Shown here: positions 1 to 64,000 of the stretch, piece after piece | How the letters are laid out: every line of letters starts with the position of its first letter | Numbering within the stretch: position 1 is the first letter of the stretch | Assembly: GCF_007859075.1 (NCBI RefSeq) | Contig: NZ_VOAK01000011.1 | Coordinates: 496,001-560,000, forward strand | Length of the DNA: 64,000 nt | DNA from: Gemmobacter aquaticus | GTDB lineage: Bacteria > Pseudomonadota > Alphaproteobacteria > Rhodobacterales > Rhodobacteraceae | Reading direction: 5' to 3' | Made by a program: the position numbers and the translations under genes | The notes under the pieces: generated by a model | Told to the model about the DNA's origin: nothing | Database searches by the model: none | Seen by the model: only the letters and a program-made list of their open reading frames with translations

Positions 1-13
1 AAATCTGGCGCAT
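1..13 (-). CDS. Start of a gene cut by the window edge
   Basis: Only the first four codons (Met-Arg-Gln-Ile) are inside the window. On the minus strand an ATG is preceded by AAGGACGCGAC, a plausible ribosome binding site, 45 bases after the tadD stop. The position continues the tad operon, so the next gene is probably another pilus-assembly or co-transcribed gene, but nothing in 13 bases identifies it. Confidence 0.4.
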
Positions 14-58
14 GTCGCGTCCTTGTTGCTGCTCGATGTCCGGATGCGCTTGCCCAGG

Positions 59-631
59 CTAGAGCGACGAGAGCAGGACGTTTTCCCCCTGACCGCGCCG
101 GACGAGCGAGAAGCTGCGCTCCAGTTTTTGTTGTTCTGGTTCGTCAGCATAGATCGATTTTTCAGACATGGCTATCGCGCGCATCAGATTTTCGCGAATC
201 GCGTCCGAGTTGCCACTGTCCAGTGCATAGGCCTGCTGGAACACGTTCTTTGCCTCTGGCGCCTTGCCCTGTTCCATCAGGACGACGCCAAGGTTGTTCA
301 ACGCCGGAACAAAGGTCGGCTCCTCATCCAGCGCGCGGCGCAGCACCTGTTCGGCCTGACCCAGACGGCCGAGCGCAAGGTTTGCGCTGCCGATAGCCGA
401 GAGCACATCCGCGTTGATCCCTTGCTGCGCTGCTGCGCGGTAATAGGCCTTGAGCGCGAGTTCCGGCTCCCCTGCCTCAAGCAGGCGGTGGCCGACGATC
501 AGCCCGTCAACATCTTCGGCGCTGGCGTCGACGCCCGGGGCAGATTTGTCGGAAGCGCCCAAGGTGCCGCCGCCAAGGGACTGGCAGGCACAAAGAAGGC
601 ACAGGCCAAGCAGCAGGAATGCGGTCTTCAT
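59..631 (-). CDS. tadD: TadD-like TPR lipoprotein of the Flp pilus system
   Basis: A 190-residue exported lipoprotein. The N-terminus is hydrophobic and ends in a lipobox (Leu-Cys-Ala-Cys, lipidated Cys16). Residues about 50-150 form tetratricopeptide repeats, for instance the stretches around ALGRLGQAEQVLRRAL and VLMEQGKAPEAKNVF. In tad systems TadD is thought to act as a pilotin-like or scaffold lipoprotein supporting the secretin. It lies 15 bases after tadC on the same strand as the rest of the pilus cluster. The identification rests on the TPR-lipoprotein architecture and on this position; a TPR lipoprotein alone would not be specific. Confidence 0.85.
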   Translation of the reverse strand: MKTAFLLLGLCLLCACQSLGGGTLGASDKSAPGVDASAEDVDGLIVGHRLLEAGEPELALKAYYRAAAQQGINADVLSAIGSANLALGRLGQAEQVLRRALDEEPTFVPALNNLGVVLMEQGKAPEAKNVFQQAYALDSGNSDAIRENLMRAIAMSEKSIYADEPEQQKLERSFSLVRRGQGENVLLSSL

Positions 632-646
632 GGGGCTCCGGTCAGT

Positions 647-1618
647 TCACCTGCCGCCAAGCTGGGTTGCGATGCTGTAAATCGAGGGTCCGATCAGGAT
701 CAGCATCAGCGGCGGCAGGGTGAACATCATTGTGCCCAGTGTCAGCTTCGTCGGCAAGACGTTCGCCTTTTCTTCGGCGCGCATCACTCGCTTGTCGCGC
801 ATTTCCGCCGAGTAGACCCGCAAGGCCTCGGAGATCGACGTACCGAAGGTCGCCGATTGCACAAGCGTCGTCACAAAGGATGACACATCCGCGACGCCTA
901 CTCGCTCCGACAGGTCTTTCAGCACCTGAACGCGTTCCTTGCCGGCCTTTACCTCTTGCGAGACCTGTTCGAATTCGTCGGCGAGGGCGGGGTAGCCTGC
1001 GCGCATTTCCTGCGCCACGCGGTTGATCGACTGGTCCAGCGACTGACCTGCCTCGACGCAGACCAGCATCAGGTCGAGCGCATCGGCAAAGCCCGCGACG
1101 ATTTCCTGCTGGCGGGTCTGCAGGCGGCGCTGAACCCAGTACTGTGGCAGGTAATAGCCAAAGGCCGCCGGCATGATCGTGTAAAGGATCATCGTTTGTG
1201 TCGGGATATCGCCGCGCTGTGACTTGAGCAGCAGCGTATAGGCCAGCCCCAGGATCAGCGCGCCTATGCCAAGCGCCAGTTTGGCAAAGTGGTAGGTGCG
1301 GACCGCGTTCTTGGATCGATAGCCTGCGCGCAGCATCTTCAGTCGCGCGGCCGACATTTCCTCAACGCTTTGGGGTTCAAGGAAATGCGCGTATTTTTCC
1401 AGCTTATCGGCGCTGCTCTTGGTTCGCAGGGCGGCGCCTTCCGTCTTGCCTGTCATTGCCGCCCGCTGCTGGCGCAGCTTTTCAAGCGGGTCGTGCTGCT
1501 TCTTCAGCAGGGTCGGGATGACGGCCAGTACCAGCAGCAAGCCCAACGCCAGGAGGGCGAAAACCGGGCCAAGTGGACCCAGCTTCTCAACCAGAAGCGC
1601 ATTGAAACTCTCGAACAT
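647..1618 (-). CDS. tadC: TadC, inner-membrane platform protein of the Flp pilus
   Basis: A 323-residue type II secretion F-domain protein. It has an N-terminal membrane segment (about residues 18-38), a central pair of hydrophobic segments around 110-160, a cytoplasmic helical T2SSF domain containing ADALDLMLVCVEAGQSLDQS, and a hydrophobic C-terminus. With TadB it should form the platform on which the TadA ATPase drives pilin assembly. It follows tadB by 13 bases and precedes tadD, the canonical tadABCD order. Nothing is truncated. Confidence 0.93.
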   Translation of the reverse strand: MFESFNALLVEKLGPLGPVFALLALGLLLVLAVIPTLLKKQHDPLEKLRQQRAAMTGKTEGAALRTKSSADKLEKYAHFLEPQSVEEMSAARLKMLRAGYRSKNAVRTYHFAKLALGIGALILGLAYTLLLKSQRGDIPTQTMILYTIMPAAFGYYLPQYWVQRRLQTRQQEIVAGFADALDLMLVCVEAGQSLDQSINRVAQEMRAGYPALADEFEQVSQEVKAGKERVQVLKDLSERVGVADVSSFVTTLVQSATFGTSISEALRVYSAEMRDKRVMRAEEKANVLPTKLTLGTMMFTLPPLMLILIGPSIYSIATQLGGR

Positions 1619-1631
1619 GCCGCTTCCTCCC

Positions 1632-2600
1632 TCAGACCTTGATGTTGACCATGATCTTCATGAAGATCACGTTGACGGTGAGCATCACCCCGACGACCAA
1701 GGCTGCCGGGATGAACAGCGACGATTTCTGAACTTCGTCAAAATAGTCGGGCTTCAGCATCAGCACCATCAGCAGGGCAACGATCGGGAAGGCCGAGAGA
1801 AACATGCCCGACCACTTCGCCTCGGCCGTGATAGCCCGGACCCTGCGAAACAGCTTGAAGCGCGAGCGGATCACCTGGGCCAGCCCCTCAAGGATCTCGG
1901 CCAGGTTGCCGCCCGACTGTTGCTGGATCGCGACGGCCACGGCAAGGAAGCGGAGGTCCTGATTATCCATCCGTTCGGCAAAGGCTTTCAGGCTTTCGGC
2001 GACATCGCGGCCATAAGCGGCCTCGTCGCTGATCAGACCGAACTCGGTGCCCAGCGGGTCAGGCACCTCTTTTGCGACGATGCCGAGCGCCGAGGAGAAG
2101 GGGTGTCCGACGCGCAGGCTGCGCACCATCAGCTCGACCGCGTCGGGCAGCTGTTCCTGCAGCAGCGTAACACGTTTCTTGGCCTTGCTGTTCACCCACA
2201 TGTAAACACCGCCCACGCCCATCGCCACCGCAAGGATGATCCGCACGGGCGTTTCTGCCGGCGTGCCGAAGGTCAGGCCCACATAGGCCATGATCGACAA
2301 CCCGCCCATCAGCATCATCAGCTGCATCGGCGAGAAGGCGATATTGGCCTTTTGCGCCTTGTCTGCCAGAATCGAATAGAGCGGGATCGACTTGGCCGAC
2401 ATGTGCTGCGTCATCTCCTTGCGGAGCTGGGCCAGCACTTCTTCGCGGTTATGGTTCTTTTCCAGCAGCGCCAAGCGCCGCGACATGCGGCTGTTCAGGC
2501 TGATGGATTTGCCGAATATCGTCAGATACAGCCCCTCGACCACCGCGACGACGGCGACGAAGATGATGACGTAGACGAATATGGCGGGGTTGATGCTCAT
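1632..2600 (-). CDS. tadB: TadB, inner-membrane platform protein of the Flp pilus
   Basis: A 322-residue T2SSF-domain protein, paralogous to the downstream TadC. It has a hydrophobic N-terminus (VYVIIFVAVVAVVEGLYLTI), central membrane segments around 115-150, the conserved F-domain stretch ELMVRSLRVGHPFSSALG and QQQSGGNLAEILEGLA, and C-terminal membrane segments. It is predicted to partner TadC and contact the TadA hexamer. The gap to tadA is 9 bases, so the two are very likely co-translated in one operon. Confidence 0.93.
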   Translation of the reverse strand: MSINPAIFVYVIIFVAVVAVVEGLYLTIFGKSISLNSRMSRRLALLEKNHNREEVLAQLRKEMTQHMSAKSIPLYSILADKAQKANIAFSPMQLMMLMGGLSIMAYVGLTFGTPAETPVRIILAVAMGVGGVYMWVNSKAKKRVTLLQEQLPDAVELMVRSLRVGHPFSSALGIVAKEVPDPLGTEFGLISDEAAYGRDVAESLKAFAERMDNQDLRFLAVAVAIQQQSGGNLAEILEGLAQVIRSRFKLFRRVRAITAEAKWSGMFLSAFPIVALLMVLMLKPDYFDEVQKSSLFIPAALVVGVMLTVNVIFMKIMVNIKV

Positions 2601-2609
2601 GCCGCGGCC

Positions 2610-4073
2610 TTAGACGATGGGTTCGTAGATGGCAGGGGGCAGGTTGAAGCCCCATTGCTTGAAACGTTCGGAATAGTGCGACCGCACGCCAGTTGCGTTG
2701 AAGCGGCCAATGATCTTGCCGTCGGGCTGCACGCCCAGACGTTCGTAGCGGAACACCTCTTGCATCGAGATCACCTCGCCCTCCATCCCGGTGATTTCGG
2801 TGACCGAGGTCATGCGACGCGAGCCGTCCTGCATGCGGCTGGCCTGCACGATCAGGTTCACGGCCGAGGCGATCTGGCTGCGCACCGCCTTTAGCGGCAT
2901 CTCGATCCCGGCCATGGCAACCATGTTCTCCAGGCGGCTGATGCCGTCGCGCGGGTTGTTGGCGTGGATCGTGGTCATCGATCCATCGTGGCCGGTGTTC
3001 ATGGCCTGAAGCATGTCGATGACCTCTTCGCCACGGGTTTCCCCCACGATGATCCGGTCAGGCCGCATCCGCAGGGCGTTGCGCAGACAGTCGCGCTGCG
3101 TGACCGCACCCTTGCCCTCGACGTTCGGCGGGCGGCTTTCCATACGGCCCACATGCACCTGTTGCAGCTGAAGTTCGGCCGTATCCTCGATCGTCAGCAC
3201 CCGTTCGGCGTTGTCGATGAAGGATGACAGCGCGTTCAGCGTGGTCGTTTTCCCTGAACCCGTACCGCCCGAGACGATGATGTTGAGCCGGGTCGACACG
3301 GCCGCCTCAAGATAAAGCGCCATCTCCTCGGTGAAGGCGCCAAAGCGGATCAGGTCGTCGATCTTCAGCTTTTCTTTCTTGAACTTCCGGATCGACACAA
3401 GCGAGCCGTCCACCGCGACCGGAGGCACCATGCAGTTGAAGCGTGAGCCATCGGCAAGTCGGGCGTCGCAATAGGGGTTTGATTCATCGACGCGCCGGCC
3501 CACGGCCGAGACGATCTTGTCGATGATGCGCAGAAGGTGACGTTCGTCCTTGAAGGTCACATCGGTCAACTGCAGCTTGCCGCCGCGTTCGACAAAGATG
3601 CGTTGCGGCCCGTTCACCAGAATATCGCTGACCGACTCGTCCTTCAGCAGCGGCTCCAGCGGGCCAAGGCCCATCACCTCGTCATAGAGTTCCTGATTGA
3701 GCGTCGCACGGTCCTGCGCGTTCAGCGCGACCGACATCTCTTCAAGCGCTTCGCTCGAAATCGCCGCGATTTCGGATTTAAGGCTGGTCTCTGTGGCCTT
3801 TTCCAGCGCTGCGAGGTTCAGGTTCTCAAGCAGTCGCTTGTGAAGTTCGACCTTCAGCTCCTGCAGACGTTCCTTGCGCTTGCGGTCCTTGTCGGCCTGG
3901 GCCACCTCGGCCGGGCTGCGCGCCGGGGCGCGGGTCTGCGACATGGGCGAGGGTGAAGGCTTGGGGCCGCCTGATGCAGCGCCACCCGTCTGGGCGCCGG
4001 TCTGCCCACCACCCGGCGGCATCGGGCTGCCGGGTTTTGCTGGACCGTCCGGTTTCTTGAAGCGAGAGAACAT
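2610..4073 (-). CDS. tadA: TadA/CpaF pilus assembly ATPase
   Basis: A 487-residue secretion ATPase of the VirB11/GspE superfamily, CpaF branch, which powers Flp pilus extension at the inner face of the membrane. The sequence shows Walker [10 protein letters not shown] at residues 269-277, an acidic Asp-box segment around [10 protein letters not shown] (294-303), Walker [12 protein letters not shown] at 340-350 and the His box [12 protein letters not shown] at 361-372. The first 60 residues are a Pro/Gly/Gln-rich, probably disordered tail, followed by a charged helical region. It sits between cpaE and tadB. All catalytic elements are present. Confidence 0.96.
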
Positions 4074-4096
4074 CGTGGCTTCCCTTCAGATCAGGC

Positions 4097-5362
4097 TCAG
4101 GCTGCGCCGGCGACAGAGGATTTTCCAAGGTCGTAGAGCGACTTGGCGAGTTTCGCGACTTCTTTGCGCAGCGGGTTCTTCGCAGCGGTTTCCGACAGCG
4201 GCAGGCCGTGGTCGTTCGATTGTGTCACCTGTGCGCCGCCATCGGGCAGTTGCAGCTCGATCGAAATATCAAGGCTCTCGGCAAGCCGCTTGACCCGACC
4301 TTTGCCTGACAGATCGGTAAACTTCGGCGCGCGGTTCAGCACATAGCGCAGTTTTTCGATTGGCAGGCCTTCGGCTTTCAGCGCACGGATCAGCCGCAGT
4401 ACGTTCTGGGCCGAGCGCAAATCCAGTTCCATCAGGGCGAAGTAGATATGCGCCCGGTGCAGCACGGCTTCCGTCCAGCTGACGATGGTCTTGGGCATGT
4501 CGATGATGACAAAGTCAAAATTCGCCTGCGCCATATCGAGCAGACGGCCGATGTCTTCGCCGGTCACGATATCCAGCGGCAGCATGTCGGCAGGGGCGGT
4601 CAACACATGCAGCTTGTCGTTGAAGGTGAGCATTGCCTGCAGGAAACTGTCGCTGTCGGTTCGCTCCAGATCCTGCAACAGCTCGAACACCGCTTCCTTG
4701 CGTGGCAGGTCGAGATAGGTCGCGCAGGCGCCAAACTGGAAGTCGAGGTCGATCAGGCAGACCCGCGGCGGCTGTGTTTTGTCCGCGTTGGCCAGTTCCC
4801 ACGCAAGGTTGGCCGCAAAGGTCGAGGCACCCGCGCCGCCCGCAAGGCCGTGGACCGGAATGATCACGCCCTCGCGGTCACCCTTGGCTTTGAACCGGGG
4901 TGCCCGATGCGCGCCCTCATCTGGGTCATGGTGGGCAACAGATGGGGTCTGGCGCGCGCGGCTGATCCGATCGATCGCCTCGTGCAGCGCACCTTCGGGC
5001 AGGGGGTAGGGCACAAAATCGTCTGCCCCAAGGCGCAACAGCTGGTGCAGCGCGACGGGGCCGACCTCGGCCGCGATGAGGATGACACGGACCTCGCGCG
5101 CCTTGGCTGCGCGGATCACCTCGGTGATGCGGGTCAGGTCCGCCTCGTCATGGCCATCTACGGCCACGGCCACGAATTTCAGGTGCTCGCTGTCGGGCTG
5201 CTGTAGAAAGATCAGGGCATCGTCAAACGAGAGATCTCCCCAGTTCTCGCCCAGTTCTCGCTCCATATCGTCAATGAGCAGCTCAAAGTTCTGCACATCG
5301 CGCGAGATTGTGCACGCCACAACGGGCGCGGGCTCGGGCTGAAGATTTGCCACAGTCGACAT
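4097..5362 (-). CDS. cpaE: CpaE/TadZ, MinD-like localisation protein for the Flp pilus
   Basis: A 421-residue protein with an N-terminal receiver-like half (about residues 15-140, but without a clear phosphoacceptor pattern) and a ParA/MinD-type ATPase half beginning at VHGLAGGAGASTFAANLAWEL. The nucleotide loop reads GGAGAST and lacks the canonical lysine, as is usual for CpaE/TadZ proteins. Downstream, CLIDLDFQFGACATYLDL gives the MinD-like switch region. CpaE/TadZ directs the pilus machine to a cell pole. It is followed by tadA after 23 bases. Confidence 0.9.
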   Translation of the reverse strand: MSTVANLQPEPAPVVACTISRDVQNFELLIDDMERELGENWGDLSFDDALIFLQQPDSEHLKFVAVAVDGHDEADLTRITEVIRAAKAREVRVILIAAEVGPVALHQLLRLGADDFVPYPLPEGALHEAIDRISRARQTPSVAHHDPDEGAHRAPRFKAKGDREGVIIPVHGLAGGAGASTFAANLAWELANADKTQPPRVCLIDLDFQFGACATYLDLPRKEAVFELLQDLERTDSDSFLQAMLTFNDKLHVLTAPADMLPLDIVTGEDIGRLLDMAQANFDFVIIDMPKTIVSWTEAVLHRAHIYFALMELDLRSAQNVLRLIRALKAEGLPIEKLRYVLNRAPKFTDLSGKGRVKRLAESLDISIELQLPDGGAQVTQSNDHGLPLSETAAKNPLRKEVAKLAKSLYDLGKSSVAGAA

Positions 5363-5541
5363 TGCCTCAAGTCCTTCCGTTTCCCACGTTCAACGATCTA
5401 GGCCTTTGCATCGCTGCCGACGCCTTGGGCAGCCGGACCGCAGGGTTTGGGTTCATACTGAAAACGCTGGTTTAGAAGTTGGGCGAGATTGGGGCCAAAA
5501 AGCCGTAAATCTGCGAATTATCCCCGTTCCGTAACTAATGA

Positions 5542-5557
5542 CGGGCCCGTAGGCCCG
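5542..5557. terminator. Small GC-rich hairpin after the OmpA-like gene
   Basis: CGGGCC and GGCCCG pair across a 4-base loop in the 221-base gap between the OmpA-like gene and cpaE. No T-tract follows on either strand, so it may be an attenuating or processing hairpin rather than an intrinsic terminator. Confidence 0.3.
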
Positions 5558-5583
5558 CCAGTTCAACCCATGGTTGGGCGCGA

Positions 5584-6240
5584 TCAGTTGCTGCCGGTGT
5601 CGAACACCAACTGCTGCACTTGGGTCGGCCGCTCGATCTCGCGGCGGGCCGAATCGATGTACTCGCGATGGATAACTTCGGCATATTTGCCGTTCAAAGG
5701 CGCGTTGCGTTTGTGGCCCACGAAGCCTGAAACCTCTGTCACGGTACGACGATTCCGTTCCTCGGGTGCTGCCGTACTGATGACCGGCCTTGTTTCGCCA
5801 TAGGAAACAAGCGCCTCCAAGCGACGTGAGGAAATTCCACGCGTTCCGAGGTAAGATACCACCGCTTGCGCGCGCCGTTTGCCAAGTGCCTTGTTGTAGG
5901 AATTGGAACCGACAAGGTCAGTGTGCCCATAGACCGAGAAGCGCAGTTCGGGGAACTGGCTCATCCACATGGCCTGATGGTTCAGCACCGCCTGCGCCTC
6001 GGGTGTCAACTGCGCAGAATTGAACGGGAAGGTGATGGTGGTCGGCACCTCGGCCGCGAAACGGCGGCCGAGAAGGATGGTCGCCTCGGCACCGTTGATC
6101 TGCGCCATCGAGTTGTTCATCGTGGCGTTTCCGAAGGTGCCGCCATCGACACGTGCGCCCACTTCCTCGTCCAGGCTGCCGCAGGCTGCGGTCGCGAGGA
6201 TTGTGGTGAACGCAAGAATAGTCCGCATGTTCCCCCGCAT
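5584..6240 (-). CDS. OmpA-family peptidoglycan-binding lipoprotein of the tad cluster
   Basis: A 218-residue protein starting MRGNMRT; an inner ATG at 6228 is an alternative start. A signal peptide ends in the lipobox-like TAACGS. The C-terminal OmpA domain (about residues 75-180) contains FSVYGHTDLVGSNSYNKAL and GKRRAQAVVSYL, the usual diaminopimelate/peptidoglycan-binding region. It lies 5 bases after the secretin gene cpaC, so it probably anchors the outer-membrane pilus channel to the cell wall. An OmpA protein between cpaC and cpaE is common in tad loci of this family. The open frame extends further upstream but only into cpaC, in another frame. Confidence 0.88.
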   Translation of the reverse strand: MRGNMRTILAFTTILATAACGSLDEEVGARVDGGTFGNATMNNSMAQINGAEATILLGRRFAAEVPTTITFPFNSAQLTPEAQAVLNHQAMWMSQFPELRFSVYGHTDLVGSNSYNKALGKRRAQAVVSYLGTRGISSRRLEALVSYGETRPVISTAAPEERNRRTVTEVSGFVGHKRNAPLNGKYAEVIHREYIDSARREIERPTQVQQLVFDTGSN

Positions 6241-6245
6241 GTGTC

Positions 6246-7637
6246 TCACTCCATCACATAGCCGTAGGGGCTGCTGAAATCCTGCCGGGCGACTTCGCCG
6301 GCAGCACCCTTGGTCGCCGCCACCTTGCCAAACAGGAACAACTCTCGCTCTGTCGGCAGGCGGACACGGTCGGTCGGAAGGGCCAGCGCCTCGCCTCGCG
6401 TGGGGGTGACAAGGTGCGGCGTCACGATGATGACCAGTTCGGACTGCGCGCGCTGATACTCGGCGCTGCGGAAGAGCGTGCCCAGAACCGGAATGTCGCC
6501 CAGCCACGGCACCTGGCCGTTCAGATCGCGAAAGTCATCTTGCAACAGGCCTGCAATTGCGAAGCTCTCGCCGTCGCGCATCTCCACGGTGGTCGAGGTT
6601 TCACGCCGTTTGAAGGCGTTCACGCTGATGCCATCAGTCTGGATCGAAGTATCGGCGTCAATCGACGACACGGCAGCGTTGATCTGCAGGTTGATCAGGT
6701 CACCATCGACCACAACCGGCGTAAAGTTCATCTCAACGCCGAAGGGCTTGTAGGTGATGGTGATGCCATCATCATCGGATACCGGGATCGGATACTCGCC
6801 ACCGGCAAGGAACTTGGCCTCTTGCCCCGAAAGGGCGGTCAGGTTCGGCTCAGCCAGCGTGCGGACAACACCCTTGGACTCCAGTGCCTCAAGCAGCACG
6901 CCGAACTGCAGCGAGCCTGCGGTAAAGCCAAGCGCCAGCGCAGAGTTTGCGTTGTCGCGGGCGGTGATCGAGTCATTGCCGAGGCCGTTTCCGCTACCCA
7001 GCCATGTCCCGGTTTCACCGATCACGCCGACATCCGTCCCGCCGGCGATTGCCAGTGACGACGACAGGTTCTTGGCAACTGAGCGCTGCATTTCGGCAAA
7101 CCGCACCTTCAGCATCACCTGCTGCGTGCCGCCGACCGTCATCAGGTTGGAGACGCGGTCGGGTGCATAGCGGTTTGCGAGGTCAAGGGCGCGATCCAGC
7201 TTTGCTGTCGAACTGACGGTGCCTGAAAGTACGATGCCATCATTGGCCGTCCGCACCTCGATGTTTTCACCCGGAAGGATCTGGCGCAGGCGTTCCTTGA
7301 ATTCCGATACGTCGGGTGTCACCTCGACATCGACGTTGGAAATCAGCCGCCCGTCGGCCCCCAGCAGGGTCAGCGTGGTGCGTCCCGGTGCCTTGCCCAG
7401 AACGTAGATCGACTTGTCAGAGAGCGTCGAGATATCTGCGATGCCGGGGTTCGCGATCGAAAGTTCGGCAAAGGGTTCGTCGCTTTCGACCACGACGGCC
7501 CGGTTGAGGGGAACGGAAAGGGGCGCAGAGGTCGATCCCTGCATGACCCTAAGGTTCTGCGCGCTGACGGCGGTGATCGCCGTGCTCGCCAGCGCAAGGC
7601 CAAGAAGCCCGGCGCCGAATATTGTTCTGACCTGCAT
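6246..7637 (-). CDS. cpaC: CpaC/RcpA outer-membrane secretin of the Flp pilus
   Basis: A 463-residue secretin. The start at 7637 is chosen because AAAGGCAGG precedes it and a clean signal peptide follows (FGAGLLGLALASTAITAVSA). The N-terminal domain carries the pilus-secretin N0-like region and a BON-like segment (ANDGIVLSGTVSS). The C-terminal half is the secretin core with TLAEPNLTALSGQEAKFLAG and the final VIIVTPHLV strand. It forms the outer-membrane pore for the pilus. It is followed closely by the OmpA-like lipoprotein and preceded, 202 bases away, by cpaB. Confidence 0.94.
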   Translation of the reverse strand: MQVRTIFGAGLLGLALASTAITAVSAQNLRVMQGSTSAPLSVPLNRAVVVESDEPFAELSIANPGIADISTLSDKSIYVLGKAPGRTTLTLLGADGRLISNVDVEVTPDVSEFKERLRQILPGENIEVRTANDGIVLSGTVSSTAKLDRALDLANRYAPDRVSNLMTVGGTQQVMLKVRFAEMQRSVAKNLSSSLAIAGGTDVGVIGETGTWLGSGNGLGNDSITARDNANSALALGFTAGSLQFGVLLEALESKGVVRTLAEPNLTALSGQEAKFLAGGEYPIPVSDDDGITITYKPFGVEMNFTPVVVDGDLINLQINAAVSSIDADTSIQTDGISVNAFKRRETSTTVEMRDGESFAIAGLLQDDFRDLNGQVPWLGDIPVLGTLFRSAEYQRAQSELVIIVTPHLVTPTRGEALALPTDRVRLPTERELFLFGKVAATKGAAGEVARQDFSSPYGYVME

Positions 7638-7839
7638 GTGACCTGCCTTTCGGATCACGCCTCTGTTCGGGTCTTTTCGCCCATTCGAGAAACAAAATGC
7701 AGGAGAAGCCGTTTTATTGCAAGAATCAACCTCTTGCGCCGCAAAGTTGCTGTGGATATCTCACAGCGGTTGTGCTTTGGCGGCATCAGGGTCTGCTTGG
7801 CGCCCCAGATACAGCGCCAAGCAAGCCGTCAGGACACAA

Positions 7840-8706
7840 TCAGTTGGTGTCGCTTTCGGCGAGACAGGGAATTTCTTCCTCGAGGACTTCGGTGCCCTTG
7901 CGGACTTTGCGGAAGCAGCGCTTTTGTTCGGGGGCCTCGACCACGACTTCTTCGGCGCCGAAGATCGTGGTGTCGACCTCAAGCGAAGCGGGGCCAGCGG
8001 TGTTCTGGTCGTCCTTCGCGACGAGCGAGACCGACAGATCACCCGAAGCCTGCGCCTGCGCAAGTCGTGCAACTTGCTCCTGGCTTGCAGCGACCGTCAT
8101 GGCTTTGGGCAGGCTGTTGTCCAGCCCGGTGGCTTTCTGGTCCTTGGCTGGCGGGCGATCAACCGCGATCACTTCGACCGAGCTTTCGATCAGCATGGTC
8201 TTTTGCTGGCCGTTCGGGGCAGTGCCCGTCCAGTAGATGTCCACGCGGTTTGTGGGCTGGAGCATCCGCGATGCCCCAGAAGCATCGTCAAACTGAATGG
8301 TGAACGCGCGCTGTCCGGGCTTCAGCATGCTGGTCAGGCCCGTCGTCTCGCCGGGGGCGGTGACCTTGGTTGCAAGGATCGGCTCGAACTGCTCCATCTG
8401 CCGCAGCACATAGCGGGGGGCCTTTTCGCCCTCGGCGAAAAGCGGGGCTTCGGGGGTGAAGGCTCCTTCGGGCAGCGCATTCTTTTGCCAATAGACCAGC
8501 TGCACGTCGTCCGGGGTGATGGTGTCGCCGTAGTTCACCGGCTTGTTCACCACATACACCTCGACAAGCGCGCCGATCCGCTGGCGCATGGCCTGCTCTT
8601 TTTCCAGCTGTGCCTGGGTCTGTCCGATGAAGTTCTGCGCCATGTAGACGGCAAAGCCCGCCAGCGCGATACCCAGGGCCAGAACCCCAAGGAAAACTGT
8701 CCGCAT
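7840..8706 (-). CDS. cpaB: CpaB/RcpC Flp pilus assembly protein
   Basis: A 288-residue periplasmic protein anchored by an N-terminal membrane helix (FLGVLALGIALAGFAVYMAQ). It has a SAF domain (about residues 50-115, VVNKPVNYGDTITPDDVQLV) followed by the RcpC domain with VDIYWTGTAPNGQQ. CpaB is thought to stabilise or gate the CpaC secretin. Two cysteines near the C-terminus (KRCFRKVRKG and EIPCLAE) could form a disulphide. It lies 42 bases downstream of a pilin gene, in the same direction. Confidence 0.92.
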   Translation of the reverse strand: MRTVFLGVLALGIALAGFAVYMAQNFIGQTQAQLEKEQAMRQRIGALVEVYVVNKPVNYGDTITPDDVQLVYWQKNALPEGAFTPEAPLFAEGEKAPRYVLRQMEQFEPILATKVTAPGETTGLTSMLKPGQRAFTIQFDDASGASRMLQPTNRVDIYWTGTAPNGQQKTMLIESSVEVIAVDRPPAKDQKATGLDNSLPKAMTVAASQEQVARLAQAQASGDLSVSLVAKDDQNTAGPASLEVDTTIFGAEEVVVEAPEQKRCFRKVRKGTEVLEEEIPCLAESDTN

Positions 8707-8748
8707 TATCTGATCCTATCTGGTTTCTTGCCTGGCGGCAGAATGATC

Positions 8749-8925
8749 TCAGGAGTGCAGATAATCAATGATGCTCTGTGCGATGGATGTGGCGGCATCA
8801 GATGCGCCCGCAATTATGAGCACGCCCACGGCGACCGCAACAACGACGATCACCGCCGTCAGGACCGTGAAGTCAACCGTAACGGCACCATCCTCGGCCG
8901 CAAGAAACGTCTTCAATCGCTGCAT
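8749..8925 (-). CDS. Short Flp-type pilin (second copy)
   Basis: A 58-residue pilin precursor starting MQRLKTFLAAEDG. A short charged leader is followed by a processing region GAVTVDF and a long hydrophobic helix (TAVIVVVAVAVGVLIIAGA). If prepilin peptidase cuts after Gly13, mature residues 5 and 6 are Asp-Phe, where classical Flp pilins have Glu-Tyr. The open frame extends upstream of the chosen start, but the pilin homology begins at this Met. It is a diverged relative of the pilin at 9071-9268; one may be a minor or pseudopilin. Confidence 0.82.
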   Translation of the reverse strand: MQRLKTFLAAEDGAVTVDFTVLTAVIVVVAVAVGVLIIAGASDAATSIAQSIIDYLHS

Positions 8926-8998
8926 GTCCGAACTCTCATACTTGTTTACCACTACACTGGGGAACGGCACGACACGCCGATCACCCCCTCGCAATTGT

Positions 8999-9037
8999 AA
9001 ACAGGCTGCGGCCCTGAACGGGTCCCGCAGCCTGTTT
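8999..9037. terminator. Long hairpin between the two pilin genes
   Basis: A 13-bp perfect stem, AAACAGGCTGCGG with CCGCAGCCTGTTT, closes around a 13-base loop. It sits 33 bases beyond the stop of the first pilin and is followed by AT-rich sequence on both strands. It probably terminates most transcripts of the abundant first pilin, letting only some polymerase read on into the second pilin and the assembly genes. Confidence 0.72.
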
Positions 9038-9070
9038 TATCACGCCTCGAGACTGTCGTCTCGTGTCAGA

Positions 9071-9268
9071 TCAGTTGGTGCGGCCGATCTCGGTAGCGTT
9101 CGCCATGTCGTCGGCGATGGCGGTCGCGGTGTCTTCGATCGCCGGCTGCAGCGTCGAGATCACGATGATGCCCAGGCCGACGATTGCGGCGGTCAGCACC
9201 ACGAAGTCAACGGTCACGGCGCCCGACTCTTCTTTCGCGAAGGCCTTGAAGATGTTCAGCAGTTTCAT
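9071..9268 (-). CDS. Flp-type major pilin candidate
   Basis: A 65-residue pilin precursor (MKLLNIFKAFAKEESG leader, processing region GAVTVDF, hydrophobic helix VVLTAAIVGLGIIVIS). Cleavage after Gly16 would leave Ala1 and Asp5-Phe6. It is the first gene of the pilus cluster, behind a 380-base AT-rich upstream region and ahead of a strong hairpin, a typical arrangement for the highly expressed structural subunit. Similar short GAVTVD-type pilins accompany tad loci in Rhodobacteraceae. A dedicated prepilin peptidase (TadV/CpaA) is not in the window. Confidence 0.85.
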   Translation of the reverse strand: MKLLNIFKAFAKEESGAVTVDFVVLTAAIVGLGIIVISTLQPAIEDTATAIADDMANATEIGRTN

Positions 9269-9648
9269 GTGCGTAATTCCCTTGGTTCAGCGTTGCTCTG
9301 TCTTGACCGCCACGAAGCTTGACTGATCGGCCTCTGTTCCGATCCGCGTCTCGGTGCGGCATGTGCTCATATAGCCCCTCAATGGTGGCGGGAGTTGGGA
9401 GGCAATACGGCCAAAGAAAAATATCGTTCACCAAGGGTAAAAAATCAAATATCACATTGAAAAGAAACAGTAAAAAAATATCGACCGATATGCGCAACCC
9501 AAAACTGGCTTCGGAAATTGCGCCAAACTGCGGCAAGATTGCGGCAAGATTGCCACGATTTGGTACCTGTTTCCGTGGTTTTGTGGATCGAAGCAGGGTT
9601 TTCTGGCACTCTGCCCACCATAAAACCGGATAACGGACAGGCAGCCCC
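9269..9648. promoter_or_regulatory. AT-rich divergent region between pilin and transglycosylase
   Basis: A 380-base stretch without a gene, between the minus-strand pilin and the plus-strand transglycosylase. Positions about 9414-9490 are strikingly AT-rich (runs such as GGGTAAAAAATCAAATATC) in an otherwise GC-rich window. It must hold the pilus promoter and probably that of the transglycosylase. I could not place clear -35/-10 boxes or a known operator. Confidence 0.5.
9529..9550. repeat. Tandem 11-bp repeat, two copies
   Basis: TGCGGCAAGAT occurs twice head to tail at 9529-9539 and 9540-9550 in the divergent regulatory region upstream of the pilin genes. A spacing of one helical turn would suit a regulator dimer, but simple slippage is equally possible. 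Confidence 0.6.
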
Positions 9649-10545
9649 ATGAGGCGGGGAATCGAAGCAGCGGTGATCGTCGGCCTGATTCTGGCTGGCG
9701 CACAAGCCACGCGGGCACAGACAGTGCCCGGGTTTGAAAACTTTACATTCCGCAGCGTGAAACCGCCCGCCCCAGGCGAAAAGGTCAAGCGACGCATTAC
9801 CGTCCAGATCGACCCGGAAGAGCAGGCCCGGCGCCTGGCGGCCTCTCCCAAGGTCGACCTGAAGAAAGAGGCGGAATCGGTCGCCGAGCAAAAACCTGAA
9901 CCATTGCCCGAACCGCAGGGGCCGCGCTTGCCGCAGCCGAAGGTGGCCAACACCTATGCGTGGTTCTGGGACCGTGTGCCGCCGGCGCGCGAGGCGGTTC
10001 AAGGCCGGTTTCCTGCCGCCATGGCTGCGCTGTCGCAAGGGCCGGGCGGCAGCATTGTTGCAGCGCCGCGCATGCAGAGCCTGCAGAACATCGCGCAAAG
10101 CTACGGAACCGACATCCTCGCCACCACCATCGGCACCGAGGTATCGCCCGCACTGGTGCTCGCAGTGATTGCCGTGGAAAGCGCAGGCCGGCCCAATGCG
10201 ATCAGTTCGGCTGGGGCGCAGGGGCTCATGCAGCTTATTCCTGCGACGGCCGAGCGCTTCGGCGTGTCGGATGCGTCGGTCCCCTCGCAGAACATCAAGG
10301 GCGGCGTGGCCTATCTCGACTGGCTGATGAAGCGGTTCGATCGGGATCCGCTGATGGTTCTGGCCGCTTATAACGCGGGCGAGGGGGCCGTGGATGCCAA
10401 TGGCGGCGTGCCACCCTATGCCGAAACCCGTGACTATGTGCCAAAGGTTCTGGCCGCATGGCAGGTGGCGCAGGGCCTTTGTCAGACCCCGCCCGAGCTC
10501 TTCTCTGATCCTTGCGTCTTCAAGATCATGTCGGTCGGCGGTTAG
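9649..10545 (+). CDS. Periplasmic lytic transglycosylase, SLT domain
   Basis: A 298-residue exported protein: signal peptide (AAVIVGLILAGAQATRAQ), a Pro/Glu-rich linker to about residue 100, then an SLT (family 1) domain at about 150-275. The catalytic Glu177 is in AVIAVESAG, followed by AQGLMQLIPATAERFGV (190-206) and AAYNAGEGAV (239-248). It should cleave the MurNAc-GlcNAc bond of peptidoglycan, forming 1,6-anhydro ends. Standing divergent to the pilus operon, it may open the wall for the pilus, but this is inference from position only. Its stop overlaps that of the convergent acetyltransferase. Confidence 0.9.
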   Translation: MRRGIEAAVIVGLILAGAQATRAQTVPGFENFTFRSVKPPAPGEKVKRRITVQIDPEEQARRLAASPKVDLKKEAESVAEQKPEPLPEPQGPRLPQPKVANTYAWFWDRVPPAREAVQGRFPAAMAALSQGPGGSIVAAPRMQSLQNIAQSYGTDILATTIGTEVSPALVLAVIAVESAGRPNAISSAGAQGLMQLIPATAERFGVSDASVPSQNIKGGVAYLDWLMKRFDRDPLMVLAAYNAGEGAVDANGGVPPYAETRDYVPKVLAAWQVAQGLCQTPPELFSDPCVFKIMSVGG

Positions 10546-10832
10546 ACCGCGAAGGCATCGGCCCATTCAGGGTGCTTCTTGCGCTGCGCATTTACAAAGG
10601 GGCACAGCGGCATGATGCGAAACCCTTCGGCGCGGGCGTCCTCGACCAGTCTCGTGACCAGCGCGAGCCCCGCGCCAGTGCCCCGAAAGCTGTCAGGAAC
10701 CAGCGTGTGATCGGCGATCACCAGAACGGGCGAGGTGATGGAATAGGTCAGCTCGGCCTCGTCACCGTTCTGCCGGATGACATAGCGGCCTTTGGAGCCG
10801 TTGGTCTCGCGCTGGATATCAAAGGTGGTCAT
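10542..10832 (-). CDS. Small GNAT-fold N-acetyltransferase (YjdJ-type)
   Basis: A 96-residue protein of the short GNAT/YjdJ-like family. The start at 10832 follows AGGAG in CAACAGGAGCGAC. It contains the acetyl-CoA binding signature HTLVPDSFRGTGAGLALVTR and the terminal segment IMPLCPFVNAQRKKHPEWAD typical of this family. The substrate is unknown. It converges on the transglycosylase gene with a 4-base overlap in which both stop codons interlock (TTAG). Confidence 0.85.
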   Translation of the reverse strand: MTTFDIQRETNGSKGRYVIRQNGDEAELTYSITSPVLVIADHTLVPDSFRGTGAGLALVTRLVEDARAEGFRIMPLCPFVNAQRKKHPEWADAFAV

Positions 10833-10936
10833 GTCGCGCTCCTGTTGCTGTGCCATCCATCTGGCCCGATTGCGGCGTCTGCAGCAAGGCGCGCGACCGT
10901 GCGGTTCCGCACAGCGGCGGTGCGGAAGAAAGGAGA

Positions 10937-10955
10937 GGGGGGCAGATAGCCCCCC
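10937..10955 (-). terminator. Terminator-like hairpins after scoB
   Basis: GGGGGGC and GCCCCCC pair across a 5-base AGATA loop directly after scoB. A second GCCCGA/TCGGGC hairpin lies between it and the stop codon. On the minus strand the stem is followed by a pyrimidine-rich TCTCCTTTCTTCC rather than a pure T-run, so termination strength is uncertain. Confidence 0.55.
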
Positions 10956-10969
10956 GCCCGAAGTCGGGC

Positions 10970-11599
10970 TTAGCCGACAATCGTTGCTTCGGTCGCGGCG
11001 TGCAGTTCAGCCTCGGTGACACCATCGGCGCATTCCACGATCTTCAACCCGCCCGGCACCACGTCGAGGACGCCGAGGTTGGTGATGATGCGGTTGACGA
11101 CGCGCTTGCCGGTCAGGGGCAGGGTGCAGGCGCGCAGCACCTTGGACTCGCCGGCCTTGTTGGTGTGGTCCATCACCACGACTACACGGCCCACGCCCGC
11201 GACCAGATCCATTGCCCCGCCCATGCCCTTCACAAGCTTGCCGGGGATCATCCAGTTCGCGAGATCGCCGTCCTCGCTCACCTCCATCGCGCCGAGGATC
11301 GCCATCGCGATCTTGCCGCCGCGGATCATGGCAAACGAGGTCGCGCTGTCGAAATAGGCCGTCTGCGGCAGTTCGGTGATGGTCTGCTTGCCCGCGTTGA
11401 TCAGATCGGCGTCCTCTTCGCCTTCAAACGGGAAGGGGCCCATGCCGAGCATCCCGTTTTCCGATTGCAGCGTCACGTTCACGCCCGCGGGGATGTAGTT
11501 CGACACCAGCGTCGGGATGCCGATGCCGAGGTTCACATACCAGCCGTCCTGCAACTCCTGCGCGGCACGGGCGGCCATTTGGTTCCGGTCCCAGGGCAT
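10970..11599 (-). CDS. scoB: 3-oxoacid CoA-transferase subunit B
   Basis: A 209-residue beta subunit of a succinyl-CoA:3-oxoacid-type CoA-transferase. The catalytic glutamate is Glu47 in LQSENGMLG, followed by [19 protein letters not shown] and [16 protein letters not shown], all typical of this subunit. The enzyme moves CoA from succinyl-CoA to a 3-oxoacid such as acetoacetate, feeding ketone bodies or poly-hydroxybutyrate breakdown products to thiolase. Its ATG overlaps the scoA stop (ATGA), so the subunits are translationally coupled. Confidence 0.92.
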
Positions 11600-12303
11600 C
11601 AGATGGCCTCCTTCTTGCGCACGGTGCGCTGTTCGATCCGCTTCTCATGCGGGCCCTGGACAATGCGATGCACATAGATGCCGGGCAGGTGGATCATGTC
11701 GGGGTCAAGGCTGCCAAGCGGCACGATCTCTTCCACCTCGGCCACACAGATCTTGCCGCAGGTCGCGGCGGGGACGTTGAAGTTGCGCGCGGTCTTGCGG
11801 AACACAAGGTTGCCCGACGGGTCGGCCTTCCAGGCCTTCACGATCGCCAGATCCGCGACGATGCCGGTTTCCAGAATGTATTCGCGGCCGTTGAAGACCT
11901 TCACATCCTTGCCCTCGGCAATCACCGTACCCACGCCGGTCGCGGTGTAGAAGCCGGGGATACCCGCGCCGCCCGCCCGCATCCGCTCGGCCAGCGTGCC
12001 CTGCGGATTGAACTCCAGCTCCAGCTCGCCCGAAAGGTATTGGCGCATGAATTCGGCATTCTCGCCCACGTAGGACGAGATCATCTTCTTGACTTGCCGC
12101 GTCTCAAGCAGTTGGCCAAGGCCAAAACCATCGACGCCTGCGTTGTTCGAGGCAACCGTCAGCCCCTTGACCCCGCTGTCGCGGATCGCCGCGATCAGAA
12201 GCTCGGGGATGCCACAAAGGCCAAAGCCCCCCGAGGCGATCAGCATGCCGTCCGAAAGCAGCCCTTCAAGCGCTGCAGCGGCGGTCGGATAGGTCTTTTG
12301 CAT
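11599..12303 (-). CDS. scoA: 3-oxoacid CoA-transferase subunit A
   Basis: A 234-residue alpha subunit of the same CoA-transferase. Typical segments are [18 protein letters not shown] near the N-terminus (the CoA-binding glycine-rich loop), [16 protein letters not shown], and [16 protein letters not shown]. It is first in the operon and overlaps scoB by 4 bases. A thiolase that could act next in acetoacetate use lies at 49066-50241, outside this operon. Confidence 0.92.
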
Positions 12304-12404
12304 GGGCCTCCCTCGCGTTGATTTGCCATTGATTTGTGGCGAAGCGCGCAGATCTAGTCAATTGCCGCGCTGCGGCAGAGTGTGCGCCGCACAGATTTTT
12401 CCGG

Positions 12405-12432
12405 TTGTCGCCGGAAATCGCTTGGTTATGTT
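12405..12432 (+). promoter_or_regulatory. Possible promoter of tRNA-Leu
   Basis: TTGTCG at 12405-12410 and TATGTT at 12427-12432, spaced 16 bases, stand 8 bases before the tRNA gene. The boxes are weak matches to sigma-70 consensus and the call depends mostly on position. Confidence 0.35.
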
Positions 12433-12440
12433 CGGCCATG

Positions 12441-12524
12441 GCCCGCGTGGTGGAATGGTAGACGCTGGGGACTTAAAATCCCTTGCCTTCGGGCGTGCGG
12501 GTTCGAGTCCCGCCGCGGGCACCA
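12441..12524 (+). tRNA. tRNA-Leu (anticodon UAA)
   Basis: An 84-base tRNA gene with an encoded CCA end. The acceptor stem pairs GCCCGCG (12441-12447) with CGCGGGC. The D region contains TGGAATGGTAGACGC, and the anticodon loop CTTAAAA gives anticodon TAA. There is a long variable arm (TGCCTTCGGGCG) as expected for a class II leucine tRNA, and the T loop is GGTTCGAGTCC. It reads UUA, and UUG by wobble. Confidence 0.96.
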
Positions 12525-12547
12525 ATTAATCTTTTAATTTCAATGAG

Positions 12548-13303
12548 TTATGTGGATGGCTTTTTGTCTTTCGCGGCGACCAGCTTGTAATAGAGCCACT
12601 CCGGCAGGAAGGCCGACCCGCGTAGCAGCCACTGGAACGGCGTCGGGAAGCTGCGCGAGAAGCGCCCGCTCTCCATCAACCGGATGATCTGATCGGCCGC
12701 CTGCGCGGGTTCCATCAGCTGCGGCATGGCGAAATCGTTCATCGCGGTCAGGCGCGTGCGGATGAAGCCGGGATTGGCAAGCTGGATCCTGACGCCCGTG
12801 TGCGCCAGATCGGCGCGCAGCGTTTCGGCAAGGGACATGACGCCCGCCTTGGACGCGCCATAGCCCACCGCGCCTGGCAGGCCACGGAACCCTGAAAGCG
12901 AGCCGGTCAGCACCACATGCCCTTCGTTGCGCGCCATCATCCCCGGCAGGACTGCGCCCAGCACACGGGCGCAGCCGGTCAGGTTGATGTCGCACATCGC
13001 CACGACCTTTTCCGTGTCCCAGTCCTGCGCGCGCATCGGCCAATAGACTGCGGCGAGCCAGACCAGCCCATCCACCTCGCCGACCTGCGCTGCCGCAGCG
13101 GCCACAGATGCGGGGTCTGCCACATCCATCGGGACCACCTCGGCCCCAAGCGGGCGGGCGACAGCCTCAAGTGCATCGGCTCGCCGCGATGACAGGACCA
13201 GTCGGGCTCCGCGTTGGGACATCGCCTCTGCCAGGGCGGCGCCAAGGCCCTCGGACGCCCCGACAAGCCAGTAGCGCCGACCGTTCAATGTGTATTTGGT
13301 CAT
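12548..13303 (-). CDS. Short-chain dehydrogenase/reductase of the RpoE-linked operon
   Basis: A 251-residue SDR enzyme. The start at 13303 overlaps the stop of the DUF1365 gene (ATGA), fixing both the start and the operon. The nucleotide loop is GASEGLGAAL near the N-terminus, a variant of TGxxxGxG, followed by the catalytic Ser in VVLTGSLSG and the Tyr-x3-Lys pair in VGYGASKAG. The substrate is unknown. As third gene of an operon running away from rpoE-chrR, it probably belongs to the membrane-lipid part of the singlet-oxygen response, as do the neighbouring genes in R. sphaeroides (recalled, not checked). Confidence 0.85.
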   Translation of the reverse strand: MTKYTLNGRRYWLVGASEGLGAALAEAMSQRGARLVLSSRRADALEAVARPLGAEVVPMDVADPASVAAAAAQVGEVDGLVWLAAVYWPMRAQDWDTEKVVAMCDINLTGCARVLGAVLPGMMARNEGHVVLTGSLSGFRGLPGAVGYGASKAGVMSLAETLRADLAHTGVRIQLANPGFIRTRLTAMNDFAMPQLMEPAQAADQIIRLMESGRFSRSFPTPFQWLLRGSAFLPEWLYYKLVAAKDKKPST

Positions 13304-14049
13304 CGGCTGGCTTTCTGGGTGGGCGGAGTGGGGCGGTTTCGGAAGATCGCTCCCCGAAGCCACAACCGCAATGCCTGCCAATGGATCAGCGCAAGCACCC
13401 GACGCGAGCCGAGCGGCCGGCGCAGTGATGCCCGCAGGACGCCCGCGACCGTCAGCGGCTTCCGGGGGCCGATCAGGTTGGTATAAACGCCGCCCGTTTC
13501 ATTGGTGTGGTCGATCCAGATGCCGATCCGGTCCTCCCGGAGGTCAAAGCGAAAGCGATAGCTGCCCGAGATCGGTTGAAACGGCGAGACATGCATCACC
13601 TTGCGCGCCTCGATCCAGTCGTCCGGCCCGATGGGCGAGACATCGTCATGAAGGCACAGATAGCAATGCCGGTCGCCGTAAGTATTGGTGACCTCGGCCA
13701 CGACGATCCGAAGGCCATTTTCGTGACAAAGCCAGAAACTGACAGGGTTGAAGACGTGACCAAGGGTTTTTGGCTGGGCCAAAAGTTCGATTTTTGAAGG
13801 TGAGGGCAACCCATGTGCCGCCAGAACCTCACGCAGCCAGCGCGCGCCAGAGCCCGCGCCCGGTGGTCCGCCATGGTCGCGGTCACTGACCGACATCAGG
13901 TTCGCGCGGTTGCGAGAGAAAAGCCATGGCGCTTTTACAGCGCCCTCGGCGTCAAGCAGCACATAGTCAACGCCATAGCGGAACGCGTTCGTGATCGGCC
14001 CCTTGCGGCCGTGGAACGTGTGTCCCGCGATGTGCTCGACCCGGTTCAT
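13300..14049 (-). CDS. DUF1365 protein of the RpoE-linked operon
   Basis: A 249-residue member of the DUF1365 family, recognisable from HTFHGRKGPITNAFRYGVDY at the N-terminus, NPVSFWLCHE in the middle and KVMHVSPFQPISGSYRFRF further on. The biochemical role is not established. The family regularly accompanies an FAD-dependent amine-oxidase-like protein and cyclopropane-synthase-like methyltransferases, suggesting modification of membrane fatty acyl chains. It overlaps both neighbours by 4 bases (ATGA at each end), so the three genes are tightly coupled. Confidence 0.88.
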   Translation of the reverse strand: MNRVEHIAGHTFHGRKGPITNAFRYGVDYVLLDAEGAVKAPWLFSRNRANLMSVSDRDHGGPPGAGSGARWLREVLAAHGLPSPSKIELLAQPKTLGHVFNPVSFWLCHENGLRIVVAEVTNTYGDRHCYLCLHDDVSPIGPDDWIEARKVMHVSPFQPISGSYRFRFDLREDRIGIWIDHTNETGGVYTNLIGPRKPLTVAGVLRASLRRPLGSRRVLALIHWQALRLWLRGAIFRNRPTPPTQKASR

Positions 14050-15341
14050 TCAGCGGCTACCCTTAGCGTATCGCGCGCGGCCATCGCTTCGACCACATCG
14101 ACAGCGCTTGCAAAGCCGTCTTCGTGAAAGCCGTTCCGCATCCATGCCCCACAGAACCATGTCGCCCTTTCGCCGTTCACCGACCGCAGTGCTTGCTGTC
14201 CCTTCAGCGCCTCCAGATCATACACCGGATGGTGGAAGGTGTTCACGTCATAGATCAGATCCTCACGCACCGGGCTTGTGGCGTTCAGCGTCACAAACAT
14301 CGGATCGTCCTTCGGGATCGGCTGTAGCGAGTTCATCCAGTAGCTCAGCGAAATCCGCTCCGGGCGCTTTCCTGCAGGTTCCACATAGACCCAGCTGGAC
14401 CAGACCTTGCGGCGGCGGGGCATCAGGCTGGTGTCACAATGCAGGATTGCTTCGTTCGGCTGATAGCGGATGGCGCCTAGTGCGCGCCGCTCGGCCTCGG
14501 ACGGATCGCCAAGCATCGCCAGTGCCTGATCAGGGTGGGTTGCAAAGACCACCTCGTCAAATCCCTGCCAGTCGCCGCCCTGCACCATGACCTCGGGCAG
14601 GGGGCTGCGACGTACCGCAACAACGGGCCGCCCCGTGCACAACTGTACGCCCGCTGCCTGAAGCTGTGACTGAAGCCTGCGGACGTATTCGATCGAGCCG
14701 CCCTTTACCGTGTACCATTGATGCTGACCCGTCACGTTCATGAGATGATGGTTGCGGAAGAATGTCACGAGCGATTGGGCGGGAAAGTCCAGCACGCCCT
14801 CGCAGGGGGTGGACCAGATCGCCCCGGAAAACGGCAGAAGATAGCGATCACGGAACCAGTGCCCAGTCCCCAGTTCGCGCAGGAACTCGCGGATCGTCAT
14901 GCCGGGATGCTGCAGTGCGGACTCGGCATTGGCGTTGAAATGCAGGATGTCGCGCAACATCCGCAAGAAACGCGGATCGGCCGCACGTCGGCGCTGCGCG
15001 AAAAGCTGGTCGAGCGAGCCGAGCGCATATTCCATGCGTCCTCCGCCGAAAGAGGCGCCAAAGCTCATCTCGCTGGGTACATAGGGCACCTCCAGCCGGT
15101 CAAACAGCCGGGTCAGGTGCGGGTAGTTCACCTTGTTGAAGACGATAAAGCCGGTATCGACCGGCTGGTCTCCACGGCGGCCCGCCAGGATGGTGCGCGC
15201 ATGCCCCCCGAGGCGCGCCTCTGCTTCGAACAACGTCACGTCAGCGGTGTCTGACAGCAGATGTGCGGCGGCCAACCCCGAAATGCCACCTCCGATAACT
15301 GCAATGCGGCGGCGTGGTGGTTGTGGCATTTCGAATGGCAT
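14046..15341 (-). CDS. FAD-dependent amine-oxidase-like oxidoreductase
   Basis: A 431-residue flavoprotein. The start at 15341 is preferred over upstream ATGs because GAGGA stands 6 bases before it and the Rossmann loop AVIGGGISGLAAAHLL follows within 25 residues. Further features are the second FAD signature TLFEAEARLGGHARTI and VVFATHPDQALAMLGDPS. Such proteins pair with DUF1365 and act on unsaturated lipids or carotenoid-like substrates; the exact reaction here is unknown. It is first in the operon behind a candidate RpoE promoter (15368-15397) and divergent from rpoE. Confidence 0.85.
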   Translation of the reverse strand: MPFEMPQPPRRRIAVIGGGISGLAAAHLLSDTADVTLFEAEARLGGHARTILAGRRGDQPVDTGFIVFNKVNYPHLTRLFDRLEVPYVPSEMSFGASFGGGRMEYALGSLDQLFAQRRRAADPRFLRMLRDILHFNANAESALQHPGMTIREFLRELGTGHWFRDRYLLPFSGAIWSTPCEGVLDFPAQSLVTFFRNHHLMNVTGQHQWYTVKGGSIEYVRRLQSQLQAAGVQLCTGRPVVAVRRSPLPEVMVQGGDWQGFDEVVFATHPDQALAMLGDPSEAERRALGAIRYQPNEAILHCDTSLMPRRRKVWSSWVYVEPAGKRPERISLSYWMNSLQPIPKDDPMFVTLNATSPVREDLIYDVNTFHHPVYDLEALKGQQALRSVNGERATWFCGAWMRNGFHEDGFASAVDVVEAMAARDTLRVAAE

Positions 15342-15367
15342 TGCTGTCCTCGTCATGGGTTTTTGTT

Positions 15368-15397
15368 TGCTTACGCGCAGATAGCGCACATGGATCA
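15368..15397 (-). promoter_or_regulatory. Candidate RpoE (ECF11-type) promoter of the FAD/DUF1365/SDR operon
   Basis: On the minus strand TGATCC (plus 15392-15397) is followed after 18 bases by TAAGCA (plus 15368-15373), 27 bases before the flavoprotein start. The TGATC -35 element with a TAA-type -10 matches what is known of R. sphaeroides RpoE targets. Confidence 0.62.
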
Positions 15398-15423
15398 CTG
15401 AATCGCAAAGATTGCAGATGCTG

Positions 15424-15453
15424 TGATCCACTTTGATCCCCATCACGTATTGG
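15424..15453 (+). promoter_or_regulatory. Candidate autoregulatory RpoE promoter of rpoE-chrR
   Basis: TGATCC at 15424-15429, then 18 bases, then TATTGG at 15448-15453, pointing at rpoE. A second TGATCC lies at 15434-15439. The -35 match and the spacing equal those of the divergent promoter; the -10 is weaker. Autoregulation is usual for this sigma factor group. Confidence 0.52.
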
Positions 15454-15550
15454 CTGCATGATGTTCGATCTGTGCCAAACGGAAATTGTGGATGCGCGGG
15501 CCCGTCGGCGCCCGTATGCTGCGCCTCGCAAGGAGACGCAGCAGGCAGCA

Positions 15551-16099
15551 ATGGAACGCGCAAGCGCAGACGAACAGAACTGGACGGCTCTTCTGCTCGC
15601 CGTGCGAGACCAGCAGGACAAGGTGGCCTTTGCCGCACTGTTTCGCCATTTCGCGCCACGGGTGAAGGGGTTTCTGATGAAGTCGGGCATGTCGGCCGCC
15701 CTGGCCGAGGAATGCGCCCAGGATGTGTTGGCAACGCTGTGGCAAAAGTCGCATCTCTTTGATCCGACTCGCGCGAGCGTCGCGACCTGGGTGTTCACCA
15801 TTGCCCGAAACCGCCGGATCGACGCCGCTCGTCGCGCCGCCCGACCCGAGCCCGAGGATCTTCCCTGGGGCCCCGAGGCCGAGCCCGACCAGCAAGAGGC
15901 GCTCGAGATGGCGCAAGAGACGGAACGGTTGGGTGCGGCACTTGCACTTCTGCCTGAATCACAGCGGGCGCTGATCGAGAAGGCCTATTTCGGTGAGTTG
16001 ACGCATACCGAAATTGCCGCCGAGACCGGCCTGCCGATGGGAACAATCAAGTCGCGAATCCGGCTTGCACTGGACAAGCTGCGCGCACAACTGAGTTGA
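15551..16099 (+). CDS. rpoE: ECF sigma factor RpoE, singlet-oxygen type (ECF11)
   Basis: A 182-residue group IV sigma factor. The start at 15551 gives the length of R. sphaeroides RpoE and is preceded by AGG; the open frame extends 31 codons upstream without homology. Region 2 contains FRHFAPRVKGFLMKSG and EECAQDVLATLWQKSHLFDP, ending ASVATWVFTIARNRRIDAAR. Region 4 contains LTHTEIAAETGLPMGTIKSR, the helix-turn-helix that recognises the -35 box. With zinc anti-sigma ChrR it forms a singlet-oxygen sensor switch. chrR follows after 13 bases. Confidence 0.95.
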   Translation: MERASADEQNWTALLLAVRDQQDKVAFAALFRHFAPRVKGFLMKSGMSAALAEECAQDVLATLWQKSHLFDPTRASVATWVFTIARNRRIDAARRAARPEPEDLPWGPEAEPDQQEALEMAQETERLGAALALLPESQRALIEKAYFGELTHTEIAAETGLPMGTIKSRIRLALDKLRAQLS

Positions 16100-16112
16100 A
16101 GGCAAGACAAAG

Positions 16113-16754
16113 ATGACCACGATCCGCCACCATGTCTCTGACCGCCTCTTGATGGCCTACGCGACAGGCAGCCTGCCCGAAGCCTTTGGTCTGGTGATTG
16201 CCACGCACCTGTCGCTCTGCGATGAGTGCCGGGCAAGGCTGGGTGCATTTGATGCTGTGGGCGGCCAGGTGGTCGAGGGCTGTGAGGCCGAGATGGCCGC
16301 GGGCAGCCTAGATGCCTGCCTCGCGCGTCTTGGCGTGCAGGATCGCCGTGTTGCTCCCCTGCGGTCCAAGCCCGGAGTGTTCCCGCAGCCCTTGCGCGAC
16401 AAGGTGGGGGGCGATGCCTCCGCCGTCCGGTGGCGGCCTTTGGGGATGGGAGTGCGCCAAGCGATCCTTCCCACTTCCGATTCTGCGACGGCGCGGCTGC
16501 TCTATATCCCTGCGGGCGCTGCGGTGCCTGATCACGGGCACAAAGGCACGGAACTGACGCTGGTTCTGCAAGGTGCCTTCTCGGATGCGACCGACCGTTT
16601 TGGTCGCGGGGATCTTGAGATTGCGGATGAGGATCTGGAACACACGCCCGTCGCCGAGGCGGGGCAGGATTGCATCTGCCTTGCCGCAACCGATGCACCC
16701 CTGCGCTTCACTGGCCTGATCCCGCGCATGCTGCAGCCGATCTTCCGCATCTGA
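16113..16754 (+). CDS. chrR: ChrR, zinc anti-sigma factor for RpoE
   Basis: A 213-residue ChrR-family anti-sigma factor. The N-terminal domain carries the zinc ligands corresponding to His7, His32, Cys36 and Cys39 (in IRHHVSD and THLSLCDEC), which clamp the sigma factor. The C-terminal cupin has a second metal site, with PDHGHKGTEL supplying two His and a Glu and LEHTPVAE another His. In R. sphaeroides singlet oxygen triggers loss of the complex through the cupin half. All metal ligands known there are present here, so the switch should work. Confidence 0.95.
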   Translation: MTTIRHHVSDRLLMAYATGSLPEAFGLVIATHLSLCDECRARLGAFDAVGGQVVEGCEAEMAAGSLDACLARLGVQDRRVAPLRSKPGVFPQPLRDKVGGDASAVRWRPLGMGVRQAILPTSDSATARLLYIPAGAAVPDHGHKGTELTLVLQGAFSDATDRFGRGDLEIADEDLEHTPVAEAGQDCICLAATDAPLRFTGLIPRMLQPIFRI

Positions 16755-16776
16755 CGCAGCACCCCCCGTTCAAATG

Positions 16777-16808
16777 AAAAGACCCGCAGGTTTCCCTGCG
16801 GGTCTTTC
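16777..16808. terminator. Bidirectional terminator between chrR and the Bax-inhibitor gene
   Basis: A 10-bp stem, GACCCGCAGG (16781-16790) with CCTGCGGGTC (16795-16804), around a TTTC loop, flanked by AAAA before and TTTC after. It serves the two convergent genes. Confidence 0.88.
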
Positions 16809-16829
16809 CTATTCAGGCTGTTGCCGTAT

Positions 16830-17573
16830 TCACTCGCGGTTGCCCATGAACTGCAGCAGGAACATGAACAGGTTGATGAAGTCGAGATACAGGCTCAGCG
16901 CGCCCATGATCGCGGCCTTGCCCAGCCATTCCTGATCGCCGTGCATCGCGTGTTGCAGGTAGGTGTTCTTGATGTTCTGCGTGTCATAGGCAGTCAGACC
17001 CGCAAACAGCAGCACACCGATCACAGAGATCGCGAAAGCAAGCGCGCTCGACGCCAGGAACAGGTTGATCAGCGACGCCACGATGATACCGATCAGGCCC
17101 ATCAGCAGGAAGGTGCCAAAGCCCGACAGGTCACGCTTGGTCGTGTAGCCATAGAGGCTGAGCGACGCGAACGCGATCGAGGTCACAAGGAAAGTGGTCG
17201 CGATCGAGGTGTTGGTGAACGCCTGGAAAATCCACGCCAGCGACAGACCCATCGCCGCCGAGTAGACGTAGAAGAACAGTTGCGCACCCGCAGCCGACAG
17301 ACGATTGATCATGGCGCCAAAGGCAAAGACCATGATCAGCGGCAGGAACATGACGATCCAGCCAAGGATATTCGGGCGCATGGTCTCGGGGTCGCGGAAG
17401 ATCGCGAACAGCGCGTCGGACGAGCCGACCGCCCAAGCCACGCCTGCTGTGATCAGCATAGCGACGGACATCAGTCCGTAGACCTTGTTCATATGGGCGC
17501 GAAGGCCCTCGTCGATCTGCGCGGTGCGCGTACCAACGCCGGCGGCGCTGCGCATCGTGTTGAAATCAGCCAT
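16830..17573 (-). CDS. Bax inhibitor-1/YccA-family membrane protein
   Basis: A 247-residue integral membrane protein of the BI-1/YccA family. The start at 17573 follows GGAGG. Seven hydrophobic segments can be followed from VYGLMSVAMLITAGVAWAVG to the C-terminal LYLDFINLFMFLLQFMG, with the family hallmark LYLDFINLF near the end. Members are putative pH-dependent leak channels or modulators of membrane protease FtsH; the role here is not established. It is alone between a terminator and the DUF1127 gene. Confidence 0.9.
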   Translation of the reverse strand: MADFNTMRSAAGVGTRTAQIDEGLRAHMNKVYGLMSVAMLITAGVAWAVGSSDALFAIFRDPETMRPNILGWIVMFLPLIMVFAFGAMINRLSAAGAQLFFYVYSAAMGLSLAWIFQAFTNTSIATTFLVTSIAFASLSLYGYTTKRDLSGFGTFLLMGLIGIIVASLINLFLASSALAFAISVIGVLLFAGLTAYDTQNIKNTYLQHAMHGDQEWLGKAAIMGALSLYLDFINLFMFLLQFMGNRE

Positions 17574-17677
17574 CTGAGCCTCCAGTCGGATGTCGTGCGC
17601 CGGATTGCTTGCCCGGCGCCTCATGGCTCAAATATCGTAGCGGCCACACATCTTTTCAAGATGTTCCCGCGCGCGTT

Positions 17678-17890
17678 TTAGCGCCGCCAATGCGACGGCG
17701 CGTCCCATATCGGAAGCTCGGCCTCGCGGCGTGCCTCGTCCTCGGTGATCCCGATATCGCGCAGCAGATGCGGGTCCAGTTCGGCCAGCCGGCGGCGCTG
17801 ACGGCGGAGCGACAGAACGTCCAGGACAGTCGACAGGATAGAACGGGGGCGACGCGGTGAGGATTGCCGACGTGAAGCGATGACAGACAT
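17678..17890 (-). CDS. DUF1127 small arginine-rich protein
   Basis: A 70-residue protein starting MSVIASRRQ after AAGGAG with a 6-base spacer. The YjiS-like DUF1127 core is RRRLAELDPHLLRDIGITED. Proteins of this type are abundant in Rhodobacteraceae and Rhizobiales; some short members influence RNA turnover and phosphate or stress responses, but no function is fixed for this one. It is divergent from the LysR gene; the shared 115-base region contains the dyad-like pair TCATTCC and GGAATAATGA, a plausible LysR operator. Confidence 0.85.
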   Translation of the reverse strand: MSVIASRRQSSPRRPRSILSTVLDVLSLRRQRRRLAELDPHLLRDIGITEDEARREAELPIWDAPSHWRR

Positions 17891-18005
17891 GGCATACTCC
17901 TTTTCGTGATGCATGTGGTATTGTTCATTCCATATCGTCATATTGACTCGGCCGTTGGAATAATGAAAATGAATGATTGTTGGGTCATGCATCACGAGGT
18001 TTGAT

Positions 18006-18854
18006 ATGGCGCGCAATCTTGACATGACGGCCCTGCGGGCCTTCGTCGCCGTTGCAGATGCGGGCGGTGTCACCCGTGCGGCGGGGCTTCTGAACCTGAC
18101 GCAGAGTGCAGTGTCGATGCAGATAAAGCGGCTTGAGGATTTTCTCGGCGCAAACCTCTTTCAGCGTGCGGCACGCCGCATCAGCCTCTCGCCCGAGGGC
18201 GAACAGCTGATGAGCTTCGCCCGACGGATGCTCGCCTTGAATGACGAGGCAATGGCACGGCTCTCTGCGGCCTGCTGCGAGGGTGAGATCCGGCTGGGCG
18301 TACCCCATGATATTGTGTATCCGGCGATCCCCGGCATCCTGAAGCGACTTGCCGCCCAGTTTCCGCGTCTGCGGGTCAATCTGACGTCCTCGTTCACCCT
18401 ACTGCTGAAAGAGGGCTTCGCGCGTGGCGAGTTTGATGTGATCCTGACGACGGAAGACCGGCCCGGCCCCGAGGGTAGTGTCCTGTCGCGGCAGGATCTG
18501 GTCTGGATCGGCGCGCAGGAGGGGGCGGCCCACCTGCGTGCGCCCTTGCGGCTGGCCTTCAAGGACACCTGCATCTTCCGTCCCACGGCGCAGGGCGCGC
18601 TGGATGGGGCAGGTCTGCCATGGGAACTCGCGTTCGAGGGGGAAAGCGAGCAGGCGGCCGAGGCTCTGGTCGCGGCTGATCTGGCAATTTCGGCCCGCAT
18701 TCGCGGCCGCTGTCCACCCGGCACGGCCGAAATCACCCAGCCCGGTCTGCCGGAACTGGGCGGGCTGTCGATCTGCCTTTACGCCGCCCCAACCGTGACG
18801 GGCGAGGCGGCTGACGCGCTGCTGGCCGAGTTGCGTCTGGCCTATTCGGGATGA
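18006..18854 (+). CDS. LysR-family transcriptional regulator
   Basis: A 282-residue LysR regulator starting MARNLDMTALRAFVAVADAGG after GAGG. The N-terminal winged helix-turn-helix includes GVTRAAGLLNLTQSAVSMQI and RLEDFLGANLFQRAARRI. The effector domain covers residues about 90-280. The ligand cannot be predicted. It stands divergent from the DUF1127 gene and 97 bases upstream of the NosR-like gene on the same strand, so it could control either. Confidence 0.9.
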   Translation: MARNLDMTALRAFVAVADAGGVTRAAGLLNLTQSAVSMQIKRLEDFLGANLFQRAARRISLSPEGEQLMSFARRMLALNDEAMARLSAACCEGEIRLGVPHDIVYPAIPGILKRLAAQFPRLRVNLTSSFTLLLKEGFARGEFDVILTTEDRPGPEGSVLSRQDLVWIGAQEGAAHLRAPLRLAFKDTCIFRPTAQGALDGAGLPWELAFEGESEQAAEALVAADLAISARIRGRCPPGTAEITQPGLPELGGLSICLYAAPTVTGEAADALLAELRLAYSG

Positions 18855-18951
18855 CGCGCCTGCGCTTTCGCGACCTTCGTCCAATGTTGCGCCAACGCCG
18901 AAGTGCCTAGCCTCTGGTGCAGAGCGTGAAGCGCTGTGCCGGGGAGGGGAC

Positions 18952-21021
18952 ATGCGGGGGCCGTGGATCTTGCGGCTGGTTATTTTGTGGTGGTGGCTTG
19001 GCTCCGCTGCCGCCGCGGTGCCGTTGTCGCGTGACGAGCTGACCCCCTTGATCGTGCCCCCCTACGCCCTTGGCGAGAACCTCGATGATCGCGGGGTCTG
19101 GGGGCTTCTGAACTCGGGCGGGGCCGAGGCGGGTTATGTATTGGAAACCGGCAACCTTGCCCCGCTGCCCGGCTTTTCGGGGGCGCCCATCAACCTTCTG
19201 GTCATGATCGACCTTGAGGGACGCTTCCTTGACGTAAAGCTGATCGCCCATAACGAGCCGATCTTCGTCTCGGGCCTTGGCGAGGCGCCGTTCCGCGCCT
19301 TCCTTGAACAATATCGCGGTCATTCCATCCACGAGCCTTTGGTCGTGGGTACGCCCTATGGGACTGCGGGCGGTGGCTCTGATCTCGTCTATCTGGATGG
19401 AGTCACCAAGGCGACGGCCTCGGTCCGTATCGCACATGAATCCATCCTGGCCGCGACGCTGGCCGTCGCGCGCGAGCGGATGCAGGGCATCGCCGCCGGC
19501 CCACCCGTGAGGCCTGATCCCGACGTCGTGCTTGCGCTGGACTGGGCGGCGCTGGTGGAGCGTGGCCTTGCGCGCAATCTGCGTGTCAGCAATGCCGAAC
19601 TGGATCAGGCCTTCGCTGGCACAGTGTGGGCCGATGATGACCCGGAGGCCGATGCTGATCCTGAGGCGATGTTTCTTGACCTCTGGGTCGTGGATATCGG
19701 TCCGCCCTCGGTTGCCCGCGCGGTTCTGACACCGGACAGTCTTGGCGATGTCGACCGTCTGACCCAGCTTTCCCCAGACGACGAGCTTCTTCTGGTGATC
19801 GATGCGGGGCGGCACGGGCTGGTCTCCGATGGCTTTGTGCGCAACACAGCGCCAGACCGGCTTTCGGCCGAACAGGACGGACTTCCGGTGGCCCTTCGCG
19901 ACGCGGACCTTTTGTTCGAGACCCTTCCCGATGTGCCCGAAGGTAGCGCGATGATCCTGCGTGTGGACCGGCGTCTGGGCTTCGATCCGACCCGTGACTG
20001 GGTGCTGACCGCGCAGGCCGTGCGCGCCCACGGTATGCTGCAACCCGAGATGGGATCGCAGCATTTCAGCCTGATCACACGATCCGACCCTGCGCTGTTC
20101 CGGCAGCCCGAGACACGCAAGGCGCTGCCGCCCTGGCAAGAGGCGCTGCTCAATCGCAAGATCGACCTGATCCTGCTGGTCGGTTTTTTGATCGTTGTTC
20201 TGGCGCTGGTCGGGCCTTCAATGCACGCTCTGGCCGCCCCCGCGCGGTTGACCCCGGTGCGGCTTGCTGTGCTGGCGGGAGTCATCGGCTTTGTGGGCTG
20301 GTGGGGGCAGGGGCAGCTGTCGATCGTGACGGCACTGGCCGTTCTGCGCGCGGCGGTCGAAGGCGGCAGTCTTGCGGTGCTGGTCTATGACCCATTCTCG
20401 CTTTTGGTCTGGGCAGTGGCGATCCTTGGCCTGTTCCTTTGGGGGCGAGGGCTGTTCTGCGGCTGGCTCTGCCCCTTTGGCGCGATGCAGGAATTTGCCC
20501 ATCACGCGGGACGGCTGCTGCGCCTGCCGGAATGGAACCCGTCTGCCCGCTGGGACCGGCGGCTGAAATGGGTGAAGTACGTGGCGCTGGCAGGTCTTGT
20601 CGCCGTTGCCTTTGTCCGGCCCGACGCAGCCGAAACCGCAGCCGAGATCGAACCCTTCAAGACCGCCGTCACCACGTTCTTTCAGCGTGAGTGGTACTTC
20701 GTCGCTTATGCGCTGTTCTGGCTGGGGCTTGGGATGGTGACCTTCAAAGGCTTCTGCCGCTATCTTTGCCCCTTGGGGGCGCTGATGGCGCTTGGAGGGG
20801 TGCTGCGCCTGCGCAAGTGGATCCCGCGGCGGGCCGAGTGTGGAACACCCTGCCAGCTTTGCCGCGTGCGCTGCCGCTACGGCGCGATCGAGCGCAGCGG
20901 AAAGATCGACTATTCCGAGTGTTTCCAGTGCCTTGATTGCGTATCCATCCATGATGACAAGGCGCAATGCGTGCCGCTGATTCTGGCCGCGCGGCGCCGA
21001 TCCACGACGGAGGCGGCATGA
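18952..21021 (+). CDS. NosR/NirI-family flavinylated membrane iron-sulphur protein
   Basis: A 689-residue polytopic protein of the NosR/NirI family: signal peptide, periplasmic FMN-binding domain, then membrane helices from about residue 400 and iron-sulphur sites. The motif DGVTKATAS at residues 149-157 fits the ApbE flavinylation signature, with Thr155 as the expected FMN carrier. Two Cys-x3-Cys-Pro motifs (CGWLCPFGAMQEF, CRYLCPLGALMALG) lie between helices. The tail has a ferredoxin-like cluster region (CGTPCQLCRVRCRYGAI, ECFQCLDCVSIH). NosR feeds electrons to nitrous oxide reductase, but no nos gene is here. Its stop overlaps the apbE start, and the neighbours are PQQ-dehydrogenase genes, suggesting it serves that system. 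Confidence 0.88.
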   Translation: MRGPWILRLVILWWWLGSAAAAVPLSRDELTPLIVPPYALGENLDDRGVWGLLNSGGAEAGYVLETGNLAPLPGFSGAPINLLVMIDLEGRFLDVKLIAHNEPIFVSGLGEAPFRAFLEQYRGHSIHEPLVVGTPYGTAGGGSDLVYLDGVTKATASVRIAHESILAATLAVARERMQGIAAGPPVRPDPDVVLALDWAALVERGLARNLRVSNAELDQAFAGTVWADDDPEADADPEAMFLDLWVVDIGPPSVARAVLTPDSLGDVDRLTQLSPDDELLLVIDAGRHGLVSDGFVRNTAPDRLSAEQDGLPVALRDADLLFETLPDVPEGSAMILRVDRRLGFDPTRDWVLTAQAVRAHGMLQPEMGSQHFSLITRSDPALFRQPETRKALPPWQEALLNRKIDLILLVGFLIVVLALVGPSMHALAAPARLTPVRLAVLAGVIGFVGWWGQGQLSIVTALAVLRAAVEGGSLAVLVYDPFSLLVWAVAILGLFLWGRGLFCGWLCPFGAMQEFAHHAGRLLRLPEWNPSARWDRRLKWVKYVALAGLVAVAFVRPDAAETAAEIEPFKTAVTTFFQREWYFVAYALFWLGLGMVTFKGFCRYLCPLGALMALGGVLRLRKWIPRRAECGTPCQLCRVRCRYGAIERSGKIDYSECFQCLDCVSIHDDKAQCVPLILAARRRSTTEAA

Positions 21022-21905
21022 AGCGGCGGCGGTTTCTGGCGATTTCGGCGGCCGCACTCGCCCTGCCGCCTGCGGCTGATGCCCATTCGACAAGCTGGCA
21101 GTCGCAGGCGCTTGGCGGGCAGGTGCGCGTCGATCTGCGGGGCGGAGAGGGGATGAACCAGCGGATCCTGTCCGCCATCGCCGCCATCATCGCCGAGGTC
21201 GAGGCTGCCGCGAGCCTGTTTCGTCCGGATTCTGCGTTGGTGCGTCTGAACGAGACAGGCGGGCTTGCGGACCCCCCGCCAGTTTTGCAGGACCTGCTCG
21301 GACTTTCTGACCGCCTGCATGCGGTAACGGGCGGGCTTTTCGACCCTACGGTTCAACCCCTGTGGCGGGCGCTGGCCGAGCGCGCCTCCGCGCAAGCGAT
21401 TGCAGAGGCCCGGTCGCGGATCGGCTGGCACAATGTCGCCCATCAGGATGGAGTGCGGCTCGCTCCGGGGCAGGCCCTGACGTTCAACGGAATCGCGCAA
21501 GGCTATGCCGCCGATCGCGTGGCGGCGGTGCTGCGGCGCGCGGGATATGGGCCGGCTCTGATCGATATGGGAGAGTTCGTGGCCCTCGATGGCCCCTTTA
21601 CGCTGGGCATCGACGACCCAACCCACGGAATGCTGGGTCAACGTCAACTGTCAGCCGGGGCGCTTGCGACCTCGAGCCCTGCGGCGCAGTGGTTGCCGGG
21701 CGGCACGCATATCCTTGGGCCGATGGATCAGGCGCCGGTCTGGTCCACCATCACGGTCGAGGCTGACAGCGCGGTTCTGGCCGACGGGTTGTCGACCGCC
21801 TTTTGCCTGATGCCCGCAACGATGATCCGGGCCGCCTGCGCCAACCTGCCCGAAGTGCGGCGCGTGACCGCCGTCACCTTTGAGGGCGAGTTCCTGACGC
21901 TTTGA
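21018..21905 (+). CDS. apbE: FAD:protein FMN transferase (ApbE)
   Basis: A 295-residue exported ApbE-family enzyme that attaches FMN from FAD to a Thr or Ser of a target protein in the periplasm. The start RRRFLAISAAALALPPAADA resembles a Tat signal. Family motifs are TGGLFDPTVQPLW, FNGIAQGYAADRV, the acidic ALIDMGEFVALDG and ADGLSTAFCLM. It overlaps the NosR-like gene by 4 bases (ATGA), so the flavin transferase and its presumed substrate are translationally coupled. It converges on the XoxJ-like gene. Confidence 0.93.
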   Translation: MKRRRFLAISAAALALPPAADAHSTSWQSQALGGQVRVDLRGGEGMNQRILSAIAAIIAEVEAAASLFRPDSALVRLNETGGLADPPPVLQDLLGLSDRLHAVTGGLFDPTVQPLWRALAERASAQAIAEARSRIGWHNVAHQDGVRLAPGQALTFNGIAQGYAADRVAAVLRRAGYGPALIDMGEFVALDGPFTLGIDDPTHGMLGQRQLSAGALATSSPAAQWLPGGTHILGPMDQAPVWSTITVEADSAVLADGLSTAFCLMPATMIRAACANLPEVRRVTAVTFEGEFLTL

Positions 21906-21910
21906 TCCGC

Positions 21911-22810
21911 TCAGGGGGCGGGCGGGGTGAAGGTCAGCCCGTGTTCGGCAAAGATCGCGGCAATCCGTCCATCCTCCATTGCCTTGTCGATGGCCATGTC
22001 CACCGAATAGGCCAGATCCTTGTGCTGGAAGTTCACGCCCACGCCGATCGTCCATGTGCCGCGCGCAAAACCCATGAGGTGCGGCTCATGCACACCGAGG
22101 CCTGCATCGGGGTGACGGGCGACGCCTGCCTCCAGCTGGGCGCGCGGGCCCATGGTTGCCATGACCTCGCCGGTAGCAAGCGCATCCATCGCAGCATCCA
22201 CGGATTTGTGGCGCGTAATCTTGGCCTGCGCGCCCAGAAGCGAGGTCAGGTAGAAGTCCGCTATCGTGTCATTCTCGACCGCGACCGGATCGAAACGGAA
22301 GAAGGGTGGCGTCGGCGCCTTGTCCGGGTAGGCGGCCTTGCGAAAGGCGATGGCCATCGTCTCTGACGCATATTGCCCGGTGAAGGTGACCTGTTCGATC
22401 CGGCAGACCAGCGCGCTGTCATAAGGCACATGCAACATCACGTCGCTGACATGGCCACCGACAACCGCGCCCTTCCAGACGTAGTTCAAGAGGTCAGCCT
22501 CCAGCGTCTCGCTGGCCTGAACCAGCCGGAAGCGTGCCTCGACCCCCAGATCCGCCGCGATCAGGCGGCCGATCTCGACATCAACACCCTTGGCCGTGCC
22601 ACCCTGCTCATAGGACCATGGTGCAAAGTCCTCATAGACCGCAAACTCGATCCAGCCTTCCTCGATGATGCGGTCGAATTCGCGCCCCACGTCCTGGGCT
22701 GCGGTGTTCTGGGGCTTGGGCTGAGGAACGACTCCTTCGCAACGGGCAAAGGCGCCACCCGGTAGGGCAGCGCCGATCGCCAGTGCCAAAAACGCTTGGC
22801 GGAGTGTCAT
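21911..22810 (-). CDS. XoxJ/MxaJ-like periplasmic binding protein of the PQQ cluster
   Basis: A 299-residue exported solute-binding-fold protein (signal peptide ending GGAFA, cleaved near residue 22). It contains YEDFAPWSYEQGGTAKGVDV and EIGRLIAADLGVEARFRL, as in family 3 amino-acid binding proteins, and the longer VGGHVSDVMLHVPYDSAL region found in the MxaJ/XoxJ branch. Such proteins accompany periplasmic PQQ dehydrogenases and are thought to activate or chaperone the enzyme. No ABC permease is nearby, which supports that reading. It follows pedF by 8 bases on the same strand. Confidence 0.82.
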   Translation of the reverse strand: MTLRQAFLALAIGAALPGGAFARCEGVVPQPKPQNTAAQDVGREFDRIIEEGWIEFAVYEDFAPWSYEQGGTAKGVDVEIGRLIAADLGVEARFRLVQASETLEADLLNYVWKGAVVGGHVSDVMLHVPYDSALVCRIEQVTFTGQYASETMAIAFRKAAYPDKAPTPPFFRFDPVAVENDTIADFYLTSLLGAQAKITRHKSVDAAMDALATGEVMATMGPRAQLEAGVARHPDAGLGVHEPHLMGFARGTWTIGVGVNFQHKDLAYSVDMAIDKAMEDGRIAAIFAEHGLTFTPPAP

Positions 22811-22818
22811 GACAGGGC

Positions 22819-23505
22819 CTATTCGCTGGCCGAAAGGCCGACGGTCAGAAGATCGCTCGCCACCTTCCAGCTTGCGGGCTCGGGTGTCAGGACGCGCGCG
22901 GCCTCATAGGCCACGCTGTCGGCCACCGGGGCGCCGGATGCTGTCTTGACCTCCACCGCGATGGTCTCAAGCTCGGACTTCAGGGCCGCGGGATCCGTGA
23001 CACTGCCATCCGCCAACGAGTCGCGAATCTCATGCAGGCGGTCCGAATGGGCATCGAGTGCGCCATCTTCGGGGCGTGTCTCGATATAGGTGCGAATTGC
23101 CCATGCGGCCTTCTGGCCGAGGATCTCGCCAAAGGCGGGCATCTTGGTTGTGCCGTCTTGCGTATAGCCGTGGCGGAAGCGTTCGACGAACCATTCATCG
23201 CCGTATTCCTCGGCCTCGAGGAACCGCAAGTCAGGGGCCAGGCCGCCCGACACTGCGCCAAGGCCATGGCAGCGCGCGCAGTTCTGGTTGAAGCCCGAGG
23301 CGCCGATCTCGACCGCCTTGAGCCAGACCTCATGCCCGGCCGCTTCCTCGCGGTAGGGGTTCTCGGTCAACCATTCCTCGCCCACCTCAGGCAGGGCGTC
23401 GGTATTGATGGGCTGCGGTGCAACATCACCGTGACCAAGCGCCATGGTTGCTGCCGACAGCAGGGCAATTGCGGTGATTGCGCCACCGATGCGATGTGCG
23501 GGCAT
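22819..23505 (-). CDS. pedF: Cytochrome c-550 PedF, electron acceptor of PQQ alcohol dehydrogenase
   Basis: A 228-residue periplasmic c-type cytochrome. The start at 23505 is set by GGGAGGAA; a signal peptide ends near LGHG. One haem site, CARCH, is at residues 76-80, and Met122 in TTKMPAF is the likely sixth ligand. The long C-terminal extension (about residues 145-228) is as expected of PedF. This cytochrome takes electrons from quinoprotein ethanol dehydrogenases such as ExaA/PedE and passes them to an oxidase. It is divergent from the binding-protein gene at 23667 and sits 3.7 kb from the dehydrogenase. Confidence 0.9.
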   Translation of the reverse strand: MPAHRIGGAITAIALLSAATMALGHGDVAPQPINTDALPEVGEEWLTENPYREEAAGHEVWLKAVEIGASGFNQNCARCHGLGAVSGGLAPDLRFLEAEEYGDEWFVERFRHGYTQDGTTKMPAFGEILGQKAAWAIRTYIETRPEDGALDAHSDRLHEIRDSLADGSVTDPAALKSELETIAVEVKTASGAPVADSVAYEAARVLTPEPASWKVASDLLTVGLSASE

Positions 23506-23666
23506 GGGTTCCTCCCTCGCGGTTCCTTTTCCGTCTTCGGTGATAGGCCCCGCAGGGCAGGCCGCACCATTCGACATAGGTGGTAAACTGCCCGATCCGG
23601 CATCGGACAAAGGTCGCATAGCCCCGGAGTGTGGTTCTTCGCACCATGACCGCGGGAGGACGCGAG

Positions 23667-24854
23667 ATGATCTATCACCCGACAAAGGCCGGGCGGAATG
23701 CCTGTCTGGCACTGGTGTTCGCCAGTTGCACCATGCCTGCGCAGGCGGACCTCAGCATCGCGATGACCTATCTGCGCCAAGAGGTTGAGGCGCCGCCCGT
23801 TCTTTCGAACCTCGACCCGATTCCCGAGGATCGCGGCATTGCCGGGGCTGAGGTTGCGCTGGCCGACACCCGCACCACCGGGCAGTTTCTGGGCCATGAC
23901 TATCAGCTTGAGGTCGTCTCGGTGCCGCCGGGCGACGATCTGGCAGGGGCGGCAAAGGCGGCACTTGCGTCATCGCGCATCCTGCTTGTCGATGCGCCGA
24001 CGGCCGATGTGCTGACCGTGGCCGATCTGCCCGAGGCGCAGGGCGCGCTTCTGTTCAACGTCTCGTCCGGAGCGCGCACCCTGCGCGATGCCGAGTGCCG
24101 GGCGAACCTTCTGCACACGGTTGCCGAGGATGCGATGCGGACTGATGCGCTGATGCAGGTTCTGGCGGCCCGGCGCTGGACCCGCACGGTGATGATCATC
24201 GGTCCGCGCGACGAGGACCGCGCCTTTGCCGAAACCCTGCGCGCCTCGGCCCTGAAATACGGGGTAGAGATCTTGGCGGAAAAGGACTGGACCTTCGAGA
24301 CCGACCTGCGCCGGTCTACTAGTGCCGAGATCCCGCTCTTTACGCAGGACTTTCCAGATCATGACGTGCTTCTGATCGCGGATGAGACGGACGACTTCGC
24401 GCGCTACGTTCAGCACAATACCTGGCTTCCGCGCCCGGTGGCCGGGTCGGACGGGCTGCATGGCGAGGGCTGGGCGCCGGTCCTTGAACAATGGGGCGCC
24501 GTTCAGTTGCAGAACAGGTTCGAAAAGTATGCGGGCCGGAACATGGGCGCGCGCGACTATGCGGCCTGGGCTGCGGTGCGCAGTGTGGGTGAGGCGGTAA
24601 CGCGCAGCCAGAGCGACGACCCGGCCGTTTTGCGCGCCTATATCCTGTCCGACGCCTTTGCTCTCGACGGCTTCAAGGGGCGCAGCCTCTCGTTCCGTGA
24701 CTGGAACGGGCAGCTGCGTCAGCCGATGGCGGTCGTGAATGCCCGCGCCCTGGTCGAGCTCGCGCCGCTTGACGGCTACCTGCACCAGACCAACGAAACC
24801 GATAGCCTTGGCCTTGATCGCGGCGAAAGCGCCTGCACAGCCTTTGGAGACTGA
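23667..24854 (+). CDS. PQQ-catabolism-associated ABC-type binding protein
   Basis: A 395-residue exported protein of the family named for ABC substrate-binding proteins in PQQ-dependent alcohol dehydrogenase systems. The start at 23667 follows GGAGG with a 7-base spacer, and a signal peptide (CLALVFASCTMPAQA) follows. The fold resembles branched-chain amino-acid binding proteins (RTVMIIGPRDEDRAFAETL, DVLLIADETDDFARYV). Normally an ATPase and a permease gene stand beside it; both are missing here. The beta-propeller gene starts one base after its stop. Confidence 0.85.
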   Translation: MIYHPTKAGRNACLALVFASCTMPAQADLSIAMTYLRQEVEAPPVLSNLDPIPEDRGIAGAEVALADTRTTGQFLGHDYQLEVVSVPPGDDLAGAAKAALASSRILLVDAPTADVLTVADLPEAQGALLFNVSSGARTLRDAECRANLLHTVAEDAMRTDALMQVLAARRWTRTVMIIGPRDEDRAFAETLRASALKYGVEILAEKDWTFETDLRRSTSAEIPLFTQDFPDHDVLLIADETDDFARYVQHNTWLPRPVAGSDGLHGEGWAPVLEQWGAVQLQNRFEKYAGRNMGARDYAAWAAVRSVGEAVTRSQSDDPAVLRAYILSDAFALDGFKGRSLSFRDWNGQLRQPMAVVNARALVELAPLDGYLHQTNETDSLGLDRGESACTAFGD

Positions 24855-24855
24855 C

Positions 24856-25830
24856 ATGAGACTGGCCGCCATCCTTCTGATCACCACCTTGCCCGTGGCC
24901 GCTTTGCCCACGGCGACCCATGCCGCAGGCGAAATCTGGGTGACCAATGAAAAGGATGACACGATCTCTGTCATCGATGTCGAGACGCGCCAGGTGGTGC
25001 GCACCATCGAGACGGGCGAGCGGCCGCGGGGGATCACCTTCAATTCGGACGGAAGCAGGCTTTACATCTGCGCCTCTGACAGTGACGCCGTGCAGGTGAT
25101 GGACCCGGCGACGGGCGAGATCCTGCACGATCTGCCGTCGGGCGATGACCCCGAACAGTTCGTGCTGGCCCCCGATGATCGCCACCTGTGGATCGCCAAC
25201 GAGGATGACGCCGTCACAACCGTCGTCGATGTGGAAACCCGCAAGGTCGTGGCGCAGATCAATGTGGGGATCGAACCCGAGGGCATGGCCGTCTCGCCCG
25301 ATGGCAAGATCGTGGTGACCACATCCGAGACGACCAATATGGCCCATTGGATCGACACCGGGAAGAAAGAGATCTTCGCCAATACGCTGGTCGATTCCCG
25401 ACCGCGCCATGCCGAGTTCACCAAGACCAGCAACGAGCTTTGGGTCTCGTCGGAAATTGGTGGCACGATCACGGTCTTCGATGTGGCAACGCAGGCCGAG
25501 AAGGCCAAGGTCCGGTTCGAGATCGCAGGCGTGAATGCCGATCTGCTGCAACCCGTAGGCTTCAAGTTCACGCCTGACGAAAAGACGGTGTTCGTCGCCC
25601 TTGGCCCGGCCAACCACGTCGCGGTTGTGAATGCCGAGACCTACGAGGTCGAGGACTACATCCTTGTCGGTCGGCGGGTCTGGCACATGGCCTTCTCGCC
25701 CGATTTTACCCAGCTTTTCACGACCAACGGTGTGTCCGGTGATGTCACCGTGATCGATGTCGCCTCGCGGCAGCCGCTCGAATCCATCAAGGTGGGCCGC
25801 TTCCCCTGGGGCGCGGCGACCCGGTTCTGA
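24856..25830 (+). CDS. PQQ-catabolism-associated beta-propeller protein (YVTN repeats)
   Basis: A 324-residue exported protein with a signal peptide (LITTLPVAALPTATHAAG) and about seven YVTN-type blades, for example IWVTNEKDDTISVIDVETRQ, LYICASDSDAVQVMDPATGE and LWIANEDDAVTTVVDVETRK. The family is found with PQQ alcohol dehydrogenases; its function is unproven, and binding of a cofactor or a protein partner is possible. It begins one base after the preceding binding-protein gene and is 19 bases from the next. Confidence 0.9.
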   Translation: MRLAAILLITTLPVAALPTATHAAGEIWVTNEKDDTISVIDVETRQVVRTIETGERPRGITFNSDGSRLYICASDSDAVQVMDPATGEILHDLPSGDDPEQFVLAPDDRHLWIANEDDAVTTVVDVETRKVVAQINVGIEPEGMAVSPDGKIVVTTSETTNMAHWIDTGKKEIFANTLVDSRPRHAEFTKTSNELWVSSEIGGTITVFDVATQAEKAKVRFEIAGVNADLLQPVGFKFTPDEKTVFVALGPANHVAVVNAETYEVEDYILVGRRVWHMAFSPDFTQLFTTNGVSGDVTVIDVASRQPLESIKVGRFPWGAATRF

Positions 25831-25849
25831 TTTGCAACAGGAGTGAGCA

Positions 25850-26305
25850 ATGAAACGCATGATCCTTGCCGCAGCCGTGCTCTGCGCGCTGCCCATGATG
25901 GCCATGGCCGATGACGACGAGGCGGCAGAGGGGGCCGAAATGGGGCTGGCAGGCCTTTTGTCGGCGACGAACCGGGCTGAGCTTCCGCCGCTGACCCTGT
26001 CGGCCGGACAGCCGATTGCCGCCGCGCCCCTGAAGCTCAAGTCCGGCACCTATTACACGCTTGAGATCGAGGCCGATGGCAGCCAGGAGCTTGCGCTGGA
26101 AGGTTCGGGGTTCTTTCGAGCGATCTGGGTCAACGAGGTGGTGATCGAGGGCATCGAGGTACGTCCACTGGGCATCGATTCCATCGAGTTTGACGAGGCA
26201 GGCTCGGCCGAGATGAGTTTCATCGCCATCAAGCCCGGCAGTTATTTCCTGAAGGTGCCAGGGAGTACCGGCGACAGCCAGCAGGTCGAAATCGTGATCG
26301 AATAG
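25850..26305 (+). CDS. Uncharacterised exported protein of the PQQ island
   Basis: A 151-residue protein I do not recognise. A signal peptide (MILAAAVLCALPMMAMA) is followed by an acidic stretch and a beta-rich domain with GQPIAAAPLKLKSGTYYTLE, FFRAIWVNEVVIEG and IAIKPGSYFLKVPG. The last motif recalls the C-terminal strands of cupredoxin-like folds, but the usual Cys/His/Met copper ligands are absent. AGGAG precedes the start. It lies 19 bases after the beta-propeller gene in the same direction, so it is probably periplasmic and part of the alcohol-oxidation operon. Confidence 0.8.
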   Translation: MKRMILAAAVLCALPMMAMADDDEAAEGAEMGLAGLLSATNRAELPPLTLSAGQPIAAAPLKLKSGTYYTLEIEADGSQELALEGSGFFRAIWVNEVVIEGIEVRPLGIDSIEFDEAGSAEMSFIAIKPGSYFLKVPGSTGDSQQVEIVIE

Positions 26306-26387
26306 CGCTGCCAGCTACGACCATCGCGCCCGCGCAAATGCGCGGGGGGCGTGGTAGTGTTGCTGTTGTCCGCACCGAGGAGGAGCC

Positions 26388-26951
26388 ATGCGACACGTCG
26401 TCCTGTCGATCGGCCTGATTGCGCTTTCCAGCGCTCTCGCCCACGCCGAAACCAACTTGGATGCGGGGATCGAGGATGGCGGCGGCACCCTCAACCCCGA
26501 GGAGCTGACCCTTGGTCGCGTCATGAGCGATGTGGCCGAGGGCAAGACCAGCATGACGACCTGCGCCGCCGGGTACTACATCACCAAATCCGGTCGCCAC
26601 GAAATGGCGCGCGAGCTGTTCGAGCTCTGCGCGAACAACGGCTGGACGGGCGCGATGACCTGGATGTCGCAGCTGGACAACAACGGTCTGGGCGCGCCAG
26701 AGGACCCCGATGCCGCCGCCAACTGGGACCGCCGCGCCGCCGAGGCGGGCGATCCGGTGGGGCAGTTCAATTACGGGGTCGATCTGATGCGCGGGCGCGG
26801 TGTTCCCGCCAATGAGGAACTGGGCCGCCAGCTCGTCGATCAGGCCGCGCGTGCGGGTCTGTCGGATGCGCGGCGCCTGCAGGCTTCGGGCTATGATCTT
26901 GATGAGATCACGCCCGATGCCGACAACTGGAAATACGCCCCGCTGTTCTGA
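26388..26951 (+). CDS. Exported Sel1-repeat protein
   Basis: A 187-residue exported protein (signal peptide VVLSIGLIALSSALAHA). Two or three Sel1-like repeats follow, e.g. NNGLGAPEDPDAAANWDRRA and AEAGDPVGQFNYGVDLMRGR. Two cysteines, in TTCAAGYY and FELCANNG, may form a disulphide. Sel1 proteins usually mediate protein-protein contacts. A ribosome site CGAGGAGGAGCC stands before the ATG, and a terminator follows at 26978, so it ends the transcript that starts with the binding-protein gene. Its role in PQQ metabolism is inferred from position only. Confidence 0.85.
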   Translation: MRHVVLSIGLIALSSALAHAETNLDAGIEDGGGTLNPEELTLGRVMSDVAEGKTSMTTCAAGYYITKSGRHEMARELFELCANNGWTGAMTWMSQLDNNGLGAPEDPDAAANWDRRAAEAGDPVGQFNYGVDLMRGRGVPANEELGRQLVDQAARAGLSDARRLQASGYDLDEITPDADNWKYAPLF

Positions 26952-26977
26952 TGCCCCGATCGCTTGCACGCGACTGG

Positions 26978-27003
26978 ACCGCCCCTGCAAGGGGCGGTTT
27001 TTG
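26978..27003 (+). terminator. Intrinsic terminator after the Sel1 gene
   Basis: ACCGCCCC (26978-26985) pairs with GGGGCGGT (26991-26998) across a TGCAA loop, followed by five T. A classical plus-strand terminator separating the accessory genes from the dehydrogenase gene. Confidence 0.92.
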
Positions 27004-27175
27004 CATTCCGGGCCCCGTGGTCAGACGTGGACTACGACCTTTTTCCCGGTCTCCGACCGTGCTGTGGCGGGGTTTTGCGACCAAGGTCCAATTCATGTCG
27101 GGGCGGCCCGCGCCGATGATATTTCCGTGAACACCGCGCGCCGAGCCCAGGGCGGCGGATCCGAGGGAGGATATC

Positions 27176-28942
27176 ATGAGAAGCTTTGTTCTGGCCGCCG
27201 TCACGGCCATCGTCTGCGCGGGATTTGCTCAGGCGCAGGTGACGGAAGAGGATCTGGCGAAGGACGCCGAAACCCCTGGCGACGTGCTGACCAACGGCAT
27301 GGGCCGCAGTCTGCAACGCTTCTCGCCGATGGAGACGCTGAACAAGACCAACGTGCAGAAACTGGTTCCCGCCTGGGCGTTCTCGCTGGGTGGCGAAAAG
27401 CAGCGCGGTCAGGAAAGCCAGCCCATCATCTATGACGGGATCATGTATATCACCGGCTCGTACAGCCGGCTGTTCGCCATCGACATCAAGACCGGCAAAG
27501 AGCTGTGGCAGTTCGATGCCCGCCTGCCGGAAGGCATCCTGCCCTGCTGCGACGTGATCAACCGCGGCGCGGCCATCCATGGCGACAATATCTATTTCGG
27601 TACGCTGGACGCCCGCATCGTCGCGCTGAACCGCAAGACGGGCGATGTCGTCTGGAACAAGAAGATCGCCGACTACAAGGAAGGCTACAGCTACACTGCC
27701 GCGCCCCTGATCGTGAACGGGCTGGTCATCACCGGCAACTCGGGCGGCGAATTCGGCATCGTGGGCGAAGTGCAGGCCCGCAACGCCGAAACGGGCGAGC
27801 TGGTCTGGACCCGCCCGGTGATCGAAGGTCACATGGGCACCTACATGGGCAAGGAAAGCACCATGACGGGTACGCTCAACGCGACCTGGCCGGGGGACAT
27901 GTGGAAATCGGGCGGCGGCGCAACATGGCTCGGCGGCTCTTATGATGCCGACACCAACACGCTGGTCTTTGGCGCTGGCAACCCGGCACCGTGGAACAGC
28001 CACCTGCGCAACGCGGGCACCCCGGTCGAGGGCAACAAGGGTGACAACCTCTATGCCGCCTCGCGCCTTGGTATCAACCCCGAGAACGGCGAGATCAAAT
28101 GGCACTTCCAGACCACCCCGCGTGAGGGTTGGGACTTTGATGGCGTGAACGAGGTTGTGCCCTTCGTCGACAAGGACGGCAACAAGCGCTTTGCCACCGC
28201 CGACCGCAACGGGTTCTTCTACATTCTGAACCGCGAGGACGGAAAGTTCGTCAACGCCTGGCCCTTCGTGAAGAACATCTCCTGGGCCAAGGGCATCGAT
28301 GAAACTGGCCGCCCGATCTACAACGAAGACAATCGCCCCGGCGATCCGACTGCCTCGGCCGATGGGGCCAAGGGCGCGCAGGTCTTCGCTGTGCCGTCCT
28401 TCCTTGGTGGCAAGAACTGGATGCCCATGGCCTACAGCCAGAAGACCGGCCTCTTCTATGTGCCGTCGAATGAATGGGGGATGGACATCTGGAACGAACC
28501 GATCAGCTTCAAGAAGGGCGCGGCCTACCTGGGTGCGGGCTTTACCATCAAGCCGCTGTTTGAAGACTATATCGGCAGCCTGAAGGCGATGGACCCCAAC
28601 ACCGGCGAGGTGAAGTGGGAGTTCAAGAACGAGGCTCCGCTTTGGGGTGGCGTGATGACGACAGCGGGCGGGCTGGTCTTCACTGGCAACCCCGAGGGCG
28701 ACTTCATGGCGCTTGATGACGAGACGGGCGAGGTTCTGTGGAGCTTCCAGACCGGGTCGGGCATCGTGGGCCAGCCCGTCACCTGGGAACAGGATGGCGA
28801 GCAATATGTCTCGGTCATCTCTGGCTGGGGTGGCGCGGTCCCGCTGTGGGGCGGGGAGGTGGCCAAGAAGGTCAACTACCTGAACCAGGGCGCGACCGTC
28901 TGGACCTTCAAGCTGCCGAAGGAACTGGCCGCGGCCAACTGA
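27176..28942 (+). CDS. PQQ-dependent alcohol dehydrogenase, predicted lanthanide type
   Basis: A 588-residue periplasmic quinoprotein (signal peptide ending FAQAQ), start set by GGGAGG. It has the eight-bladed quinoprotein propeller, with tryptophan-docking repeats such as [13 protein letters not shown] and [13 protein letters not shown]. The adjacent cysteines Cys124-Cys125 (ILPCCDV) form the family's vicinal disulphide near PQQ. Metal and catalytic residues are Glu192, Asn269 and Asp320. Asp322, in GWDFDGVNE, is the additional acid that marks lanthanide-dependent enzymes such as PedH and XoxF, where calcium enzymes have Ser or Ala. Overall similarity is to the ethanol-type ExaA/PedH group. 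Its own terminator follows. Confidence 0.92.
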
Positions 28943-28960
28943 GCGCAGAACAACGTCGGA

Positions 28961-28988
28961 AAGGCCGGGCCCTGCGCCCGGCCTTTTT
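28961..28988 (+). terminator. Intrinsic terminator after the PQQ dehydrogenase
   Basis: AAGGCCGGGC (28961-28970) pairs with GCCCGGCCTT (28976-28985) across CCTGC, then a T-run. Strong plus-strand terminator, 18 bases past the stop codon. Confidence 0.93.
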
Positions 28989-29119
28989 CATTTGTGGCGT
29001 CAGGGCAGGGCGCAAGGGCCAATCTTGATCGCGCTAATTGACAGCGCCGCCCCGGTAACCCACTTCTGACAGGCGGGTGCAGGCTTGCTGCGCGCGATCG
29101 AAAGACTGGACAGCACGAG

Positions 29120-30319
29120 ATGAAGATCGACCCCGATGCCATCCCCGAGGATGGTCGGAGCGTGGCCACACCAATGGCAAGGGCCGAAGGCGAAACCCCG
29201 ATCAGTGGGCCGCAGCGGTTCGTGATGCGCCAGCCGCTGATCACGGATATCTCGGCCGCGCGCTGGTTGCTGTTTCTGATCCTCGCGGCCTCGATCTACT
29301 TCTTTTACGGCTTCATCGTTCCGGTTCTTGCCGCGACGGTAATTGCGCTTGCAAGCTGGCCTCTGCGGACGAAGGTGGCGCGCGATCTGGAGCTTGGGCG
29401 GACCTGGGCCGCGACGGTGCTGGTTCTGATCTTTGTCTGCTTTCTTGTCGTCCCCATCATCATGGCGCTGGTCTATGCCTTTGGTGAGTTGAAGATCTGG
29501 ATCAACTGGGCCATCGCCATCAACGCGCAGGGTATGGACACACCGGTCTGGATGCGTGACCTTCCGCAAGTGGGGGATTGGCTGGACGAGCAATGGCGCG
29601 ACCATATCGGCCGACCCGGCGCGATTTCCGAGATTGTCTATCTGGTCAGCGGATCCAACATCGGGGCGATCTACAGCACAGTCGTGACGGCGGGCGCTTT
29701 GGCCTTCCATATGGCGCTGACGCTGCTTTTCATGTTGATCACCCTGTTCGTGCTGTATCGCGACGGGGACCGCATTGCCGACCAGATCGACCGCGTGGGT
29801 CTGCGCATCCTGCCAAGCCGTTGGGAAAGGTTGTCGCGCGTGGTGCCTGCCACGATCAGCGCAACGGTCACCGGCATGACCCTGATCGCGATCGGCGAAG
29901 GTGTGATCCTTGGTACCGCCTACTGGATTGCCGGGGTGCCTTCGCCCGTCACCTTTGGCGTCATCACCGCCTTCATGGCGCTGATTCCGGGCGGGGCGCC
30001 GCTGTCATTCACGCTGGTCTCGATCTATCTGGTGGCCTCGGGCTCGGCCTTCGCGGGGGCCGCGCTGTTCATCTGGGGCACGGTGGAGCTGTTCATCGTC
30101 GACAAGACGATCCGGCCGGTTCTGGTGGGCGGGCCGGTAAAGCTCCCATTCCTGCCGACGTTCTTCGGGCTGATCGGCGGGGTCAAGACCATGGGCATTG
30201 TCGGGCTCTTTGTCGGGCCGGTACTCATGGCGCTGCTGGTTTCGATCTGGCGAGAATGGCAGCGAGAGATTTCCGAGGAAGAGGAACGGCAGCGCAGCCG
30301 CTCTGCATCACGACCCTAG
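29120..30319 (+). CDS. AI-2E-family membrane transporter
   Basis: A 399-residue AI-2E family (TqsA/PerM-like) protein. Hydrophobic segments include WLLFLILAASIYFFYGFIVP and TWAATVLVLIFVCFLVVPII near the N-terminus and a cluster from residue about 195 (FHMALTLLFMLITLFVLY) to the end. The family segment ITAFMALIPGGAPLSFTL precedes the C-terminal helices. Members export small molecules or act in Na+/H+ exchange; the AI-2 label is historical and the substrate is unknown. The gene converges on tctE with a 4-base overlap. Confidence 0.88.
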   Translation: MKIDPDAIPEDGRSVATPMARAEGETPISGPQRFVMRQPLITDISAARWLLFLILAASIYFFYGFIVPVLAATVIALASWPLRTKVARDLELGRTWAATVLVLIFVCFLVVPIIMALVYAFGELKIWINWAIAINAQGMDTPVWMRDLPQVGDWLDEQWRDHIGRPGAISEIVYLVSGSNIGAIYSTVVTAGALAFHMALTLLFMLITLFVLYRDGDRIADQIDRVGLRILPSRWERLSRVVPATISATVTGMTLIAIGEGVILGTAYWIAGVPSPVTFGVITAFMALIPGGAPLSFTLVSIYLVASGSAFAGAALFIWGTVELFIVDKTIRPVLVGGPVKLPFLPTFFGLIGGVKTMGIVGLFVGPVLMALLVSIWREWQREISEEEERQRSRSASRP

Positions 30320-31689
30320 GTGGTCGGCGGGAAACGCACCACCACACGCAGGCCGCGTCCCTCGGGGCCGGTATCGACCATGATGCGGGCGTCAAACGCC
30401 TCGGCGATATCGCGCACGATCAATAGCCCCAGCCCATGCGCCGAGGCGCGCGCAGTGCGGGCGACCTGCGGCCCCTCCAGCGCACGGCGGATCGTGGCCA
30501 TCTGCGTCTCTGACAGCGGCGGGCCGGTATCCTCAACGGTAACCTCGGCACCTGTGGGCCCCGGTGTGACCCTTACGGTCACCGTCGGGTCAGGGCCTGC
30601 GTGGGTCAGCGCGTTGTCGATCAGGTTGTGAAGCAATTCCTGCACCAATGTCGCCTCTGCCATCCCATAGGCGGGCAGGTCGCCCTCAAACCCAAGATCG
30701 CAGGCCGCCTCGGGTATGCGTTCGGTCACCAGTTGCCGGGCGATATCGGTCAGGTCCAGCCGGCTGCGGGCAGGTTGCGCCCCCGCCGCCTCGACCTGAG
30801 CCAGCAGCAGAAGCTGGGCCAGCACCCGTTCCGCCCGGATGAGCGCGGCATCGGCCTTGTCGAGTGCTGCCGAGATCATCGCCGGGTCACCGCCGCGACT
30901 TGCCATGGCAAGCTGCATCCGTGCCGTGGTCAGCGGTGTGCGGATCTGGTGGTTTGCGCTCCCCGAAAAGGTCTTGAGCGCCGAAACCGTTGCATCCAGC
31001 CGCGCCATGAAGCCGTTGATCGCCTCGATCAATCCCTCCACCTCGCGGGGGACATCGGCACGGATCGGGGTCAGATCCGCCGGAGCCCGCGCGGCAAGCC
31101 CTTGTCCCAGACGGTTCAGCGGGCGCAGCGCCAGCGTGACGGCGATCCATGAGACCACCGCCGCTGCCGTGGCAAGAAGCGTCATCCGCAGGGCCGAGCG
31201 CGTGAGCAGCGCGCGGGCCAGCGCCGCCCGCGCCCGCGTCGATTCCGCCACGGTGACCGAGAAGGCCAGATCGCCCTCGCCGGTCGACAGAACCCGCGTC
31301 AGCGTCGCCGCGCGCACCTCGACCCCGCGCGTGACGAAGCCTGCGAAAACCGTGGTGCCGGGGGCAGCGCCGGGGACGCGGGGCAGATCCTCGTAGCCCG
31401 TCAGGATGCCCGCCGGGCTATCGACCCGGTAGAACACCTGGTCCTGCGCGGTAGAGGCCAGCATCTCGAGCGCCGCATAGGGGATATCGACATCGAGGCC
31501 CCCGTCGGTGCTGACGGTGACCCGTTCGGCAATCGCCAGCGCCGATCCGGCAAGGATGCGGTCCGAGATTGCTTGGGACGTGCGCAGCGCCTCGGCCCGG
31601 GTGTCCAGAAGCGCCAGTCCTCCGATGACAGCAGACGACAGGAACAGCCAGGCCAGCAGCCGCCCACGGATCGAGGCGGGTGCGATCAT
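30316..31689 (-). CDS. tctE: TctE-like sensor histidine kinase
   Basis: A 457-residue membrane histidine kinase with an N-terminal helix (LLAWLFLSSAVIGGLALLDT), a periplasmic sensor domain to about residue 165, a second helix and HAMP region, the HisKA phosphoacceptor His in NHQIRTPLTTARM, and the ATPase boxes NLIDNALTHAG and SAHGLGLLIVRDIAE. The architecture is that of the TctE family controlling tripartite tricarboxylate transporters. It overlaps tctD by 4 bases (ATGA), and the cognate tctCBA genes lie 2 kb away. Confidence 0.88.
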   Translation of the reverse strand: MIAPASIRGRLLAWLFLSSAVIGGLALLDTRAEALRTSQAISDRILAGSALAIAERVTVSTDGGLDVDIPYAALEMLASTAQDQVFYRVDSPAGILTGYEDLPRVPGAAPGTTVFAGFVTRGVEVRAATLTRVLSTGEGDLAFSVTVAESTRARAALARALLTRSALRMTLLATAAAVVSWIAVTLALRPLNRLGQGLAARAPADLTPIRADVPREVEGLIEAINGFMARLDATVSALKTFSGSANHQIRTPLTTARMQLAMASRGGDPAMISAALDKADAALIRAERVLAQLLLLAQVEAAGAQPARSRLDLTDIARQLVTERIPEAACDLGFEGDLPAYGMAEATLVQELLHNLIDNALTHAGPDPTVTVRVTPGPTGAEVTVEDTGPPLSETQMATIRRALEGPQVARTARASAHGLGLLIVRDIAEAFDARIMVDTGPEGRGLRVVVRFPPTT

Positions 31690-32363
31690 GGCCCCTCGCG
31701 AGGTTTTTCGATGAAGTACCCAAGGCCGCGTGCCGTGCGCAGGTTCAGCCCGAGGGGAGAGAGGCGGCGACGCAGGCGGCTGATGTATTGCTCGATCGCA
31801 TTGCCCGACAGCTCGTCATCGATCGTGGTCAGTGACTGGACGATCGCATCCCGCGTCACGACGCGCCCGGCGCGGGTGACGAGAAGCTCGAGCAGCGCCA
31901 GCTCGCGCGCGGGCAGGTCGATGGCTTCGGCCCCCACGCGGAATTGCCGGGCAACCAGATCAAAGGTCAGCGGACCCAACTGGATTGTCGCCGCGCGCAA
32001 GCCTGCCTGACGCCGCAACAGTGATCGCACGCGGGCCTCGAACTCGGCTACGTCAAAGGGCTTTGTCACATAGTCATCCGCACCAAGGTCAAGCCCCTTG
32101 ACCCGGTCCTCGGATGCGCCGCGCGCGGTCAGGATCATCACCGCCGCCTGATTGCGCCGCGCCCGGATCGCGCGCAGGACGCCCAGCCCGTCAAGCCCCG
32201 GCAGGTTCAGATCGAGGATCACCAGATCAAAGGTTTCCGCCAGCGCCAGATCCATGGCCGAAAGCCCGTCATGCACATAATCGACCGCGTAGCCTGCCGT
32301 GGTCAGCAGGGTGGTCAGGGCCTCGGCCAAGGGTAGGTCGTCTTCGGCAAGCAGGATGCGCAT
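31686..32363 (-). CDS. tctD: TctD-like OmpR-family response regulator
   Basis: A 225-residue two-component regulator. The receiver domain has the acidic pair in LLAEDDLPLAE, phosphoacceptor Asp51 in VILDLNLPGLDG and the conserved Lys in DDYVTKPFDVAEFEARV. The C-terminal winged helix includes RELALLELLVTRAGRVVTRD and ISRLRRRLSPLGL. It should switch on transporter genes in response to a carboxylate sensed by TctE. The 115-base region between it and the divergent binding-protein gene carries a 13-bp tandem repeat that could be its target. Confidence 0.9.
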   Translation of the reverse strand: MRILLAEDDLPLAEALTTLLTTAGYAVDYVHDGLSAMDLALAETFDLVILDLNLPGLDGLGVLRAIRARRNQAAVMILTARGASEDRVKGLDLGADDYVTKPFDVAEFEARVRSLLRRQAGLRAATIQLGPLTFDLVARQFRVGAEAIDLPARELALLELLVTRAGRVVTRDAIVQSLTTIDDELSGNAIEQYISRLRRRLSPLGLNLRTARGLGYFIEKPREGP

Positions 32364-32403
32364 GGGGCCAAGCTTAGGGCCGCGCGTGCAGCTTGTGAAC
32401 TGC

Positions 32404-32442
32404 CCCGTTTCAGGCGCCCGTTTCAGGCGCCCGTTTCAGGCG
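32404..32442. repeat. 13-bp tandem repeat, three perfect copies
   Basis: CCCGTTTCAGGCG is repeated three times without a spacer at 32404-32416, 32417-32429 and 32430-32442, midway between the divergent tctD and binding-protein genes. The position suggests either a response-regulator operator array or replication slippage. Confidence 0.95.
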
Positions 32443-32478
32443 GTTGTGCGGGGGCGGGCGCTCTGCAACAGTAGCGCC

Positions 32479-33531
32479 ATGGGATGGAAGGCCTCTCTTG
32501 CCGCGCTGATGTTTGCCGCCACCGCCGCCTCGGCGGAGGTCGCGCATTTTCCGGCCCCCGATGGTGGCGAGGACCGGCACCTTCGGCTGTATTCCTCGCT
32601 GGACGTGCATCTGGCCTTGCCGCTGATCGAAGGGTTCCAGCGCCTGCACCCGGATATCGCCGTCAGCTATGACGAGATTCTGACCGCCCCGCTTGCCGAG
32701 CGTGTGATTGACGAAACGGACGCGGGCGGGCCGACTGCCGATCTGATCTTTTCATCGGCCATGGATCTGGTGGTGAAGCTGGCCAATGATGGCTATGCGC
32801 GCCCCGCGCCGGTGCCCGAGGCGGCGAACTGGCCCCGTTGGGCCAACTGGCGCGACATGGCTTTCGCGCTGACCTATGAGCCGGGCGTGCTGATCTATCA
32901 CAAGCCGTCGTTCCCCGATGGGCCACCCGATACGCGCGCGCAGTTGATGGACTGGCTGGAGACAGCGCCGAAGGGCAAGATCGGCACCTATGACGTGACG
33001 CAATCCGGCGTGGGATACCTGTTCTTCCTGCGCGATCTGGAACATTTCGCCGATCTCTGGTCGCTTGTGGGCGCGATGGGCGAGGCGGGGCTGCGGGTCT
33101 TTCCGACCAGTCAGGACATCATCGCCCGCGTGAATTCGGGCGATCTGCTCATCGGCTACAACATTCTTGGCAGCTATGCCGCCGATCAGGCCGCGCAGAT
33201 GCCGAATCTTGGCCTGACCTTGCCGCGCGACTTTGTCGTGGTGGTCAGCCGGGTGTCGATGGTGCCGCGCGCTGCGGCCAATCCCGAACTGGGCGAGTTG
33301 TTCCTGTCGTTCCTCATGTCGCGTGAGGGGCAGACCCTGCTGGCCGAAAAGCTGCGCCTTCCGGCCGTCAGTCTGGAAGTGTCGGGCAGCGCCAGTGCCG
33401 GTGCGATGAACCGTGTTTTCGGCGACCGGCTGCGCCCGGTGCCCGTCAGCCCCGGCCTACTGGTATATCTGGATCAGGCAAAGCGCGCCCGTGTTCTGGC
33501 CCGCTGGAGAGAGGTTCTGGACCTGCATTGA
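32479..33531 (+). CDS. ABC-type (iron/thiamine-like) substrate-binding protein, orphan
   Basis: A 350-residue exported binding protein (signal peptide WKASLAALMFAATAASA). It belongs to the family 1/FbpA-like class: LRLYSSLDVHLALPLIEGFQ at the N-terminus, VLIYHKPSFPDGPPDTRAQL in the middle and FLSFLMSREGQTLLAEKLRL near the end. No ABC permease or ATPase gene accompanies it. It stands between tctDE and tctCBA, where similar orphan binding proteins occur in related bacteria; it may present a ligand to the TctE sensor rather than serve transport. This last point is inference. Confidence 0.86.
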   Translation: MGWKASLAALMFAATAASAEVAHFPAPDGGEDRHLRLYSSLDVHLALPLIEGFQRLHPDIAVSYDEILTAPLAERVIDETDAGGPTADLIFSSAMDLVVKLANDGYARPAPVPEAANWPRWANWRDMAFALTYEPGVLIYHKPSFPDGPPDTRAQLMDWLETAPKGKIGTYDVTQSGVGYLFFLRDLEHFADLWSLVGAMGEAGLRVFPTSQDIIARVNSGDLLIGYNILGSYAADQAAQMPNLGLTLPRDFVVVVSRVSMVPRAAANPELGELFLSFLMSREGQTLLAEKLRLPAVSLEVSGSASAGAMNRVFGDRLRPVPVSPGLLVYLDQAKRARVLARWREVLDLH

Positions 33532-33653
33532 GTTTCCGCGTTGCGGCGTCAGGTTCATGACAGGTTTGCGTGTTGAACATGGCTCCAGTCCGGGGCGAGG
33601 AGGCCCCAGACCTTGGGAATCGGCGGCATGACCGCCCCTTCGGGAGGAACGAC

Positions 33654-34598
33654 ATGAAACACTTCATCCTTGGCTCCGCACTTTCGCTCGTGCTGGCCAT
33701 CCCCGCTTTTGCCGATGACTATACGATCATGGCGCCGGCCAACCCCGGCGGCGGCTGGGATGCCACTGCGCGGTCGATGCAAGAGGTGATGCAGGCCGAA
33801 GGTATTGCCGGCAACGTCGAGGTGACGAACGTTCCGGGCGCCGGCGGCACCGTGGGCCTTGCGCAGTTTGTGGCGGATGCAAAGGGCGATCCGTCCAAGC
33901 TGATCGTCGGCGGCTACGTGATGCTGGGCGCGATCCTGACGAACAACAGCCCCGTGACCCTGGCCGATGTGACCCCGATCGCGCGTCTGACGGGCGATAC
34001 GCAGGCCATCGTGGTTCCGGCGGCATCCGATATCCAGACCATCGGTGATCTGGTTGAAAAGCTGAAGGCTGATCCCGGCGCCGTATCCTGGGCGGGTGGC
34101 TCGGCTGGTGGTACCGATCACATCACCGTGGGCCTGCTGGCAAAGGCTGCGGGCGCCGATCCGTCGAAGGTGAACTACATCGCGTTCTCGGGCGGTGGTG
34201 AGGCGATGGCGGCTATCCTTGGCAATCAGGTCACCGCCGGTGTCTCGTCGGTGGGTGAGTTTGCCGAGCAGGTCAAGGCCGGCACCATGCGCCTGCTGGC
34301 GGTCTCGTCGGCCGAGCGTCTGCCGGGCATCGAGGCGCCGACGCTGAAGGAAGCGGGCTTTGACGTCGTCGTGCAGAACTGGCGCATGGTCGCCGCCGCG
34401 CCGGGCCTGACGGATGAGCAGGTCGCCAAGATCTCGGCCGATATCGAAAAGCTGAACGGCTCGGCGGGCTGGACCTCGGTGCTGGAAACCAAGGGCTGGG
34501 CCAACACCTATCTCGCGGGCGATGCCTTTGCCGAACAGCTGAAGGCCGATACCGCAGCGACCGAAGCCGTCCTGCGTGACATCGGGCTTGTGAAATGA
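33654..34598 (+). CDS. tctC: TctC, periplasmic binding protein of a tripartite tricarboxylate transporter
   Basis: A 314-residue exported TctC-family protein; start at 33654 after GGGAGG, with signal peptide [16 protein letters not shown]. Typical elements are [20 protein letters not shown] and [15 protein letters not shown] near the N-terminus, which bind the carboxylate, and [20 protein letters not shown] in the middle. It delivers its ligand to the TctAB membrane complex. Its stop overlaps the tctB start (ATGA). Confidence 0.95.
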
Positions 34599-35083
34599 CC
34601 GGCCACTTCGTGCCACAGCGCCGCCCCTCGTGGGCGGCGTTCGTTATCGCAGCGGGGCTGGCGGCTCTGGCGGCCGTGATGCTGTGGGATGCCACGCTTC
34701 TGAAGCAGGATGGCGGCTATGGCGGTGTGGGGCCTGCGGATGTGCCGCGCCTGATCGCCATCGGATTGCTCGTTCTGTCGGCCGCGACCGTGTACGCGGG
34801 CATCCGGGGCAATGTGCCGCGCGCACCGCGCCAGGAACCGGCGCCGGTGCTGTGGATGCTGGGCGGGCTTGTAGCACAACTTGTGCTGCTGCATCCGGCG
34901 GGCTTTGCCATTGCAAGCGGGCTTCTTTTTGGGTTCACGGCGCGTGCCATGGGGAAAAAGCCGCTGTGGCTGACCTGCGGTGTCGGGTTTCTGATGGCGC
35001 TGGTTGTCTATGGCATCTTTGATCGACTGCTGAAACTCGACCTGCCCGCCGGGCCCATCGAGCGACTGATCTTCGGGGGCTGA
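34595..35083 (+). CDS. tctB: TctB, small membrane subunit of the tripartite transporter
   Basis: A 162-residue protein with four hydrophobic segments ([70 protein letters not shown]), as expected for TctB. The short [10 protein letters not shown] motif between the first two is conserved in the family. It is coupled to tctC by a 4-base overlap and ends 1 base before the tctA ATG. Confidence 0.93.
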
Positions 35084-35084
35084 G

Positions 35085-36599
35085 ATGGATACCTTTGGTT
35101 TGCTTCTGCACGGGCTCTCGGTCGCTATGGACCCGATGATCCTGTTCTATGCGCTGGTCGGCGTGACACTGGGCACGGCAGTTGGCGTTCTGCCCGGCAT
35201 CGGCCCCGCGCTGACCGTGGCGCTGCTTCTGCCTGTGACCTACGGTCTCGACCCGGCCGGGTCGATCATCATGTTCGCGGGGATCTACTATGGCGGGATG
35301 TATGGCGGCTCCACCACCTCGATCCTGCTGAACACGCCGGGCGAAAGCGCCTCGATCGTGACGGCGATCGAAGGGAACCAGATGGCCCGGAAGGGCAGGG
35401 GTGGACCTGCGCTGGCAACCGCCGCCATCGGCAGCTTCGTGGCCGGGCTGATCGCCACGCTGCTTCTGGCCTTTCTTGCGCCGCAGGTCGTCAAGCTGGC
35501 CCTGACGCTGGGACCGCGTGAATATTTCGCGCTGATGGTGCTGGCCTTCGTGACCGTCTCGGCCACCTTCGGGGACAGCACGCTGCGCGGTTTGACCTCG
35601 CTCTTCATCGGGCTTGCGTTGGCCTGCGTGGGCATCGACGGTCTGACCGGCGCTGCGCGGCTGACCTTTGGCGTGCCGCAACTGATGGACGGGATCGAGG
35701 TCACGACCATGGCTGTTGCGCTCTTCGCCTTGGGTGAGGCTTTTGCCGTGGCTGGCCAGCATGCGCCCGAAGACGGAATGCACAAGGTCAAGGGGCGCGT
35801 CTGGATGACCAAGGAAGACTGGAAGCGGTCGTGGAAGCCCTGGCTGCGCGGCACGTTCATCGGCTTCCCCATCGGGTCGATGCCGGCGGGTGGGGCGGAT
35901 GTAGCCTCGTTCCTGTCCTATGCGACGGAACGGAAATGTGCGCGCCGCCCTGAAGAATTCGGGCAGGGCGCGATTGAAGGCGTGGCGGGACCCGAGGCTG
36001 CCAACAACGCCGCCGCCGCCGGTACGCTGGTGCCGCTGTTGACGCTGGGCCTACCGACCACGGCGACGGCCGCGATCATGCTGGCCGGGTTCCAGCAGTT
36101 CGGCCTGCAACCGGGGCCCTTGCTCTTCGTGATGAACGCAGAGCTGGTGTGGGGTCTGATCGCAAGCCTTCTGATCGCCAACATCATGCTGGTCGTTCTG
36201 AACCTTCCGCTGATCGGGCTGTGGATCCGTCTGCTATCGATTCCCAAGCCCTGGCTTTACGGCGGCATCATGCTGTTTGCGACGCTCGGCACGATCGGGG
36301 TCAACCCCTCGCCGGTCGAACTGGGCATGCTGATCATGTTCGGCATCATGGGCTATGGGATGCGCCTGTTCGGCTACCCGGTCGCGCCCGTGGTCGTGGG
36401 GCTGATCCTTGGGCCGATGGCTGAACAGCAGCTGCGCCGCGCGCTGTCGATCGCGCAGGGTGACTGGATGACGCTGGTGTCGACGCCGGTTTCGGCAATC
36501 CTGCTCTTGATCTCGGCGCTGTTCCTGATCGTGCCGATGATCATGCGCCTGCGTGGCGGGGGCGAGGTGCTGCGTCAGGTTGCCGGCGACAGCGACTGA
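35085..36599 (+). CDS. tctA: TctA, large membrane subunit of the tripartite transporter
   Basis: A 504-residue permease with about twelve membrane helices. Family hallmarks are [20 protein letters not shown] and [20 protein letters not shown] in the N-terminal half and the related [19 protein letters not shown] in the second half, an internal duplication. It imports a carboxylate with Na+ or H+, using ligand from TctC. The true substrate is unknown; citrate-like acids are usual. A 21-bp tandem duplication begins at its stop codon. Confidence 0.95.
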
Positions 36600-36636
36600 A
36601 CAGAAAAAGGCTGGGACTGAACAGAAAAAGGCCGGG
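36595..36636. repeat. 21-bp tandem duplication at the tctA stop codon
   Basis: ACTGAACAGAAAAAGGCTGGG (36595-36615) is followed directly by a copy differing only by T to C (36616-36636). The first copy contains the tctA stop codon and the second begins the terminator of the opposite gene. It looks like a recent duplication. Confidence 0.9.
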
Positions 36637-36658
36637 GCGTCGTGATGGCGCCCCGGCC
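36625..36658 (-). terminator. Terminator of the creatinase gene
   Basis: GGCCGGGGCG (36630-36639) pairs with CGCCCCGGCC (36649-36658) across 9 bases. On the minus strand the stem is followed by TTTTTCTG, a proper T-run, so it terminates the creatinase transcript arriving from the right. Confidence 0.85.
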
Positions 36659-36676
36659 AGTTCGGTCTGCGACCGT

Positions 36677-37909
36677 TCAGACCACGTTGAAGGCCGGGCC
36701 GTAGGGATACTTGGTAATATCCTCGTTTCCATCCTCGGTGATGAACAGGATGTCATGCTCGCGGTAGCCGCCCGCACCGGGCTGACCCTCGGCGATGGTC
36801 AGCATCGGCTCCATCGAGATCACCATTCCGGGCTCAAGCACGGTGTCGATATCCTCGCGCAGCTCAAGCCCCGCCTCACGACCATAGTAATGCGACAGCA
36901 CGCCGAAGGAATGGCCGTAGCCAAAGGTGCGATACTGCAGCAGATCGCGCTCGGCGAAGAAGTCGTTGATCTTGGCCGTAACCTCGGCGCAAGAGGCGCC
37001 GGGCTTCAGAAGGCTCATGCCATATTCATGGGCCGCGATATTTGCCTCCCAGATCTTGAGGCTGGCGGCGTCGACCTCACCCACGAACATCGTGCGCTCC
37101 AGCGCAGTGTAGTAGCCCGAGATCATCGGAAACGTGTTCAGGCTGAGGATATCGCCCCGCTGCAGCTTGCGTGAGGTGACCGGGTTGTGCGCGCCATCGG
37201 TATTGATGCCCGACTGAAACCAGACCCAGGTGTCACGATACTCGGCATCGGGAAAGCGCTTGGCGATCTCCAGCTCCATCGCATCACGTCCGGCCATGGC
37301 CACGTCGATCTCGCGTGCGCCCTCCTTGATGGCGTCGTGGATCGCAAAGCCGCCAACATCGGCGACAGCCGCACCGTGGCGGATCAGGTCAAGCTCTGCC
37401 TGCGATTTGCGCATGCGTTGCTGCATGGTGGCAGGCGCGATATCCAGCACCTTCGAGGGCGAAAGGAAGGCGCGTAGCTTGTCCGATTGTAGCAGGGTCA
37501 GGTGATCGGCCTCATAGCCCACGACCTTGCCGGGACCGGTCACCGACAGGATCGCGCGCCAGTAGTTGTCGCGCTGCCAGTCGGTATAGGTGATGTTGTC
37601 GCCATGGCAGCGCCGCCAAGGTTGGGACGCATCAATGCCCGCGCTGATGGTCACGCTTTCGGACATCGTGACGACAAGGCCATAGGGACGCCCGAACGAG
37701 CAGTAGAGGAAGCCCGAGTAGTAGGCGATATTGTGCATCGAGGTGAAGACGCAGGCGTCGACCCCCTGTTCGGCCATCGCGCGACGCAGGCCAGCCAGAC
37801 GTGCATCGTATTCTGACGCGGCGAATGGCAGGACGCGGTCGCCCTGATGAAAGCGGTACATCTGCGGACGATCGGTGGTGGCTTCGCCAAAGCGGGCGTG
37901 TTCAGTCAT
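36677..37909 (-). CDS. Creatinase (creatine amidinohydrolase)
   Basis: A 410-residue pita-bread-fold enzyme hydrolysing creatine to sarcosine and urea (EC 3.5.3.3). The start at 37909 follows GGAGG. Segments nearly identical to Pseudomonas creatinase include YYSGFLYCSFGRPYGLVV, YTDWQRDNY, FQSGINTDGAHNPVTSRK with catalytic His241 (equivalent to His232), YRTFGYGHSFGVLSHYYG and REAGLELREDIDTVLEPGM. Metal ligands of true M24 peptidases are not conserved, as in known creatinases. Creatininase and sarcosine oxidase genes are not in the window. It converges on tctA. Confidence 0.93.
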   Translation of the reverse strand: MTEHARFGEATTDRPQMYRFHQGDRVLPFAASEYDARLAGLRRAMAEQGVDACVFTSMHNIAYYSGFLYCSFGRPYGLVVTMSESVTISAGIDASQPWRRCHGDNITYTDWQRDNYWRAILSVTGPGKVVGYEADHLTLLQSDKLRAFLSPSKVLDIAPATMQQRMRKSQAELDLIRHGAAVADVGGFAIHDAIKEGAREIDVAMAGRDAMELEIAKRFPDAEYRDTWVWFQSGINTDGAHNPVTSRKLQRGDILSLNTFPMISGYYTALERTMFVGEVDAASLKIWEANIAAHEYGMSLLKPGASCAEVTAKINDFFAERDLLQYRTFGYGHSFGVLSHYYGREAGLELREDIDTVLEPGMVISMEPMLTIAEGQPGAGGYREHDILFITEDGNEDITKYPYGPAFNVV

Positions 37910-38082
37910 GTCAGACCTCCAAACTGGGGTCTGCGCATGCGAACGAGACCCCGAAAGGTCCCGGCGTACAGGACATGGCAGGCAAGGCTGCAAGCGGTGG
38001 GGACATACCCCTGTGGCGACGCCATCGCCACGGCTCGTCCATAAGAATACGCCAATCCGGCTATTCGGCAAGTGGTTTCGCG

Positions 38083-38709
38083 TCAGATCTGGATCAGGAC
38101 GAAATCGCCATTTGGGCCGAAGTCAAGGCTGTTGGGCGCGACGTCCTCGATGATCACAGTCACATTCAGGAATCGGACCACTGCGTCGCCGCCCTGATAG
38201 GTAAAGGCGATGTTCAACTGTTCGGGTTGGGTCAGCAGGATCTGCACCTCATCGACGCCTGAACGAAAGCCGGTGATGTGATCGACGCCATCGCCCCGGC
38301 GGAACTGAAAGGTGTCGGCACCTGCGCCACCGGCCAGTGTATCGTCGCCGGTTCCGCCCCGCAGCGTGTCATTGCCAAGCCCGCCGTTCAGCCGGTCATC
38401 CCCCTTGCCGCCATCGATCCGGTCGCGACCGCCTCCGCCTGATGCTGTGTCGGAACCGCTGTCGCCAAAGATCCGGTTCCCAGCCTCGTTCCCTGTCAGC
38501 AGGTCATTGCCATTGCCGCCCGAAAGCCAATCCGCGCCACCGCGGGCGATCAGCGTGTCGTTCCCGCCGAGCCCCTTGAGGTGGTCGAGTTTGGCGGGCT
38601 TGCCCAGCATACGGTCACCTTCGGGTGTGCCGAGTGTGGGGGGAATTAAGAGGGCTTCCAACGCGGATAGCGCAGCGCCCCCATCATGTGATGGGATCGG
38701 AAAAGTCAT
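38083..38709 (-). CDS. RTX-type calcium-binding repeat protein
   Basis: A 208-residue acidic protein built mostly of hemolysin-type nonapeptides (GGxGxDxLx) from about residue 47 to 130, for example [19 protein letters not shown] and [22 protein letters not shown]-terminal beta domain follows (about 130-208, including GADTFQF and GVDHITGF). No signal peptide is visible; RTX proteins leave by type I secretion with a C-terminal signal. No secretion genes and no enzymatic domain are nearby, so the role is unknown. A 173-base gap without recognisable features separates it from the creatinase gene start. Confidence 0.85.
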
Positions 38710-38783
38710 GGCCGAAACCTCTGTAAAAATTGTTGTCGATAATGAAACAGAGGTTACGCCAGAATCGCGATTTTACCAAGAAC

Positions 38784-39245
38784 TCAGACCAATTCCTTGA
38801 CCGCCTCCATGGCGACATAGGTTGACGTCGCGGCGACATGGGGCAGGGCGCTGATCCGTTCGGCCAGAACGCGGCGATAGTCAGAGATATCCGACGTGCG
38901 CACCTTCAGCAGATAGTCAAAGCGGCTGGCGATCATGTGGCACTGCTCCACCTCGGGGATGGCGCGGACCGCGCGGTTGAAGGCCTGCAGTGCCGCCTCG
39001 CGCGTGTCCGACAGACGCACCTCGACAAAGGCCACATGCGCAAGGCCCATGGCGATAGGGTCCAGCATCGCGCGATATCCTGCGATGACGCCCGCATCCT
39101 CAAGCCGTTTCAGCCGCGCCTGGGTGGGGCTCTTAGACAGGCCGATGCGGCGCGCGAGCTCGGTCGCGGCGATGCGGCCCTCGGTCGCGAGGATGCGCAG
39201 AATCGCCTCGTCATAGGAATCAAGCGATGCGCGGGCGGATGGCAT
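38784..39245 (-). CDS. Lrp/AsnC-family regulator, probable PutR
   Basis: A 153-residue Lrp/AsnC regulator starting MPSARASLDSYDEAILRILA. The N-terminal helix-turn-helix is TELARRIGLSKSPTQARLKR, followed by the ligand-binding RAM domain (VAFVEVRLSDTREAALQAFN, SDISDYRRVLAERISALPHV). It is divergent from putA with a 138-base gap; in related alphaproteobacteria such a PutR activates putA in the presence of proline. Because PutA here lacks a DNA-binding domain, this protein is the obvious regulator. Confidence 0.9.
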   Translation of the reverse strand: MPSARASLDSYDEAILRILATEGRIAATELARRIGLSKSPTQARLKRLEDAGVIAGYRAMLDPIAMGLAHVAFVEVRLSDTREAALQAFNRAVRAIPEVEQCHMIASRFDYLLKVRTSDISDYRRVLAERISALPHVAATSTYVAMEAVKELV

Positions 39246-39383
39246 TGAAAACCCCCTGAATTTAAGTCGATGTGGCTTCAATATGGCACATGATCGGGAA
39301 TATTGCCTGCGAAATCCGCTGTATTCTTGCGCAAACAGGCCGCCCGAACAGGCCAAATGCCCCCATTCCCCGAGGAGAGCCCC

Positions 39384-42300
39384 ATGAGCGCGATGATGCA
39401 GGACAGCTGGAGCGTGATCGAAACCGGCAGTCTGACTGACGAGGCCGCGCTGGTCCGCCGCCTGATCGCGGAAACCGGCCTCGACGCGGCTGCCCGTGCC
39501 CGCATCACCGCCGCGGGGGCCGATCTCGTGCGCCAGATCCGTGCCTCGACCAAGCCGGGGTTGATGGAGGTGTTTCTTGCCGAATACGGGCTTTCGACCG
39601 ACGAGGGGATTGCCCTGATGTGTCTGGCCGAGGCGCTGCTGCGGGTGCCCGATGCCGAGACGATGGATGCGCTGATCGAAGACAAGATCGCGCCCTCGGA
39701 CTGGGGGCGCCATCTGGGCAAGTCGGCCTCAAGCCTTGTGAACGCCTCCACCTGGGCCCTTATGCTGACCGGACGGGTGCTGGACGACCGCGAGCCGGGT
39801 GTGGTGGGGCACCTGCGTGCGGCCGTCAAACGTCTGGGCGAGCCGGTGATCCGTACTGCCGTGGGGCGCGCCATGAAAGAAATGGGCCGCCAGTTCGTTC
39901 TGGGTGAAACCATCGAGGCTGCGATGAAACGCGCCCGCGAACTGGAAGAGCGCGGCTATACCTACAGCTACGACATGCTGGGTGAGGCTGCGCGCACCGA
40001 AGCTGACGCACGCCGGTATCATCTGTCCTATTCCAAGGCGATCACCGCCATCGCGGCGGCCGCGACCACCGGGGATATCCGCACCAATCCGGGGATCTCG
40101 GTCAAGCTCTCGGCCTTGCATCCGCGCTATGAGGTCGCCAAGCGCGCCCGAGTGATGGCCGAGCTTGTCCCGCGGGTCAAGGCGCTGGCAGGGCTTGCGA
40201 AGGCCGCGGGTCTTGGCTTCAACATCGACGCGGAAGAGGCTGATCGGCTTCAGCTTTCCCTGGAAGTGATCGAGGCGGTGCTGGCCGATGAAAGCCTTGC
40301 TGGCTGGGATGGGTTCGGCATCGTCGTGCAGGCCTATGGCCGCCGCGCGGGTGCCACGCTCGACTGGCTCTATGGTCTTGCGCAGCGGCTCGACCGTCGC
40401 ATCATGGTGCGTCTGGTCAAGGGCGCCTATTGGGACGCCGAGGTAAAGCGCGCGCAGGTGATGGGGCTGGAAAGCTTTCCCGTCTTCACCCGCAAGCAGG
40501 CAACCGACGTGAGCTACATCGCGAATGCCCGCAAGCTTCTGCGCATGACCGACCGGATCTATCCGCAGTTCGCGGGCCACAACGCCCATACCGTCGCCGC
40601 AATCCTCGACATAGCGCAGACCGAGGGCGTGGGCGTCGATCACTACGAGTTCCAGCGCCTGCACGGCATGGGCGAGCGTCTGCATGACATCGTGCTGACC
40701 GACCGCAAGGCGCATTGCCGGATCTATGCGCCCGTCGGCGCGCATCGCGACCTTCTGGCCTACCTGGTGCGTCGTCTGCTTGAAAACGGCGCGAACTCCA
40801 GCTTCGTCAATCAGATCGTGAACGAGGAGGTGACGCCCGAAGAGGTTGCGTCCTGCCCGATCACCTTCATGGAAGGCGTCTCCGAGGTCGCGAACCCTGC
40901 AATCCTGACCGGCCCGCAGATCTTTGGCAAACGCACCAACTCAAAAGGGTTCGATCTGACCGATACTCGCGATCTGGCGGTGATCGAGGCTGCGCGGGCA
41001 CCCCATATGGAGACGCTCTTTGATGCCCGCCCCCGCATCGCCGGGCCGGTGGCCGGCGGTTTGCGGCTGGATGTGATCAACCCTGCGACGGGTGCGCGCG
41101 TGGGCAATGTGATCCCTGCGGCTGCGCCCGATGTGCAAGCGGCATTGGCTGCGGCAACGCCATGGTCGGCTGCACCTGCCGAACGTGCCGCCGTTCTGCG
41201 CCAAGCGGCCGACCTGTACGAGCAGAACTTCGGTGCGATCTTTGCGCTTCTGGCGCGCGAGGCGGGCAAGACCCTTGCCGACGCCGTGGCCGAACTGCGA
41301 GAGGCGGTGGATTTCCTGCGCTATTACGCCGATGGCGCTGATGGGCTGGACGCCCCGGCGCGCGGCCGGTTCGTCTGCATCAGCCCGTGGAACTTCCCGC
41401 TGGCCATCTTTACCGGCCAGATTGCTGCGGCGCTGGCGGCTGGCAATGCGGTCCTCGCCAAGCCCGCCGAACAGACCCCGCTGGTTGCCACGCTGGCGGT
41501 TGATCTGCTGCTTCAGGCCGGGGTGCCCGCGACGGCGCTGCAACTGCTTCCCGGTGACGGCGCCGTAGGGGCGATGCTGACGTCCGACTCGCGGGTGAAC
41601 GGCGTGGCTTTCACCGGATCGACCGAGACCGCGCTGATCATCCGCCGTGCGATGGCCGAAAACCTCGACCCGACCGCACCGCTGATCGCCGAGACCGGCG
41701 GGCTGAACGCCATGGTCGTCGACTCGACCGCCCTGCCAGAGCAAGCGGTGCGCGACATCATCGCCTCAAGCTTCCAGTCGGCGGGTCAGCGCTGTTCGGC
41801 GCTGCGCTGCCTCTATCTGCAGGAAGATATCGCGCCGCATGTGCTTGAGATGCTGAAAGGCGCCATGGCCGAGTTGACTCTGGGCAACCCCTGGGATCTG
41901 GCAACCGACGTGGGCCCCGTGATCGACGCCGAGGCGCAAGAGGGGATCGCCGCCCATGTCGCCAAGGCCCGCAGCGAGGGCCGCGTTCTGGCCGAACTTC
42001 AGGCACCGGGGCAGGGCACCTTCATCGCGCCGACCGTGATCCGCGTTGCCGGAATTGCCGAAATGGGGCGCGAGATCTTCGGCCCGGTCCTGCACGTGGC
42101 GACCTTCAAGGCCAGCGCGATCGACCGTGTGATTGATGACGTGAACGCCATGGGCTATGGCCTGACATTCGGCCTGCATACGCGTATCGACGACCGGGTG
42201 CAGCGCGTGGTCGAACGCATCCGCGTCGGCAACACCTATGTGAACCGCAACCAGATTGGCGCTGTGGTGGGTAGCCAACCCTTCGGCGGCGAGGGGCTTT

Positions 42301-42836
42301 CGGGCACCGGGCCGAAGGCGGGCGGGCCGGAATATCTGATGCGCTTCACAGCCGAAACCGCACCGCAGATCGCAGGCGGCATCCATGGCGCGGCTGTCGA
42401 GGCCGATGTGCAACGCGCGCTTACCGCGCTCCAGATCCCGGATGCGGCGCTTGAGACGCAAGACCTTCCCGGCCCGACTGGCGAGAGCAATCGCCTGTCC
42501 TTCTACCCGCGCCGCCCGCTGATCTGCCTTGGGCCCGGTGCCGAAGCGGCACTGGTGCAGGCTGAGGCGGTGCGCCGTCTGGGTGGCCACGCGGTCGAGG
42601 CCCCCGGCCTTGAACCTGAGGCGCTGACCCGTTTGTCAGGCTTTGCCGGAGCGATCTGCTGGGGAGCAGATGCTCGCGCCCATGCGCGCGCGCTGGCGTC
42701 CCGAAAGGGGCCGATCCTGCCGCTGATTGGCGGTCTGCCCGACCGTGGGCATGTCGTGCTGGAACGCCATGTCTGCATCGACACCACCGCATCGGGCGGC
42801 AACGCCCAACTGCTGGCGCAGGTTGCCGAGGGCTGA
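39384..42836 (+). CDS. putA: Bifunctional proline dehydrogenase/P5C dehydrogenase PutA
   Basis: A 1150-residue enzyme oxidising proline to glutamate in two steps. The start at 39384 follows CCGAGGAG. The PRODH barrel (about residues 150-480) shows VKLSALHPRYEVAKRARVMA, IMVRLVKGAYWDAEVKRAQ, FAGHNAHTVAAI and YEFQRLHGMGERLH. The aldehyde dehydrogenase part shows ISPWNFPLAIFTGQIAAAL, VAFTGSTETA, ETGGLNAMVVDSTA and the catalytic Cys in SAGQRCSALR. The ribbon-helix-helix repressor domain of long PutA (about 1320 residues) is missing, so this type is not self-repressing. An ALDH-like C-terminal tail is kept. Confidence 0.96.
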   Translation: MSAMMQDSWSVIETGSLTDEAALVRRLIAETGLDAAARARITAAGADLVRQIRASTKPGLMEVFLAEYGLSTDEGIALMCLAEALLRVPDAETMDALIEDKIAPSDWGRHLGKSASSLVNASTWALMLTGRVLDDREPGVVGHLRAAVKRLGEPVIRTAVGRAMKEMGRQFVLGETIEAAMKRARELEERGYTYSYDMLGEAARTEADARRYHLSYSKAITAIAAAATTGDIRTNPGISVKLSALHPRYEVAKRARVMAELVPRVKALAGLAKAAGLGFNIDAEEADRLQLSLEVIEAVLADESLAGWDGFGIVVQAYGRRAGATLDWLYGLAQRLDRRIMVRLVKGAYWDAEVKRAQVMGLESFPVFTRKQATDVSYIANARKLLRMTDRIYPQFAGHNAHTVAAILDIAQTEGVGVDHYEFQRLHGMGERLHDIVLTDRKAHCRIYAPVGAHRDLLAYLVRRLLENGANSSFVNQIVNEEVTPEEVASCPITFMEGVSEVANPAILTGPQIFGKRTNSKGFDLTDTRDLAVIEAARAPHMETLFDARPRIAGPVAGGLRLDVINPATGARVGNVIPAAAPDVQAALAAATPWSAAPAERAAVLRQAADLYEQNFGAIFALLAREAGKTLADAVAELREAVDFLRYYADGADGLDAPARGRFVCISPWNFPLAIFTGQIAAALAAGNAVLAKPAEQTPLVATLAVDLLLQAGVPATALQLLPGDGAVGAMLTSDSRVNGVAFTGSTETALIIRRAMAENLDPTAPLIAETGGLNAMVVDSTALPEQAVRDIIASSFQSAGQRCSALRCLYLQEDIAPHVLEMLKGAMAELTLGNPWDLATDVGPVIDAEAQEGIAAHVAKARSEGRVLAELQAPGQGTFIAPTVIRVAGIAEMGREIFGPVLHVATFKASAIDRVIDDVNAMGYGLTFGLHTRIDDRVQRVVERIRVGNTYVNRNQIGAVVGSQPFGGEGLSGTGPKAGGPEYLMRFTAETAPQIAGGIHGAAVEADVQRALTALQIPDAALETQDLPGPTGESNRLSFYPRRPLICLGPGAEAALVQAEAVRRLGGHAVEAPGLEPEALTRLSGFAGAICWGADARAHARALASRKGPILPLIGGLPDRGHVVLERHVCIDTTASGGNAQLLAQVAEG

Positions 42837-42867
42837 AGGGTGGGCTGATGCGCCCCTCCCTTCCTTT

Positions 42868-42907
42868 GAGAAGTATCCTCTGGGGGTGCGGGGGGCGACG
42901 CGCCCCC
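42868..42907. repeat. Dispersed GC-rich intergenic element, copy 1, with hairpin
   Basis: A GGGGGCG/CGCCCCC hairpin (42891-42897 with 42901-42907) adjoins AAGTATCCTCTGGGGGTGCG. Read on the minus strand it matches the element at 62373-62422 closely. It lies between putA and the rhomboid gene and may also work as a terminator for putA. Confidence 0.6.
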
Positions 42908-42977
42908 GCGCGTGATATCAGCCAGGCGCGCCGCACATCCCCTTGACGCGCCGTCGATGATCGGAAAGCCTGAGCGC

Positions 42978-43715
42978 ATGTTTCCGATCCGCGATCACAA
43001 CCCCTCGGGCCGGGTGCCCCACGTCACGCGGTTCCTGATCGTGGCGAATGTGCTGATCTTTCTGGCCTATTGGTACGGCCTGCCGGATGAGGCGTCGCTC
43101 ACCCGTTTCATCTACACCTACGGTCTGATCCCGGCCGCCTTGACGCAGGGCGGCGAATGGGCTGGCCTTGTCACCTCGATGTTCCTGCACGGGGGCTGGG
43201 CGCATCTTCTGGGTAACATGCTGTTCCTGCATGTCTTTGGCGACAATCTGGAAGACAGCTTTGGCCACTTCGGCTTTCTGGCCTTTTACCTTGCCAGCGG
43301 CATCGGGGCGGGCATGGCGCAAGTGGTTGCCGATCCGGTGTCGCTCATTCCGATGGTCGGGGCCTCGGGCGCGATTGCGGGCGTGATGGGTGGCTATCTG
43401 CTGCTGTTCCCACGGGCCCGCGTCGATGTTCTGATCATCATCGTGATCTTCTTTCGCATCTTCACCATTCCGGCCTTCATCGTGCTGGCGTTCTGGTTCG
43501 GCCTGCAACTGATCTCGGGCGTCTCGACGCCGACGGATGCGGGCGGCGTCGCCTACTGGGCCCATGCCGGCGGGTTCATCGCGGGAATTGCGCTGGCGCT
43601 GTTGCCGTGGCTCCGGCGCGGAGGGCCCGCCTTCTGGCAGCGCAGCCACGGTGTTCCCGCCCATCCGGCAGTCCAGACCCGCATCCCGCTGGTGCGTCGT
43701 GCGCCGCGCCGCTGA
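42978..43715 (+). CDS. Rhomboid-family intramembrane serine protease
   Basis: A 245-residue polytopic membrane protease. The catalytic serine is in MVGASGAIAGVMGG (GxSG) and the catalytic histidine in YWAHAGGFIAG; the HGGWAHLLGNMLFLHVFG segment supplies the conserved His and Asn of the oxyanion site. Six hydrophobic helices can be traced. The start at 42978 is chosen for the family N-terminus MFPIRDHNPSGRVPHVT; an ATG at 42957 is possible but has no ribosome site. The substrate is unknown. Confidence 0.92.
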   Translation: MFPIRDHNPSGRVPHVTRFLIVANVLIFLAYWYGLPDEASLTRFIYTYGLIPAALTQGGEWAGLVTSMFLHGGWAHLLGNMLFLHVFGDNLEDSFGHFGFLAFYLASGIGAGMAQVVADPVSLIPMVGASGAIAGVMGGYLLLFPRARVDVLIIIVIFFRIFTIPAFIVLAFWFGLQLISGVSTPTDAGGVAYWAHAGGFIAGIALALLPWLRRGGPAFWQRSHGVPAHPAVQTRIPLVRRAPRR

Positions 43716-43733
43716 TGGGCGCGGCGGTTGGGA

Positions 43734-44525
43734 TCAGGCCTCGCCGCGGATGATCTTGCGCAGCGGGTCGAACAGCTGATCGTTGCCGCAGACCACCGAA
43801 CCGGACTCGAGCGGGTCCTGCCCGTCACGGATACCCGACAGCATCCCGCCGGCCTCACGCACCAGCAAAAGACCGGCGGCCATGTCCCAAGCCTTCAGCT
43901 CGCGCTCCCAGTAGCCGTCATAGCGCCCGGCCGCGACCCAGGCGAGGTCAAGCGCGGCAGAGCCCAGCCGACGCACACCGGCGCAGGTGGGCATCAGGCG
44001 CGCCAGATCCTGCAGCGTGGCGGGCAGGGTGGACTTCGCGCCAAAGGGCACGCCGGTCGCAAACAACGCCTCATGCAGGTGACGGCGGCCCGAGACGCGC
44101 ATCCGCTTGTCGTTCATCCAGGCGCCTGCACCCTTTTCAGCCCAGAAAAGCTCATCCTTCGCCGCGTCGAAGACCACGGCCGAGACGATCTCGCCCTTGT
44201 GTTCAAGCGCGATCGACACCGACCAATGGGGCATCCCGTGCAGGAAGTTGGTGGTCCCGTCCAGCGGGTCCACGATCCAGCGCCGGGTGGGGTCGGCGCC
44301 CGCCGTCTCTCCGCCCTCTTCGCCAAGGAAGCCATAGGTCGGACGCGCGCCCATCAGCTCTTCGCGGATCAGACGCTCGGCCTCGCGGTCGGCCTTGCTT
44401 ACGAAATCGCCAGGCCCCTTGGAGGATACCTGCAGGTTTTCAACCTCGCGGAAGTCCTTGACCAGGCTGCGCCCGGCCTTGCGGGCGGCCTTGATCATCA
44501 CGTTCAGGTTGGCGCTGCCCTGCAT
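43734..44525 (-). CDS. suhB: Inositol monophosphatase family protein (SuhB-like)
   Basis: A 263-residue Mg-dependent phosphatase. The metal and substrate motifs are GFLGEEGGE, WIVDPLDGTTNFLHGMPH and LKAWDMAAGLLLVREAGG. SuhB-type enzymes hydrolyse inositol 1-phosphate and in enterobacteria also act with NusA in rRNA antitermination. The start at 44525 matches the family N-terminus MQGSANLNVMIKAARKAG. It converges on the rhomboid gene with an 18-base gap and is divergent from ppk2. Confidence 0.93.
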   Translation of the reverse strand: MQGSANLNVMIKAARKAGRSLVKDFREVENLQVSSKGPGDFVSKADREAERLIREELMGARPTYGFLGEEGGETAGADPTRRWIVDPLDGTTNFLHGMPHWSVSIALEHKGEIVSAVVFDAAKDELFWAEKGAGAWMNDKRMRVSGRRHLHEALFATGVPFGAKSTLPATLQDLARLMPTCAGVRRLGSAALDLAWVAAGRYDGYWERELKAWDMAAGLLLVREAGGMLSGIRDGQDPLESGSVVCGNDQLFDPLRKIIRGEA

Positions 44526-44719
44526 TGGCTGTCCTCGTCGCTTTCGGTCATGTCGGCTGTTCAAGACGGGGCTTCTAGCCTGAATGACCGCGCTTGTGAA
44601 GAGGCGGGCGGGTGGCTTTCCGCCCGGCCGCCCGATGAAAGCGGGGGCGGGCATCAGGGTGTCGCAAAACCGTCATGCCTTCATGATCTTGTCCCGCGCG
44701 AAGGAACAGGAGCTGCGCG

Positions 44720-45637
44720 ATGAACGACGATCAGGATCTGCCGGGGCGTGACTGGCTGGCGGCGGAACTTGCCGATACGCTGGACGAGGAATACGAGCTT
44801 GAACTTGAAGATGCGGTGATCTCGGAAGAAATCGCGCGCATCTACAAGGAAATGCATCCCAACGCGCTTGATCGTGCAAGCTACATGCACGCGCTGATCC
44901 GGCTGCAGGCCGAGCTGATCAAACTGCAGGACTGGGTCGTGCATAACCGCGAAAAGGTGGTCGTAGTCTTTGAAGGGCGGGATTCCGCAGGCAAGGGCGG
45001 CGTGATCAAGCGCATCACACAGCGGTTGAACCCGCGCGTCGTGCGCACCGTAGCCCTGCCGGCCCCCACCGAGCGCGAGCGCAGCCAGTGGTATTTCCAG
45101 CGCTATGTGCCGCATCTTCCCGCCGCCGGAGAGATCGTGCTCTTTGACCGCAGCTGGTACAACCGCGCGGGCGTCGAGCGCGTGATGGGCTTTGCGGATG
45201 AGGATCAGGTCGAAGAGTTCTTCCGCGACGTGCCCGAGTTTGAGCGCATGCTCGTGCGCTCTGGCATCCGGCTGGTCAAATACTGGTTCTCGATCACCGA
45301 TGAGGAACAGCAGTTCCGCTTCCTCATGCGCATCCATGACCCGATGAAGCAGTGGAAACTGTCACCCATGGACCTGCAGTCGCGGGTGCGGTGGGAACAA
45401 TACACCAAGGCCAAAGAGGACATGTTCGCCCGTACGAACATCCTCGAGGCGCCCTGGTATATCGTCGAGGGCAATGACAAGAAGCGCGCCCGGCTGAACT
45501 GTATCGACCACTTCCTGAAGCAGTTCCCCTATGGGCCTGTTCCGCATGAGGAAATCACGCTGCCCGACCGCGTGTTCAACCCCGACTACGAACGCGCCGT
45601 CCTGCCGCGCGAGTTGTATGTGCCGGAACGCTACTGA
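44720..45637 (+). CDS. ppk2: Polyphosphate kinase 2 (first of two)
   Basis: A 305-residue PPK2-family kinase using inorganic polyphosphate to phosphorylate nucleotides. It shows Walker A VVVVFEGRDSAGKGGVIKRI, lid sequences LPAPTERERSQWYFQRYVPH and Walker B VLFDRSWYNRAGVERVMGF, ending in the conserved DDKKRARLN-like NDKKRARLNCIDHFL. An acidic N-terminal extension of about 35 residues precedes the domain. The start follows AGGAACAGGAG. The direction of the reaction (GDP, ADP or NMP) cannot be fixed from motifs alone. It ends 3 bases before the convergent MetR-like gene. Confidence 0.93.
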   Translation: MNDDQDLPGRDWLAAELADTLDEEYELELEDAVISEEIARIYKEMHPNALDRASYMHALIRLQAELIKLQDWVVHNREKVVVVFEGRDSAGKGGVIKRITQRLNPRVVRTVALPAPTERERSQWYFQRYVPHLPAAGEIVLFDRSWYNRAGVERVMGFADEDQVEEFFRDVPEFERMLVRSGIRLVKYWFSITDEEQQFRFLMRIHDPMKQWKLSPMDLQSRVRWEQYTKAKEDMFARTNILEAPWYIVEGNDKKRARLNCIDHFLKQFPYGPVPHEEITLPDRVFNPDYERAVLPRELYVPERY

Positions 45638-45640
45638 CCG

Positions 45641-46546
45641 TCATCCCCGCTGCAGCTTGACCGCCTCGCTGCGGGTCAGGCGCAGGAAGTGCGCCATGAA
45701 AGGCTGCAACGCGTCTTCGCTGCGCGTTGCGGCATACATGCGTTTGGTGACATTGCCGGGGGCAAGTGGGCGGGTGACATAGTCGGGGTTCTCGCGAATG
45801 CCACGCATCACCCAGTCGGGCAGGACCGACACGCCGCGGTTTGACCCGACCAGCATCAGGATCACGGCCGTCAGTTCGGCCTGACGATGATGGGCAGGTT
45901 CCACGCGGGCGCGCGTCAGAAGCTCGGTGAACACATCCAGCCTGTCGCGGCTGACAGGGTAGGTGATCAGGGTCTGATCCCGCAGATCTTCGGCCGCGAT
46001 CATCTGCTTCTGGGCAATCGGATTTTGCGCTGACGCAACAAGCGTCGGGGAATAGTCAAAGAGCGGGTTGAACACGATCCCCGGCAGATCGACCGGGTTG
46101 GACGAGATCACGAGATCCACTTCCTCGCGGTCAAGTGCAGGCAGCGCGTCAAAGGCCAGCCCCGCGCGGATATCCACGTCCACCTCGGGCCAGATGTGGC
46201 GGAACTGTTCAAGCACCGGGAAGAGCCAGTCATAGCAGGCATGACATTCCAGTGTGATATGCAGCCGCCCGGTCTTGCCCGATTGAAGGGCGCGGAATTC
46301 TGCCTCCATCGCCTCGATTTCGGGCAGGACGCGTTCGGCCACGCGCAACATCCGCTGTCCTGCGGCCGAAAGTTTGAGTGGCTTTGACCGGCGGACAAAG
46401 AGCTCGACACCCGCCTGATCCTCCAGTCCCTTCACTTGGTGCGACAGCGCCGACTGCGTCATGTTCAGAAGATCCGCCGCGCGTGCGAGGCCACCGGCCT
46501 CATGGATGGCGCGGATCGTGCGCAGGTGGCGAAGCTCGAAGTACAT
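45641..46546 (-). CDS. metR: MetR-like LysR regulator of methionine genes
   Basis: A 301-residue LysR regulator. The helix-turn-helix region reads GGLARAADLLNMTQSALSHQ and the linker VKGLEDQAGVELFVRRSKPL, close to MetR; the effector domain contains LHITLECHACYDWLFPVLEQ, a segment typical of MetR where homocysteine binds. It is divergent from metF, its classical target, and two TGAA-N5-CTCA boxes lie between the two genes. It ends next to the convergent ppk2. Confidence 0.9.
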   Translation of the reverse strand: MYFELRHLRTIRAIHEAGGLARAADLLNMTQSALSHQVKGLEDQAGVELFVRRSKPLKLSAAGQRMLRVAERVLPEIEAMEAEFRALQSGKTGRLHITLECHACYDWLFPVLEQFRHIWPEVDVDIRAGLAFDALPALDREEVDLVISSNPVDLPGIVFNPLFDYSPTLVASAQNPIAQKQMIAAEDLRDQTLITYPVSRDRLDVFTELLTRARVEPAHHRQAELTAVILMLVGSNRGVSVLPDWVMRGIRENPDYVTRPLAPGNVTKRMYAATRSEDALQPFMAHFLRLTRSEAVKLQRG

Positions 46547-46589
46547 GAATGTTCCTCATGTTGATCTTGAGAATTATGAATTTGTCTCA
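46546..46589. promoter_or_regulatory. Two candidate MetR boxes in the metR-metF intergenic region
   Basis: TGAATGTTCCTCA (46546-46558) and TGAATTTGTCTCA (46577-46589) both read TGAA-N5-CTCA, one base off the known MetR half-site arrangement TGAA-N5-TTCA, and start 31 bases apart, about three helical turns. The first overlaps the metR start codon, fitting autoregulation. Confidence 0.6.
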
Positions 46590-46636
46590 CAGCACAGATT
46601 CCTGCACAAGAGCATCACAGAAAGCAGGAGCCGACC

Positions 46637-47503
46637 ATGACCGCACCGCGAATCTCTTTTGAGTTCTTCCCGCCGCAGACGCTGGATGCGTCGTTCAAGC
46701 TGTGGGAAACGGTGCAGATGCTGGCGCCGCTGAAGCCCGAATTCGTGTCGGTGACCTATGGCGCTGGCGGCACCACCCGCAAGCTTACCCATGATGCGGT
46801 GACCACGATCGCCAAGAACACCGGGCTCAAGGTTGCCGCGCACCTGACCTGCGTCGATGCGACCAAGGCTGAGACGCTGGAGATCGCAGCCGCCTATACC
46901 GCCGCCGGGATCACCGATATCGTGGCGCTGCGCGGCGATGCCCCCAAGGGCGCAACCCGCTTTGCCCCGCACCCCGAGGGGTTTGCCGACAGTGTCGAGC
47001 TGATCGAGGCGCTGGCCGCGACCGGCAAGTTCACCCTGCGCGTCGGCGCATACCCTGAGCCGCACCCCGATGCCGCCGACACGCTGCAGGATGTGCGCTG
47101 GCTGAAGCGCAAGCTGGATGCGGGCGCCACCGCAGCGCTGACCCAGTTCTTCTTTGAACCCGAAACCTTCCTGCGGTTCCGCGATCTGTGCGCCAAGGAA
47201 GGCATCACCGCGCCGATCATCCCCGGCATCCTGCCGATCGAGAACTTCGCTGGCGTCAAGAAATTCGCAGCCCGCTGCGGCGCGCATGTGCCGCAATGGC
47301 TCGATGATGCCTTCACCGTGGCCAAGCGTGACGGCCGCGAGGACCTGCTTTCCGTCGCGCTGTGCACCGAGCTTTGCGACACGCTGATTTCGGAAGGGGT
47401 AGAGGATCTGCACTTCTATACCCTGAACCGCCCGCACCTGACCCGTGATGTCTGCCACGCGCTTGGCATCACCCCCGAAGTGGCGCTGGAGAAGGTGGCC
47501 TGA
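46637..47503 (+). CDS. metF: 5,10-methylenetetrahydrofolate reductase
   Basis: A 288-residue flavoenzyme making 5-methyltetrahydrofolate for methionine synthesis. Family signatures are ISFEFFPPQTLDASFKLWET at the N-terminus, EFVSVTYGAGGTTRKLT, ITDIVALRGDAPKG and ATAALTQFFFEPETFLRF. The start follows AGCAGGAG. It is divergent from the MetR-like regulator and followed by a terminator. Methionine synthase is not in the window. Confidence 0.96.
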   Translation: MTAPRISFEFFPPQTLDASFKLWETVQMLAPLKPEFVSVTYGAGGTTRKLTHDAVTTIAKNTGLKVAAHLTCVDATKAETLEIAAAYTAAGITDIVALRGDAPKGATRFAPHPEGFADSVELIEALAATGKFTLRVGAYPEPHPDAADTLQDVRWLKRKLDAGATAALTQFFFEPETFLRFRDLCAKEGITAPIIPGILPIENFAGVKKFAARCGAHVPQWLDDAFTVAKRDGREDLLSVALCTELCDTLISEGVEDLHFYTLNRPHLTRDVCHALGITPEVALEKVA

Positions 47504-47525
47504 CAGGCATTTTCCAGCAGACTTG

Positions 47526-47560
47526 CGCCCGGACCCTGAGCAGGGGGACGGGCGTTTTTT
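47526..47560 (+). terminator. Intrinsic terminator after metF
   Basis: An outer stem CGCCCG (47526-47531) with CGGGCG (47549-47554) encloses a CCCT/AGGG inner stem and is followed by seven T. Confidence 0.88.
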
Positions 47561-48068
47561 TATGGTGGTCAAGCGTTCGGCTTTTTGGATGCCGCAGGTC
47601 CATTGATCCTGAAAGCCGGCTTGTCAATGGCCCCGATGGCGCTGGTTTCACCTTGGTGAGGCTCTGTCAGATACGTTCGGTGGACGGGGTAACGAGCGGC
47701 CCTCTGCGGATTTTTCAGGCGCCGCCAGACTGCATCAAAGACTGCCTGCGGACGATGCCTTACCGAAGTGTCGAGCGGTGATGTCGGGGCAGGTGCAGTT
47801 GTTGCAGGGTGCTCAGAACCCGCAGACCCCGGTTCGGATCATCCGCGAACTGATAGGGAGCGACCCGGCGCACTCGGTTGAGTTTGTGCCGCGAACCGAG
47901 ACGGCTAAGGTGAGCAGCATGCCGCCCTGTGCATTCTGGCAGAGGAACATCGGCGCGATGCCGAATTGCATCAATTCAGAGGTATCGGATTCGTATTTGA
48001 TGCGGATCAATGTGCGCTGCGGCCATGTGGAAAAATCTGCCTGATGCGCAAACATAGGGGGATTTTGC
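47561..48068. other. 508-base region without a recognisable gene
   Basis: This stretch between the metF terminator and the second ppk2 gene is less GC-rich than its surroundings. The longest open frames are 88 codons (plus, 47778-48044) and an overlapping minus-strand frame whose intergenic part starts at an ATG near 48054. Neither has a good ribosome site or recognisable motifs, and the two cannot both be real. It might be a decayed gene or an imported remnant. No terminal inverted repeats or tRNA-like sequence were seen. The ppk2 promoter must lie near its right end. Confidence 0.5.
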
Positions 48069-49049
48069 ATGGAAGACATTTCGCAACTGCCGACCGTTCC
48101 TACCGTCCCGACCGCCGATCTTAATCCGGTTGCCGTGTCACAAGATGCGGGCGAGGGGTTCGACCGGGTCGGCCCGTCCAGCTTTCCGCATGCCGATGCC
48201 GACGCCATTCGCGAGGCCTTTGAAAGCGGCAAGTATCCCTATGCCCGCCCCATGGGTCGCATCCGCTATGAACAGGAAAAGGCCCGGCTTCAGGCCGAAC
48301 TGCTGAAGGTGCAGATCTGGGCGCAGGACACGGGGCAGAAATTTGTCATCCTGATGGAAGGGCGCGACGCCGCCGGCAAAGGCGGTACCATCAAGCGCTT
48401 CATGGAGCATCTGAATCCGCGCTATGCCCGCGTTGTGGCGCTGACCAAGCCCTCGGACAAGGAAAAGGGCGAGTGGTTCTTCCAGCGCTATATCCAGCAT
48501 CTGCCAACCACGGGCGAAATCGTGTTCTATGACCGCAGCTGGTACAATCGTGCGGGCGTGGAGCGGGTGATGGGGTTCTGCTCGCCGTCCGAATATCTGG
48601 AGTTCATGCGTCAGGTTCCCGAGCTGGAGCGCATGCTGGTCCGCTCGGGGATACGCTTTTACAAGTACTGGTTCTCGGTCACGCGGGACGAGCAATTGCG
48701 CCGCTTCAAGGCGCGCGAGACCGACCCCCTGAAGATGTGGAAGCTGTCGCCCATCGACAAGGCGAGCCTCGACAAATGGGATGACTATACCGAGGCCAAA
48801 GAGGCGATGTTCTTCTACACCGACACCGCCGATGCGCCCTGGGTCATCGTCAAGTCGAACGACAAGAAGCGCGCAAGGCTGAACTGCATGCGGCACTTCC
48901 TGTCGAGCATCGACTATCCCGGGAAGGACCCAGAGGTGATTGGCGCTGCAGATCCGCTGATCGTCGGGCGCGCCAGTCAGGTCATCGGCGGCGAGGGGCA
49001 TATCCTGAACACCGCGCTGCCGCACGACTACAGCCGCAAGCGGGGTTAA
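48069..49049 (+). CDS. ppk2: Polyphosphate kinase 2 (second of two)
   Basis: A 326-residue PPK2 kinase, paralogous to the protein at 44720-45637. Walker A is FVILMEGRDAAGKGGTIKRF, the lid LTKPSDKEKGEWFFQRYIQH and Walker B IVFYDRSWYNRAGVERVMGF; NDKKRARLNCMRHFLSSIDY follows. It has a variable N-terminus of about 60 residues and a C-terminal tail (GGEGHILNTALPHDYSRKRG) that the first copy lacks. The two copies lie 2.4 kb apart but differ throughout, so they are old paralogues, likely with different nucleotide preference. Confidence 0.93.
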   Translation: MEDISQLPTVPTVPTADLNPVAVSQDAGEGFDRVGPSSFPHADADAIREAFESGKYPYARPMGRIRYEQEKARLQAELLKVQIWAQDTGQKFVILMEGRDAAGKGGTIKRFMEHLNPRYARVVALTKPSDKEKGEWFFQRYIQHLPTTGEIVFYDRSWYNRAGVERVMGFCSPSEYLEFMRQVPELERMLVRSGIRFYKYWFSVTRDEQLRRFKARETDPLKMWKLSPIDKASLDKWDDYTEAKEAMFFYTDTADAPWVIVKSNDKKRARLNCMRHFLSSIDYPGKDPEVIGAADPLIVGRASQVIGGEGHILNTALPHDYSRKRG

Positions 49050-49065
49050 TACCTGGTGGCAGTGG

Positions 49066-50241
49066 TCAGTCTGGCACTTCGACCGCCACCGCTACTGCCT
49101 CGCCCCCGCCGATGCAGAGCGTGGCCATGCCGCGCCGCTTGCCGTAGCGGCGCAGCGCATGGATCAGCGTGACAAGGAGGCGCGCGCCCGAGGCACCGAT
49201 GGGGTGGCCAAGCGCGCAGGCCCCGCCATGGATGTTCACGCGATCCTCCGGCAGCCCAAGGTCGCGGATCGCGGCCAGCGTGACGACGGCAAATGCCTCG
49301 TTGATCTCGAACAGATCGACGTCGGCAAGCGCCCATCCCGTGCGCCCCGCCAGTTTCCGCAGCGCGCCGATCGGGGCGGTGGTGAACTGTGACGGGGCCT
49401 GCGCATGTGTGGCATGGCCCACAAGCCGCGCAAGTGGCACCTGTCCGCGTGCCCGTGCCTCGGCAGAGGACATCAGGACCAGCGCCGCCGCTCCATCCGA
49501 GATGGAGGAGGAATTGGCCGCCGTTACCGTGCCATCCATCCGGAATGCCGGTTTCAGGATGTGGATACGGTCGGGGTCGGCCTTCAGGGGCTGTTCATCC
49601 TCGGTCACGGTTCGGGGTGACCTGCCGCCGGTTTCAACCGGCGTGATCTCATCCGCGAATGCACCCTGCATCGCGTCGCGCGCGCGTTGCAGGGACAACA
49701 GCGCCCAGCGATCCTGCAAGGCCCGGTCGAAGCCATAGGCGGCGGCGCAGTCCTCGGCAAAGCTGCCCATCAGGCGACCGGGCTCGTAGGCATCTTCCAG
49801 CCCGTCGAGGAACATGTGGTCAAGAACCTGACCATGGCCAAGCCGATAGCCCGCCCGAGCGCGCGGCAAAAGGTAGGGGGCGTTGGTCATGCTCTCCATC
49901 CCGCCCGCGACGATGATGCGCGCGCTGCCGGCGCGGATCGCATCATGGCCCAGCATCACGGCCTTCATTCCCGATCCGCACATCTTGTTGATTGTCACCG
50001 CCCCACAGGATGCCGGCAGCCCGGCTCCGAGGGTCGCTTGCCGCGCGGGGGCCTGTCCTTGCCCGGCGGGAAGCACGCAACCCATCAGCACCTCGTCGAC
50101 CGCGTCTGGCGCAAGGCCCGAATTGCTCGTCGCCGCGCGTATGGCCGTCGCCCCGAGGTGATGGGCGGCGAGAGAGGCGAAGGCGCCCTGAAACCCACCC
50201 ATGGGAGTTCGCTTGGCTGCGGTGATCACGATATCGTCCAT
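49066..50241 (-). CDS. Acetyl-CoA C-acetyltransferase (thiolase)
   Basis: A 391-residue biosynthetic-type thiolase joining two acetyl-CoA or cleaving acetoacetyl-CoA. Active-site Cys88 is in TINKMCGSGMKAVMLG; the His is in GGACALGHPIGASGARLL and the second Cys in MATLCIGGGEAVAVAVE. The start at 50241 is chosen because the family N-terminus MDDIVITAAKRTPMGGFQGA begins there behind GGAGCACCGCG. It stands alone, convergent with ppk2, and could work with scoAB (10970-12303) in acetoacetate or polyhydroxybutyrate turnover. Confidence 0.93.
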   Translation of the reverse strand: MDDIVITAAKRTPMGGFQGAFASLAAHHLGATAIRAATSNSGLAPDAVDEVLMGCVLPAGQGQAPARQATLGAGLPASCGAVTINKMCGSGMKAVMLGHDAIRAGSARIIVAGGMESMTNAPYLLPRARAGYRLGHGQVLDHMFLDGLEDAYEPGRLMGSFAEDCAAAYGFDRALQDRWALLSLQRARDAMQGAFADEITPVETGGRSPRTVTEDEQPLKADPDRIHILKPAFRMDGTVTAANSSSISDGAAALVLMSSAEARARGQVPLARLVGHATHAQAPSQFTTAPIGALRKLAGRTGWALADVDLFEINEAFAVVTLAAIRDLGLPEDRVNIHGGACALGHPIGASGARLLVTLIHALRRYGKRRGMATLCIGGGEAVAVAVEVPD

Positions 50242-50404
50242 CGCGGTGCTCCGTTTCACGAGGGCCTGTCACCTCAAGTCTAGCGCGGATCGGGCAGTGA
50301 TGCATCCGGGACGGGCGGCTCCAACCCGCCATCTGCATGAAATGGCGACATTCCGTGTCGCAAGTTGGCGTGCCGCAATCGCATTGGCGCCCTAGACGAG
50401 GGGC

Positions 50405-51757
50405 ATGATCCCAGTTCTGTCCCGTTCCGCCCATATCCGGGCCCTGCTTGCCCTTGGCCTGCCGCTGGCAGGCAGCCATATCGCGCAAATGGCGCTGCAT
50501 GTCGTTGATACGATCGTGCTGGGCTGGTATGGAGTGACCGAGCTTGCCGCTGTGGTTCTTGGCGGGTCGTGCTTCTTTGTCGTCTTCGTTCTGGGATCAG
50601 GCTTTGCCCAAGCCGTGATGCCGATGGTCGCGCAGGCGCTTGGCCGCAAGGATGAAACCGAGGTGCGCCGTGCCGCGCGCATGGGGATGTGGCTGTCGAT
50701 CCTGTTCGGAGCCGCGATCTATCCGCTCTTCTGGTGGTCGGAATCCATCCTGCTTGCGCTTGGACAAAAGCCGGATGTCGCGCGCCTTTGTGCCGAGTTC
50801 CTGCGCATCGCAGGCTTCGGCATGATCCCCGCGCTGCTCGTCATGGTGCTCAAAAGCTACCTTGCCGCGCTGGAGCGGACACAGGTCGTGCTGTGGGTCA
50901 CGGTTGGCGCCGTCTTTGTCAACGCCGCACTGTGCTATCCGCTGGTGTTCGGTCGTTGGGGCCTGCCCGAGATGGGGGTGGCGGGATCGGCGATTGCCAC
51001 ACTGATCATCCAGATCCTGACGCTGGTCATCATGGCGCTTTATGCGGGTCTTCTGCCATCCTTGCGCCGTTTCCGGCTGTTTCAGAGGTTCTGGAGGCCC
51101 GACTGGCACGCGCTGGCCGCCGTGTTCAGGCTGGGTATGCCCATCGGTCTGACTGGCCTTGCCGAGGCAGGACTTTTTCAGGCAACCGCGCTGATGATGG
51201 GCTGGATTGGCACGGTCGAGCTTGCCGCCCATGGCATCGCGATGCAGGTCACCTCCATCGGGTTCATGATCCATGTCGGCATCTCCAGTGCGGCGACCGT
51301 GCGGACGGGGCGCTTTGCCGGGGGGCAGGACTGGACCAACCTGCGCCGGGGCGGGGTGATGGCGGTTGCGATTTCGGCGGCAGTGGGGGTGGTGCAGATC
51401 GTCATCTACCTGACGCTGGCCCAGCCGATCGTGGGCCTCTTCATCGACCGCAGCGCGGCCGAGGCGCCAATGATCCTGACCTACGGCAGCATGCTTCTGG
51501 CCTATGCGGCAGCCTTCCAGATGATGGACGCAGGCCAGGTTCTGGCGCTTGGACTGCTGCGCGGGGTGCAGGATACGCGGGTGCCGATGTGGATTGCTGC
51601 CGTGTCCTACTGGCTGATCGGGGTGCCTGCTGCCTATCTTCTGGCGTTCCGCGCAGACCTTGGCGGGGCGGGCCTTTGGTCGGGGCTGGTGATCGGGCTC
51701 TTCTTCGCCGCCACCGCTCTCATGCACCGGTTCTGGAGCCGTATCCCCGCCGGCTGA
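50405..51757 (+). CDS. MATE-family multidrug/metabolite exporter
   Basis: A 450-residue transporter with twelve hydrophobic helices in two MatE repeats, starting HIRALLALGLPLAGSHIAQM and, in the second half, AVFRLGMPIGLTGLAEAGLF. It is of the NorM/DinF group, exchanging Na+ or H+ for organic cations or metabolites. The substrate is unknown. Its stop abuts the stop of the convergent unknown gene with no spacing. Confidence 0.92.
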   Translation: MIPVLSRSAHIRALLALGLPLAGSHIAQMALHVVDTIVLGWYGVTELAAVVLGGSCFFVVFVLGSGFAQAVMPMVAQALGRKDETEVRRAARMGMWLSILFGAAIYPLFWWSESILLALGQKPDVARLCAEFLRIAGFGMIPALLVMVLKSYLAALERTQVVLWVTVGAVFVNAALCYPLVFGRWGLPEMGVAGSAIATLIIQILTLVIMALYAGLLPSLRRFRLFQRFWRPDWHALAAVFRLGMPIGLTGLAEAGLFQATALMMGWIGTVELAAHGIAMQVTSIGFMIHVGISSAATVRTGRFAGGQDWTNLRRGGVMAVAISAAVGVVQIVIYLTLAQPIVGLFIDRSAAEAPMILTYGSMLLAYAAAFQMMDAGQVLALGLLRGVQDTRVPMWIAAVSYWLIGVPAAYLLAFRADLGGAGLWSGLVIGLFFAATALMHRFWSRIPAG

Positions 51758-52170
51758 TCAGGCCTCGTCGCCCTGCGGTGCAAGGCGCTCTGCCATCTTG
51801 CGCACAAGGGTGCTGCGCAGGTCATGCATGGCCAGCAGCAGCGCATCCGTCACGGCGGCAAGCTGTTCGTCGCTGGCGCGCGACTGTGCCCAATGCGCGG
51901 CCATATTCAGCCGGTCCACCGTCTGCAGGATCTCGTCATAGTCACGACTGGCAAGCAGCGCCTGGCGGCCTTCCATCCAGGCGCGGATGTGCGTCAGTTC
52001 TTCCGGGGTCAGCTCATGCGTGCCATGCGGGCGGATATTGCCGTTGCGGATATTGACGGCCGCGATCTCTTGCATCTCCAGCCGGCGCTGGCGGTTCTCG
52101 GCATCCAGCCGGTACACCGCAGCACCATTTTCGCGGACGCGAAAGTAGAGTTCGGGCAGGCTTTTCTCCA

Positions 52171-52171
<1 letters not shown>
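51758..52171 (-). CDS. Uncharacterised protein coupled to aspartate aminotransferase
   Basis: A 137-residue, mostly helical soluble protein with no motif I recognise. Features are an N-terminal LPELYFRVRENGAAVYRLDA, a middle GNIRPHGTHELTPEELTHIR and a C-terminal helix LLAMHDLRSTLVRKMAERLA. No signal peptide or membrane segment is present. The ATG overlaps the aspC stop (TGATG), so it is translated after aspC; a GTG one codon upstream is an alternative start. The coupling hints at a role tied to the aminotransferase or at simple co-expression. Confidence 0.82.
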
Positions 52172-53757
<1,586 letters not shown>

Positions 53758-53819
53758 TCACCGGTTGTTTCCTATTCTTGCCGAATCTGCCGTGAACGAA
53801 CCGCACGGTAGGGGGCGCG

Positions 53820-54317
53820 ATGTCGATACATCATCAGGTGCTTGATGGCTCGCAAAGGGCCTTCATGCTGGGCTATCTGGAAAACCTTGCGCTGATAGAG
53901 CGGCTTCACAGGCTGCTTCTCGATGTCATCAAGGATGAGTTCGAGCGGTTGGCGATCCTTGAAATCAACCCGGTGCAGGCGCTTTTGCTGTTCAACATCG
54001 GCGAGAACGAGGTGACAGCGGGTGAGCTGAAATCGCGCGGCTACTATCAGGGCAGCAATGTCAGCTACAACCTGAAGAAGCTGGTCGATCTGGGCTATAT
54101 GCACCACCAGCGGTCCGAGATCGATCGCCGCTCGGTGCGGGTCCGGCTGACGGAAAAGGGCAGGCGGGTGCGCCATCTGATCGACGGGCTTTTTGTTCGC
54201 CACGCCGAGGCGATGGAAAAGCGCGGCTTTGTTTCCGCTGCAGCGATGGAGGATGTGAACCAGACGCTGAAACGGATGGAGCGGTTCTGGGGCGAACAGA
54301 TCCGCTATATCTACTGA
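53820..54317 (+). CDS. MarR-family winged-helix regulator (LdtR-like)
   Basis: A 165-residue MarR regulator. The DNA-binding part reads VTAGELKSRGYYQGSNVSYN and LKKLVDLGYMHHQRSEIDRR, followed by the wing SVRVRLTEKGRRVRHLI. The sequence resembles the alphaproteobacterial LdtR-type regulators linked to cell-wall and stress genes, but the targets here are unknown. Its end overlaps the end of the convergent kpsC by 7 bases. No autoregulatory dyad was recognised upstream. Confidence 0.86.
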   Translation: MSIHHQVLDGSQRAFMLGYLENLALIERLHRLLLDVIKDEFERLAILEINPVQALLLFNIGENEVTAGELKSRGYYQGSNVSYNLKKLVDLGYMHHQRSEIDRRSVRVRLTEKGRRVRHLIDGLFVRHAEAMEKRGFVSAAAMEDVNQTLKRMERFWGEQIRYIY

Positions 54318-56392
54318 CCCCGCCGCCACAGCCGCGCTTGACTGGCAAACATCCCCTGCAGCTTGGACAGACCGCGCAGAAGCGCACCCTGTGGCGCGGG
54401 CGGGCTTGCGATCAGCCGATCCAGAGCCGCCTCGGGTGAGCAGGGGCGGCCCGTCGCCGGATCGAAATACCGCGGGGCCGCGATCAGCGCGGCATGGGCC
54501 AGATGCATCAGCGACGGTCGCGGCAAGGGATGCCCGTCAGCTGCGCGGCGGCGGCGCTCAGGCACAGGGCCAAGGTCGGTCGTCAGACCCCAACCGGCAT
54601 AAAACGGGGTGCCAAGGCAAGTAACTGGCTTGCCACGCAACAGCGCTTCAAACCCCAGAAGCGAGGTCAAAGTCCAGACCTCGTCACAGGCGTGGATCAG
54701 CGCAGCGGCGTCCGCCCCATCGGCAATCACCTCGGCAAGTCCGTCACGCTGCAGTTGGCCGGGGTCCACCGCGCCCATGCGCAAACCCGCAACCACATCG
54801 GGATGCGGTTTGAAGACAATCACCGCATCGGGATTTGCTGCCCGCGTCGCGCGCAGCAGATCAAGGTTTGAGTGAACCTGATCGCATCCGAGGCGGATCG
54901 AGGCGTCGTCCTCGACCTGCCCCGGCACAAGAATGCGCCGTCCGGGGGGCAGGTCGGGCAGGCCGCCGGGCAGGTTATACTTGGTGACGCCCGATTGCAC
55001 GATGCGCATGGCGAGACGCTCGGCCCGTGCAAGGTCGCCATCGGTCAACGGCGCAGTGATGTTCCGCTCCATCCGGCTTTCGTGCTGCGGGTCATAGTGA
55101 AGCCCCAGATCGTCGAGGATCAGGCAGGTCGGGGGTACCAACGCGGCGCCAAGCCCACGAGAGCGCAGGAAGCCGTCTTCGGCGCGCAAGACTGGAATCC
55201 CGGGCGCGGGCAGGTCCTGCACCGTCGCACCCCAGACCATCAAGGGGCAATCAAGCCGCGCGGCCAGCCTTGCCGCATCCATCGGGTCTGAGCGGAAGCG
55301 GATCGCTTGTTCGCGGCCAAAGGCACGTTGCAGCCAACCCCGTTTCCAGAGCCGCATGCCGGTGGCCACATAGCCCCGCCGATCCTCGCGATAGGCGCGG
55401 ACCTCGGCCTCAAGCTGGTCAAGCGCCTCTTCGAAGGTGCAAAGGCGATCCCGGCAGGGATCATACCAGACCGGGGCAAGGATCATGGCGGCGGCGAAAA
55501 CCTGCGTTGGCGTCAGTCGCCGCGTACGCCTTTGTACCGGTATCCTGTCATCGGTCAGCCCCCATCCCGCATAGAAGGGCTGACCAAAGACATGCGGTCG
55601 ATGACCGGCGAGGATGGCCTCAAACCCCATTTGCGAGCTGACGGTATAGACCGCAACGGCCCCTTCAAGCAGCGTGCGTGGGGGAAAGGGATCATCGCAA
55701 AGGCTCGTGCGCTCGTCACAATCATCCGCGCCGAAATGGCCCGCCCTCAACCCCATGGCGGTTTCCGGGTGGGTCTTGATCAGGATCCGAGACCGCGGAT
55801 GCGCAAGTCGCGCTTCTGCCAGCATTTCGGCGAACGTCGCGGCGCTGGCCCCCGCATGACGGATCGCTGCGTCATCACGTGTCTGGTCGATCACCAGCAC
55901 GTAGCCCGCAGGGGGCGGCGGCAATGTGGGGTCGGTCGCGTTGTATTTCGACAGCTGGGCGCGCGCCATACGCGCCATGCCCTCGCGTGCCCGGCGCAAG
56001 AGGTTGGCGTCATCCAGCGGGTTGCGGGCGAGGATCTGTTCCAGCCGCGATGGGCGCGCGCTGTCGAAATGCACCCCCAGATCGTCAATGATCAGGCCGA
56101 GGGGGGCATCGCCCTTGCGACCCGGCCGGATCGAGCGAAGGAAGGCGTCTTCGACCCGGATCAGCGGCAAGCCGCGTGCCTCGGCCACGCGCGCCCCGCG
56201 CTGCGCATAGGGCGACTGGCCCCAGACGACGACTGCATCAGCCCCGCCCAGCCCCGCCGGTGCCAGTTCATACCCGGCTAGCGAGAGAATGCGCCGCACA
56301 CGACGCTGCCAAAGAAAGCCTGCATTGAAAAAAGCAAGCCGCCGGGGAAATTCCCCGGCGGCATCAAACGCACCTCGCGGCGTATCGGTCAC
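54311..56392 (-). CDS. kpsC: KpsC-like beta-Kdo capsule glycosyltransferase
   Basis: A 693-residue protein with two homologous glycosyltransferase halves, each containing DAFLRSIRPGRKGDAPLG/EDGFLRSRGLGAALVPP-type motifs and the VLVIDQTRDDAAIRHAG/ILVPGQVEDDASIRLGC pair, then FYAGWGLTDD and FYAGWGLTTD. KpsC/LpsZ adds the beta-Kdo residues that start capsule export on a lipid anchor. It is the last of three minus-strand capsule genes and follows the export lipoprotein by one base. Confidence 0.92.
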   Translation of the reverse strand: MTDTPRGAFDAAGEFPRRLAFFNAGFLWQRRVRRILSLAGYELAPAGLGGADAVVVWGQSPYAQRGARVAEARGLPLIRVEDAFLRSIRPGRKGDAPLGLIIDDLGVHFDSARPSRLEQILARNPLDDANLLRRAREGMARMARAQLSKYNATDPTLPPPPAGYVLVIDQTRDDAAIRHAGASAATFAEMLAEARLAHPRSRILIKTHPETAMGLRAGHFGADDCDERTSLCDDPFPPRTLLEGAVAVYTVSSQMGFEAILAGHRPHVFGQPFYAGWGLTDDRIPVQRRTRRLTPTQVFAAAMILAPVWYDPCRDRLCTFEEALDQLEAEVRAYREDRRGYVATGMRLWKRGWLQRAFGREQAIRFRSDPMDAARLAARLDCPLMVWGATVQDLPAPGIPVLRAEDGFLRSRGLGAALVPPTCLILDDLGLHYDPQHESRMERNITAPLTDGDLARAERLAMRIVQSGVTKYNLPGGLPDLPPGRRILVPGQVEDDASIRLGCDQVHSNLDLLRATRAANPDAVIVFKPHPDVVAGLRMGAVDPGQLQRDGLAEVIADGADAAALIHACDEVWTLTSLLGFEALLRGKPVTCLGTPFYAGWGLTTDLGPVPERRRRAADGHPLPRPSLMHLAHAALIAAPRYFDPATGRPCSPEAALDRLIASPPAPQGALLRGLSKLQGMFASQARLWRRGQ

Positions 56393-56393
56393 A

Positions 56394-57533
56394 TCAGTCG
56401 CTCGAACCGATCGAGGTCAAAGAGTCCGCAGCACCTGCTGTGCCGGTGACGGCGTTGACAGCCTTGGTCCATTGCGAGAACGGCGCTTCGGTCACAAAGA
56501 TCGTGTCGCCATCGCGAACCTGGAAATCGCGCGCCTCGAACAGCCCGTCCGGAGCGGTCAGGTCGAGGGCGTAGACCATGCGCTGCGATCCGCGCAGGTC
56601 ATCGCGCCCCATGATCGCGTTGGCAACCGATGCCGACTCTGACCGCAGGATGAACACCCCCGTCGGGTCGGCCAGTGTCGTGCTGAGACCGCCAACCTGC
56701 GCCAGCGATTCCAGCGCCGAGAGCGATTGCGATTCAAATGGTACAAGGCTTTGCGCGCCGGTCGCACCAAGCGCGGTATAGGCACGCTGGTCCCGCTCGA
56801 CGACGATCTGGTCGCCCCCGCGCAGCGCGATGTCGAGGCTGGGGTTCGCAAACAGGTCTTGCATCCACACCTGTCCGGTCTGGTTGCCGCGCGTCACGCG
56901 AACCACCGCGACCGAAGGCTCGATCGCAACCCCGCCCGCGCGGGCGATCATCGCGGAAAGCGTCCGGGTGGGACGTTCAATCGGGTAAATGCCTTGCGCG
57001 CCAACACTGCCCGCAACCGAGACAGTCTGACCATCACCCGCCACGCGCTGAACGGTGACCTGCGGGTCGGGCGTCTGGGCATCGAGCTTGCTGGTGATCA
57101 GCTGGCGCAGCCCATCGGGTGTCTGACCTGCGGCCTGCAGTTTGCCTGCGTAAGGAATGAAGATGAAGCCTTCGCCATCGACCTGCACGCTTTCCAGCGC
57201 CGACACCCGTTGCCCGGTGTTGCCCAGAAGCGGGTCGTCCTTGACGTTCTCGAAGACCGTGATGCTGAGCTCATCGCCCGGGTTGATCGTGTCAGACCCG
57301 ACGCGGCCCGCATTCTTGAAGGAGCTGCTGAAGCCGAGCGCGGGGGTGCCGCCTGCAAGCTTGCTGACGCGGCTGTCCACCAGAATGAAATGCGCGCTTC
57401 CCCCTTCGGTTACGGAGCTTTTGTAAAGTTCGGTCTTGTTAGGGCCCGAGCGGGGCAAGCCGCAGGCGGAAACCGCAAGGCTCAACGCAAGGAGGGCCAT
57501 CAGCCGGGTTGCTCGGAAGGTCAGCAGGTTCAC
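56394..57533 (-). CDS. Outer-membrane polysaccharide export lipoprotein (OPX family)
   Basis: A 379-residue Wza/KpsD-family lipoprotein. A GTG start at 57533 is preferred: GAGGAG stands 7 bases upstream, and the signal peptide with lipobox LAVSACG follows. An ATG at 57548 in the same frame is the alternative. The domain order is poly_export (ALGFSSSFKNAGRVGSDTIN to VQVDGEGFIFIPYAGKLQAA) and SLBB-like regions (VSVAGSVGAQGIYPIERPTR). It forms the outer-membrane channel for capsule. It lies between kpsS (83 bases) and kpsC (1 base). Confidence 0.9.
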   Translation of the reverse strand: MNLLTFRATRLMALLALSLAVSACGLPRSGPNKTELYKSSVTEGGSAHFILVDSRVSKLAGGTPALGFSSSFKNAGRVGSDTINPGDELSITVFENVKDDPLLGNTGQRVSALESVQVDGEGFIFIPYAGKLQAAGQTPDGLRQLITSKLDAQTPDPQVTVQRVAGDGQTVSVAGSVGAQGIYPIERPTRTLSAMIARAGGVAIEPSVAVVRVTRGNQTGQVWMQDLFANPSLDIALRGGDQIVVERDQRAYTALGATGAQSLVPFESQSLSALESLAQVGGLSTTLADPTGVFILRSESASVANAIMGRDDLRGSQRMVYALDLTAPDGLFEARDFQVRDGDTIFVTEAPFSQWTKAVNAVTGTAGAADSLTSIGSSD

Positions 57534-57616
57534 CCTGGGGCTCCTCATTCGGTGATGGAACGATCCTTCACGAATCGTACATCGAAACACGCCATGTCCA
57601 GTCTCTAATACCCAAG

Positions 57617-58924
57617 TCACTTGACAATACGCAACAGTTGGCGGGGCGGGGACTGTCCTTTGGACAAAGCGTCATAGGGGTCGTGTTGCATTAGCAACAT
57701 GTCCACCACCTGTCGTAACAGGGCGCGTCGCCCCCGGGCAGAGTAGAAGCCGCCGGGCACCTGGCTTGTTTCCAGCAGGAAATGCCGAAACAGGCGATAG
57801 GCGCGACTGTCGGGGCGTGCGGGGTTGGCAAAGAACTCGATCAGGCTCTGATCCGAGACGAATTCCGGCTTGGAATAGATCGCCTGTCCAAGCGCCTTGA
57901 GCGGCAGGCCACGCCACAACACCTGCTGCGCGGCGGTCGAATTCACGGTCACGGCGCTGCGCGCCTGGTTCAAGAGCCGCGCCAGTTTGCCGCCACGCAC
58001 GAAATGCACCCGGCCCTGCAGACCGTGCAGGCGGGCGAGGCGGCGGATCTCGGCGGCGACGGGCGCGCGGCCATCTTCAAGCGGATGGGCCTTGAAGACC
58101 AGATGGTGATGGCCGGGCGCGCCCTTGGCGAAGGCATCGGTCACGCAATCGAGGAATTCGGTCATCGTGGCAAAAGGCGAATGCGCCTGAAAGCTGGAGT
58201 CGTGTTCCAGTTGCAAAAGCACCAGATGGTATGGAAACCCGCCGCGGGCAATGCGGTGGCTGGCAATCATCCGGTCGATCGCGTGGAAGGGAAGGGTCGC
58301 AAGGCGGCGCAGATAAAGCCGGAACTCTTGCCGGACGGTCAATGCGCGATGCGGGCGGAAGTTCGGATAGCGCCAGCCGCCTGTCAGCACCAGCCAGTGA
58401 TAGAGCGCGCCATAGAAGATATGCTGCCGCGTGTCACCCCAGCGTGCGGGCGCATCGGGCAGATCGGTGTCGGACCGCTCCAGCGCACGTGCCATTTCGT
58501 CAACGCCCAGATCCATCAGGCGGGAATGGCCGTTCGAGCCGCCGCGCTCATATGTAATCCAGTGGGGACGCAGGTAGCCCTCTTCAAAGACGTGCACCGT
58601 CAGGCCGCGCTCGCGCGCAATCTGCACCGCCGCTGCATGCACCGGGCGCGTGTCTCCGTAGATCACAAGGTCAGTGATCTGCTTTTCGTCGATGATATGC
58701 GACAGCGTCGCGGGCCAGGCCTCGGGCTGCGCGCGAAACGGGATGTAGGTTGCCCGGTCCCGCCAGAACGCCTCATCCCCTGCATTGAAGCCCACGCGCC
58801 AGACCTGACAACTTGCCCGGCGCAGCATCTGCGCCAGTTGGAAAAACCATGGGCCGTGCGGGCCTTGAAGGAACAGAAAGCGCCTTTCGGTGCCTCGGGG
58901 CAGCATTCTTCTTATCCGTCTCAT
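57617..58924 (-). CDS. kpsS: KpsS-like capsule polysaccharide biosynthesis glycosyltransferase
   Basis: A 435-residue KpsS-type beta-Kdo transferase. Typical segments are FLFLQGPHGPWFFQLAQML at the N-terminus, VHVFEEGYLRPHWITYERGG in the middle, HLVFKAHPLEDGRAP and ARSAVTVNSTAAQQVLWRGL near the C-terminus. KpsS adds the first Kdo to the phosphatidylglycerol terminus; KpsC continues. It is the first gene of the capsule set. Export ABC genes (kpsMT, kpsE) are not in the window. Confidence 0.9.
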   Translation of the reverse strand: MRRIRRMLPRGTERRFLFLQGPHGPWFFQLAQMLRRASCQVWRVGFNAGDEAFWRDRATYIPFRAQPEAWPATLSHIIDEKQITDLVIYGDTRPVHAAAVQIARERGLTVHVFEEGYLRPHWITYERGGSNGHSRLMDLGVDEMARALERSDTDLPDAPARWGDTRQHIFYGALYHWLVLTGGWRYPNFRPHRALTVRQEFRLYLRRLATLPFHAIDRMIASHRIARGGFPYHLVLLQLEHDSSFQAHSPFATMTEFLDCVTDAFAKGAPGHHHLVFKAHPLEDGRAPVAAEIRRLARLHGLQGRVHFVRGGKLARLLNQARSAVTVNSTAAQQVLWRGLPLKALGQAIYSKPEFVSDQSLIEFFANPARPDSRAYRLFRHFLLETSQVPGGFYSARGRRALLRQVVDMLLMQHDPYDALSKGQSPPRQLLRIVK

Positions 58925-59130
58925 GACGCGAGCTTGTGTGTATCTAGCATCTTCTGGTCGACGAAGTGGACGAAAACGTGATCAAACGGGGGTAAGGCTG
59001 GCGGATTTTCCACGATGTGTGCCATTTTTTTCAGTCACAAGTCAGATGTGCGCCCACGGCTTTGGCGCACCGGGCTTGCAGGCGCGTCAGGGTCGGCTTA
59101 GGTCTTGGCGAAATGGCCGGAGGAAACAGG

Positions 59131-59727
59131 ATGTTCACGGGGATCGTCACCGACATCGGTGAAGTGCTGGAACTTGAACAGCGGGGCGACCTGCGCGCCC
59201 GCATCGGCACTGCCTATGACGTTGCAGGCATAGACCTTGGCGCCTCGATCGCCTGCGACGGCGTCTGCCTGACGGTGGTGGCGCTTGGCCAGGCGCCACG
59301 CAACTGGTTTGACGTCGAGATCAGCGCCGAAAGCGTCAGCAAGACGAATATCGGTGGCTGGTCGGTCGGCAAGCGGCTGAACCTCGAACGCGCGCTGAAG
59401 GTCGGCGACGAACTGGGCGGGCATATCGTCTCGGGCCATGTCGATGGCGTGGCCGAGGTCGTGGGCCTGCGGCCCGAGGGGGACAGCCTGCGGGTGACCT
59501 TTCGCGCGCCCGAGCCGCTGGCACGGTTCATCGCGCCCAAGGGATCGGTCGCGCTGAACGGCACCTCGTTGACGGTGAACGAGGTTGACGGGCGTGACTT
59601 TGGCATCAACTTCATTCCGCATACCCAGCATGTCACCACCTGGGGCGACGTGGCGCTTGGCCAGCTGGTCAACCTCGAGGTTGATACCATGGCACGCTAT
59701 GTGGCGCGCCTGAGGGAATGGGGATGA
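59131..59727 (+). CDS. ribE: Riboflavin synthase alpha chain
   Basis: A 198-residue riboflavin synthase with two lumazine-binding barrels. The first runs from MFTGIVTDIGEVLELEQ through SIACDGVCLTVVAL; the second from GGHIVSGHVDGVAEVVGL through GSVALNGTSLTVNEVDG. It converts two 6,7-dimethyl-8-ribityllumazine to riboflavin. The start at 59131 follows GGAGGAAACAGG. Its stop overlaps the start of the unknown gene downstream (ATGA). No FMN riboswitch was recognised in the 206-base upstream region. Confidence 0.95.
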   Translation: MFTGIVTDIGEVLELEQRGDLRARIGTAYDVAGIDLGASIACDGVCLTVVALGQAPRNWFDVEISAESVSKTNIGGWSVGKRLNLERALKVGDELGGHIVSGHVDGVAEVVGLRPEGDSLRVTFRAPEPLARFIAPKGSVALNGTSLTVNEVDGRDFGINFIPHTQHVTTWGDVALGQLVNLEVDTMARYVARLREWG

Positions 59728-60281
59728 CGGCCGGCATCGGCCATAACGGCGGGCCCGAGTTGCAGGGGACTGGCTGGCGCCGCCACTGCTGGCAGGCAGC
59801 GCGCGAGGCGTTGTTGCCGACCCTTCCTATCGAAGTGCTGCGCAACCGCGTCAGGCGGGCGCAGGAGTTGGGTCTTGACTACAAGACCTATGCCAGTGTG
59901 CGTGCGGCGTCGGGCCATGATGTCGTGGCATTCCTGTTTTCATCCAATGCCTTGCGGGCGACACCTAAGGTAGCCGAACTTCCCGCTGATCGCCTTGACC
60001 GCCTGCGCGCGATGGCGAATTGCGGTCGTCTGGCCATTGCTGTCGCCCCGCTTGCCCCATCGGATCTGCTGCAGGCGGGGGGCGGGCTGATCGATGCAGC
60101 CCATCCCGCGCCGCGCCCGTTCGGGTCTTTCTCCGAAGCGCGCGAGGCGATGGGTACCGCGCGCGGCGACTACCACCGGGATGGCGTGGTCCTTGTCGGT
60201 GCCGCACCATTCGAGGCCGAATGGTGTGCTGCGGGCAGGCTGGCCTATTACCTTCCGGCAGAGCGGCTGTTCACCGCCTGA
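59724..60281 (+). CDS. Uncharacterised protein with IGHNGGP N-terminus
   Basis: A 185-residue protein I cannot assign. It begins MTAGIGHNGGPELQGTGWRR, a Gly/His/Asn motif seen at the start of several uncharacterised alphaproteobacterial proteins. The middle, VLRNRVRRAQELGLDYKTYA, is helical and resembles parts of phage- or plasmid-related DNA-interacting proteins. No membrane segment is visible. The ATG overlaps the ribE stop (ATGA); an in-frame ATG two codons upstream is possible. Translational coupling to riboflavin synthase is clear, but a functional link is not. Confidence 0.8.
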   Translation: MTAGIGHNGGPELQGTGWRRHCWQAAREALLPTLPIEVLRNRVRRAQELGLDYKTYASVRAASGHDVVAFLFSSNALRATPKVAELPADRLDRLRAMANCGRLAIAVAPLAPSDLLQAGGGLIDAAHPAPRPFGSFSEAREAMGTARGDYHRDGVVLVGAAPFEAEWCAAGRLAYYLPAERLFTA

Positions 60282-60338
60282 TCTTGCTGCGAGGGCCGCA
60301 ACGGGCCATATCCAACGGGCGAACAGGAAGGTGCGTTG

Positions 60339-61775
60339 ATGGATTGGCGCTTTGACAACAGCTATGCACGGGACCTGGCGGGCAGCTATGTGCCGCAGAC
60401 CCCGGCCAAGGCGCCGGCGCCCCGTATGTTGAAGCTGAACGAAGGGCTTGCGACAGAACTGGGGCTTGATCCCGAAGGTCTGCGTCCCCTCGCGCCGGCG
60501 ATCTTTTCCGGCAATCTGGTGCCCGACGGGGCGGAGCCCATCGCGCAGGCCTATGCGGGCCATCAGTTTGGCGGGTTCTCGCCGCAACTGGGTGACGGTC
60601 GGGCGCTGCTTCTGGGTGAGGTGATCGACAGGAACGGCCATCGCCGCGATATCGCGCTGAAAGGATCGGGTCGAACGCCATTCTCGCGTCAGGGGGACGG
60701 GCTCGCCGCAGTCGGCCCCGTGCTGCGCGAATATCTGATCGGCGAGGCGATGCATGCGCTTGGTGTGCCCACCAGCCGGGCCTTGGCGGCCGTCACCACG
60801 GGCGCGCAGGTTCTGCGCGAACGGGTTCTGCCCGGCGCGGTGCTGACGCGTGTCGCAGCAAGCCACCTGCGGATCGGCACGTTCGAGTTCTTTTCGGCGC
60901 GCGGGCAGGCCGACATGGTCAGGCGGCTGGCCGACTACGCCATCGCGCGCCATCACCCACAGGCAGCGGGTGCGCCGAATCCCTATCTCGGCCTTTTTGA
61001 TGCGGTGATCGCCGCGCAGGCCCGGCTGATCGCAAAATGGATGGGGCTCGGCTTCATCCATGGCGTCATGAATACCGACAACATGACGATCTCGGGCGAA
61101 ACCATCGACTACGGCCCTTGCGCCTTTATGGAGGCGTATAGCCCCGGCACCGTCTTTTCCTCGATCGACCATCAGGGGCGCTATGCCTATGGAAATCAGC
61201 CGCTGATCCTTGGCTGGAACCTTGCGCGGTTTGCCGAGACGCTGGTTGCCTTCTTCGACAAGGATGAGGCGCGGGCGGTCGAGATTGCCAATGAACGGCT
61301 GGGTGGCATTGCTGCCGTCTACAAGGCTGAATGGTTGGCCGTGATGCGCGCCAAGCTGGGCCTGCAAGGCGAAGATCCGGGTGACGCCGCGCTGGCCGAG
61401 GAGTTTCTGGCGGCACTTGTCGGCACCGACTGGACGCTGGCCTTCCGTCGGCTGGCCGACGCGGTCGATGATGCCGGAACGCTGCGACCTCTTTTCGAGG
61501 AGACCTCCCGCCTTGACGCCTGGCTGCCTCGCTGGCGGGCGCGTCTTGCCCCTGACGCGGCGGCGCGGATGCGGGCCGTGAATCCGATTTACGTTCCGCG
61601 CAACCTGAAGGTCGAAGAGGCGCTGGCGGCGGCCGAGGCCGGGGACATGTCACTGTTCGAGGCGCTGCTCGCGGTGATTTCCGACCCGTTCACCGAACGG
61701 CCGGGGCTTGACGCCTATGCCTTGCCGGCGCCGCAGGAATTTGTTGGGCAGTTCCGCACCTTCTGCGGCACCTGA
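60339..61775 (+). CDS. selO: SelO/YdiU protein adenylyltransferase (pseudokinase)
   Basis: A 478-residue SelO-family protein that transfers AMP from ATP to Ser, Thr or Tyr of target proteins in redox control. Signature segments are [60 protein letters not shown] with the metal-binding Asn and Asp, and [16 protein letters not shown]. The length equals that of E. coli YdiU. The ATG at 60339 is used; GGAAGG precedes it. Many relatives in eukaryotes carry a C-terminal selenocysteine; this protein ends in FCGT with an ordinary cysteine. Confidence 0.94.
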
Positions 61776-61809
61776 TTGACCGGGGCGTGGCAGAAGGCAA
61801 TGATGCGCC

Positions 61810-62367
61810 ATGAACATCCGATCCGACATCCATGACCGTCTGGCCAGCAGCCTGCGCGAAGCCCGCCGCGCAAGGGGGCTGAGCCTTGATGCGGTGGCCA
61901 AGCTATCGGGTGTGAGCCGGTCAATGGTCAGCCAGATCGAGCGGGGCGAAAGCTCGCCTACCGTGGCCACGCTGTGGAACCTGACGCAGGCGCTGCAGGT
62001 CGATTTCGCAGGTCTTCTGGAGGGGAAGCCCAAGGGTGGGATCGAGGTGATCCGCGCCGAAGCCGCCCCTGTGATCGCTGGGCGCGGAACGGGCGTCACG
62101 ATCCGCATCCTCTCTGCCCCTGAGGCTGTCGGAGAGCATGAGGTTTATGAGCTGATGTTTGCTCCCGGCGGCGCGCTGCTGTCAGACCCCCACCGGCCCG
62201 GATGCCGCGAGCATCTGGCGGTGATCGAGGGCAGGCTGCGCGTCGAAAGCGGGGATGAGGCCGAGGATCTGGCCGCAGGGGATACGGCGCGCTACGCCGC
62301 CGACCGGACCCACGCCATCCGGGCGGATGCGGCGGCGCGCGCCATTCTGATCGTGCAGGACAGTTGA
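61810..62367 (+). CDS. XRE-cupin transcriptional regulator
   Basis: A 185-residue regulator with an N-terminal XRE helix-turn-helix (LSLDAVAKLSGVSRSMVSQI, then ERGESSPTVATLWNLTQALQ) and a C-terminal cupin sensor domain (VYELMFAPGGALLSDPHRPG, then EHLAVIEGRLRVESGDEA). Such proteins often control amino-acid or polyamine catabolism. It stands 147 bases upstream of kbl-tdh, and the gap carries a palindrome cluster that could be its operator. Its own ligand is not evident. An intergenic hairpin element follows directly. Confidence 0.9.
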   Translation: MNIRSDIHDRLASSLREARRARGLSLDAVAKLSGVSRSMVSQIERGESSPTVATLWNLTQALQVDFAGLLEGKPKGGIEVIRAEAAPVIAGRGTGVTIRILSAPEAVGEHEVYELMFAPGGALLSDPHRPGCREHLAVIEGRLRVESGDEAEDLAAGDTARYAADRTHAIRADAAARAILIVQDS

Positions 62368-62372
62368 GACGG

Positions 62373-62422
62373 CCGGGGGCGCTTCGCCTCCCGGTCCCCC
62401 CGAAGGTATTTGTGCCAGAATG
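62373..62422. repeat. Dispersed GC-rich intergenic element, copy 2, with hairpin
   Basis: Following the cupin-regulator stop, CCGGGGGCG pairs with CGCCTCCCGG (one bulge), then TCCCCCCGAAGGTATTTG. It aligns with the reverse complement of the element at 42868-42907 (shared CGGGGGCGC-TCGCC-CCCG core and GAGG/GAAGGTAT part). It may act as a terminator for the regulator gene. Confidence 0.6.
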
Positions 62423-62427
62423 ACGAG

Positions 62428-62503
62428 AATCCGTTTTGACGGATTGCAATCCGTTATCTTGACTTCGGCTGAATCTTGCGGCAAAAGTTCCGCTATAACG
62501 GAT
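62428..62503. promoter_or_regulatory. Palindromic operator cluster upstream of kbl-tdh
   Basis: Four copies of one half-site occur: AATCCG (62428-62433), CGGATT (62440-62445), AATCCGTTAT (62448-62457) and ATAACGGAT (62495-62503). The middle pair forms the perfect 16-bp palindrome ACGGATTGCAATCCGT (62439-62454). The last half-site lies just before the ribosome site of kbl. A repressor binding the two ends could loop over the promoter. Confidence 0.7.
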
Positions 62504-62514
62504 GGAGGGGTGGT

Positions 62515-63711
62515 ATGGCGGAAAGTGGGCGGTCGGCGTTCCTGACGCATTTGGGAACCGTGCTTGAGGGGATCGAGGCCGAAGGGCTGATGAAGCGAGA
62601 GCGGCTGATCCACGGGCCGCAGGGCGCGCATGTCGAGGTGGCGGGGCGAAAGCTTCTGAACCTCTGCGCCAACAACTATCTGGGTCTGGCCGATGATCCC
62701 CGTCTGATTGCTGCCGCGCAATCGGCGATGCAGGCCGATGGGTACGGCATGGCCTCGGTCCGGTTCATTTGCGGGACGCAAGACATCCATCGCGCGCTTG
62801 AGGCGCGGCTCGCCCGGTTTCTTGGGCATGACGACTCGATCCTGTTTGCGGCCTGCTTTGACGCGAATGGCGGGCTGTTCGAGCCCTTGTTGGGCCCTGA
62901 GGACGCGGTCATCTCTGACAGCCTCAATCACGCCAGCATCATCGACGGCATCCGGCTCTGCAAGGCGCGGCGCTATCGCTATGCCAATTCCGACATGGCA
63001 GACCTTGAAGCGCAGCTGAAACAGGCCCGCGCCGATGGGGCACGGTTCATCCTCATTGCGACGGATGGCGTCTTCTCGATGGACGGCTATCTGGCGAAGC
63101 TGGCCGAGATCAGGGTGCTGGCCGATCGCCACGGGGCGATGGTCATGGTCGATGACTGCCATGCGACAGGCTTCATGGGGCCGCAGGGCAGGGGCACGCC
63201 GGCCCATGCCGGGGTTGAGGTCGATATCCTGACCGGAACGCTGGGCAAGGCGCTTGGCGGGGCGCTTGGCGGCTATATCGCTGGTCCGCAGGCGGTGATT
63301 GACCTGCTGCGCCAGCGCGCGCGGCCCTACCTCTTTTCCAATGCCCTGCCCCCCGCCGTGGTGGGGGCGGCTCTGGTGGCGCTGGATATCGTCGAGGCGG
63401 CGGATGACCTGCGCGCCCAGCTTTTCGAGAATGCGCGCTACTGGCGGGCCGGGCTTGAAGCCGCCGGGTTCCGCCTGCTGCCGGGCGAGCACCCCATCGT
63501 GCCGGTCATGCTGGGGGATGCGGTTCTCGCGCAGCGCATGGCGGCCGAGCTTTACGACCGTGGCGTCTATGTTGCCGGTTTCTTCTTCCCGGTGGTGCCC
63601 AAGGGGCAGGCGCGCATCCGCACGCAGATGAATGCACGGCTGACGAGGGAAGATCTGGATTTTGCGCTTGATGCGTTCCGCGCGGCAGGCAAGGCGGTGG
63701 GGGCGATCTGA
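62515..63711 (+). CDS. kbl: Glycine C-acetyltransferase (2-amino-3-ketobutyrate CoA ligase)
   Basis: A 398-residue PLP enzyme cleaving 2-amino-3-ketobutyrate with CoA to glycine and acetyl-CoA. Signature regions are [57 protein letters not shown] and the Schiff-base Lys in [16 protein letters not shown]. The start follows GGAGGGGTGGT. Its stop shares a base with the tdh start (TGATG), making the usual threonine-degradation operon. Confidence 0.95.
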
Positions 63712-64000
63712 TGACGAACGAAATGAAGGCCTTGGTGAAATCGAAGCCCGAGGTGGGGCTGTGGCAAGAAGCCCGACCGGTGCCCGAGATCGGACCGGAC
63801 GACGTCTTGATCCGGATCCGCAAGACCGGGATCTGCGGCACGGATATCCATATCTGGAACTGGGACGAATGGGCCGCGCGCACGGTTCCGCTTGGCCTGA
63901 TTACCGGGCATGAGTTCGCGGGCGAGATTGTGGAGCTTGGGCGCAATGTGACCGACCTGAAGATCGGGCAGCGCTGTTCGGGCGAGGGGCACCTGATCGG
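63711..64000 (+). CDS. tdh: L-threonine 3-dehydrogenase, N-terminal part (runs off window)
   Basis: The first 96 residues of a zinc-dependent dehydrogenase that oxidises threonine to 2-amino-3-ketobutyrate. It shows [20 protein letters not shown], containing the catalytic zinc Cys, and [15 protein letters not shown] with the zinc His and Glu, close to E. coli Tdh. The start at 63711 overlaps the kbl stop by one base; an ATG at 63723 would match the E. coli N-terminus more closely. The gene is cut by the window end, not broken. Confidence 0.93.

Follow-up and report, generated by a model that had tools for sequence, protein, structure and literature searches.

The NosR-like protein and the ApbE encoded next to each other in the window (the whole 64-kb stretch of DNA analysed) very probably form a pair dedicated to the PQQ/PedF system of alcohol oxidation. 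Judged from sequence, a role as an accessory of a PedF-type PQQ dehydrogenase is supported by the pair having its own ApbE, by the conservation of its relay ligands, by co-occurrence and by the lack of any dependence on nosZ. The pair and the genes of the neighbouring island are:

18952..21021, + strand: NosR-like transmembrane flavin/iron-sulphur protein of a quinoprotein-associated clade, 689 aa
21018..21905, + strand: ApbE-family FAD:protein FMN transferase (PF02424, 140 bits)
21911..22810, - strand: PedG-like periplasmic solute-binding protein (SBP_bac_3), adjoining PedF in the surveyed loci
22819..23505, - strand: PedF, cytochrome c-550 (TIGR04494, 193 bits, cut-off 122)
23631..24854, + strand: substrate-binding protein of PQQ alcohol dehydrogenase systems (TIGR03863, 464 bits, cut-off 413.6)
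24856..25830, + strand: PQQ-associated beta-propeller protein (TIGR03866, 513 bits, cut-off 287)
25850..26305, + strand: 151-aa protein of no known family, probably secreted, recurrent in the island (49/80 loci)
26388..26951, + strand: 187-aa protein with Sel1 repeats, recurrent in the island (42/80 loci)
27176..28942, + strand: PQQ alcohol dehydrogenase, methanol/ethanol family (TIGR03075, 769 bits, cut-off 480)

The NosR-like protein and its ApbE

The initial annotation described a NosR-like protein with Thr155 in DGVTKATAS and paired CX3CP motifs, and this is confirmed by the ORF and by a profile search in which it gave 433 bits (E 1.5e-129) against the NCBIfam NosR model. The N-terminal part is a putative FMN-type domain that includes T155, the transmembrane part carries CX3CP at C503/C507 and C602/C606, and the C-terminus holds eight Fe-S cysteines (C630-C634-C637-C641 and C657-C660-C663-C673). 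All 12 cysteines and T155 were invariant in an alignment of 40 family sequences. The Fer4_5 domain (PF12801) was found in the window protein (E 2.2e-12) and in 32/32 family members of set A1, while Pfam FMN_bind was detected only weakly, in 21 of these 32 at E <=0.1 (best 0.0016), the window protein not being among them. By its Fer4_5 domain with two CX3CP motifs and its dedicated ApbE, the protein probably belongs to the wider group of NosR/NapH-like flavinylated iron-sulphur carriers.

Structural comparison added little. The best Foldseek match was RnfG (probability 0.99 but E 0.022), with nothing at E 0.001 or better, and a sequence search of the PDB returned only marginal matches to complex I subunit 3 and RnfG. 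Since the AlphaFold model is weak (pLDDT 73.8, pTM 0.56, with the loop preceding T155 below 50), the CX3CP cysteines cannot be placed from it.

The ApbE ORF as listed begins at 20967, but the likely start is the ATG at 21018, which opens a twin-arginine (Tat-type) leader, MKRRRFL. As initially annotated, the NosR-like stop codon (TGA, 21019-21021) overlaps this ATG to give ATGA. An adjacent co-directional apbE was present at 113 of the 116 NosR-like loci examined (one further locus, having no full NosR-like ORF (L122), was excluded), and the 4-bp overlap recurred in 102 of these 113, some genomes being represented twice, so that it cannot be attributed to chance. One of the three loci without an adjacent apbE is cut by a contig end (L069); the other two (L113 and L118) belong to the set of 80 loci taken from genome contigs. 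The NosR-like protein has an ApbE of its own, which is expected to attach the flavin.

The neighbouring island

Since PedF and the dehydrogenase both score above their cut-offs, the island is assigned to the PedF/ExaA type of PQQ alcohol oxidation system. Both had been named in the initial annotation; the neighbour it called XoxJ-like is instead a family-3 solute-binding protein, which we name PedG-like from its position beside PedF. The PedF ORF as listed extends to 23712, with the start at 23505 inferred from the signal peptide, and that of the beta-propeller protein begins at 24739, the start at 24856 being the probable one. Scans of Pfam and NCBIfam gave no family match for the 151-aa protein, and no nitrite reductase was named above cut-off among the island proteins scanned. 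The dehydrogenase has an adjacent Cys-Cys in PCCDV and an Asp in WDFDG, which we take to be the Asp of lanthanide-type enzymes. A lanthanide link is not general since the dehydrogenase beside PedF in another genome, G171 (locus L200), has WDFSG and lacks this Asp. Neither pqqB nor pqqE was found within the window, the best PqqE match in the source genome reached 96.7 bits against a cut-off of 381, and the genome yielded no SoxYZ at E 1e-20.

Co-occurrence with PedF and PQQ dehydrogenases

The initial annotation had tied the pair to PQQ genes and not to nosZ, and had proposed a survey of gene neighbourhoods. Among 149 genomes of the order, 36 have an orthologue of the NosR-like protein, with scores of 853-1570 bits and a gap down to NosR/NirI-type matches at 310 bits or less. 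PedF was present in all 36 (p 8e-34, a value inflated by shared ancestry), as was a PQQ alcohol dehydrogenase, while nosZ was present in only 6. The association therefore stands, and an absence of co-occurrence with PQQ genes, which the annotation had considered damaging to its proposal, does not apply to so nearly perfect a pattern. In a phylum sample of 349 genomes, for which the best three candidates per genome were scored and the context was read for matches above 297 bits, the quinoprotein-side protein occurred in 15 genomes, all among the 31 with PedF (p 4e-18, again inflated by ancestry); the other 16 PedF genomes were without it.

Proposed role of the pair

We tentatively propose, at somewhat less than even confidence, that the pair is a dedicated electron wire, with outward flow, which keeps the PQQ alcohol dehydrogenase redox-competent. 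In the periplasm, ApbE would join FMN to T155. Electrons would move along a relay made up of the cytoplasmic Fe-S clusters of the C-terminus, the transmembrane CX3CP site and the flavin. The most speculative element is the direction, from a quinol or cytoplasmic donor to the periplasm; outward flow seems most likely because the catalytic electrons already have PedF. Electrons delivered in this way may keep or make the dehydrogenase redox-competent by acting on its PQQ, on the Cys-Cys disulphide or on PedF. A parallel may exist in NosR and NosX, NosX being required for NosZ activity in the cell though the copper centres assemble without it, according to the part of PMC7660919 cited here. The parallel is imperfect in that NosZ is a reductase and the alcohol dehydrogenase an oxidase.

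It is also possible, though we consider it rather doubtful, that the FMN domain takes electrons from the dehydrogenase and passes them to the quinone pool, replacing the cytochrome route or working beside it. The relay ligands needed for this are complete in the NosR-like protein. For a flavin of usual potential, taking electrons from PQQ would be uphill, which speaks against such a transfer, but Lys153, next to the flavin threonine and specific to the clade (NosR has Gly there), could make that potential higher. This model was proposed in 2021 for clusters of NapH-like genes with ExaA, reported computationally from 172 genomes; in the sections of that paper cited here (Meheust 2021, PMC8238504), NapH/NosR-like proteins with ExaA are depicted as replacing cytochrome c by a flavin, and several independent origins are inferred. 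The initial annotation regarded stand-alone use in PQQ systems as undescribed, and this holds for experimental accounts, none being found in openly licensed PMC papers, but not for this computational report. The clusters resemble the window in placing a Fer4_5 membrane protein and ApbE beside a PQQ alcohol dehydrogenase. They differ in that cytochrome c is substituted there as the cited sections describe it, whereas PedF, which takes the electron-acceptor role in Pseudomonas according to the cited part of PMC12997753, is kept in 36/36 orthologue genomes here. Because of this retention the substitute model does not fit this clade and replacement of cytochrome c was rejected for it, while an outlet beside PedF is not affected. 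As to the several origins given in the same sections, our sequences, from a chosen set, lie to one side of a single branch; a wider sample may show several.

The Pseudomonas ped cluster, as described in the cited part of PMC12997753, shares PedF, PedG and a PQQ dehydrogenase with adjacent Cys-Cys, but has a SoxYZ-like/SoxH/rhodanese relay where the window has the NosR-like pair. In the phylum sample the two were nearly complementary across the 31 genomes with PedF, the SoxYZ-like relay occurring in 1 of 15 with the NosR-like protein and 15 of 16 without it (p=8.6e-7, uncorrected for ancestry). In the order the relay was found in 13/14 PQQ genomes without the orthologue and in 8/36 with it. Of these 8 genomes with SoxYZ, three (G053, G103 and G122) gave no second dehydrogenase; five (G015, G054, G066, G092 and G114) have a Xox-type dehydrogenase as well. 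SoxYZ also lay near the pair at 1 of 80 loci (L136). Since G053, G103, G122 and L136 carry both modules, strict exclusivity was rejected. We would venture, as speculation, that the pair and the relay are alternative answers to one need of PedF-type PQQ dehydrogenases, for example the reductive upkeep of PQQ or of the Cys-Cys disulphide next to it. Electrons would come from the cell interior through the membrane flavin pair, and other bacteria would use a thiol carrier, the SoxYZ-like relay filling the same need in many other genomes. If confirmed, the SoxYZ-like relay of PQQ dehydrogenases, so far unexplained, would gain a testable counterpart, and the published substitution model would need revision for this clade.

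That the NosR-like protein is instead a redox sensor, reporting redox state and controlling alcohol-gene expression, seems unlikely to us. The NCBIfam NosR model is still named a transcriptional regulator, and NosR and NirI were first proposed as regulators, yet the cited part of PMC5928378 also records that NosR was later reinterpreted as taking part in the activation of NosZ and in electron transfer to it, and Pfam and NCBIfam scans found no DNA-binding domain in the NosR-like protein. If our reading is confirmed, genes annotated as NosR/NirI regulators would be mis-assigned.

Relation to NosR and NirI

The absence of nosZ and nosD noted in the initial annotation holds locally but not for the genome, which carries both with another nosR on a second contig. 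There nosZ has its own adjoining NosR and a downstream ApbE, so that the case in which a nosZ elsewhere depends on the window protein, raised as an objection in that annotation, does not apply, and a role for the pair in the genome's own N2O reduction was rejected. The same contig carries a third NosR-family/ApbE pair, of NirI type by sequence; no NCBIfam family was assigned at 1e-20 to the five ORFs around the NirI-type gene or to the ApbE ORF of the nos region. It is thus very improbable that the window protein is a second NosR serving the genome's nitrous oxide or nitrite reductase: it shares the family and the genome has nosZ, but 30 of the 36 orthologue genomes lack nosZ and the window protein falls in a separate clade.

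This clade is defined in a tree of 40 chosen sequences (two long rows flagged), in which 29 quinoprotein-associated or orphan sequences separate from 11 NosR/NirI with split support of 100/100. Against NF046105 (NosR, nitrous oxide reduction) the window protein scores 433 bits, below the cut-off of 1000; this alone is not decisive because the NosR beside nosZ in the same genome also falls short (813). NosR with NosX/ApbE resembles the window pair in the FMN threonine, two CX3CP motifs, eight C-terminal cysteines and the ApbE partner, at ~30-35% identity; the window protein differs in not lying beside nosZ and in having Lys153 ([TS]KAT) where 10/10 aligned NosR have Gly ([ST]GAT), Ser157 for Thr and Val674 for Pro. 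The family divides by use into a denitrification side and an alcohol-oxidation side, with [TS]KAT versus [ST]GAT as a simple tag to which one exception was seen (L182). NirI with NirX (Paracoccus type) has the same architecture but 28-29% identity and an SRAT motif. PceC/RdhC of organohalide respiration is likewise a membrane protein with two CX3CP motifs, and has an exocytoplasmic covalent FMN domain such as is predicted in the window protein; PceC differs, as described in the cited part of PMC5928378, by lacking the two C-terminal 4Fe-4S motifs.

Variation in gene arrangement

The pair lies apart from PedF in G003 (~140 kb) and in G028 and G022, where the two are on different contigs, away from ends that could join; that the pair is a chance neighbour with no part in alcohol oxidation is nevertheless scarcely credible, since co-occurrence is kept in these genomes, as in all 36, and PedF lies within the DNA covered at 65 of the 80 loci (some from genomes already in the order survey). 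Two further examples of separation (G065 and G076) were dropped because both genes are near contig ends and are perhaps true neighbours; in G065 the pair comes after genes resembling pqqB, pqqC and pqqE, named from sequence features. G128 has PedF but no NosR-like match, an uncertain absence as its PedG/PedF lie 1-2 kb from the contig start.

Outside the class, the idea that all mid-scoring matches are quinoprotein partners was rejected, 10 of the 18 places examined being NosR beside nosZ. Six orphan NosR-like genes, including one in G171, had neither apbE nor PQQ genes within the 19 kb examined. In G468 and G422 the NosR-like gene lies beside PedF, PedG and a dehydrogenase, and in G468 also pqqB/pqqE.

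The NosR-like/apbE pair and its surroundings

The pair in the Gemmobacter aquaticus window was delimited as follows.

18952-21021, forward strand, NosR-family protein of 689 aa (sequence and family search)
21018-21905, forward strand, apbE (ATGA stop/start overlap with the NosR-like gene)

As the initial annotation had described, T155 of the NosR-like protein sits within DGVTKATAS, paired CX3CP motifs are present (C503/C507 and C602/C606) and the stop codon overlaps apbE. Two C-terminal Fe-S motifs provide eight more cysteines, and T155 and all 12 cysteines are invariant in an alignment of 40 family members (21 of the window's clade including the window protein, eight orphan or PQQ-adjacent, ten NosR and one NirI-type). 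Pfam recognises the FMN domain poorly: at a threshold of 0.1 it gives hits for 21 of 32 relatives and none for the window protein. Among known structures, RnfG matches the domain best (7zc6_G; prob 0.99, E 0.022). The window ApbE has a twin-arginine leader, and each of the 113 adjacent apbE genes examined encodes the simple pattern RRx[FLVI] somewhere in its N-terminal 80 residues.

On the 3' side of the pair lie genes for a PedG-like solute-binding protein, PedF (cytochrome c-550), TIGR03863, TIGR03866, two small proteins and a PQQ dehydrogenase of the methanol/ethanol family, in agreement with the proposed pedF and quinoprotein dehydrogenase neighbours. A small, probably secreted protein at 25850-26305 matches no known family and recurs in islands (49/80 loci of the scan described below).

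The reported absence of nosZ and nosD holds for the window locus but not for the genome, since another contig, C2, holds nosZ beside another NosR.

C2:53902-56019, NosR beside nosZ (1116 bits) and NosD; ApbE at C2:61733
C2:42207-44024, NirI-type NosR-family protein; ApbE at C2:40157

The genome has three ApbE genes and three NosR-family proteins, the window's and two on C2. A nosZ dependent on the window NosR would have contradicted the earlier proposal; the nosZ found adjoins its own NosR. In a genome-wide search (genome listed as 99.97% complete) there was no PqqE above the family cut-off, the sole match (96.7 bits) being at C2:50453-51514, close to the nos region. With PqqE as the pqq gene searched genome-wide, the alcohol dehydrogenase may rely on PQQ from outside.

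Co-occurrence with PedF and the dehydrogenase

An orthologue was found in 36 of 149 Rhodobacterales genomes (853-1570 bits), the next matches across the 149 (at most 310 bits) being NosR/NirI-type. In the neighbourhood survey that had been proposed, all 36 had both PedF and a TIGR03075 PQQ alcohol dehydrogenase, and six had nosZ. Across the order, nosZ was present in 49 genomes, TIGR03075 in 50 and PedF above cut-off in 37, the additional PedF genome being G128, where the island begins at a contig edge. The pair is clearly apart from PedF in G003, G028 and G022. In G065, where pqqB/pqqC/pqqE-like genes precede the pair, PedF is on another contig; the pair and PedF each lie close to the end of a contig and could be adjacent.

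In the phylum sample, 31 of 349 genomes had PedF above cut-off and seven the orthologue clade. Outside Alphaproteobacteria, 18 further NosR-like places were examined: ten beside nosZ, six orphans and two (G468 and G422) adjoining PedF and a dehydrogenase. A tree was built from 40 selected sequences, of which the genome's own NirI-type protein and L186 were flagged as long rows. In it the orphan and PQQ-adjacent sequences join the window's clade, and their separation from NosR/NirI has a support of 100/100; a long stem lies under the alphaproteobacterial clade. This quinoprotein-side protein occurs in 15 genomes of the sample, all with PedF (matches above 297 bits checked; G008 entered by identity and is absent from the tree).

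Because the partner ORFs share motifs that differ from those of other PQQ dehydrogenases, the link, as judged from these motifs, is with the ped-type dehydrogenase. In other loci, [LM]PCCDV and WD[FY]DG were present in 36/36 dehydrogenase ORFs of at least 450 aa adjoining NosR-like or PedF genes (a set in which some genomes are counted twice and which does not take one ORF from each orthologue genome), while the 20 regions compared had VMCCDT (18) or KGCCDV (2). Fifteen of these came from 13 order PQQ genomes with neither PedF nor orthologue, and five were second copies in orthologue genomes, four further second copies being left out. We take the Asp of WD[FY]DG to be a marker of lanthanide-type enzymes. 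PedF loci outside the class also carry WDFSG enzymes, including the one in G171, an orphan genome.

Complementarity with the SoxYZ-like relay

Of the 31 PedF genomes of the phylum sample, 16 scored above cut-off for the SoxYZ-like carrier TIGR04557. Fifteen had SoxYZ only, 14 the NosR-like protein only, one both (G015, where SoxYZ adjoins a Xox-type dehydrogenase) and one neither (G428), giving p = 8.6e-7, a value inflated by shared ancestry. Genus g156 is divided, with the NosR-like protein in G206 and SoxYZ in G210 and G289. Before the order was searched, we predicted SoxYZ in the 14 PQQ genomes lacking the orthologue and, among orthologue genomes, in G015, G054, G066, G092 and G114 alone. 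It was found in 13 of the 14 (missing in G014) and in all five, but contrary to prediction also in orthologue genomes G053, G103 and G122; in the last two the NosR-like gene is a few kilobases away. The complementarity is thus strong, yet not strict. For the SoxYZ/SoxH/rhodanese proteins, PMC12997753 gives disulphide formation, stabilisation of the cofactor or protection of PQQ as proposed roles.

Possible function

The view that this use in PQQ systems is undescribed stands in part: among openly licensed PMC papers, none was found that examines a NosR-like protein of a PQQ system by experiment, but NapH-like clusters with an alcohol oxidase are reported from 172 genomes in PMC8238504. There the flavin protein is drawn where others use cytochrome c, whereas the orthologue genomes here have PedF in 36/36, so that in them the flavin is an addition. 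According to PMC7660919, whole cells cannot reduce N2O without NosX, although the copper centres still form in its absence. On the analogy of this precedent, we consider it more likely that the pair maintains the alcohol dehydrogenase than that it carries bulk electron flow.

Distribution in wider loci

A scan of genome_contigs gave 437 relatives, from which 80 loci were kept, partly from the same genomes as the order survey; by record title these are Rhodobacterales, Rhizobiales, Rhodospirillales and unplaced alphaproteobacteria. Within the DNA covered, apbE was present in 78, PedG-like in 66, PedF in 65 and the dehydrogenase in 38, and LDGVTKATAS was exact in 72 of 79 loci with a full ORF. 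The best identity inside the order sample is 67%, and closer relatives outside it suggest transfer of the island.

The nearest relatives in genome_contigs (L079-L091, about 71-75% identity) include Shinella, Rhizobium, Ensifer, a Rhodobacter MAG and Frigidibacter. Two of the 80 loci, L113 and L118, lack the adjacent apbE and keep the flavin motif. Some roseobacter loci, such as L100 (13006-17251), have genes between apbE and pedG that, judged by sequence appearance, look like members of the aerobic CO dehydrogenase family; L063 and L055 also have a coxL-like match.
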